A DNA stretch of 40,247 bases, taken from contig JXQG01000010.1 in NCBI GenBank assembly GCA_001007665.1, positions 1-40,247 on the forward strand, read 5' to 3'. Each line of letters starts with the position of its first letter. The stretch's first letter is position 1. Position numbers and translations under genes: made by a program. Origin of the DNA: Candidatus Synechococcus spongiarum SP3 (GTDB taxonomy: Bacteria; Cyanobacteriota; Cyanobacteriia; PCC-6307; Cyanobiaceae). This document shows positions 1 through 40,247 of the stretch, piece after piece. The notes beneath the pieces are model-generated. The model had not been told where the DNA came from, made no database searches, and saw only the letters and a list, made by a program, of their open reading frames with translations.

Positions 1-1500
1 TGGATGATGGACCACATCATGAACAACCGGCTGAGCCTGGAATTTGGCCAAACCTTTGTGCGCATTCCCCTGGAAACATCCCCCAATATTGTCCACGGTG
101 ATGCTCTGGAGCTGGATTGGAAGGGGGTGTTGAAGCCGGAACAGTGTTCCTATCTCTTTGGGAATCCGCCGTTTGTGGGCCAGAGCTACCAGTCCAGAGA
201 ACAACGGGAGCAGATGCGAAAACTGACCAATCCCCACGGCAAGACCGGCTCACCGTTGGATTATGTTGGCGCCTGGTTTTTGAAAGCTGCCGGTTATGGG
301 ACCGGCGCCGTGCGCATCAGCTTCGTTGCCACCAATTCCCTCACCCAAGGGGAACAGGTGGCGTTGTTATGGCCGCGTCTGTTTGCCTCGGGTTTGGAGA
401 TCGTCTTCGCCCACCGCGCCTTTGCCTGGGGATCGGACGCACGGGGCAAGGCCCACGTCCACGTGGTGATCCTTGGCTTTGACCGACAAGAGAACGGGCG
501 CTTGGACAAACGACTGTTCAGTTATCCCCACCTCAACGGCGAGCCGGAGGAGACCCGTCACGCTGCGCTCTCCCCCTATCTATTCGATGCCAGCAATCTT
601 GCTGATCCGCATCTCGTCGTAACGGACAGCACCCGTCCTCTGTCATCCCGCCCGATCATGCAGCAAGGAGTGCGACCAATTGACGGTGGACACTTCATCT
701 TTTCTGATCGAGAGCGGCAGGATTTTCTGGAGCAAGAGCCCAATGCCAAGAGATTTTTCCGCCCGTTCATCGGCGCACGGGAACACATCAACGGGCTGTC
801 ACGGTGGATCCTTTTCCTGGAGGAGGCTGAACCGGAGATACTGCGCACCATGCCCCTTAGTGTGGAGCGCATCCGCCGCGTCCGCGCCATACGCCTGGCC
901 AGCAAAAGAGCTGCCACCGTCAGACTTGCTGAGACCCCAACGCGATTGGAGGGACGATCAATTCCCACCGCGCCGTTTTTGGTGATTCCTGAAGTCAGCT
1001 CAGAGCGGCGGGATTATATCCCCATCGGTTGGCTGAAGCCGCCAGTCATCCCCAGTAACCTGGTTCGTGTCATTCAGAACGCCACACTGGCAGATTTCGC
1101 CCTGCTCACCTCAGCCATGCACATGTCCTGGCTGCGCCACATCGGCGGGCGGTTGGAAAGTCGCTATCGCTATTCCATCGGACTCGTCTACAACACCTTC
1201 CCGTTGCCGCCCAAGGATGCAGACTTGTCAAAGCTGGAACCACTGGCCCAAGCCGTGCTGGATGCCCGTGCTGCCCATCCCGGCGCCGCCCTGGCTGATC
1301 TCTACGATCCAGACACCATGCCGCCCAACTTGCGGCGTGCCCATCAGGGGCTGGACCGGGGTGTGGATCGGCTTTATCGGCGCTCCGAGTTTGCTTCTGA
1401 AAGGGAGAGGGTGGAGTGTTTGTTGATGATGTATGAGGGGATGCAGGGGGTGTTGGGGGTGGGGCTAACCGGCAAGAAGAAGGGGAGGCGGGGACAGTAA
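1..1500 (+). CDS. Class I SAM-dependent DNA adenine methyltransferase, MmeI/type IIL-like, C-terminal part (5' end lies outside window)
   Basis: Frame open from the window edge; GNPPFVGQSYQSREQREQM contains the NPPF catalytic motif; TRD-like FxxPFIGAREHINGLSRWILFL and C-terminal YRYSIGLVYNTFPLP resemble MmeI-family methyltransferases. Confidence 0.85.
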   Translation, partial: WMMDHIMNNRLSLEFGQTFVRIPLETSPNIVHGDALELDWKGVLKPEQCSYLFGNPPFVGQSYQSREQREQMRKLTNPHGKTGSPLDYVGAWFLKAAGYGTGAVRISFVATNSLTQGEQVALLWPRLFASGLEIVFAHRAFAWGSDARGKAHVHVVILGFDRQENGRLDKRLFSYPHLNGEPEETRHAALSPYLFDASNLADPHLVVTDSTRPLSSRPIMQQGVRPIDGGHFIFSDRERQDFLEQEPNAKRFFRPFIGAREHINGLSRWILFLEEAEPEILRTMPLSVERIRRVRAIRLASKRAATVRLAETPTRLEGRSIPTAPFLVIPEVSSERRDYIPIGWLKPPVIPSNLVRVIQNATLADFALLTSAMHMSWLRHIGGRLESRYRYSIGLVYNTFPLPPKDADLSKLEPLAQAVLDARAAHPGAALADLYDPDTMPPNLRRAHQGLDRGVDRLYRRSEFASERERVECLLMMYEGMQGVLGVGLTGKKKGRRGQ

Positions 1501-1543
1501 AGTCAACAATAGTTTCTTCAGCCCCAATTCTCGGGCTCTGAGA

Positions 1544-2011
1544 ATGACAACCCCAGCCACTGACTTTAGGCACATTCGCCCGTGGCGCGGCTCCCAGGAC
1601 CAAGCCTTTGAGGAGCTGTGCTACCAGTTACGGGATCCCACCCCGCAAGGCGCCGAACTGGTCAAAACCGGTAGCCCGGACGGCAGCTTGGAATGGTACG
1701 TCACTTGTCGCAACGGGGTGCAGTGGGGATGGCAAGTCAAGTATTCCTTTGATATAGACAATCTCCTCAAGGGAATGGAAAAATCTTTGAAGACCGTAGT
1801 TGAAAAACGTCCGAACTGCCGACGATTGACGTTCTGCATCCCTTTTGACTTGCCAGTCGCGTCTGAAGCTGGAAAACGCAAATCGGCCCGCCAAAAATTT
1901 GAGGACAAGAAAAAGTCCTGGCGGAAACGAATTCCGGGAGCGGAGCGGGTTTGCATAGAACTTTGGTCGGAAGGCAACCTTTTGGAACGGCTGGTCCAGC
2001 ACCCAGGCTAG
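1544..2011 (+). CDS. Stand-alone nuclease fragment of the Avs-like gene (PD-(D/E)xK fold, GSPDGSLEWYV...WGWQVKYS)
   Basis: 155-aa ORF; D-(x)n-E...QVK signature. Confidence 0.6.
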   Translation: MTTPATDFRHIRPWRGSQDQAFEELCYQLRDPTPQGAELVKTGSPDGSLEWYVTCRNGVQWGWQVKYSFDIDNLLKGMEKSLKTVVEKRPNCRRLTFCIPFDLPVASEAGKRKSARQKFEDKKKSWRKRIPGAERVCIELWSEGNLLERLVQHPG

Positions 2012-2044
2012 AGGGGAATCACAAAATTCTTTTGGGATCAGGAG

Positions 2045-5000
2045 GTGTTCTCACCGGAGTGGTGTGTCAAACAAATGTCAATTGCCCATGAAAGTGCCGG
2101 AGGACGATACAGCCCACAATTGCACGTTCACATGCCAGTGTCATTTGCGTTGGAAGGTTTGGCTTTGTCCGAAGCCTACAGGAAGCGGTTCCGAGATGCT
2201 CGGAATCAGGTCTTGCAAGCAGCAGAACAAATCCAGGCATCAAATTACACTAGCCTTGGAGTAACAAACGACTTACGCCAACTCAAAAAGAAGCTACGTG
2301 AGTGGGAACAGGCTACACCAAAAAACATTATGCCACCCAGGCTGCTAGAACAATCTAACTTGCTTGATCTTACAAGTAGCTGCATCAGATTTATTTATAG
2401 TATCGAACTGCTAAGACTGCCTCAGTCTCAAAGGACGCAACAGCAAGATAGTATCAAACAGCGCATAGGTTTGTTGAAGCACGATATCTGGAAACTGGAT
2501 GGCGCGCTGAGGGAGTTTGAAAGTCTGCTATCAAGCTCGGCCTCCCAAGCAGCGGCCAACGGCACTCTATTGCTAAAAGGTGAAGCTGGTCAAGGCACGA
2601 CCCATTTGTTCTGCGACATGGGGGACCGCGCCGTCGCAGTAGGGCAGCCGGCAGTGGTCATCCTGTGCGGTTCTCTTTCCGGTCGTCACGTCTGGTCTGA
2701 AATCGCAGAGCAGTTGGGTCTTGGCGATATGGGATCTGAAGAGATTATCTCTGCCATGCAGGCAGTGGCAGAGGCGTCCAACGCACCTTTTCTGCTCCTA
2801 CTGGATGCGCTGAATGAAGTGGCCGACCCAAGGGCTTGGCAAGAGGAATTACCGCGGTTGTTTGCTGAAGTTGCTCCCAATCCCTGGATCTCCGTTGCTG
2901 TATCGGTAAGGTCCATGTTCTTGAGAATGGTGTTGCCACATGACGGTCTAAGGAACGTTACCGAGGTGGAGCACCCTGGATTTGACGGACAGGAATTGGA
3001 AGCGACGGAACGCTTCTTTGACGTTTTCAGTTTGGAGCAGCCCAGGATCCCGCTGCTGACGCCTGAGTTCACCAACCCGCTTTTCCTCAAGCTCTATTGT
3101 GAAAGTCTGCACGGAATGGACTTGTCTGCACCGCAATTGGGTGAAATACACTTCAGTCAGACCTTTAAGCAGTACCTGAAACAGAAAGAAAACAGAATTG
3201 TGTCGCACCTGAGAATGGACCCAGCATTGTGTCCAGTACAGAGGGCAATTGATGCGTTCAGCAAAGCTTTAGCTACAGTCAATCGTGAAACCCTGCCGTA
3301 TGAGAACGCCTCCCGCTTAATCAATGCATGTGGCCTTGGGCATTACCAATGGCCCAATACTCTGTTCGGGCAACTGCTGAGCGAAGGAGTCCTCAGCAAG
3401 GACTTAGCCTGGGATTCCGAGGTAAACGAACAAAGTCAGGTCGTCCAGTTCACCTATCAGCGGTTCGCCGACTACCAGGTGGCTTCCATCCTCTTGGGTC
3501 CGTTCAAAAGTGATGTCGATTCTTTGCAGCAAGCTTTGTCTCCTGACCAGCATCTTCGCCAGGTTATCCTGGATGCACCCCTTAATTGGCTCGAAGCGCT
3601 GGCGGTCCTGGTGCCTGAAAGATTCGGCATCGAACTTCAAGACGCTGCATCCTGGGACCATAATTCATACATTCAAAAAAGTTTGGATATGTTTTTTGTA
3701 GAAAGCATAAAAATACGGAAACCTTCCGCAACGACCAGAAGAACCTGCGATCTTCTAGCAGAAGTGCGGAAGAGAAATCCTGATCTTGAAGATACCATTC
3801 TGGAAACTCGGCTATCGGTAGCTACGCAGCCCCAACATCGGTTGAATGCATATTCTCTTCATCAGGCACTTAAAGCCATGTCAATGCCGGGTCGTGACCG
3901 GATATGGAGCATACCAACTTATGACACGCTTGATAAGGGCGGACCGTTGGACCGGCTGATTCGATGGGCGTCACGAGGCCGTCGCCCGGATTGTCCCCAC
4001 GATGTGGTAGAACTTGCTGCAATCACCTTGGCTTGGACATTCACGTCACCGAACCGCATACTGCGCGACTGCGCCACCAAAGCTCTATCTCAACTTCTCT
4101 CAACACACCTGTCCGTGTTGCCAACTCTCATCCCAAGATTTGCTGGGGTCAACGATCCCTACGTGATTGAACGGCTGGCGGTAGCATGTTACGGTGCCGT
4201 TCTCTGCGGCGGAACTTCGGAACCCCAGGCTGTTATCAACGCAGCCGCCGAATTGAAACAGATTGTTTTCGCTAATGATCAGCTTCCAAATCTCATCACA
4301 CGAGACGCTGTTCGAGGCATCTATGAATGGTGTCTTCGCAACAACTGGATTGAAAATGAGATCTACACCAAGATTTTACCTCCATATTCATCTGACCTTC
4401 CAGAGGAACCACCTACCAAAGAACAGATTATGCAAGACTACGATATCCGTAGCCAGAACAATGTTTCATTTCACTATACTTACAGTCAAATACTGAACTC
4501 AGTCTTTAAAATGGGAGATTTTGGTATCTATATTATTCAACCAAGTATTCACTGTTTTATCTCATACCGATTAGATAAAGACTTGCCAACGGAAAGACAA
4601 TATTTTGACACAGTATGGGCACAAAGATGGATATTCTATCGGGTCATTTTACTTGGATGGAACCCCCAGTATTTTGCTGAATTTGACAATCATTTGAACC
4701 ATTGGCATGTGAACGATTCTAGAACCGATCACAAGCCGGAACGGTTCGGCAAAAAATACCAATGGATTGCGTTTTATGATCTGATCACTAGGATTTCTGA
4801 TAATTTTCATATGAAGCCTGAGTATAGTGGAGAGCCAGTATCCTACAAAGGCCCTTGGCAGTTGTTTAGTCGCGATATCGATCCAACGTTACCGCCGCCG
4901 CTGCGGAAGAGAAACGAAGTTGGCGCAACCTTTCCAAAAGACCCCGGTCACTGGTGGGTTCCCTATGGGCCTCGTTATCATGAGGATGACCCACCTGCTG

Positions 5001-5083
5001 GAGATGACTGGGGAACAGACAGTCGCGACGTCCCAGAATTTGAACCACTCGTTAGATATCAAGACAGCGATGGAAACAGATAG
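2045..5083 (+). CDS. STAND NTPase plus sensor portion of the Avs-like gene
   Basis: 1012-aa ORF; P-loop-like GEAGQGTTHL, Walker B LLLLDALNEV, long C-terminal region. Confidence 0.65.
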   Translation: MFSPEWCVKQMSIAHESAGGRYSPQLHVHMPVSFALEGLALSEAYRKRFRDARNQVLQAAEQIQASNYTSLGVTNDLRQLKKKLREWEQATPKNIMPPRLLEQSNLLDLTSSCIRFIYSIELLRLPQSQRTQQQDSIKQRIGLLKHDIWKLDGALREFESLLSSSASQAAANGTLLLKGEAGQGTTHLFCDMGDRAVAVGQPAVVILCGSLSGRHVWSEIAEQLGLGDMGSEEIISAMQAVAEASNAPFLLLLDALNEVADPRAWQEELPRLFAEVAPNPWISVAVSVRSMFLRMVLPHDGLRNVTEVEHPGFDGQELEATERFFDVFSLEQPRIPLLTPEFTNPLFLKLYCESLHGMDLSAPQLGEIHFSQTFKQYLKQKENRIVSHLRMDPALCPVQRAIDAFSKALATVNRETLPYENASRLINACGLGHYQWPNTLFGQLLSEGVLSKDLAWDSEVNEQSQVVQFTYQRFADYQVASILLGPFKSDVDSLQQALSPDQHLRQVILDAPLNWLEALAVLVPERFGIELQDAASWDHNSYIQKSLDMFFVESIKIRKPSATTRRTCDLLAEVRKRNPDLEDTILETRLSVATQPQHRLNAYSLHQALKAMSMPGRDRIWSIPTYDTLDKGGPLDRLIRWASRGRRPDCPHDVVELAAITLAWTFTSPNRILRDCATKALSQLLSTHLSVLPTLIPRFAGVNDPYVIERLAVACYGAVLCGGTSEPQAVINAAAELKQIVFANDQLPNLITRDAVRGIYEWCLRNNWIENEIYTKILPPYSSDLPEEPPTKEQIMQDYDIRSQNNVSFHYTYSQILNSVFKMGDFGIYIIQPSIHCFISYRLDKDLPTERQYFDTVWAQRWIFYRVILLGWNPQYFAEFDNHLNHWHVNDSRTDHKPERFGKKYQWIAFYDLITRISDNFHMKPEYSGEPVSYKGPWQLFSRDIDPTLPPPLRKRNEVGATFPKDPGHWWVPYGPRYHEDDPPAGDDWGTDSRDVPEFEPLVRYQDSDGNR

Positions 5084-5873
5084 GCCGTCCTTTACGCTCA
5101 GCATAGCTGGACCAGTGGAGTCTCATCATCAAGACTAAAGTGTTCACGATGTCGGGACTTTTGGGGTCACATTGAGAGCTGGCTCATCCGACCGGAACAG
5201 CATGATAGGATAGTTAATTATCTCAAGCAGTATACGTTAACGAACAATCAAACTAATAGACGAATGCCTAAAGGTACTCAACAAGCCGATAGTGCTTATC
5301 TGGGTGAATTGCCGTGGGCAATATCGTGCGATGACTCAACATACACCTGGAGACCCATTTACAACTATTGGAACAATGAGCCTACAGATTCTCTAGAAGT
5401 CTTGCCTTCTTGGGAAGAGTATCTTTGGGAAGGCAATATCAGAGATTGTTCCATAGATAACTCGGTAGAGGCTTGGTGTCCGTCGACTATCCTTTTTAAT
5501 GCCGGAACTCTCACCTGGTTACCAGGTACACGAGAGTGATAAGACCTAACAGGAGTGAGTGTAGCCCAGTCCATTAAGATCAGGGGCCATGGTGCCCTTC
5601 TTGTGCGCGAGGACTGGTTACAGCGAGCCTTGCAAAAAACAGGTCTTACTATGGTGTTTAGATGGCTAGGTCAAAAGCAGCTTTTTGAAACGGATAAAGT
5701 AGTGGGAAGTTGGCTTGAAATCAATGCGGTTGCATCGCTTAAACAGAAGCAGTGGACTTTTGAGAAACGACGATTAAATTTTAGATAGGCGCTCTCAGAT
5801 TCGTTCAAAATACTGTCGCAGATATGCCCACAGCTTGGCCTTGCTGTGGGGATCAATCTGGGGAGGGCGCTCG

Positions 5874-6644
5874 TCAGGATGACATTGGAAGGGAAAGGGC
5901 GTCATGACCGCTGTCCACTAAGACTTGGGCGGGCATCGCATTATACTCCACCCCCTCCAACTGACGGCCACCAGCCTTAGATGTGCGCCCTCCCCATTGT
6001 TTGAAGAAGAAATGCACTTCGGCATCTTGGCATTGATCCCGAATCTCGCGAACCCATTCCGAACGTAATGGACGGGCATGGGGACCGCTTTCACCGCCAA
6101 CAATCACCCAGGAAATTCCCTCCAGATCAAGGTCGCTAATGGATTCCAATAGGGGCTCAAGGGAGAGAAAGCGCACCTCCGCCGACGCCATGGAAAGGTG
6201 GTGAATGCGGGAGCGCACCGTACGGTCCTCCACGGAAACGCCACACCAGATATGGGGCGGTGCAGCGCAATCCTTATACCGATCCCTGAGGTAGTCCCGC
6301 ATCCGCAAGCTGCGCTTTGTGAGCACTTGATAGGTATGACGGCTCACTGCTTCCATCTGTGCAAAAACCCGATCAATAAAACCGCTGGGAACGTCTTTGT
6401 GAAAGAGATCTCCCATGGAGTTGACAAAAATCATCCGTGGCTTGCGCCATTGCGCTGGCTGGTCCAGTCGTGATTCCCAGAGGCGCAGGTTGAAGCCCTG
6501 CTCGTAGGGATGTCCAGGGGTGCCCCGCCAGCGCTCCGCAAAGCGCTCCGCATAGCAATGGTCGCATCCTCGTGAGACCTTGGTGCAGCCCGTCACCGGA
6601 TTCCAGGTGGCATCAGTCCACTCGATTGCCGAGTTGTCAGCCAT
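5874..6644 (-). CDS. DUF5131 / phage Gp37/Gp68 family protein
   Basis: MADNSAIEWTDATWNPVTGCTKVSRGCDHCYAERFAERW, WCGVSVED, SLEPLLE, WVIVGGESGPHARP are typical family motifs. Confidence 0.9.
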   Translation of the reverse strand: MADNSAIEWTDATWNPVTGCTKVSRGCDHCYAERFAERWRGTPGHPYEQGFNLRLWESRLDQPAQWRKPRMIFVNSMGDLFHKDVPSGFIDRVFAQMEAVSRHTYQVLTKRSLRMRDYLRDRYKDCAAPPHIWCGVSVEDRTVRSRIHHLSMASAEVRFLSLEPLLESISDLDLEGISWVIVGGESGPHARPLRSEWVREIRDQCQDAEVHFFFKQWGGRTSKAGGRQLEGVEYNAMPAQVLVDSGHDALSLPMSS

Positions 6645-6812
6645 GCTGCCTGTGTTAAGGGCTTCATTCTGTCAACAGCCTTGCCTTTGGCTGCATCTGC
6701 AACGGAAAAAATTAACCGATTGGCAAGGTGGGCCGGACCGTAATCACGGAAGGACAGGGTGTGACCCCCAGCCCGGTCCCACTCCACTGGCATGGGAGGC
6801 GCAAACCTCCCT

Positions 6813-8747
6813 TTACTTGGTCTCCTTGGTCTCCGTGAAGTCCGCGTCAATCACGTCGTCGCCACTGCCGGCGCCACCTGTGGCGGCTCCAGCCCCTGCA
6901 GCGGCCGTTGGGTCCTGACCCGGGGCAGCACCGGAGCCTTGGCCAGCGGCTTGCTGGTAGACCGACGATCCTGCGGCATACAGGGCCTGCTGCACTTGTT
7001 CCTTCAGGGACTTGATGCGGTTCAGGTCTTCACCTTCCAGGGCTTCTTTGAGGTCCTTGTTGAGGCTTTCCACTTTTTCCTTCTCTGCTGCGGGCAGCTT
7101 CTCGCCCAAGTCGGCCAGTTGCTTTTCTGTCTGGTAGACGAGGCTGTCGGCCTCGTTGCGCACGTCAATGCGTTCCCGCTTCTGCTTGTCGGCAGCAGCA
7201 TTCTCTTCGGCATCCTTCACCATCCGATCCACCTCCTTGTCGTTCAGGGTGGAGGATCCCGTAATGGAGATGGACTGCTCCTTGCCGCTCCCTTCATCCC
7301 GGGCGGTGACATTCAAAATGCCGTTGGCATCAATGCTGAAGGTGACCTTGATCTGGGGCACGCCACGGGGCGCCGGGGGGATGCCTTCCAGCTTGAAGGT
7401 GCCCAGGCTCTTGTTGTCCTTGGCCATCTCCCGCTCACCCTGAAGCACCTGGATTTCCACGTTGGTCTGGCCATCCACTGCCGTGGAGTACACCTGCTCC
7501 TTTGCGGTGGGAATGGTGGTGTTGCGGTCAATCATCCTGGTCATCACGCCACCCAGGGTTTCCACCCCGAGAGACAGGGGCGTCACGTCCAGGAGCAGGA
7601 TGTCTTTCACGTCACCGGACAGCACGCCACCTTGGATGGCGGCGCCAACGGCCACCACCTCGTCGGGATTCACCGACTGGTTGGGATCCTTGCCGGTCAC
7701 CTTCTTCACCAGGTCCTTCACGGCAGGGATGCGGGTGGAGCCACCCACCATCACCACCTCGTCCAGTTCGCCCGGGGAAAGCTTGGCATCGGCTAGAGCC
7801 CTCTCCACCGGCGTGCGGCAGCGATCGATCAGATGGCTGGACAGTTCCTCGAAGCGGGCCCGGGTGATGGTCACGTTCAAGTGCTTGGGGCCGTCCTGGG
7901 TGGCGGTGATAAAGGGCAGATTGATCTCGCTCTGGGTGGCGCTGGAGAGTTCGATCTTTGCCTTCTCGGCGGCTTCCGTCAGCCGCTGCAGGGCCTGCTT
8001 GTCCTGACGCAGGTCAATCCCTTCTTCAGACTTGAACGTATGGGCCAGGTGGTCCACGATCATCTTGTCAAAGTCGTCACCGCCCAAGTGGGTGTCCCCG
8101 CTTGTTGCCAGCACCTCGCACAACCCGTCTTCCACTTCCAGAACGGAGACATCAAAGGTGCCTCCACCCAGGTCGAATACCAGGATGCGCTCGTTGTTCT
8201 TTTTCTCCAGGCCATAGGCCAGAGCCGCGGCGGTGGGTTCGTTGATGATGCGCAACACCTCCAGACCGGCAATCTTGCCGGCGTCCTTGGTGGCTTGGCG
8301 CTGGGAGTCGTTGAAGTAGGCGGGAACCGTTACTACCGCCTGGGCCACCTTGTCCCCCAGGTAGGTACTGGCATCGTCCGCCAGCTTGCGCAACACCTGG
8401 GCAGCCACTTCTTCCGGCGCAAACTCTTTCACCAGAACCGGGCAGTCAATTTTGACCCGGCCGCCGGCATTCTTCACCCCATAGGCCACTTCCTTGAGCT
8501 CCTCGCCCACCTCCTCCGTGCGGCGGCCAATGAACCGCTTGGCCGAATAGAAGGTGTTGCCAGGATTCATTACCGCCTGACGCTTGGCAATTTGCCCAAC
8601 AAGCTGGTCTTTGTTCTTGGTGTAGGCCACAACGGACGGGGTGGTGCGGAACCCTTCGGCGTTGGCGATCACCGTGGGCTTGCCACCCTCCATCACAGCG
8701 ACACAACTGTTGGTGGTGCCGAGATCAATGCCAACGACCTTGCCCAT
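6813..8747 (-). CDS. dnaK: Molecular chaperone DnaK (Hsp70)
   Basis: [22 protein letters not shown]...[15 protein letters not shown]...; true start probably 8747 rather than the ORF start at 8849. Confidence 0.97.
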
Positions 8748-8869
8748 GGTTGCGATACCCGAGAACGTAACTTCTAAAAGCGTGATGCATCCTCCCCTAC
8801 CCTGCTCACTGCTGAAGAGGCGTGGTTCCCGAACCCTGCTTACGCTCAACCCAGCGTTTTCAAAGCCGC

Positions 8870-9760
8870 ATGACTGCTATTGGGGGGTCCACAAAGCTTC
8901 TGTCGGTGCTGGGTGATCCAGTGGGCCACTCCCTCTCCCCCATCCTGCAGAACGCTGCCATGGGCATGTTGGGTCTGGACTGGTGCTACATGGCGCTGCC
9001 GGTGTCTGCCGCTGCCTTGCCCGTTGCCCTGGAGGGGCTCCACGCCCTCGGGGCCGTCGGACTCAACGTGACCATTCCCCACAAGCAGGCGGTGATGCCC
9101 CTGCTTCATGGGGTGACGCCCCTGGCCCGGCGCATTGGCGCGGTCAACACCCTGCTGCGGCAGCCCCATGGCTGGGCCGGGGACAACACCGACATGGCGG
9201 GGTTCATGGCGCCCCTGCAGCGGCAGGGTGTGGATCTGAAGAACAAAACTGCCCTGGTGCTGGGTGGGGGTGGCAGTGCCCGAGCGGTGGTGGCTGGCTG
9301 CAGCGCCCTGGGCTGCGGGCGGATTCTGGTGGCCGGACGTGACCCACAGCGCCTGCAGCGGTTTCTGGCGGATGCCCAGTGCTTGGCGGACCATCTGGAG
9401 GGGGTGCCCTGGTCTGGACTGGATGCCGTTCTGGACGCAGTGGAGCTGGTGGTCAACGCCACACCCGTGGGCATGAGTCCTGCCATCGGCGACTGCCCCC
9501 TGAATCCCGGCCAGTTGGAGCGCCTCAGGCCCCACACCTGCGTCTACGACATCATTTACACCCCCCGGCCCACAACCCTGCTGCGCCAGGCCGGCGCCCG
9601 GGGCTGCGCCACCATCGATGGGCTGGCCATGCTGGTGGGGCAGGGAGCAGCGGCCCTACGCCTGTGGAGTGGTCGCCATGACGTGGATGAAGACGCCATG
9701 CTCAGGGCTGCCAGCGCCGCATTGGAGACGCCGCCTGAATTCCATGGCCCATCGGTCTAG
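8870..9760 (+). CDS. aroE: Shikimate dehydrogenase
   Basis: [50 protein letters not shown]. Confidence 0.95.
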
Positions 9761-9786
9761 CCTGGCTGTATCTGGTGGAGCCCCGC

Positions 9787-10278
9787 ATGAACTCTCTTCC
9801 CCTCTGGCAACGTGGGTTGGGTCTGGCCATGTATCTCCTGCCCTGGACCGATGCCCTGGCCCTGGGGCGTCCCTTCTTCGGCCTGGGGCTGGTGCCCCCA
9901 TCGGTGCAGACGGCCCTGATTCTTCCGGTGCTGCCCCTGAGCTGGGTCAGCGGTCTGGCGCCCTTTGGCCTGGGACCCATGCTGCTGTTGCTGGTGGTAT
10001 TTTTTGCGGTGGCGCGCAATCCACAAGCGCCCTATTTCCTCCGCTTCAATGCCCTGCAAGCCATCCTGGTGGATGTTGTTCTCCTGGTGGCCGGCTATGG
10101 ATTGGCCATTGTTGGCTGCCGCCCCGGCATCACGGAAGGTTTTGTTTGCGACGTCTTTGGCAACACCCTGTTTCTTGGCAGCCTGTTGCTGGTGATCTTC
10201 GCCTTTGTGGAGTGTATCCGCGGGCGGGAGCCCGAGCTTCCCAGCCTGTCGGATGCAGTGCGACTCCAACTCTTCTAA
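9787..10278 (+). CDS. Tic20-family membrane protein
   Basis: [14 protein letters not shown]-type core and [10 protein letters not shown]-terminus; hydrophobic segments. Confidence 0.75.
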
Positions 10279-10334
10279 AGTCCGCCCAGCAGCGTAGATT
10301 GCCCCTTCACGGCACGCGCCTCACCACCACGTTC

Positions 10335-10748
10335 ATGACCACCACCGAAGCCCCAACCGCAATCCAGTCGGATCTCGGCTATTACGAGACCATGTACATC
10401 CTTCGGCCCGACATTGCCGAGGATGCCGTGAACAGCCATGTGAACAAATACCGGGACTGCATCCTGGGGGCTGAAGGGCAGGTGATTGACACCCAGATGC
10501 GGGGTAAGCGGCGTCTGGCCTATCCCATTGACAAGCACACCGAGGGGATTTACGTGCAGTTGCACCACTCCGGCAATGGTCAACAGGTGGCGGTGCTGGA
10601 GCGGACCATGGGGCTGAGCGATGATGTGATCCGCTACCTCACCATCAAGCTGAGCTCTGCCCCTGTCCCCCGCGACTCCCGCAGTGAGCAGGACAAGCCA
10701 GCGGACCATGCCCCTGCTCAGCCCCTCACCCAGCAGGATCAGGGGTGA
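10335..10748 (+). CDS. rpsF: 30S ribosomal protein S6
   Basis: [18 protein letters not shown]...[25 protein letters not shown]; start inside the longer ORF 9618-10748. Confidence 0.96.
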
Positions 10749-11938
10749 CGGCTGGCCCAAAGGCGTGTGGCCATGCCCCAAATGTAGATAAAGCCCGCGG
10801 CGGCCCGATGGTCGAACCGGTCCTCTCTGCTGTAGGTGGCCAGGTCCATGGCATAGAGGCCATGGCTGGCCTCGCGGCCGATCACGGTGCAGTTCCCTTT
10901 GTACAGCCTGAGGCGGACCCGGCCGTTTACATCCTTCTGGGTGGCATCAAGGAAGCCGTCCAGGGCCTGTTTGAGGGGACCAAACCAGAGCCCTTGATAG
11001 ACGAGTTCCGCCCAGCGTTGCTCCAACTGGCGCTTGGCGGCCATCACGTCGGCTGCCAGACAGATGGACTCCAACTCCTGGTGGGCCCGGATCAGCAGCA
11101 GCATGCCCGGGGTTTCATAGATCTCCCGTGACTTGATCCCCACCACCCGGTCCTCGATCATGTCAATCCGCCCGTAGCCATGGGTCCCGGCAAGGGCATT
11201 GGTCTGCCGGAGCAAGTCCACCGTGTCCAGGGACTGACCATTGAGGGTGACAGGGTTGCCCTGGGCAAAGCCAATCTCCACCACCACCGCCTCGTCGGGG
11301 GCAGCTTCCGGCCCACAAGTGAGGCCATAGACATCTGCAGGGGGCTCCAGCCAGGGATCCTCCAATGGACCCGCCTCAATACTGCGACCCAACAGGTTGA
11401 GGTCAATGGAATAAGGAGATCTCTTGCTCACCGGGGCCGGAATGCCATGGCGCTCGCCATAGGCAATGGTGTCCTCACGGCTCATGCCCCACTCCCGCGC
11501 CGGGGTGAGAATGGTGAGATCTGGTGCCAGGGCGGCAATGGCCAGATCAAAGCGCACCTGGTCATTGCCCTTGCCGGTGCAGCCATGGGCCACCCCATCC
11601 GCCCCCAGTGCGCGGGCCACTTTCACCAGATGGCGGGCAATCAAGGGGCGCGCCAGGGCCGTGGAGAGGGGATAGCGCCCCTGATAGAGACCGTTGGCGC
11701 GAATGGCCGGCAAGGCGAACTCCTTCACCAACGGCTCCACCAGATCCTCCACCAACGCCTGGCTGGCTCCGGCGCGGAGGGCCTTCCGACGGATGGGTTC
11801 CAGCTCATCCCCCTGGCCCAGATCCGCTGCAAAGGCAACGACATCCTCCACACCCCACTCCTGCCGCAGGTAGGGGATGCAGACACTGGTGTCCACTCCT
11901 CCGGAGTAGGCCAATACCACGCGACGCGCCCGGACCAT
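10739..11938 (-). CDS. argG: Argininosuccinate synthase
   Basis: [23 protein letters not shown]...[13 protein letters not shown]. Confidence 0.97.
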
Positions 11939-11942
11939 CGAT

Positions 11943-12167
11943 TCACTTCATCCTGAATGATTGATTCTGACGTGCTGCCAGCCACTGGTTCAAGATGGCC
12001 GCAGTTGCACCAACACCAGGCCCCACCACCACCATCAGCAACACTGGCGCTGGCGGCGGGGTGAGCACGGTGGAGCGCCCCCAGTGCTGAATCAGCAGAG
12101 ACAGCACCCAGGCCAGGCCCCAGATGGACAGGGTGAGTTGCAGTTTGAAGAATGAATCGGAGGCCAT
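11943..12167 (-). CDS. Small membrane protein, possibly DUF3082-like
   Basis: [27 protein letters not shown]...; position between argG and the DUF3134 gene. Confidence 0.5.
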
Positions 12168-12225
12168 GGGGAACGGCTGCACTCCTGGAATGCGCTTAGA
12201 ATAATGATCTACTGCCACTTCCTGG

Positions 12226-12489
12226 ATGAGCAGCGCCCTTGTTGACCCACTCAACAATCCCAACCCGTCTCTCAGCTACTACCGGCGTGATGACCCTGCG
12301 CCGGTGCTGCCTCTGCGGGAGGAGCCGGACCTGCTCAGCTGGTTGCAGACCACGGGGCGACTTTTGCAGGAAGAAAAGTATCAGGGTCAGGACCTGAGCA
12401 CCATGGAAGAGGAGGAGCTGTCTGTCCTCATGGGTGAACGGGAGAACTACAGCAAAGACGATGAGCAGGAGGACACCTGGGAAGAGTAG
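12226..12489 (+). CDS. DUF3134 family cyanobacterial protein
   Basis: NPSLSYYRRDDPAPVLPLREEPDLLSWLQTTGRLL. Confidence 0.75.
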   Translation: MSSALVDPLNNPNPSLSYYRRDDPAPVLPLREEPDLLSWLQTTGRLLQEEKYQGQDLSTMEEEELSVLMGERENYSKDDEQEDTWEE

Positions 12490-12578
12490 CGGGAACCGGA
12501 CAAGAACCATTACGGGAGAAGACCGAAGCCAGCCGTTGATGCCCAAGGCCTAGGCTGGCTTCAGTCTTCCGCCACGGC

Positions 12579-13688
12579 ATGGGTGCAGGACCTGGCCCAG
12601 CAGCCTCCCCGCCACGACACAACCTGCCTGGCTCCGGCGCCGCTTGGGCACTCCTCCTGGTCGGTCTGGCGCTGCTGACGGCGCTGCTGGTGGACCGCCA
12701 CATGCGCCAGCTCCAGCTCAGCCCGCCCCTTCTCCTCGCTACCCTGGCGAGTGCTGTGGTGTGTGGCCTGGGGATCCCCCTCCTGCGGCGCTTGCGCATG
12801 GGCCAAACCGTTCGTGTTGATGGCCCCCGCAGCCACCAGAGGAAAAGTGGTACCCCCACCATGGCCGGCTTGCTGCTGGTGCCCTGTGGTGTGGTGCTGG
12901 GGGGGTGGGTGGATGCCGGTGATGGTCGGCTACTGCTGCTGGCCGCCACCGGCCTGGGCTTCATGACCATTGGCGGTCTGGATGACTGGCAAAGCCTGCA
13001 ACACAAGAAGAATCAAGGACTGAGGGCATCAGCCAAGCTGCTGCTCCAGGGGCTGGTGGCTGTTGTCTTCCTGGCCAAGGCCACCCAGCAGGGTTGGCTG
13101 CCCACCCAGGTGTCGTTCCCCTTCGGCGGAGTGCTGGAATTGGGTCCGCTGATCTGGCCTCTGGGCCTGTGGACCTTTCTGTCGGAAAGCAACGCCACCA
13201 ACCTCACCGACGGCCTGGATGGCCTGGCGGCGGGTTGTGGCGCCATTATTCTTCTGGGCATGGCCATCCAGTTGATGGTGCGGGGCAGCAACGGTGATCC
13301 GGCCCTGGCAGGGTTTGCGGCAGCCATGGCGGGGGCCTATCTGGGCTTCCTGATGCACAATCGCCGCCCCGCCAAGGCATTCATGGGGGATACGGGGTCC
13401 TTGGCGCTGGGGGGGATTCTGGCGGGTCTGGCCTTGCTCAGCGACAGCCTTTGGGCCTTGTTGATCATGGGTGTGGTGCCCATGGCTGAATCCCTCTCCG
13501 TGGTGCTCCAGGTGGGATGGTTCAAGTTGAGTCGCTGCTGGTGGGGACAGCCCCGTCGCCTGCTGCGCATGGCGCCCCTGCACCACCACTTTGAGCTGAG
13601 CGGTTACAGCGAGGTGACCGTGGTGGTGGGGTTCTGGTTGGCCGCCGTGGCCTCGGTTGCCCTGGGCCTGCTGTTGCTGGCAGGCTAG
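12579..13688 (+). CDS. mraY: Phospho-N-acetylmuramoyl-pentapeptide-transferase
   Basis: [50 protein letters not shown]. Confidence 0.96.
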
Positions 13689-13733
13689 GGGGAGCGGATT
13701 CTGGTGCTCCCCATGCCCCATTTCACCTGGCAC

Positions 13734-13955
13734 GACCAAGGGCTCAGTGAAGATTGCCAAAGCCTGGCTGCCATGGCGGCCCGTTTTGAGGAAGCTGCCG
13801 CCTTGATGCGGCGGCTGGATCAGAGTGGCTTTCGTCTGGAGCGCCCGCGGGGCCAACAGCACATCACCCACACGGACTCCACGATATTTGCAGCTTTCGG
13901 CTTTCTGGATGAGACTGGCCCTGGTCGCCAGTTGGAGCTGGTGGAGAGTCCTTGA
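13734..13955 (+). CDS. Small conserved cyanobacterial hypothetical protein
   Basis: MPHFTWHDQGLSEDCQSLAAMAARFEEAAALMRRL... directly downstream of mraY; exact start approximate. Confidence 0.5.
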   Translation, partial: DQGLSEDCQSLAAMAARFEEAAALMRRLDQSGFRLERPRGQQHITHTDSTIFAAFGFLDETGPGRQLELVESP

Positions 13956-13990
13956 GCCAAAGGGGCGGAGCCCAAAAGGCACGGGAGCCA

Positions 13991-14993
13991 ATGGGACCAT
14001 TGGCGAAGGTTCGATGGATATCCATTAAAAACTACAAGGGAATTGAAAACGTAGAATTAGAGTTGCCGGGGCCGCGCATGAAGGACGATCCGGACGTCAT
14101 GGTTATCGGGAGCCAAAACGGGCTGGGCAAGACGTCCATCCTGGAGTGTTGCTCGTTGCTGCTATCGACACTCGTGACACGTCCAAGGCAGTGGGAGTTT
14201 CGGACTACCGGGCCACGGCCGTTGCCGATTCATTTGCCGGACTTGCTCGTTAGAGCAGGAGCAGACCAGCTCAAGCTGGATGGGGAACTATGGCTGGTGA
14301 CAGAGAAGGAGCAGAAGAAATTAAGGGTGTCGTCTCATCTGACCAGGCGCGGAGATGTGAAAATCGACGTGAAAATCAACGGGGAGAGGCTGAGAGACGC
14401 ACGAAAAGAATTTGACGCCACCGGCGAACGTGAAAGCATCGGTGAAGAGTTGATCAGTGTGATCTCGGGCCTGAGCGCCGACCCAATGGTGACAGACTCT
14501 TTCCTGTTGTTCCACAGCTACAGAAAGGCACAGGAAGGGAATCCCGAACTTGGCCCGAACTTGGGATGATGGCGGATGAACCCTCATATGCCCCTCCATA
14601 TCGGCTGTCTCGTCTGCGCCGTCGGTACGATTTCTCAGTAAGCCGTTTTAAGATGATTATCCTGAGATTACTGATGCAGCAGGCAGATTTATTTGAGATA
14701 TCGGAAGTTGAGAATTCAGATACTGCGGTTAGATAATTAAATGAACTATTGAAGCGTTACGTGAATAGCACTATCAGCAAACTTCGTCCGAGGGAGGACA
14801 ATACGATCGACTTCAGAATTGACCCGAGAGGAGGAGGAGATTCTTTCACATTCGATGGTTTGAGTAGTGGCACCGAAGCTTCATGAATTCACTGTTCGCT
14901 CTGGCCCCCCGCAACCGATATATCGTGGCGACGCACTCAGCGGACGTGATGGATTCTGTCGAAAAGGATCGACGCCTATTGCTGGAGGAGTAG
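13991..14993 (+). pseudogene. ABC/OLD-like ATPase (AriA-like), disrupted by an 11-bp duplication, an in-frame stop and an internal deletion
   Basis: ISIKNYKGIENVELELPGP and GSQNGLGKTSILE (Walker A); after the lesion frame 1 reads ...FTFDGLSSGTEAS (signature motif), then frame 3 reads MNSLFALAPRNRYIVATHSADVMDSVEKDRRLLLEE (switch His). Confidence 0.75.
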
Positions 14994-15003
14994 GGCTGCA
15001 GTT

Positions 15004-15894
15004 ATGGTTCAGGTCAAAACAGGGATACGCCCCGAGGAGGTGCGGGCGGGCGGGGAGCACGTGCTCTTTGTAGAGGGCAGCGAAGATGGGTCGCTGGACC
15101 AGGCGGTATTGCGGGCATTGCTGGGCAATACCCTGCGGGTCGAGGTCATGGGGCCGTCGTATTTCGTGCGAAGCGCTGCGCAAGCCTTGGCTCCGCACCA
15201 CCCCCGGTATTACTTTCTGATTGATCGGGACCATTACAACGATGAGTTCGTCGAGAAAAGCTGGGAAGGCTTCCCAGACGCGGATAAGGACAATCTCCTG
15301 GTGTGGAGACGGCGGGAGATCGAAAACTACTTTCTGGAACCCCCTTTCCTTGTGGAATCAGCGTTTTGTCGCACCTCTGAGACGAGGCTGAAAACGACCT
15401 TAGTGAAAGCGGCACAGGAGTGCGTGTTCCTGGATGTCGCCAACTCCGTGATTTCATCGGTTCGCGAGGAGCAGAAGTCGACGTGGATCAACCACTTCGC
15501 CAACCCGCAAGATTTTACATCAAAGGCGGTAGCGATAGAACAGTTAAGATCGCACAAAGCATTCATTGAGCGGAGTAAAAAAGTCTCGGAAATGTTGTCA
15601 AAGGACGAGCTCACTGAGCGATTAGAGACAACCCTGGCGTCCATGACAGGAGGCGGAGAAACGCTCACCTGCGGGACGGGCCGATGGATTGAAATGATCC
15701 GCGGCAAGAAGGTACTCACTCAACTGCTGAGCTCAGGTGGATTTCAGGTGAAAGACGCGAACGGCCAACCGTTGCAGGGTGAGGAGAGGGTGAAAGAAAT
15801 TGTGAAGGAACTGGTCGTCAAGGACGTGGACAGCCGGCCTAAGGACCTGGTAAAGCTGAAGCAGTTGCTTCAGGAGCGTGTGGCCAGCCAGTGA
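15004..15894 (+). CDS. TOPRIM/DUF4435-like protein, AriB-like effector partner of the upstream ATPase
   Basis: HVLFVEGSEDGSLDQAVLRALL...YYFLIDRDHYND...LLVWRRREIENYFLEPPFL; 296 aa, adjacent to the ATPase. Confidence 0.65.
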   Translation: MVQVKTGIRPEEVRAGGEHVLFVEGSEDGSLDQAVLRALLGNTLRVEVMGPSYFVRSAAQALAPHHPRYYFLIDRDHYNDEFVEKSWEGFPDADKDNLLVWRRREIENYFLEPPFLVESAFCRTSETRLKTTLVKAAQECVFLDVANSVISSVREEQKSTWINHFANPQDFTSKAVAIEQLRSHKAFIERSKKVSEMLSKDELTERLETTLASMTGGGETLTCGTGRWIEMIRGKKVLTQLLSSGGFQVKDANGQPLQGEERVKEIVKELVVKDVDSRPKDLVKLKQLLQERVASQ

Positions 15895-15982
15895 TGGCAC
15901 CGGCTCCTGGCCGTCCCCGGTCGCCAACTGGAGCGGGTGAAACCCTGAAGGGGAATGACCACCCCACCTCCCCTTGGGCCTC

Positions 15983-18145
15983 TCAGCGGGAAAGGAAGCG
16001 GTAGTGGTCCATGCCCTCCAGAATCCCCCAGGCCTGGGGGCGACGGGCGAAGAACACGCTGCGCTGCTGGCGCAGTTCGTCCAGGGAGGGGTCATGGTTG
16101 GCCAGAACCACCCCCAGGGGCAACCCGCGCAGCACTTCTCCATCCCCATGCTGGCTGGCAGCTACGAGGATGTGCTCCAGGGGAATGCCTTGCTGCAGGG
16201 CCACATGGCGAATGGCGTCAGGCCGACCCCCTGCAAAAGGCAGCAGGTCCAGAAACACGTGATCCACCAGCATCACCTGGGCACGCAGACCCTGCTCACG
16301 GATGGCCTGGCGAATGGCAGCCACCAGGCTTGGATCTTCGCCATTGAGCCAGTAGCTCAACTTGTACTCACCCTGCTGGGAGGACGGCTGCAGGGTCAGG
16401 CAGTCCTGGAACTCGGCCATGGCGTTCTCAAGGGCGGCACGATCCCAGCCCTCGCTGATGTGGTCCCGCCAGCCCAGATCCTGATCCTGGTCCGGACCAT
16501 AGGAAACGTCCGTACCGTTGCGGCAGATCCACACATCTGCAGGGGGTAGATCCAGGGCCTCCAATTGCTCCTTGGCCTGCTGGGGTCCCACGCCGGTGAG
16601 AATGCCGAAGCTGGTTTGGGGGCGGGTGGCGTGAAGTCGCTTGTTGAGGGCCTGCAAACTATCCTGGTCCGCCTCGGCCAGGGCGCCGTCCAGGTCACAG
16701 TACAATAGTCGGCGCCCCAGACGCGCTGTCACGCCAGGGGTTTTGGACAGGGTCAGGGGGGGCAGGCTGTAGTCCTTCACCAGGCCGGAGCCCAGACTCA
16801 GGTAGCGCCGGGCATGGGCCACCCAGCTGTAATGGTGCTGTACCGCCTCAAGACCGCTGCTGGCAAACGTTTGCCAGCGCTTGGGCTGGCCCACCAGCCG
16901 CTCAATGGCCGTGCGCAGTTGGTCGATGTTGGTCACGTCCGCCAGGATTCCGTTGTGGCAACGGCTCAAGATGTCCCGTGGCCCCCCATCGTCCGTGGCG
17001 ACGACCGGGAGGCCGCTGGCCGCAGCCTCCAGGAGGGTGAGGCCGAAGGGTTCGGTGAGGGCAGGGTTCACAAAGACGCCGCCCCGCTGGGCCGCCCAAC
17101 GGTAGAGTTGGGGCACCTGATCGCTGCCCATCTGCTTGGGGTAGGCCACTTGGCCGTAGAGATTGTGATAATCCACCAACTCCAGCACCTGCTGGAACAC
17201 TTCCCGCTGCTCCCGCTCGGCTTTGCGGATGTCCTGACGGGAGCCCATCAGCAGGATGAGATTCCCCTGCCTCCGCAACCGCTCCGAACTGCCGAAGGCG
17301 GCCACCAGTGCGGGGATGTTCTTGCGGCGATCCGCCCGGGAGAGGGCCAGCACAGGCGGCCGCTGGGGCTGGCGCAGAAATTTCCCCAGAAGGGCATCCA
17401 GGTCTGTGGAGGGCGGATCGCTATTGCGGGCCGGATGAAAGCGCTCCAGGTCCACGCCCGGAGCAATGACCGTGGCCAGTTCGGGGTGGAAGCGACCATA
17501 GCGGGCGTATTGATCCGTGGCCTCCTGACGGGTGCTGGTCACCACCAGGCAGCTTTGGGCCAGGGCCAGCTCCTCGGCATCGATGCGCAGGCTCATGGCG
17601 TAGGTCTTCTCGATCTGGGCCCGGGTCTGGCCGGTACCCAGGAGGCGGCGCAACTTCTCCCGACCCAGGGAATGACCGGTAAACAGCAGGGGAATCTCCA
17701 GCCGGCGGCTCACCAGAGCGCCCACATAGCCCGCATCGGCATAGTGGGCATGAATCCAGTGGGGCCGCCGACCACGACGACAGATGTGGTGAATGAGTTC
17801 ATCGGCCAGTTCATCCAGGTGGGGCCAGAGCAGTTCTTTGCGGAGGTAGCGTCTGGGCCCGAAGGGGAAACGTACAATCTGGCCCCCCGGGCAAATGGTT
17901 TCTTCCCGGCGGCTGTAATCGCTGGACACCCGACGGTCCTCGATGAGTCGGGTGACCACTTCCACCCGCTCCACGTCCTCCTGCGCCGCCAGCGCCTTGA
18001 CCAACTCCAGCACATAGAGGGTTTGCCCTCCAGTGTCCGCGTCACGGCCCAGCTCAAGATTGTGAGCCCGAAACAAGCCGTGAAGATGGAGGTGCAAAAG
18101 GTACAAGGGCCACCACCACCGTGAACGATTCTTAATGACTACCAC
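15983..18145 (-). CDS. sps: Sucrose-phosphate synthase with C-terminal SPP-like domain
   Basis: HLHGLFRAHNLELGRDADTGGQTLYVLELVKAL...; glycosyltransferase NPALTEPFGLTLLEAAASGLPVVATDDGGP; C-terminal LYCDLDGAL HAD motif; GTG start near 18145 inferred. Confidence 0.93.
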   Translation of the reverse strand: MVVIKNRSRWWWPLYLLHLHLHGLFRAHNLELGRDADTGGQTLYVLELVKALAAQEDVERVEVVTRLIEDRRVSSDYSRREETICPGGQIVRFPFGPRRYLRKELLWPHLDELADELIHHICRRGRRPHWIHAHYADAGYVGALVSRRLEIPLLFTGHSLGREKLRRLLGTGQTRAQIEKTYAMSLRIDAEELALAQSCLVVTSTRQEATDQYARYGRFHPELATVIAPGVDLERFHPARNSDPPSTDLDALLGKFLRQPQRPPVLALSRADRRKNIPALVAAFGSSERLRRQGNLILLMGSRQDIRKAEREQREVFQQVLELVDYHNLYGQVAYPKQMGSDQVPQLYRWAAQRGGVFVNPALTEPFGLTLLEAAASGLPVVATDDGGPRDILSRCHNGILADVTNIDQLRTAIERLVGQPKRWQTFASSGLEAVQHHYSWVAHARRYLSLGSGLVKDYSLPPLTLSKTPGVTARLGRRLLYCDLDGALAEADQDSLQALNKRLHATRPQTSFGILTGVGPQQAKEQLEALDLPPADVWICRNGTDVSYGPDQDQDLGWRDHISEGWDRAALENAMAEFQDCLTLQPSSQQGEYKLSYWLNGEDPSLVAAIRQAIREQGLRAQVMLVDHVFLDLLPFAGGRPDAIRHVALQQGIPLEHILVAASQHGDGEVLRGLPLGVVLANHDPSLDELRQQRSVFFARRPQAWGILEGMDHYRFLSR

Positions 18146-18239
18146 ATAAAAGAAACCATTCCAAGCCCGCCAGGGCAGTTGCAGCAGACTGCAACAGAGG
18201 TTGTGCCGGCATCCCCCAGGGTCATCCCATGCGGCGGCG

Positions 18240-18959
18240 TCAGGTGGGTGGTTGCGGCGAAGGCGTTGTGGCCAGGGGGCGCCTGGCCGGTACGCCCACA
18301 GAACGCGGGTAGGGGGCAGGGCAGGCTGTCTCCGATTCCAGGACCAACACGTGACGCTGGCCGCGATTACCGGGCAGCCGACAACGCTCCCTGGCACGGA
18401 TTCGGCAACCCAACTGTCGGGCTGCCTGTTGCAAGACCTGGTGATCCACGGCGCTCCAGCGACCCCGGTAGAGGAGGGCCACGCCGCGACGACCCAGCAG
18501 TGGCGCCAGGTATTCCGCCACCACTGGCGCCGCCGCCACCCCTCGCGCCACCGCCACATCAAAATGACCACGGTAGTGGTCGTCCCGACCCAACACCTCG
18601 GCCCGTTCACACACCACCTCCACCCGTGCCTTCAGGCCAAGGGCACTGGCCATGGCCCGCACCGCAGCACACTTGCGCTGCACGGAGTCCACCAGCACCC
18701 AGCGGCTCTCCGGCAGGGCAATGGCCAGCACCAATCCCGGAATGCCGCCACCGGTGCCCACGTCCACCCCCCGCAGGGGGCCGTGGAGGGGGGGATCCAT
18801 GCGGGCGAGGGGCCACAGAGAATCCTGCACCTGGGCCACCCAATAGTTGTCCCCCTCCACCAGTCTGGTAAGGTTGCAGCGGCGATTCCATTGGCGCAGT
18901 TGCTGCTGCAAGAGCGCCAGAGCCTGGTGCTGGGCTGGAGACAGGCGGAATTGCGTCAC
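18240..18959 (-). CDS. rsmG: 16S rRNA (guanine527-N7)-methyltransferase RsmG
   Basis: VDVGTGGGIPGLVLAIALPESRWVLVDSVQRKCA. Confidence 0.92.
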   Translation of the reverse strand: MTQFRLSPAQHQALALLQQQLRQWNRRCNLTRLVEGDNYWVAQVQDSLWPLARMDPPLHGPLRGVDVGTGGGIPGLVLAIALPESRWVLVDSVQRKCAAVRAMASALGLKARVEVVCERAEVLGRDDHYRGHFDVAVARGVAAAPVVAEYLAPLLGRRGVALLYRGRWSAVDHQVLQQAARQLGCRIRARERCRLPGNRGQRHVLVLESETACPAPYPRSVGVPARRPLATTPSPQPPT

Positions 18960-18991
18960 GTTCCTCTTCTCCGGAGATGGAATCCCCCGCC

Positions 18992-20251
18992 TCAGCGCAG
19001 CAGTAGACCCGCGAGGAGCAAGTTCAGTTCACGCCCTTGGGGCCAGAGCAGATGGCGGCGAATGGTCCATGGCGCCGCGGTCAGGAGACGCACCATGGCT
19101 CCTGTCAAACTGGCCAGGGGGAGGGTGTTGGTGAGGAAGCCCCTCCAGAGGGGTTGAGGCAGGTGGAAAAAGGTGTGGAAGAAGGTTTGCAGGTCGTTGC
19201 TGTTGAGGCGCATCAACTTCTCCAGGCCAAAGCGGTAGATGCCGTGGCGACGCACCAGGTCGTCACTCCAGAGATTGCCCCAGGCGGCACGACTCAACGC
19301 TGCACCCCTTCGTCCTTGCCGAAGGCCTTGGGCGATGGCGGCGGCCAGGCCGGGACCACGGCGCAGCAGGGAGCCCAGCATGTAGCCCGAGGCAGGGTGA
19401 ACCATGGTGGCCGCCCCGCCAAAGCCCACCACCCGCTGCCGTCGATCCGGCAGGGGCAGGTTCATGGGAAACAGGCACTGTTCCACCTCATGCACCTGCT
19501 CCACCACACAGCCTTGTCGCTCCAGGCGCTGCTCCAGGCGGTGTTTCAAGAGGTGGAAAGGGAGGGGGGGATAAGCCGCCAGGGAGGTTTCCTCCACGAA
19601 ATACGTGCCGCTGCCCAGGTCCATGGCATAGAGGAAGGTGGGAGGCTCCTGCTGCTGCTCCGAGCTGAGATGGCCGTTGCGGTAGTCCATCAGCACAAAG
19701 GAGCCGGGCTGGATGGGGGGAGTCGAGAAGCGCCCCACCACCCCGTAGGCTGCCTGCTGCGCCACGGCAGTGCAACGGGGACGCTGCACAAAGACTGGCT
19801 GGTGGCCCGTGGCATCCACCACCAGCCGTGCGCGGTAGCGCTGCCCCGATGCCCCCTGCACGTCCGAGTGGCCGGGGTGGTGCTGAATGGCCACGGCCCC
19901 GTCCTGCTGAACACGGACGCCGTGCTGGCTGCACAGTTGCCGCCAGTACCCTTGCAGACCGTCCTTGTCAATCAGACCATAGTCCAGACCATGATCCAAC
20001 TGCTCCCCCAGGAATACGCTGGAGCAGTGCCGCCACCGGTGGGCCAGCAGAAACCCCAAACCCGGCTCATCCAGCTCATGGCTCCAGATGCCATAGGTGT
20101 TGGGCCATGGCCGCCAGGGATCCTGGGCCACAAGAAGAGTGACCGCAAGCTGGCGCCGGGCCAACGCCGTGGCCATGCAGAGGGCTGCCGGTCCTGCCCC
20201 CACCACCAGCACATGGCAGAGCACAGCCGCGGAAGGGAGGGATGCACCCAT
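18992..20251 (-). CDS. crtL: Lycopene cyclase
   Basis: VLVVGAGPAALCMATALA, PNTYGIWSHEL, VVDATGHQPV, MDYRN, FGGAATMVHPASGYMLG. Confidence 0.93.
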   Translation of the reverse strand: MGASLPSAAVLCHVLVVGAGPAALCMATALARRQLAVTLLVAQDPWRPWPNTYGIWSHELDEPGLGFLLAHRWRHCSSVFLGEQLDHGLDYGLIDKDGLQGYWRQLCSQHGVRVQQDGAVAIQHHPGHSDVQGASGQRYRARLVVDATGHQPVFVQRPRCTAVAQQAAYGVVGRFSTPPIQPGSFVLMDYRNGHLSSEQQQEPPTFLYAMDLGSGTYFVEETSLAAYPPLPFHLLKHRLEQRLERQGCVVEQVHEVEQCLFPMNLPLPDRRQRVVGFGGAATMVHPASGYMLGSLLRRGPGLAAAIAQGLRQGRRGAALSRAAWGNLWSDDLVRRHGIYRFGLEKLMRLNSNDLQTFFHTFFHLPQPLWRGFLTNTLPLASLTGAMVRLLTAAPWTIRRHLLWPQGRELNLLLAGLLLR

Positions 20252-20283
20252 GGGGTATGGCAGTCAGGGTGTCACGGACTGTT

Positions 20284-20520
20284 TCAGAAGGCGTTGAGGT
20301 TGATGCCCATTTGCCGGGCATAGGCGTCAAGACCCTTCTTCTGTATGGTGCGCAACGCCCTGGTGGAGATCCTCATGCGCACATGGCGCCGCCCCTCCGG
20401 CCACCAGAGGCGCCGTTGCTGCAGGTTCACCTGCTGCAGCTTTTTGGTACGGATGTGGGAGTGGCTGACGGCCATGGCATTGTTGGCGCGCTTGCCACTG
20501 AGTTGGCAGACCCGAGACAT
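20284..20520 (-). CDS. rpmB: 50S ribosomal protein L28
   Basis: [39 protein letters not shown]...[14 protein letters not shown]. Confidence 0.95.
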
Positions 20521-20565
20521 GGAAGAAGCATTGAGGTCCATACCATAGCCCACAAGGGAGCCTCT

Positions 20566-20985
20566 TCAGACGGTGAAGGAGCTGCCGCAGCCGCAGGTCT
20601 GGGTGGCGTTGGGGTTGGTAAAGTTGAAGCCGCCGCCAATGAGGGCCGTACTGAAATCCAACTGGAGCCCATAGATGTAGAGCAGGCTCTTGGGGTCGGA
20701 CACCACCTGAAATCCCGCACCGTCCGCCAACGTGTAGGCATACACCTTGTCGTCCTCTCGCACGTCCTGGGGCTGGATGAAGTCCATGGTGTAGCTCATG
20801 CCGCTACAGCCTCCCGAGCGGACCCCCACCCGAAGCATGAAGTCGCTCCCCTGCTGCAGGCGCAGAAAGCCCAGTTGCTGCAAGGCCGCTGCCGTGATGA
20901 GGATTCCACAGCCATCACGGTCCGCCTGGGGCGGCGGGGTGGATGGAGCTTCAGGGGTGGAGGTGGGGGCGGGTGACACGGCCAT
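20566..20985 (-). CDS. HesB/IscA-type iron-sulfur cluster assembly protein
   Basis: LRVGVRSGGCSGMSYTMDF...CGCGSSFTV. Confidence 0.93.
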   Translation of the reverse strand: MAVSPAPTSTPEAPSTPPPQADRDGCGILITAAALQQLGFLRLQQGSDFMLRVGVRSGGCSGMSYTMDFIQPQDVREDDKVYAYTLADGAGFQVVSDPKSLLYIYGLQLDFSTALIGGGFNFTNPNATQTCGCGSSFTV

Positions 20986-21038
20986 GGTGGGTGGGCTTGG
21001 GGAGCAGTCTAGGAAGCTCTGGGATAAGAGAGAGAGCT

Positions 21039-21794
21039 TCAAACAGTTTGCAAAGCCGGCTGTTGCAGGGTGGATGGACGGTGGGGAATGAAGCTGGCCT
21101 TGCTGGCTCCACAGATGGGGCATTCCCAGTCATCGGGGATGTGCTCGAAAGGGGTGCCAGGAGCAATGCCGGAGTCGGGATCCCCGTTGGCAGGGTCGTA
21201 GATCATGGAGCAGACACGGCAGATCCAGAGTCCGGGGACGGGGTTGGCGGCCTCGACGGCATCGCCTTTGCCTTCCAGAGCAGCGAGGGCTACCCCGTAG
21301 CGCTCGGCGTGATGATGCTCAACGGAGGTGAGGAAGCCAAAGTTGCTGGCGGCCTTTTTGAAGATACCGGCGTGCTCCCGGGATTCGGCAATCTGCTCGT
21401 CGAATTCCGCAGCGGCGGCGGCGTCACGATCGGATCGGGCCGCAGCGGCAAATTCCGGGTACATGATGGTGTACTCGTAGGTTTCCCCCTCAATGGCCAA
21501 CTCCAGGCAGCGGCTGAGGAGTGTTTGCCGTTGCTCGGGGGTCAGGGCCTGGGGATCCTCAATCACCAACTCCGGGTAGAGGAGGCGAAAATGGGCAAAG
21601 GCGTGCTCGGTTTCCTGAGCGGCAGTGTCCCGGAAGAGTGTGGCCAGGTCTTTGTGACCCAGGGCTTTGGCCACCTCGGCGAAAAAGAGGTATTTGCGGT
21701 TGGCCATGCTTTCACCGCCAAAGGCGGCTTCGAGATTGGCGTGAGTGCGGGGTTTGGAAAGGTCCACAGGAGGTGAGGCGTCCATGCCATTCAT
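21039..21794 (-). CDS. Rubrerythrin with C-terminal rubredoxin-like domain
   Basis: [28 protein letters not shown]...[25 protein letters not shown]...[13 protein letters not shown]. Confidence 0.93.
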
Positions 21795-21825
21795 CTAACT
21801 CATACTCATAACGATTTTGAGTTAA

Positions 21826-21879
21826 CAGTGGTCAGTTTTCCGTCTGACCACTGACCCAGAACCAGAGACAGGGTTCTGG
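21826..21879. promoter_or_regulatory. Twin inverted repeats upstream of rubrerythrin
   Basis: CAGTGGTCAG-8nt-CTGACCACTG (10-bp stem) and CCAGAACC-8nt-GGTTCTGG (8-bp stem), adjacent. Confidence 0.55.
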
Positions 21880-22022
21880 TTGCAGGCGCCGGGATCGTCC
21901 CAGGGCGCATTGCCGCAGGACAGCGGCGTTCTGTTGTTCATCTTGGGAGTAGGTGTTGCCCTGATGGGTATCCAGATCCGTTTAGACACATTCTTTGCTA
22001 TACATGACAAACAATTTACATG

Positions 22023-22049
22023 AAAAAAGGGGGCCGCAAGGCCCCCTTT
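22023..22049 (-). terminator. Rho-independent terminator of the porin gene
   Basis: 10-bp perfect stem AAAGGGGGCC/GGCCCCCTTT with 4-nt loop, U-run on the minus strand, just 3' of the porin stop. Confidence 0.85.
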
Positions 22050-22070
22050 GCAAACAACTGCCGGGGAAGG

Positions 22071-23615
22071 TCAGAAGGAAAGGGTAGGACGCACTGCAAT
22101 AGCGAAGGCGTCAGCATCAGGCATGTCGTCAACGTTCGAAATGAAGTCCAGATAGATGGGAATCTCGAAGTTGTCACTCACGCTGAAGGTGTAGTAAAGC
22201 TCCAGCACTTGCATCACGTCATCAGTGTCAGGGTCCGTGGTAAACTCAGGCGTACCGTAGGCAATACCAGCAGAATTGCCAGGGAAGATGGCATCGTCCA
22301 TGTTGAAGGCAATCATCCACTGGGCATAATCCATATCTGGACCCGTGTGATAATCCCACTCGCTGAAGCTGTAACTACCGCTGAGGGAGACGGTTTCCGT
22401 AAAGTAGGCGCCTGCCACCAAGTGGACATAGCCCTTCGTTCGATCCGTCAGATTCCCCACATATGGAATAGCGTTTTCTTTGATGTTCTGGTAAGCGACA
22501 GTAAACAGGGCATCATTGCCGCCAAACAGGGCACCTTCCCAACTCAAGGCCAACACACCGGAGCGGTCTGTCTGGTCACCGAAGATGCCCATCTCCTGGC
22601 CTGTCTGATCTGCGGCATGGCCGCCATCAACGGCGTAGGAGGCAGACGCCGTCAGGGTGGCCATATCGCTGGAGAGGAGTTCTACGCTGAAGCCAATGCC
22701 AGCATCGCCAAAGCTGCTAGGACCATAATCATCATAACCGCTGCCACCGTAGTAGGTGTCAAGGCCCACGATAGGGTCCAAATCGTCAACATCTGTGCCG
22801 AAGGCCAGGGTGGTCATCATGCCGCCCATGTCAAGGCTGGTCTCATAGGCAAAACCACCGAAATCAGCCGCGCCTTCGTCGCCGGCGACACCATAGAAAT
22901 CGCCGTAGGAAAGGTAGTCGTCGCCTGAGTAGCTCATCAGATCACCCGTCAGCGAGAAGCTGAGCGTATCAGAGCCGGTGAAGCTGGTCTCAAACCCAAC
23001 CTCAACCTCACTGCTCAGGGCAATGCCAGAGTTGTCTTCTGCATCTTCGCCATCCATCCGAGCTGCCTCATCGTCGGAAGCGAAGTAGACGAAGTCCGTA
23101 GCGATCTCAAAGCTGGCCTTGGTGGTGGTGGAGAATTGGCTGTCCTCCAACTCGCTCACCTTGGCATCCATGCCGTCCACACTCCCCTTCAGGGTGATGA
23201 GCTCTTCCTCGAAGGAGGCCAGTAGCTGCTCCAGGGTTTCCATGTCTTCCATGGCGATCGCCTTCATCTCCTCGTCCTCGCTCATCATATCCATCTTGGC
23301 AGAGACGGCGTCCAGGCAGGAACTGAGGATGGCTGCCATCTCGAAGCGGGTTATGGGCTGCTGGCCGCGGAAGGTGCCGTCAGGAAATCCAGCTACGCAC
23401 CCATAGGTGTCCACCAGCTTGGCCAAGGCCTGATAGGCCCAGTCTGTGGGGTAGACGTCGGAGAAGTCGCGAATGGTGGTTGCACCCTGGGCGATGGAAT
23501 ACCCCTGGACGCTCTCCAGATCCAACTGGACATCGTTGGCCAGGCTGCTGGCAGGAGCCATCACAACAGGCAGCAGAAGAGGAGCTGCAACGAGCAGATG
23601 CTGAAACGGTTTCAT
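22071..23615 (-). CDS. SLH-domain cyanobacterial porin (SomA-like)
   Basis: Signal peptide, then FSDVYPTDWAYQALAKLVDTYGCVAGFPDGTFRGQQPITRFEMAAIL, beta-rich barrel, terminal F. Confidence 0.9.
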   Translation of the reverse strand: MKPFQHLLVAAPLLLPVVMAPASSLANDVQLDLESVQGYSIAQGATTIRDFSDVYPTDWAYQALAKLVDTYGCVAGFPDGTFRGQQPITRFEMAAILSSCLDAVSAKMDMMSEDEEMKAIAMEDMETLEQLLASFEEELITLKGSVDGMDAKVSELEDSQFSTTTKASFEIATDFVYFASDDEAARMDGEDAEDNSGIALSSEVEVGFETSFTGSDTLSFSLTGDLMSYSGDDYLSYGDFYGVAGDEGAADFGGFAYETSLDMGGMMTTLAFGTDVDDLDPIVGLDTYYGGSGYDDYGPSSFGDAGIGFSVELLSSDMATLTASASYAVDGGHAADQTGQEMGIFGDQTDRSGVLALSWEGALFGGNDALFTVAYQNIKENAIPYVGNLTDRTKGYVHLVAGAYFTETVSLSGSYSFSEWDYHTGPDMDYAQWMIAFNMDDAIFPGNSAGIAYGTPEFTTDPDTDDVMQVLELYYTFSVSDNFEIPIYLDFISNVDDMPDADAFAIAVRPTLSF

Positions 23616-23743
23616 TGAGAACCTCACACACAAGGACATGGACACGGAGACCACGCACTGGATAGTGTACAGGAATCATTAATCGATGACAACCCCCTGG
23701 GCCGTGGATTCCCGCTTTTGTGGAAGGGGAAATGTGATAGGGC

Positions 23744-24520
23744 TCACTTGGGGGGGAGGTTCAGGGAGCGGCGCAGGGCGGCGAGTTCGTCCTCCGTTGG
23801 GGCCTGCTGAGAGGCGACTTTCCTGGTGTCCGGCAAGAGGGGCAAGTCCGGGGCTGGGGCCATGGAGGCTTTCAGGGCGGCGAGATCCTGATCCACATCG
23901 CCATCCACATCGCCCCCCTCCAAGGCCTCAAAGCGGGACTCCAGGTTTTCGCCCGCCAGTTCGGCCACCGCCGCGGTTTCCGCTTCCAACGATTCCACTT
24001 TCTCCTCCATGCGCTCAAAGGCGGCCATGGACGAGTCCGTGCTGATGCCGCTGACGGCTCCTTCAAGCTGCTTCTGGGCGTGGGCCGCTTGGGCACGAGC
24101 CTTAAGGGTGTCCTTCCTGGTCTTGGCCTGGGCGATTTTCCCCTCCAGCTTCAGCAGGCTGCGCTTCAAGGTCTCCACCTGCCCCGCTTGGGATTCCAAC
24201 TGCTGGCCCAGAACCTGGGCGGTATCCGTATGGGTCTTGCGTCGGGCCAGAGCTTCGCGGGCCAGGTCTTCATCGCCGCCCTGGAGGGCCAGTTGAGCAC
24301 GGCCATACCAGTGGTCCGCCTGGGCACGGGACTGGCTGGCCTGCCCTTCAATGCGCTTCTGGCTGGCTACTGCCGCAGCCACCGCCTGGCGTAGCTTCAC
24401 CAGATCTGCCTGCATATCCATCAGGGCCTGGTCCAGGATTTTGGCGGGATCCTCCGCACGGCTGACCAGGTCGTTGGCATTGGCGCGCATCAGTCGCCAA
24501 AGTCGTGAAAAGAAAGACAT
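23744..24520 (-). CDS. PspA/IM30 (Vipp1) family protein
   Basis: SRLWRLMRANANDLVSRAEDPAKILDQALMDMQADLVKLRQAVA. Confidence 0.92.
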   Translation of the reverse strand: MSFFSRLWRLMRANANDLVSRAEDPAKILDQALMDMQADLVKLRQAVAAAVASQKRIEGQASQSRAQADHWYGRAQLALQGGDEDLAREALARRKTHTDTAQVLGQQLESQAGQVETLKRSLLKLEGKIAQAKTRKDTLKARAQAAHAQKQLEGAVSGISTDSSMAAFERMEEKVESLEAETAAVAELAGENLESRFEALEGGDVDGDVDQDLAALKASMAPAPDLPLLPDTRKVASQQAPTEDELAALRRSLNLPPK

Positions 24521-24639
24521 GACGGCAGTGTCAACAAGACTGAGGTTGGAACGGAGTTTAGCAGGGTTTGGGCAGGTGCGCAGGGAGGATGCCCGGACCG
24601 GCGGTGGGGGTGCTGTGGAGCGTTGTTGAGGTGCAGGAA

Positions 24640-25101
24640 TTAGGACTGCTTGGCCAAGAGGAGTTGATACACCTTGTCCATGCGGACGCTCAGGCCATCC
24701 ATGCGGGTAGCGAGATTGTCGATGCGGGCGCTGAGGTCGGCGCCAAGGGTGTCCATGCGGGCCGCGAGATTGTCGATGCGGGTGCTGAGGTTGGCGCCAA
24801 GGGTGTCCATGCGGGCGCTGATCTCAGCGCCGAGGGTGTCCATGCGGGTGCCGAGATCGTCGATACGGGTGCTCATACCGTCCATGCGGATGCCGAGATC
24901 GTCGATGCGGACGTTCATGCCGTAGATCCCGAGAGCGATGGACAGCAATAAACCAAGGATGGTCACCGCCCCGCCAATCGCTGCCACCACGACGGCAGGC
25001 TCTAGCCATGGGCGGCGCCCCGGATGATCGCTGGCTGGCACAGTTGTGGTTGTTGCCTGGGGCTGCATGTTGGGGTTGGCAGGTGGATTGTTGGAGGTCA
25101 T
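24640..25101 (-). CDS. Single-TM protein with long tandem-repeat coiled coil
   Basis: Pro/Thr-rich N-terminus, TM VVVAAIGGAVTILGLLLSIALGIYGM, then repeats R(I/M)D(D/N/T)L(G/A). Confidence 0.7.
   Translation of the reverse strand: MTSNNPPANPNMQPQATTTTVPASDHPGRRPWLEPAVVVAAIGGAVTILGLLLSIALGIYGMNVRIDDLGIRMDGMSTRIDDLGTRMDTLGAEISARMDTLGANLSTRIDNLAARMDTLGADLSARIDNLATRMDGLSVRMDKVYQLLLAKQS
24680..24920. repeat. Tandem DNA repeats encoding the RIDNLAARMDTLGADLSA-type coiled coil
   Basis: Recurring gtccatgcggg.../gagattgtcgatgcggg.../ggcgccaagggt units. Confidence 0.8.
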
Positions 25102-25230
25102 GGGTTGGGGGTCTTGTTTCCAAGAGTAGAGGCTTCCCACTGTTGGCGGCTCAGGACCGGTTGTGCTGGAATTGCGGGAGTAATTGTGGGCTTGGGGATG
25201 AAGGCATCCAGGTTGAGGGACGGTGTTGGG

Positions 25231-25743
25231 GTGTGGCCAGCGCAGGTGTTGAGGCCAACCGGGCGCCCAGTGCCACAGACACTGGACTGTTGCCTGCAAA
25301 AGGTGCAGCAGCAGTGGACGCGCCGCCCCATGGCCCGGCTCAGTCGGCAGTGGTCCCGCTGGGCTGGCGCCGCTCTGGCCAAGCACAGCCGCCCCCTCAG
25401 TCTCCACGGGCGAGCCCTGACGGTGGCCGTGGATGAATCCCATTGGCTCCAGGAGGTTCAGTACAGCCATCACCAACTGTTGGGGCGTTTGCAGGCTGGC
25501 GGCTTTGCCATCACGGAGCTGCACCTGCAGCAGCGGGCACCCCAACCCCTGACGGGTCTCGACGGTCGGCAGCAGCAGCAGACCTGGGAACAACACCCCA
25601 GCCGTGGTCAGACGGGAACAGACACCTGTCATCGGTGCAATACACCCACGCCCCGAGGGGAGCTGCAACGCTGGGGGCACTGCTGCTTCTGCCAGCGGGA
25701 ATCCTTGCCGCCGCCACCCCATGCCGGGCAGGTTTTCAGGTGA
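25231..25743 (+). CDS. DUF721/DciA-like protein with C-terminal Cys motif
   Basis: RWAGAALAKHSRPLSLHGRALTVAVDESHWLQEVQYSHHQLLGRLQ and CHRCNTPTPRGELQRWGHCCFCQR; GTG start near 25231 approximate. Confidence 0.7.
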   Translation: MWPAQVLRPTGRPVPQTLDCCLQKVQQQWTRRPMARLSRQWSRWAGAALAKHSRPLSLHGRALTVAVDESHWLQEVQYSHHQLLGRLQAGGFAITELHLQQRAPQPLTGLDGRQQQQTWEQHPSRGQTGTDTCHRCNTPTPRGELQRWGHCCFCQRESLPPPPHAGQVFR

Positions 25744-25771
25744 TAGGTTGTCCCCAGTGCCGCGGCAACAC

Positions 25772-26737
25772 ATGCGCTATGCCGTTATCGGAACGGGGGC
25801 CATCGGTGGCTTTTATGGAGCAAAACTCCAACGCTCCGGGCTGGAGGTTCACTTTCTTCTGAACAAGGACTACGCCCATGTGCGGCGCCATGGGTTGAAG
25901 ATCTATTCCAAGGATGGTGATTTCTGCCTGCCTGCTGTTCATGCCCATGCCAGCTCAGCCGCAATTCCTGTGTGCGACGTGGTGCTGATCGCCCTTAAAA
26001 CAACACAGAATGACCTGCTCAAAGACCTCCTACCGCCATGGGTGGCAGACCAGGGTATTCTCCTTACCTTGCAAAACGGCTTGGGGATAGAACCGCAACT
26101 TGCCCAATTGGTTAACCCGGGCCGTGTGATCCTTGGGGGGCTTTGTTTTATCTGCTCCCACCGGGGCGCCCCTGGTGAAATTCACCACCAGGATTACGGC
26201 TCCCTCACCATCGGCGCCTATGGCGACGGCTACCAACCCCAGGGGGTCACCCCCCTGTTGGAGACCATGGCCGACCACTGGCGCCAGGCTGGCGTGGAAA
26301 CTGCCGTCACTCCGAATCTGGGCTACGCCCGCTGGAAGAAGCTGCTCTGGAACGTGCCGTTCAACGGTCTCTCCGTGGTGCTCTCGGCCACCACAACGGA
26401 GATGGTGGCCAACCCCCAAACTCACGCATTGGCCAGGGACTTGATGGAAGACGTCCAGCAGGCCGCGGCGAGCCAGGGAGTTGTCATTCCCACCGCAGAT
26501 CTGGAGCAGATGCTCCGGAGCACAGCCACCATGGCCCCCTACGTCACCAGCATGAAGCGGGACTACGACAACAAAATGCCCTTGGAACTCGAGGCCATCC
26601 TCGGGTATCCCATCGCCGTGGCGCGTCGCAAAGGGTTGGCGCTGCACAGGATGACCATGCTGCACCAGGTGCTGCAACACCTGGACCAGCAGAACCAGCG
26701 CCCCGGCAGAGATGCCTCGGCGGCGGCGCCAGTCTGA
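25772..26737 (+). CDS. 2-dehydropantoate 2-reductase family protein
   Basis: MRYAVIGTGAIGGFYGAKLQRSGLEVHFL; KTTQNDLL; LQNGLG; NVPFNGLSVVL. Confidence 0.92.
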   Translation: MRYAVIGTGAIGGFYGAKLQRSGLEVHFLLNKDYAHVRRHGLKIYSKDGDFCLPAVHAHASSAAIPVCDVVLIALKTTQNDLLKDLLPPWVADQGILLTLQNGLGIEPQLAQLVNPGRVILGGLCFICSHRGAPGEIHHQDYGSLTIGAYGDGYQPQGVTPLLETMADHWRQAGVETAVTPNLGYARWKKLLWNVPFNGLSVVLSATTTEMVANPQTHALARDLMEDVQQAAASQGVVIPTADLEQMLRSTATMAPYVTSMKRDYDNKMPLELEAILGYPIAVARRKGLALHRMTMLHQVLQHLDQQNQRPGRDASAAAPV

Positions 26738-26758
26738 GGAATCGGAGCACAAGGGGCT

Positions 26759-28474
26759 TCAGCAGGTGGCGATGGGCATCCGCCAGCCCGTCCCGAAGGC
26801 GCGGCCACTCACCTTCAACACCGGCGGCGCCTGACGCCGCTTGAACTCCGCCCGACGCAGCAACGACCAAATGCTCTGCACCAGCGCCGGATCGTCCCCC
26901 GCCGCAATCAACTGATCCGGAGTGTCGTGCTGCTCCACCAGCCGCTTGAGGATGGGGTCGAGAATGGCATAATCCGGCAGGGAGTCGCTGTCTTTTTGGC
27001 TGGGGTGCAGTTCGGCGCTGGGGGGTTTGCTGAGGATGACCTCCGGAATCAGCGGCCCCCGGGTCGGTAACCCCGCGGCGTGGCGCTGCTGCTGGGCCGC
27101 CGGGCTATTGAGCCAACGGCACAGGCGGTAAACGTCGGTTTTGTAAAGATCGCCAATCACCGCCAACCCGCCGTTCATGTCTCCGTAGAGGGTGCAATAC
27201 CCCACCGCCAACTCCGATTTGTTGCCCGTGGACAACAGCAGACGCTCTTCCTGATTGGCCAGGGCCATGAGCAGGGTGCCGCGAATGCGGGACTGGAGGT
27301 TTTCCGCCGCCACTCCTCCAGGGTCTTTCCCCAAGGCATGGTGCAATGCCTGGGCAAACGTGTCCATCAGGGGGGTGATGGGCACCGTGGTGGTGGCCAT
27401 GCCCAGCCGTTGGGCCAATTCCCGGGCATCAGCAACGGAGCCGGGGGAGCTGAAGGGCGAGGGCATCAGCAGGCCGCGCAACTGGCGGGGGCCAAGGGCG
27501 GCGGCGGCCAGACAGGCCACAAGGGCGGAATCCACGCCGCCGCTGAGCCCCAACACGGCCGCACGAAAACCGCACTTGCAGGCGTAGTCCCCCAGCCCCA
27601 ACACCAACACCTTCCAGAGTTCCTCCTGGGGGGATGTAACGGCCATAGGGGATCCGGCCGGTGGCGCCGCCAGACCCTGGGGCAATGCCAAGTGAACCCA
27701 ATGGGTGGCCGGACGAGCTGAGGGCAGCTGCAAGACAACGGCGCCCTGGGGATCCACCACAAAGCTGTTGCCATCAAACACCAGTTCATCGTTGCCCCCC
27801 ACCTGGTTCACATACGCCACCGGACACCCCAGGCGGGCAGCGGCAGCGGTGGCCAACTCCCGGCGCAGCGTCTGCTTGCCCATGGCAAAGGGGGAGGCGG
27901 AGAGATTCACCATCACGTCCGGCGCCAGAGGCGCCAGTTCGGCAACGGGGTCGCAGTCGTAAGCGGGCTGACAGGGGCGCCGAGGATCTGCCCAGAGATC
28001 TTCACAGATGGTGACGGCCAGCCGCAGGGGACGCCCCGCCAGGGGAATCTCCACCAGGCAGGGCTGGCTACCCGGACGAAAGTAGCGCCGTTCGTCGAAT
28101 ACATCGTAGCTGGGGAGGAGCCGCTTGGCCGCCACCACCCGCCAGGCGCCGTCCCCCACCAGGGCGGCGCTGTTGTGGAGGAGGCTGCCCCCCTCATCCG
28201 CCAAGGGGGCCACCACTCCCACGAGCACCCGAAGATCCTCCGGTAAGGCCTGGGCCAGGGCATCCAGCACCTTCTGCTGCCGCCGCAACAGACTGGGCAG
28301 CAGCAGCAAGTCCCTGGGGGGATACCCCCAGAGCGCCAATTCCGGCGTCACCAGCACCTGGACGCCCGCTGCTGCTGCCTGCCGGGCCGCCGCCAGCACC
28401 TGACGGCTGTTGCCCTCCAGGTCCCCCACCAGGGGATTGAGTTGCGCCAGGCTGATGCAGAGGTTCAGCGCCAT
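26759..28474 (-). CDS. nadE: Glutamine-dependent NAD+ synthetase
   Basis: N-terminal nitrilase domain (LAQLNPLVGDLEGN, TICEDLW) and NAD synthase VLGLSGGVDSALVACLA. Confidence 0.95.
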   Translation of the reverse strand: MALNLCISLAQLNPLVGDLEGNSRQVLAAARQAAAAGVQVLVTPELALWGYPPRDLLLLPSLLRRQQKVLDALAQALPEDLRVLVGVVAPLADEGGSLLHNSAALVGDGAWRVVAAKRLLPSYDVFDERRYFRPGSQPCLVEIPLAGRPLRLAVTICEDLWADPRRPCQPAYDCDPVAELAPLAPDVMVNLSASPFAMGKQTLRRELATAAAARLGCPVAYVNQVGGNDELVFDGNSFVVDPQGAVVLQLPSARPATHWVHLALPQGLAAPPAGSPMAVTSPQEELWKVLVLGLGDYACKCGFRAAVLGLSGGVDSALVACLAAAALGPRQLRGLLMPSPFSSPGSVADARELAQRLGMATTTVPITPLMDTFAQALHHALGKDPGGVAAENLQSRIRGTLLMALANQEERLLLSTGNKSELAVGYCTLYGDMNGGLAVIGDLYKTDVYRLCRWLNSPAAQQQRHAAGLPTRGPLIPEVILSKPPSAELHPSQKDSDSLPDYAILDPILKRLVEQHDTPDQLIAAGDDPALVQSIWSLLRRAEFKRRQAPPVLKVSGRAFGTGWRMPIATC

Positions 28475-28476
28475 GG

Positions 28477-29118
28477 TCACGTTCGTCTTGACTGCCGGGC
28501 ATCGTGGGTCTGGACATCATGGGCAGTGAACCCGTAGAGCTGCCGGGACACCAGCACGGGCAACAGCTCCTTCGGCACCAGGGCAGGATCGGGCCGTTGG
28601 CGGATCTGGGAGCTGGCGACGGGCGGGATGCGCAGTGGCAGTGCCTCCAGGCGGGCGCCGGCGGCCTGAAGCCGGGCCAGGGCCCTCTCCTGCTGTGGCC
28701 AGTTGTTCCGTGGAATCACCGCCAGGCAGCAGCACCGCAGTAACTCGGAGGCCTTGTACCAGTTGAGGATCTGGGGCAGCAGATCCACCCCCACCACAAA
28801 CAGCAGCCGGGCTGTGGGGAAGCACGCCCGGGCCGCCTGGACGCTGTCCAGGGCGCGACGGCTGCTGAAGTCCTGCCGCAGCTCCAGGCGGCACATCTGG
28901 GACATTCGGGTCTTGAGGCCATCCACAACCACCTGGAGCAGTTGGCAGCGGACCGCCAGCGGTGCGCCATGGTGTTTCAAGGGGTTGTCGCTGGCCCATG
29001 TGGCCACCATGGGGTAACGCTGACCCAGGCCAGCCAGAATGGCCTGGTGACCAATGGTTGGCGGATCGGCACTGGTGCCGAAGAGGGCCATGGCGGGGGG
29101 CGAAAACCGGGTGTTCAT
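28477..29118 (-). CDS. nadD: Nicotinate-nucleotide adenylyltransferase
   Basis: MALFGTSADPPTIGHQAIL...SSRRALDSV...VVGVDLLPQI; start within the longer ORF. Confidence 0.85.
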   Translation of the reverse strand: MNTRFSPPAMALFGTSADPPTIGHQAILAGLGQRYPMVATWASDNPLKHHGAPLAVRCQLLQVVVDGLKTRMSQMCRLELRQDFSSRRALDSVQAARACFPTARLLFVVGVDLLPQILNWYKASELLRCCCLAVIPRNNWPQQERALARLQAAGARLEALPLRIPPVASSQIRQRPDPALVPKELLPVLVSRQLYGFTAHDVQTHDARQSRRT

Positions 29119-30491
29119 GGCAGCAGGGCCGCGTCTTTCCGGGCAAAGGGCTGCCCACGGAGCTCTTCGGCTGGGGTCCAGCACAGCCACGGGGCGTGGA
29201 GACGCTGTTGCTGGACCAGGTGCTGCACCATGGCGGCTGACGGGGACAACCGCAAGGCTTCTCCTGTCACCAGCTTGTGGGCCGTCAGTCGCCCCAGGAG
29301 GCGGGTAGTATGCACCGCAAGGGTAGCCTGGGCCAGGGCCACAGGACCGGCGGGGGCCAGGCTGAGACCTGCCGTGAACGGCGCTGCCGCCAGCAGCAGG
29401 TGTTTTACAAGACCCAAAGCCCCCTGCAAGCCCAACTGGGCGCCACCCACCCACAGTAGATTGGCGCCCAGTTGTCGCAGCAGGGCCTGCCGCTGGGGAC
29501 CACCCATGGGAAGGGGGACACCATACAGATCGGCCAGTTGCACAATCAAGCCCGTATCGGCTGTGGCGGTTCCCGCCAGATCCACCAGCATGACCGGATT
29601 CATGGCCAGGCCTGCTGCCTTGGCGGCGGCATAGCGGCCAATCAACTGCTGGGCCCGGGCGCGGCGCTGCTGGAGGCGGCACCGCATCAGCAGCCGCTGG
29701 AAGCGGCCCACGGCTTGCAGGCTGTTGAGGGCCAGGAGGCGGGCGCCGTCGGACTGCCACAGATGCAGCAACGCCTCCTGGAGCGGTTGCACCTGGGGTG
29801 GCGCCGCTTCGCTGCGGATCCTGCCGTCGGGGAGTTGTTGCGGTTGACGGGGCGCTGCGGCAATCACCAAGGGAGCGGTCCGGATCACCCCGTCCCCCAG
29901 CAACTGCCGCACCCGACCACGGATGGCGGCCACCAACTGGCGGCGTTCCGCTACAGGCCAGGTGTCGGCCCGATTCAGCACCAGGAACACGGGTTTTCCA
30001 CAGCTGCGCAGCTCCGTTAACGCCGTGGCCTCCGGGGCAGAGATGTCCCCGCCGAGCACCAGCAGCACCAGATCGGCCCCCATGGCCAAACGTCGGGCCA
30101 GACGCCCTTGGGCTGCCGCCTGGATCTCGTCCAACCCCGGGGTGTCCACAAGGTCCACAGCCTGCAGGCCGGGGATGGGGGCAGGGGGCACCCACACGGC
30201 CTGTTGCTGCTGGCGCGTGCAGCCATGGGCCACGTCCACCGCAAAGCATGGCGAGGGCAGCAGGGCATTGAGCACACTGGATTTGCCCACCCCCACCCGA
30301 CCGAACACCACCAGACGGGGGCGACGCCGGGCCAGGCGTTGCAGTTGGTGATCCACCGCTCGCAGGTGGGGTCCCAGGCGGGTTTGCTCCCGTGGGGAGA
30401 GGGTCAGCCGCCGCCGCCAGTGCTCCAGCAGGGCCAGCACCCGGTCCGCCCCGGCGCCACCAGCGTCCGCCACGGTCATGGCCATGGTCAC
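29115..30491 (-). CDS. GTP-binding protein (Era/DUF697-like)
   Basis: VVFGRVGVGKSSVLNALLP, DLVDTPGLDE, LVLNRAD; 4-bp overlaps with both neighbours suggest an operon. Confidence 0.85.
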   Translation of the reverse strand: MTMAMTVADAGGAGADRVLALLEHWRRRLTLSPREQTRLGPHLRAVDHQLQRLARRRPRLVVFGRVGVGKSSVLNALLPSPCFAVDVAHGCTRQQQQAVWVPPAPIPGLQAVDLVDTPGLDEIQAAAQGRLARRLAMGADLVLLVLGGDISAPEATALTELRSCGKPVFLVLNRADTWPVAERRQLVAAIRGRVRQLLGDGVIRTAPLVIAAAPRQPQQLPDGRIRSEAAPPQVQPLQEALLHLWQSDGARLLALNSLQAVGRFQRLLMRCRLQQRRARAQQLIGRYAAAKAAGLAMNPVMLVDLAGTATADTGLIVQLADLYGVPLPMGGPQRQALLRQLGANLLWVGGAQLGLQGALGLVKHLLLAAAPFTAGLSLAPAGPVALAQATLAVHTTRLLGRLTAHKLVTGEALRLSPSAAMVQHLVQQQRLHAPWLCWTPAEELRGQPFARKDAALLP

Positions 30492-31498
30492 CGGGGCCGG
30501 GATTGGGGGAGGGGGCGCCAGCCAGCCAGCCAGGACAGGACCGCATCGGCGCCAATCACGCCGGCAAATCCGCCAAACTCGTCCACCACCACCCGTACCC
30601 GGTTGCTGTGGTGACGGAAGTCCATCAACAGTTGATCAGCGCGGATCATTTCCGGGACAAACGCCACAGGCTCGCTGAGGTCCGCCAGGGAGCGCTCCCC
30701 ATGGCCCTGCACCAGCGCAGCCAACAACGCCTCCCGGCTGGCCACCCCCAGCACCTGGTCCACCGCTTCCCCCAGAATCACCCACCAGGGGTCGTTGCGC
30801 TCCAGGAGGAGGGCTTCCACGTGGGCCAACCGCTCCGAACCCGACAGGGTGGGGGCCGCCACCCGGGGCATCATCAACTCACTGGCCCGGAGATCGTTGA
30901 GCTGAAACACCTTGCCGATCATGGCCGCCTCGTCGGCTTCAATGCGGCCCTGCTGGTGACCCAGGCGGGTCAGCAGGCGGATTTCCGCCTCGCCGGTGAC
31001 GTGGGTGCTCTGGGCCGTCAGGGCCGGCACCAGACGCTCCAGAACGAACACCAGCGGCAGCAGCAGCCGGGTCAACTGCAGCAGGACGGGGGCCACCACC
31101 AGGGCCACCTGCACGTTGAAGCGGGCTCCCAGGGCCTTGGGCAGGATTTCTCCCACCACAATCACCAACAACGTGAACAGTGTGGAAAAGACAGCCAGCC
31201 ACTGGTTCGGCAAAGCCAGTTGCTCCACAATCACCCAGCCGGCAAAGCTCCCCAGCATGATGCTGCCAAAGATATTGAACATGTTGTTCATCACCACCAC
31301 CACCGCCAGCGTCCGCCCCAGTTGAAGCCGCAGGCGTTTCAGGCTGTTGGCTCCAGGGACGCCACGGCGGCAGAGGTCCTGGACCTGGAGGGTGGTGGTG
31401 GTCATAATGGCTGCTTCGCTGCCGGAGCAGAAGGCAGACCCCAGCAGGAGCACAACCGCCATCAGGAGCAGTCCGCTCAGGGCGTCCACCGTCGCCAC
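30488..31498 (-). CDS. CNNM/CorC-type transporter (DUF21 plus CBS pair)
   Basis: LLLGSAFCSGSEAAIMTTTTLQVQDL...EILPKALGARF...; start approximate (31489-31498). Confidence 0.88.
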   Translation of the reverse strand: MATVDALSGLLLMAVVLLLGSAFCSGSEAAIMTTTTLQVQDLCRRGVPGANSLKRLRLQLGRTLAVVVVMNNMFNIFGSIMLGSFAGWVIVEQLALPNQWLAVFSTLFTLLVIVVGEILPKALGARFNVQVALVVAPVLLQLTRLLLPLVFVLERLVPALTAQSTHVTGEAEIRLLTRLGHQQGRIEADEAAMIGKVFQLNDLRASELMMPRVAAPTLSGSERLAHVEALLLERNDPWWVILGEAVDQVLGVASREALLAALVQGHGERSLADLSEPVAFVPEMIRADQLLMDFRHHSNRVRVVVDEFGGFAGVIGADAVLSWLAGWRPLPQSRPR

Positions 31499-31580
31499 CC
31501 CGAGCTGCCTATCCCCTCTTCCGTTGTCGCCGCAGATGAGTCGGGTTTGGCCACGCCGCACCTGATACACACTTTTATTT

Positions 31581-31670
31581 AACCGTCTCCCTCCCCACCT
31601 GCACGCCGTGAACTCTCCCTTGGACCATTCATCCATGCTCAACAGCGCCAGCGTCTCCTGGTCAGCCTGG
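31581..31670 (+). repeat. Degenerate copy of the pepP 5' end
   Basis: aaccgtctccctccccacctgcacgccgtgaactctcccttgg...gccagcgtctcctggtcagcctgg matches 32096-32186 with scattered differences. Confidence 0.88.
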
Positions 31671-31678
31671 TAGAATTG

Positions 31679-32089
31679 CTATTGGCGGGGAGCAAGGTGT
31701 TGCTCGGGGGATGGTCTCACTGGAATCAACCGGTTCCCTGATTCAGCTCGCTGGACCATGCGATCACTCGCACTCAGGCACTCATGGGTGAGCAAGTTAC
31801 GAAAGTCGATGATCCGGCGCCCTTCCGGGATGGCCGCAAACAGCCGAAGATCTCGCCGGGCAATCACTTTCAGAGCTTCGCCAATCAGGTGGATGTCGCT
31901 CTCGCCAGGGCGATAGTCGGACCGCACCACGGAGCCGAAGGCATGCATGTGGGCCACCGGATGGCGGCGGCCGGCAGCGGTAATGGCCTCATGGGACCGC
32001 ACCCCTGGCTGGGTGATGAAGGATTTCCGGGGTGGGGACGAACGTAGCCTGGTGCTCATCGCTAATGCCTGGAGCGGCAACCTGTTCAA
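31679..32089 (-). pseudogene. MntA-like nucleotidyltransferase / HepT-like HEPN chimeric remnant
   Basis: MHAFGSVVRSDYRPGESDI (NTase GS...SD) joined in frame to HLIGEALKVIARRD...IPEGRRIIDFRNLLTHE (HepT core with RNLLTH). Confidence 0.72.
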
Positions 32090-32092
32090 TCA

Positions 32093-33460
32093 TTGAACCG
32101 TTTCCCTCCCCATCTGCACGCCGTGAACTCCCCCTTGGCCCCCTCCACCCATGCCCAACGACGCCAGCGTCTCCTGGCCAGCCTGGAGGATGCAGCGGTG
32201 GTGCTGCCCGCTGCCCACCTGGTGATCCACCACGCCGACGTTCACCACCGCTTCCGACAAGACAGCGATTTCTTCTATCTCTGCGGCCTGGACGAGGCCA
32301 ATGCCGTGGCGGTGCTCCGTGGCTACGGCTCCGGCGGCGCTCGAGATCCTCGTTTCGTGTTGTTTGTGGAGCCACGGGACCCCACTGCCGAAGTGTGGAA
32401 CGGCCAGCGCTGGGGTGTGGAAGGGGCCATGGAGCACTTCGGCGCCGAGGCCGCCCATCCCCTGGGGGAGCTTCCCGAACGCCTGGACAGCTATCTCCAC
32501 GGCGCTCGACGCATCGGCTTCCGTGTTGGCCACCATCCCCACGTGGAGCCGCTGGTGTTGAGGGCCTGGGCCCAACAACTGGAGCGGGGCCAGCGGCACG
32601 GGGGGCACAGCGCCAGCCTCTTTGACGTGAGCACCATCCTCCATGCCATGCGTCTGCGCAAGGAGCCCGGAGAGTTGGAGCGTATGAGGGAAGCCGCCCG
32701 CATCAGTTGCGCCGCCCATGAACAGGCCCGGCAGGCCGTCCGGGCCGGCATGGGGGAATACCAGATCGAGGCCCTGCTGGAGGGCCACTTCCGCAACGCC
32801 GGGGCCCGTCAGCCCGCCTACCCCTCCATCGTGGCGGGGGGAGACAACGCCTGCATCCTCCACTACACCAATAACCAGGACCCGCTGCGGGACGGGGATC
32901 TACTGCTCATTGATGCCGGTTGCAGCCTGACGGACTACTACAACGCCGACATCACCCGCACCTTCCCCATCAACGGCCAATTCAGCGGCCAGCAGCGGGA
33001 TCTCTACGAACTGGTGCTCACCGCCCAGCGCCAGGCCATCGCCGCCGTGCAGCCGGGAAGCAGTTCCGCCAAGGTGCATAACGCTGCAGTGGAGGTGCTG
33101 GTGGACGGGCTGCTGGAGCTGGGTCTTCTACAAGGGGACCGGGACGCCGTCGTCACCAGCCATGGCTACCGCCACCTCTATCCCCACCGCACCGGCCACT
33201 GGCTGGGGCTGGACGTCCACGACGTGGGGGCATCCCGCCTGGGGGATCACCACACCGCCCTGGAACCCGGCATGGTGCTCACCGTGGAACCGGGCCTCTA
33301 CCTCAGCAACCGGCTACCCGTCCCGGAGGGGCAACCCCCCATCCCCGACCACTGGCAAGGGATCGGTATCCGCATCGAAGATGACGTGGCGGTGACTGCA
33401 ACCGGCCATGAGGTGCTGACGGCGGGGGCGTTGAAGGGTGTTCGGGATATGGAGGGGTGA
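32093..33460 (+). CDS. pepP: Aminopeptidase P family (Xaa-Pro aminopeptidase)
   Basis: FFYLCGLDEANAVAVL; LLIDAGCSLTDYYNADITRTFPINGQFSGQQRDLYE; GLDVHDVG; VEPGLYL; start could be ATG 32093 or GTG 32123. Confidence 0.95.
   Translation: MNRFPPHLHAVNSPLAPSTHAQRRQRLLASLEDAAVVLPAAHLVIHHADVHHRFRQDSDFFYLCGLDEANAVAVLRGYGSGGARDPRFVLFVEPRDPTAEVWNGQRWGVEGAMEHFGAEAAHPLGELPERLDSYLHGARRIGFRVGHHPHVEPLVLRAWAQQLERGQRHGGHSASLFDVSTILHAMRLRKEPGELERMREAARISCAAHEQARQAVRAGMGEYQIEALLEGHFRNAGARQPAYPSIVAGGDNACILHYTNNQDPLRDGDLLLIDAGCSLTDYYNADITRTFPINGQFSGQQRDLYELVLTAQRQAIAAVQPGSSSAKVHNAAVEVLVDGLLELGLLQGDRDAVVTSHGYRHLYPHRTGHWLGLDVHDVGASRLGDHHTALEPGMVLTVEPGLYLSNRLPVPEGQPPIPDHWQGIGIRIEDDVAVTATGHEVLTAGALKGVRDMEG
32096..32186 (+). 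repeat. Native pepP 5' end, second copy of the repeat flanking the HepT/MntA remnant
   Basis: See 31581-31670. Confidence 0.88.
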
Positions 33461-33516
33461 GGGGGCTGAAGGCTGGGCTGGGGGGATGGTAGTTTGACAA
33501 GAGTTGGCAAAGACCA

Positions 33517-33954
33517 ATGGCATCCGCCATGGGCGAGCAGCACAGGAGGCCTGCGACGACGCGGGAGCAGCTTCGGCGCTCGGTTGCTGTATGTCCAGGT
33601 GAGGTAGTGCTCCGGCGTGACTTGCGCACTCTGGGCAGTACGTCCCAGGTGAGCCGCGGCTTGAGGCAACTGGTGGAGGATGGCAAGCTGGTGCGCATCG
33701 GCGTGGGAGTCTACGCCAAGGCAACACCATCCCGCCTCTCGGGTCAGCCTGCGCCAAGACAAACCCTTGAAGTTCTGGCTGCTGAAACGTTCGCTCGCCT
33801 CGGCATTGCCTGGCAGCAGGGTAAAGCGCAGCGGCTCTACAACGCCGGACTCACAACCCAAGTGCCTTGGCGGACCACCTTCGACACGAGCCCTCGCCGC
33901 ATCACAAGACGGTTGCAAGTAGGTAAGGGTGTTGTGGAGTATGAAAGGGGATAA
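33517..33954 (+). CDS. DUF6088 family protein (AbiEi-antitoxin-like winged helix)
   Basis: VVLRRDLRTLGSTSQVSRGLRQLVEDGKLVRIGVGVYAKA. Confidence 0.75.
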   Translation: MASAMGEQHRRPATTREQLRRSVAVCPGEVVLRRDLRTLGSTSQVSRGLRQLVEDGKLVRIGVGVYAKATPSRLSGQPAPRQTLEVLAAETFARLGIAWQQGKAQRLYNAGLTTQVPWRTTFDTSPRRITRRLQVGKGVVEYERG

Positions 33955-33957
33955 GCA

Positions 33958-36090
33958 ATGGCGAGGCTGACAGAGAAGGAGCAGCAGGAAGTCATGCGCT
34001 TCATTGAGGCGGGTAAGCCCCCGCCTGACAAATACCGCTTCCTGTTGTTTGACGACAAGCGGGAGGTCGAGTTGGTCTGGAACGGCAAGACCAACGAGGT
34101 GACAAATGTAGTGCTGCCTTTCCAAACGATTGAGCAGGTGGACGAGCCACGCGCCGAGAAGCCAGAGGACACGGCGGCGCAACAAGATCTATTTGCCTTA
34201 GATAGCCGTGGCCGCCAGCTTCAGGGCTGGACCAACAAGCTGATATGGGGTGATAACAAGCTCATCCTATCATCCCTGAAGAACGGACCTCTCCGCGAAG
34301 AGATTGAGCGCCAAGGGGGTGTAAAGCTCATATATATCGATCCTCCATTTGATGTTGGTGCAGATTTCTCAATTGAGATTGAGATTGGTGACGAAATCTT
34401 CACCAAGAAGCGAAATATCTTAGAGGAAATTGCCTATCGGGATACATGGGGACAGGGAGTAGATTCATTCATTACAATGATTTACGAGCGCCTCTCTATT
34501 ATGCGTGATCTGTTGGCAGATGACGGAAGCATTTATGTACATTGTGATTACCGTGTAAATGCTATAGTTAGATTGGCAATGGATGATATATTTGGCAAAG
34601 AACGTTTCATTAATCAAATTGAGTGGGCTTATAAGACTGGAGGAATTCCAGAAAGATTCGGCTTTTCCAAAAAACATCACCATATTCTTTTCTACTCCCG
34701 TGGCGAGAATCCGGTCTTTAATCAACTTCGTCAGAAGTCTTATGTGCCAACACTTCCAGAACCACACACTTCGTCGGGGCAGCGCCTTGGCGTGAGACGT
34801 GATAAGTTTTGTGAACTATGTGTAAATGGAAGTCCGGGGCAGAAATATCGAATGGTGATAGCTAGAGACATTTGGGATAATATTTCCTCCATTTTCCGAA
34901 ATGATCCACAAATCACAGGATATAACACTCAAAAACCTGAAGAGCTATTAAATCGTATAATAGCCGCTTCATCAAACGAGGGTGATCTTGTAGCAGATTT
35001 CTTTGTAGGCTCTGGCACTACATCAGCCGTGGCCGAAAAACTTGGACGTAAATGGATTGTTGCTGATTTAGGAAAATTTGCTATTCATACTACTCGTAAG
35101 CGAATGATAGGAGTACAGCGCGAGCTCAAGAGCACAGGCAGAAACTATCGTGCATTCGAAATCCTCAACCTCGGAAAGTATGAGCGCCAGCACTATGTCG
35201 GAGTAAATCCCAATCTACGTGAAGACCAACGTCAACAGTAGCTCGAGGCCCGAGAGCAAGCATTCTTAGACCTCATTCTGAGTGCCTACCGCGCCGAGAA
35301 GACCGATGGGTTTGCCAGCTTTCATGGCAAGAAGGCTGGCCGGCTAGTGGCAATTGGTCCAGTCAACATGCCGGTCTCACGACTGTTCATCGAAGAAATT
35401 ATCCGCGAGTGCCGCAAGAAGCGTGTCACCAAGGTGGATGTCCTTGGTTTCGAGTTCGAGATGGGTCTGTTCCCGAACATACTCGATGAGGCCCGCGAAA
35501 ATGGTATTGACGTTGCCCCAAAATACATCCCCCGCGATGTCTTCGACAAGCGGGCCGTAGAGCGCAACCAAGTTGTTTTCCACGATGTTGCTTTCATCGA
35601 GGTACGCCCACACTTCAAAGACAATGCCGTGGCTGTCCAATTGACGGATTTCTCGGTTTTCTACTCACAGGATTCTGTCACCCATGCCGAAGCGACTCTG
35701 AATAATAATAGAAGCAAAATTGTTGTTGAGAACGGTCAAATCATCAAGATGAGAAAGGGAAGGGATGGATCCTGCTACACCGAACAACTGACCAAAACCT
35801 GGAAAGACTGGATTGACTATTGGTCGGTGGACTCTAACTTTGAAAGCAAGCGTGAAATCGTCCGTGTCCAGAACCCCAACACCGGGAATTGGGAAGAGCA
35901 ATGGACAGGCGATTACATCTTCGAGAACGAATGGCAGTCGTTCCGCACGAGGAATGACCGATCACTTGAATTGATGAGTGTCTATCATGAATGTGTGCCA
36001 GGACAGCGCAAGATTGCCGTCAAGGTTGTGGACATCTTCGGGAATGACACCATGACCATCGTTGACCTGAATGTAGGGGGTAAGAACTGA
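33958..36090 (+). pseudogene. mod: Type III R-M modification methyltransferase (Mod), one frame interrupted by TAG at 35239-35241
   Basis: LIYIDPPFDVGADFS...GSIYVHCDYRVNAIVRLAMDDIFG...ADFFVGSGTTSAVAEKLGRKWIVADLG; ORFs 33958-35241 and 35347-36090 share a frame and the intervening codons read LEAREQAFLDLILSAYRAEKTDGFASFHGKKAGRLVAIGPVN. Confidence 0.88.
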
Positions 36091-38774
36091 TGGCACTTCA
36101 TCCTGACTTCCCCGGCTCGCCCCACGCAATCCTCGACCCGGCCATTCGCTGGTTGCCGACTGATGAGACGCTGCGCGGCACCAGCATGGATAAACTCATG
36201 CCGCCTTTGGTGGCCAAGCTTCGCATCAGGGTGAAGGAGTTTCGTGACGGTGGCTATGTTGGCGCGTCCCACACGAGCAAGAGCCTATTGAACTGCTGGT
36301 TCAACACTCCGCACCTCTTGCCGCAGGTCGATGGCAGCATGGTCGAGTTTCAGTATTTCTTCTCGCAGCGCGAGGCCATGGAAACCATCATCTACCTCTA
36401 TGATGTCGTCATCGCAAAGGACAACTTTGATCTTATGCGCTTTGACAGCTCGGGCGCTGTCTCGGCCAGCATGTTTGATGAGACCTGGCGGCGCTGGGTA
36501 GTGAAGATGGCGACCGGCACGGGCAAAAACAAGGTACTGAGCCTTGCCCTGGCCTGGAGCTACTTTCACAAGCTCTATGAGTCGGATAGTGAGCTTGCCC
36601 GGAATTTCCTGATCATCACACCAAATATCATTGTACTTGACCGCATCTACAAGGACTTTCAAGGGCTGAGGCTCTTCTTTGAAGATCCAATCATCCCCGA
36701 CAATGGCTTTGACGGTCAAAATTGGCAAGACGATTTCCAGTTAGAATTGCATCTTCAGGACGAGGTGCGGGTCACGCAACCGACTGGTAACATCTTCTTG
36801 ACTAACATCCACCGTGTCTATGCAGGCGAAGACATTCCTCCGACGCCCGACGACGATGACACGATGGATTTCTTCCTTGGCAAACGCCCTACAGGCGCAA
36901 CGACTGACTCCAAGGTGGACCTTGGTATGATTGTGCGCGACATCGATGAGTTGATGGTGCTCAACGATGAAGCGCATCACATCCACGACTCACGCTTGGC
37001 CTGGTTCCAGTCGATTGAGGACATTCACAATCGACTTGTCCAGAAAGGTTCCGGCCTCGCTCTTCAGATCGATGTGACCGCTACGCCGAAGCACAACAAC
37101 GGTGCAATCTTCGTCCAGACCGTCGCTGACTATCCGCTGGTCGAGGCGATTTCACAGAACGTGGTCAAGCACCCTGTGCTTCCCGATGCGGACAGCCGGT
37201 TGAAGGTGGCTGAGCGCCCGAGTGTAAACTATACTGAAAAATACGCCGACTACCTCCATCTTGGCGTCATCGAGTGGCGAAAAGCTTATGACGAACACCA
37301 GAAGATGGGCAAGAAGGCCATCCTCTTCGTCATGACCGACGACACGAGAAACTGTGATGACGTTGCAGGCTATCTTGGCACCTACCCGGATTTGAAGGAC
37401 GCTGTTCTGACCATTCATACGAAGAACAATGGCGAGATTTCAGAGGCATCTACCAGGAGAGCGAAGGAGGAACTTGAATTTCTTCGCAAGCAAGCTAATA
37501 AAATTGATGATCCAACCAGCCCCTATAAAGCTGTCGTTTCCGTGTTGATGCTCAAGGAAGGCTGGGATGTTCGCAATGTGACAACGATTGTCGGCCTTCG
37601 TCTCTACAGAGCCAAGAGTAATATTCTGCCTGAGCAAACCCTTGGGCGCGGCCTACGAAAGATGTATACGGGTGGGGAACAATAATATCTGAGCATTGTC
37701 GGCACAAATGCCTTCATGGAGTTTGTCGAATCTATTCAAGCTGAAGGCGTTGAGCTTGAACATAAGCCGATGGGGTCTGGCACAGAACCCAAGACTCCTA
37801 TTGTCATTGAAATAGACCAAGATAACTCGAACAAAGACTTGGATACCCTCGACATTGAAATCCTGGTGCTAACGCCACGCATTTACCGAGAATATAAGAA
37901 CCTTGCAGACTTGGATGTTTCGACATTCGGACACAATCCGGTTACCTACCAAAACTTCAGCGAAGAAGAGCAGCGCGAGATAGTTTTCAAAGACATTACA
38001 ACCGGTGAGGTTGCACATACCACAGTACTTGACAGTGTAGGGATTGCAGATTATCGCAGTGTTATTGGATATTTTGCCAGGGCTATTATGAATGATTTGC
38101 GGCTCGTCAGTGATTATAATATTCTGTATGGAAAGATGAAAATCTTCATGCAGAATCATCTATTTGGCCAAAGCGTCGATCTCGAAAGCGCCAACACGCT
38201 TCGAAATCTTTCCGAACTTGCAGCGACGAAGACGTTGTTGGAGACCTTCCAGATCGCAATAAATGCGTTGACGGTTCAGGACCGAGGCTCCGCTGAAATC
38301 AGAGACACCATCAGACTTCGGAAAACGAGGCCCTTCGTCGTGAAGAATCAATGCTACATTCTTTCCATTCTTCCCAGGAAAAGCATCTTTAATCATATTA
38401 TCGGTGATAGCGACCTTGAACTCGCTTTCGCACGCTTTCTTGAGAACTGTACTGATGTAGAGTCTTATACGAAAAATTACTTTGCCGTTGGCTTTAAAAT
38501 TGACTACGTAGATGTTGATGGAAATATCTCAAACTACTATCCCGACTTCATTGTCAAACTGAAAGAAGGTTGTGTTTTTGTAGTGGAGACAAAGGGACTG
38601 AAAGACTTGGATGTCCCATTGAAGATGAAGCGGCTACGGCAGTGGTGTGAAGATATCAACGCCATTCAGCAGACAATGATCTTCGATTTTATTTACATTG
38701 ATGAGGAAGACTTCCAACGTTATAGACCATCGAATTTTGCACAGTTGGTTGAGAATTTTCGTGAATACCAGTGA
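36090..38774 (+). pseudogene. res: Type III R-M restriction subunit (Res), one frame interrupted by TAA at 37683-37685
   Basis: DEAH-like NDEAHHIHD; LGRGLRKMYTGGEQ*YLSIVGTNAFMEFVESIQAEGVELEHKPMG; C-terminal nuclease YYPDFIVKLKEGCVFVVETKG; both ORFs in the same frame. Confidence 0.88.
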
Positions 38775-38924
38775 AAATAAAGATGCTTTCAAAAAGACAT
38801 GTTGCAGCAGATGCCACCTCCATCTCCGGCACTCTATGGCCCTGGGGATTGAAGCTGCTGCTGTCCCCTTCTAAGCCCGCCCCTGTCCGGTGGTGCGGCG
38901 CTACGGAAACCAGGTCGCCAGACG

Positions 38925-39302
38925 TCAGGGCTGCCGGAGGGTGTCCAGCACCCGGTCCAGCTTTTCTTCCACAGCCCTGTTGTCCGCCCGCAACCTGGTT
39001 TCCACGGCTTGAAGATCAGCCTTGAACTCCAGCCGCACACCCTGAATCTCTTGCCGTACACCCTGAATCTCCTGCCGCACATCCTTGATCTCCTGCCGTA
39101 CGTCCTTGATCTCCTGCCGCACCCCATGAAAGGCCGCCAGCAGCAACGCCAGGACGCCCAGGACCACGGCCGGCCTCAGCCAGTCGTTGGCCAGCACCGC
39201 GGTAGGGTAGGCCGTTACCGCTCCGGCTTCCCGCGCAAGGGGGGCAGGCTGCTTCACCCCTGGCGACGGGGGCTCTACCTGGGGGGGAGTGGATACTGCC
39301 AT
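38925..39302 (-). CDS. Single-TM protein with heptad-repeat coiled coil
   Basis: TM WLRPAVVLGVLALLLAAF followed by VRQEIKDVRQEIKDVRQEIQGVRQEIQGVRLEF. Confidence 0.65.
   Translation of the reverse strand: MAVSTPPQVEPPSPGVKQPAPLAREAGAVTAYPTAVLANDWLRPAVVLGVLALLLAAFHGVRQEIKDVRQEIKDVRQEIQGVRQEIQGVRLEFKADLQAVETRLRADNRAVEEKLDRVLDTLRQP
39020..39124. repeat. About five tandem 21-bp units encoding VRQEI(K/Q)(D/G) heptads
   Basis: cctgaatctcctgccgcacat / ccttgatctcctgccgtacgt / ccttgatctcctgccgcaccc. Confidence 0.85.
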
Positions 39303-40247
39303 GGCCCTATCCTACCTGATGGCGATGGGTCGAATGTGCTCCACAATCTGCTGGGTCATGCCCTGGCGCAAGGCCATGACGACCCTCCATGTGGATGCTC
39401 CGCGGGCATGGTTCAGACAAAACTCAGTTGGCTTTCTGACAGCTTCGGCGGTATTGGCAACACACCAACGAAGTCCCATTCGCCTTGGCTACAGCAGTAA
39501 ACTCTTCTAACCAAGTCCACACGCGGGCTTTTCCTGTCCCATATGTCGGTCTCAAAGGTGCTTCACGGCCAGCCCCCCGGAGGCAGGAGCAAGGTGCAGG
39601 GCAAGGCGGCCACGGTGGCACTGGCTGGAGGATGCTTCAAAATCCTTCGCAGCGCGACGGGGAAGCGTTTGAACCACACGGCTCACATGGGCACGCTCCG
39701 ATGGAGCAACCGACAGTTGATCTGGGTGATCTCCGGTCAACAAGCCTGCCTTTTGCAGCGCCTTGAGGTCATGGCAGACCTGAGTAGATGCCGCTCAGGC
39801 TGCTGCTCACCTCCCCGTCGCCCTGCTCCGAGTTGTAGGAGCCGTCGCCGCGTGAGTGGGCCAGCGCGGCGCGGCCGTCCAGGCCTTTCCGCTCCAGTCG
39901 CCAGCCAGCAAGGCGAGGGTCCTTCCGTTTGTGTGGCGCCGGTGGATCCTGAGTCAGGTGATGCCTGGTTGGGGGACCTCCCCCTACCCCCGCCGCCAGG
40001 TCTGGACAGGCTGAACAACAGGCCGCAGTAGGGGTTCTCTTTCTCCCTCTTCCCTCTGTTCATCAGGCTTACCAAGGCCACAGGCCAGAGCAAGAGGGGC
40101 TTCCCGTCCTTCCCCTTATCCAGAACTCGGGTTCTTCATGGCGCCATGGAGGCGTTTACCGGCAATCCAAAGGAGACCAGGCCAACCGCAGGTCAACCTG
40201 AACAATCTCTGTTTCCCCGCTGGAGAAAGCCTGCTGGCCGATGCAAA

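Follow-up and report, generated by a model that had tools for sequence, protein, structure and literature searches.

Insertions with long target duplications were described for restriction-modification genes, first in a Helicobacter pylori genome comparison (Nobusato, Uchiyama, Ohashi and Kobayashi, 2000, Gene 259:99-108, as presented in PMC1643837 and PMC3874152), with a published duplication of about 100 bp (PMC3874152; PMC1643837), and are also treated in PMC3031569. Homology-facilitated illegitimate recombination (de Vries and Wackernagel, 2002; Prudhomme, 2002; both as cited in PMC5361080) is a known process of naturally transformable bacteria, in which remnants of gene ends are left behind (PMC5361080, PMC3240628). 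Among the open-access papers searched, we found nothing on flanking duplications around MntA-HepT, a toxin-antitoxin system. How small toxin-antitoxin cassettes lacking a transposase move is an open question, which we address here with a locus of Candidatus Synechococcus spongiarum SP3, in contig JXQG01000010.1 (GCA_001007665.1; 40,247 nucleotides, hereafter the window). The locus is an old insertion footprint.

The duplicated pepP start and its counterpart in relatives

The intact pepP gene of the window (32123..33460, + strand) codes for an M24 aminopeptidase P of 445 aa (Pfam AMP_N 1.5e-33, Peptidase_M24 5.8e-67), whose protein identity to its relatives in the genus is 84-93%. The left neighbour of the insertion is a CNNM-domain gene (30488..31492, - strand; Pfam CNNM 7e-38), and this flank of the site is conserved among the nine relatives. 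The best local alignment pairs positions 31577-31670 with 32092-32186, with identity in 82 of 95 columns, 12 mismatches and a single gap of one base; its score of 67 compares with a maximum of 19 among 500 mononucleotide shuffles. This bears out the imperfect duplication of ~90 bp of the pepP 5' end, with about a dozen differences and an indel, that was described in the first-pass annotation, whose coordinates hold even though the repeat begins four bases further left. The right copy (32092..32186, + strand) comprises 31 bp of upstream sequence and the first 21 codons of the intact gene, including the GTG at 32123 that starts the 445-aa PepP. The left copy (31577..31670, + strand) is dead: as also reported in that annotation, it would start GTG AAC TCT CCC TTG (from 31608) but is frameshifted, with a 1-base deletion, and stops at TAG 31671-31673. 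The two copies directly abut a 421-bp insert, one on each side. At the right junction, a perfect short palindrome (GTTCAAT-C-ATTGAAC, 32084-32098) overlaps the last base of the insert's TPM piece, described below, and the beginning of the right pepP copy, either by chance or perhaps as a trace of the joining step.

We compared ten species of the genus, namely the window strain and nine relatives, these being Candidatus Synechococcus spongiarum and other Synechococcus or Prochlorococcaceae genome bins. The CNNM-pepP junction is single-copy and without the insert in all nine relatives, each from a species of the genus other than the window's own, and on a single contig of every one of them the CNNM and pepP halves of the query share about 95 bp. 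The duplication therefore arrived with the insertion, or after it, in the SP3 lineage, which upholds the earlier proposal that it is the footprint of a cassette insertion. Two pepP copies without a cassette, the arrangement that would have indicated an older duplication unrelated to insertion, occur in none of the nine relatives.

Directly 3' of pepP (33517-35241) there are an AbiEi-type gene (PADLOC AbiEi 3.1e-43, Pfam DUF6088) and a gene for an N6/N4 DNA methyltransferase. In the relative G004, pepP is followed by a similar AbiEi-like gene and then by different genes and a hepT remnant; because of this difference in gene content, the region 3' of pepP resembles a variable spot for defence genes. 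Self-comparison of the window also revealed a cluster of short direct repeats at 24676-24913 (70 bp at 86%, 87 bp from start to start).

Composition and decay of the insert

Four pieces make up the insert. The first (31671..31752, - strand) contains the 3' flank and 3' part of hepT, being 83% identical over 65 bp to locus G004:C68 and 93% over 43 bp to the 3' end of hepT from G008 and G003. It is followed by an inner piece of hepT, the HEPN toxin gene (31754..31889, - strand; 89% to G004:C43 and 87% to the intact hepT of G008 and G003), and by a piece of mntA, the nucleotidyltransferase antitoxin gene (31886..31991, - strand; 95% to mntA from G004:C68 and 88% to the intact mntA of G008). The last piece (31995..32089) comes from inside a TPM-domain gene and lies in sense orientation on the + strand; over 90 bp it is 84% identical to the intact TPM gene that the strain itself carries at G000:C14, and that gene has a Pfam TPM_phosphatase match. 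Intact mntA-hepT pairs of the same kind occur in G008 and G003, with NTP_transf_2 and HepT-like Pfam matches above cut-off, and their MntA protein matches the PADLOC candidate PDC-S09. Neither a transposase or integrase gene, nor an IS end, nor an inverted repeat joining the two ends was found in the insert, in agreement with the earlier observation that no transposon is visible; the duplication, at 95 bp, is not a short target duplication. Promoter, terminator and Rfam scans around the insert returned no matches.

The fused pieces are crossed by a chimeric open frame of 136 aa (31679..32089, - strand, from the ORF list), to which the TPM piece contributes simply because it happens to be open in antisense. 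The product of this frame matches NTP_transf_2 (E 0.0035) and HepT-like (E 0.18), both under the Pfam curated cut-offs, and the parentage of the chimera is clearer from DNA comparison than from protein domains. The remaining residues match positions 10-48 of 103 in MntA and 41-95 of 118 in HepT. With both genes truncated and fused, this copy is not a working MntA-HepT pair, and the 136-aa open frame is a by-product.

At locus G004:C68, a decaying mntA-hepT pair separates a TPM gene from its neighbour, with an order and orientation that match those of the insert, and the equivalent place is empty in G008 and in the window strain, G000. This shared arrangement suggests that the insert most likely descends from such a TPM/MntA-HepT neighbourhood and would later have lost about 58, 300 and 420 bp, since alignments indicate that these lengths are missing, respectively, on the left side of the inner hepT piece, between the mntA and hepT pieces, and at the TPM piece as compared with the G004:C68 arrangement. 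The mntA piece is 95% identical to G004:C68 and the TPM piece only 80% to the same locus, so different pieces of the insert may date from separate joining events. Between the TPM piece and the strain's own gene there are 16 differences in 95 positions, 13 falling in nonsynonymous codons, which indicates that the piece decayed freely, without constraint, and the extent of this decay about equals the divergence between the two pepP copies.

Repeat brackets around other toxin-antitoxin cassettes

The search proposed earlier, for duplicated gene ends flanking other toxin-antitoxin cassettes, did reveal such cases. Self-comparison of ten MntA-HepT loci of the genus revealed five that are bracketed by direct repeats, corresponding to three independent insertions. 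Besides the pepP 5' end in the window, the bracketing sequences are the 3' part of rluD, in G008 and G003, and the 3' end of a gene for a 1467-aa methyltransferase-like protein, in G000:C51 and G005:C40. Sixty further loci of the MntA-HepT family, with flanks of up to 10 kb, yielded six more brackets, in which the repeats correspond to a tRNA-like 3' end (L193), the 5' ends of two homologous-looking genes of 1.19 kaa (L199 and L200), the 5' end of an Rpn-like gene (L207), the 5' end of ureA (L212) and a hypC/nifJ junction (L245), with gene names read from the protein sequences without a family search. The MntA-HepT brackets are thus mostly ends of neighbouring genes. An early count had given 4 of 27 family loci, excluding the clipped locus L137.

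Background rates were obtained from sampled stretches and matched neighbourhoods. Direct repeats bracket 11 of the 70 MntA-HepT loci and 23 of 2850 matched pseudo-cassettes (0.8%; Fisher p 1.2e-10), or 8 of 67 loci when the window is left out and shared insertions are counted once (p 2.6e-7). These p values are optimistic, because the pseudo-cassettes share neighbourhoods and are not independent, and a rate ratio of 15-20 between MntA-HepT loci and pseudo-cassettes is the safer statement. Among control loci, none of 28 with VapC was bracketed, as opposed to 8 of 30 with ParE, at least two of which involve paralogous genes (L311 and L326); the gene-end brackets of the ParE set include an mfd-like 3' end (L315) and an oxygenase-like 3' end (L320; 65 bp, 98%). 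The footprint is therefore not a property of MntA-HepT alone, and we withdrew the notion, raised by the VapC result, that the pattern is special to this family, which does not differ from VapC and ParE pooled (p 1.0). Brackets at 7 of 30 HepT loci sampled across the class were not used as evidence; those of L301 and L306 are tandem mntA paralogs. The background sample also contained another repeat-bracketed toxin-like gene, a Fic-like gene (499 aa) between two direct repeats of 271 bp, 98% identical, in G009:C4 (L118:8028-10248).

The rluD bracket bears on movement between strains. The mntA-hepT pair and the second rluD piece are 99% identical between G008 and G003, and G003 has an intact rluD of its own elsewhere, on a different contig; identity between the intact rluD genes of the two strains is only 86% across the full query match and 93% within the 372-bp repeat. 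The two rluD copies of G008 are both in frame and differ at 27 bases, 15 of them in synonymous codons. In G003:C38 (L103:1604-3241), the mntA-hepT and rluD pieces lie away from the intact rluD and near IS transposase-like fragments. From these identities, capture from another strain is a live alternative for the rluD bracket, and hence more than one route may produce such brackets.

Origin of the duplication and comparison with known systems

When the 12 differences in the repeat core were polarised, eight were derived on the left copy and four on the right, the pattern expected of two copies of the resident gene that diverged where they lie. The left and right copies group together, but with a bootstrap of only 53, and among the nine relatives no sampled lineage is closer to the left copy than the right copy is. 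The earlier claim of a diverged strain as the source of the flanking pepP sequence is consequently unsupported. We infer that both copies derive from the resident pepP, and a single old insertion that copied resident sequence would fit the divergence of both the pepP copies and the TPM piece, although a target duplication cannot be shown directly with copies that are only 86% identical.

We consider it probable that an MntA-HepT cassette with part of a TPM gene was inserted here with a target duplication of ~95 bp and was then eroded in place. In an ancestor of SP3, the cassette, carried on a short DNA together with part of the TPM-domain gene, would have inserted at the 5' end of pepP, duplicating about 95 bp of the target, that is, 31 bp of upstream sequence plus 21 codons. 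The right copy would still have yielded an intact pepP and the left one, beside the CNNM gene, would have died. Deletions of about 58, 300 and 420 bp, in an order that we infer, would have shrunk the cassette to the chimeric open frame, and the pepP copies would have diverged by mutation. The long duplication itself may have been produced by template switching, by repair of a widely staggered break or by joining with homology at one end.

It seems unlikely, albeit less so than any other rival, that the locus arose by homology-facilitated illegitimate recombination, in which DNA from a diverged strain would have paired at pepP and its other end would have been joined illegitimately, leaving one foreign copy. 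The rluD case resembles such a transfer of a cassette with a gene piece, given the 99% identity of the shared segment and the much more different rluD genes of the two strains, and the proportion of synonymous differences between the G008 copies also speaks for this route. At pepP, however, no other sampled lineage is closer to either copy than expected, and the excess of derived changes on the left copy is that of decay in place; a donor from an unsampled sister lineage may be an alternative origin for one of the copies. What is upheld of the earlier proposal of this process is a transposon-free insertion; its diverged donor is unproven, and a long target duplication explains the anatomy without one.

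A tandem duplication of pepP and a downstream MntA-HepT cassette, followed by deletion of most of the first pepP, is clearly less probable. The hepT remnant of G004, which lies ~3 kb beyond pepP on its downstream side and has the same relative orientation, is indeed the best match (89%) to the hepT piece of the window; nevertheless, this scheme needs two rearrangements and does not account for the TPM piece immediately ahead of the second copy, and the window carries other genes downstream of pepP. An assembly or binning artefact joining pieces of different strains is most improbable, even if the genome is a draft of 117 contigs and most relatives are metagenome assemblies, because the flanks run on unbroken into CNNM and pepP and enclose four pieces, each diverged from the rest of the genome, of which one shows unconstrained decay where misjoined strains would give intact, constrained pieces, and because the same anatomy is seen in independent assemblies.

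Beyond this locus, we propose only tentatively, and with considerable doubt, that MntA-HepT and ParE cassettes spread in picocyanobacteria without a recombinase, duplicating the end of a neighbouring gene, and that addiction protects the insert from loss by recombination. If so, the duplicated gene end would let the host gene survive. With footprints at about one sixth of the MntA-HepT cassettes and at less than 1% of matched positions, the pattern is a simple finder of insertion events, which lets insertions be ordered in time and the genes at their landing sites be named. It also extends a footprint of restriction-modification genes, which are likewise addiction modules, to toxin-antitoxin genes, and makes testable the idea that addiction stabilises repeat-flanked inserts.

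Homology-facilitated illegitimate recombination shares with the pepP locus the acquisition of DNA beside a homologous stretch, the lack of transposon ends and the remnants of gene ends, but it needs an incoming homologous anchor, and no donor lineage for either pepP copy was found among the nine relatives. With respect to described MntA-HepT (MNT-HEPN) systems, the coding pieces of the insert are 87-95% identical in DNA to mntA and hepT from close relatives, whereas the copy in the window is truncated and fused. Insertion with long target duplication has in common with our case a gene cassette without a transposase, an empty site in relatives, a direct target duplication of about 100 bp and of variable length, and a cargo of the addiction type; it differs in that the cargo here is MntA-HepT, broken, and in cyanobacteria, and in that the copies are 14% diverged. 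The pepP locus has the known anatomy of such insertions, here with an MntA-HepT toxin-antitoxin cargo.
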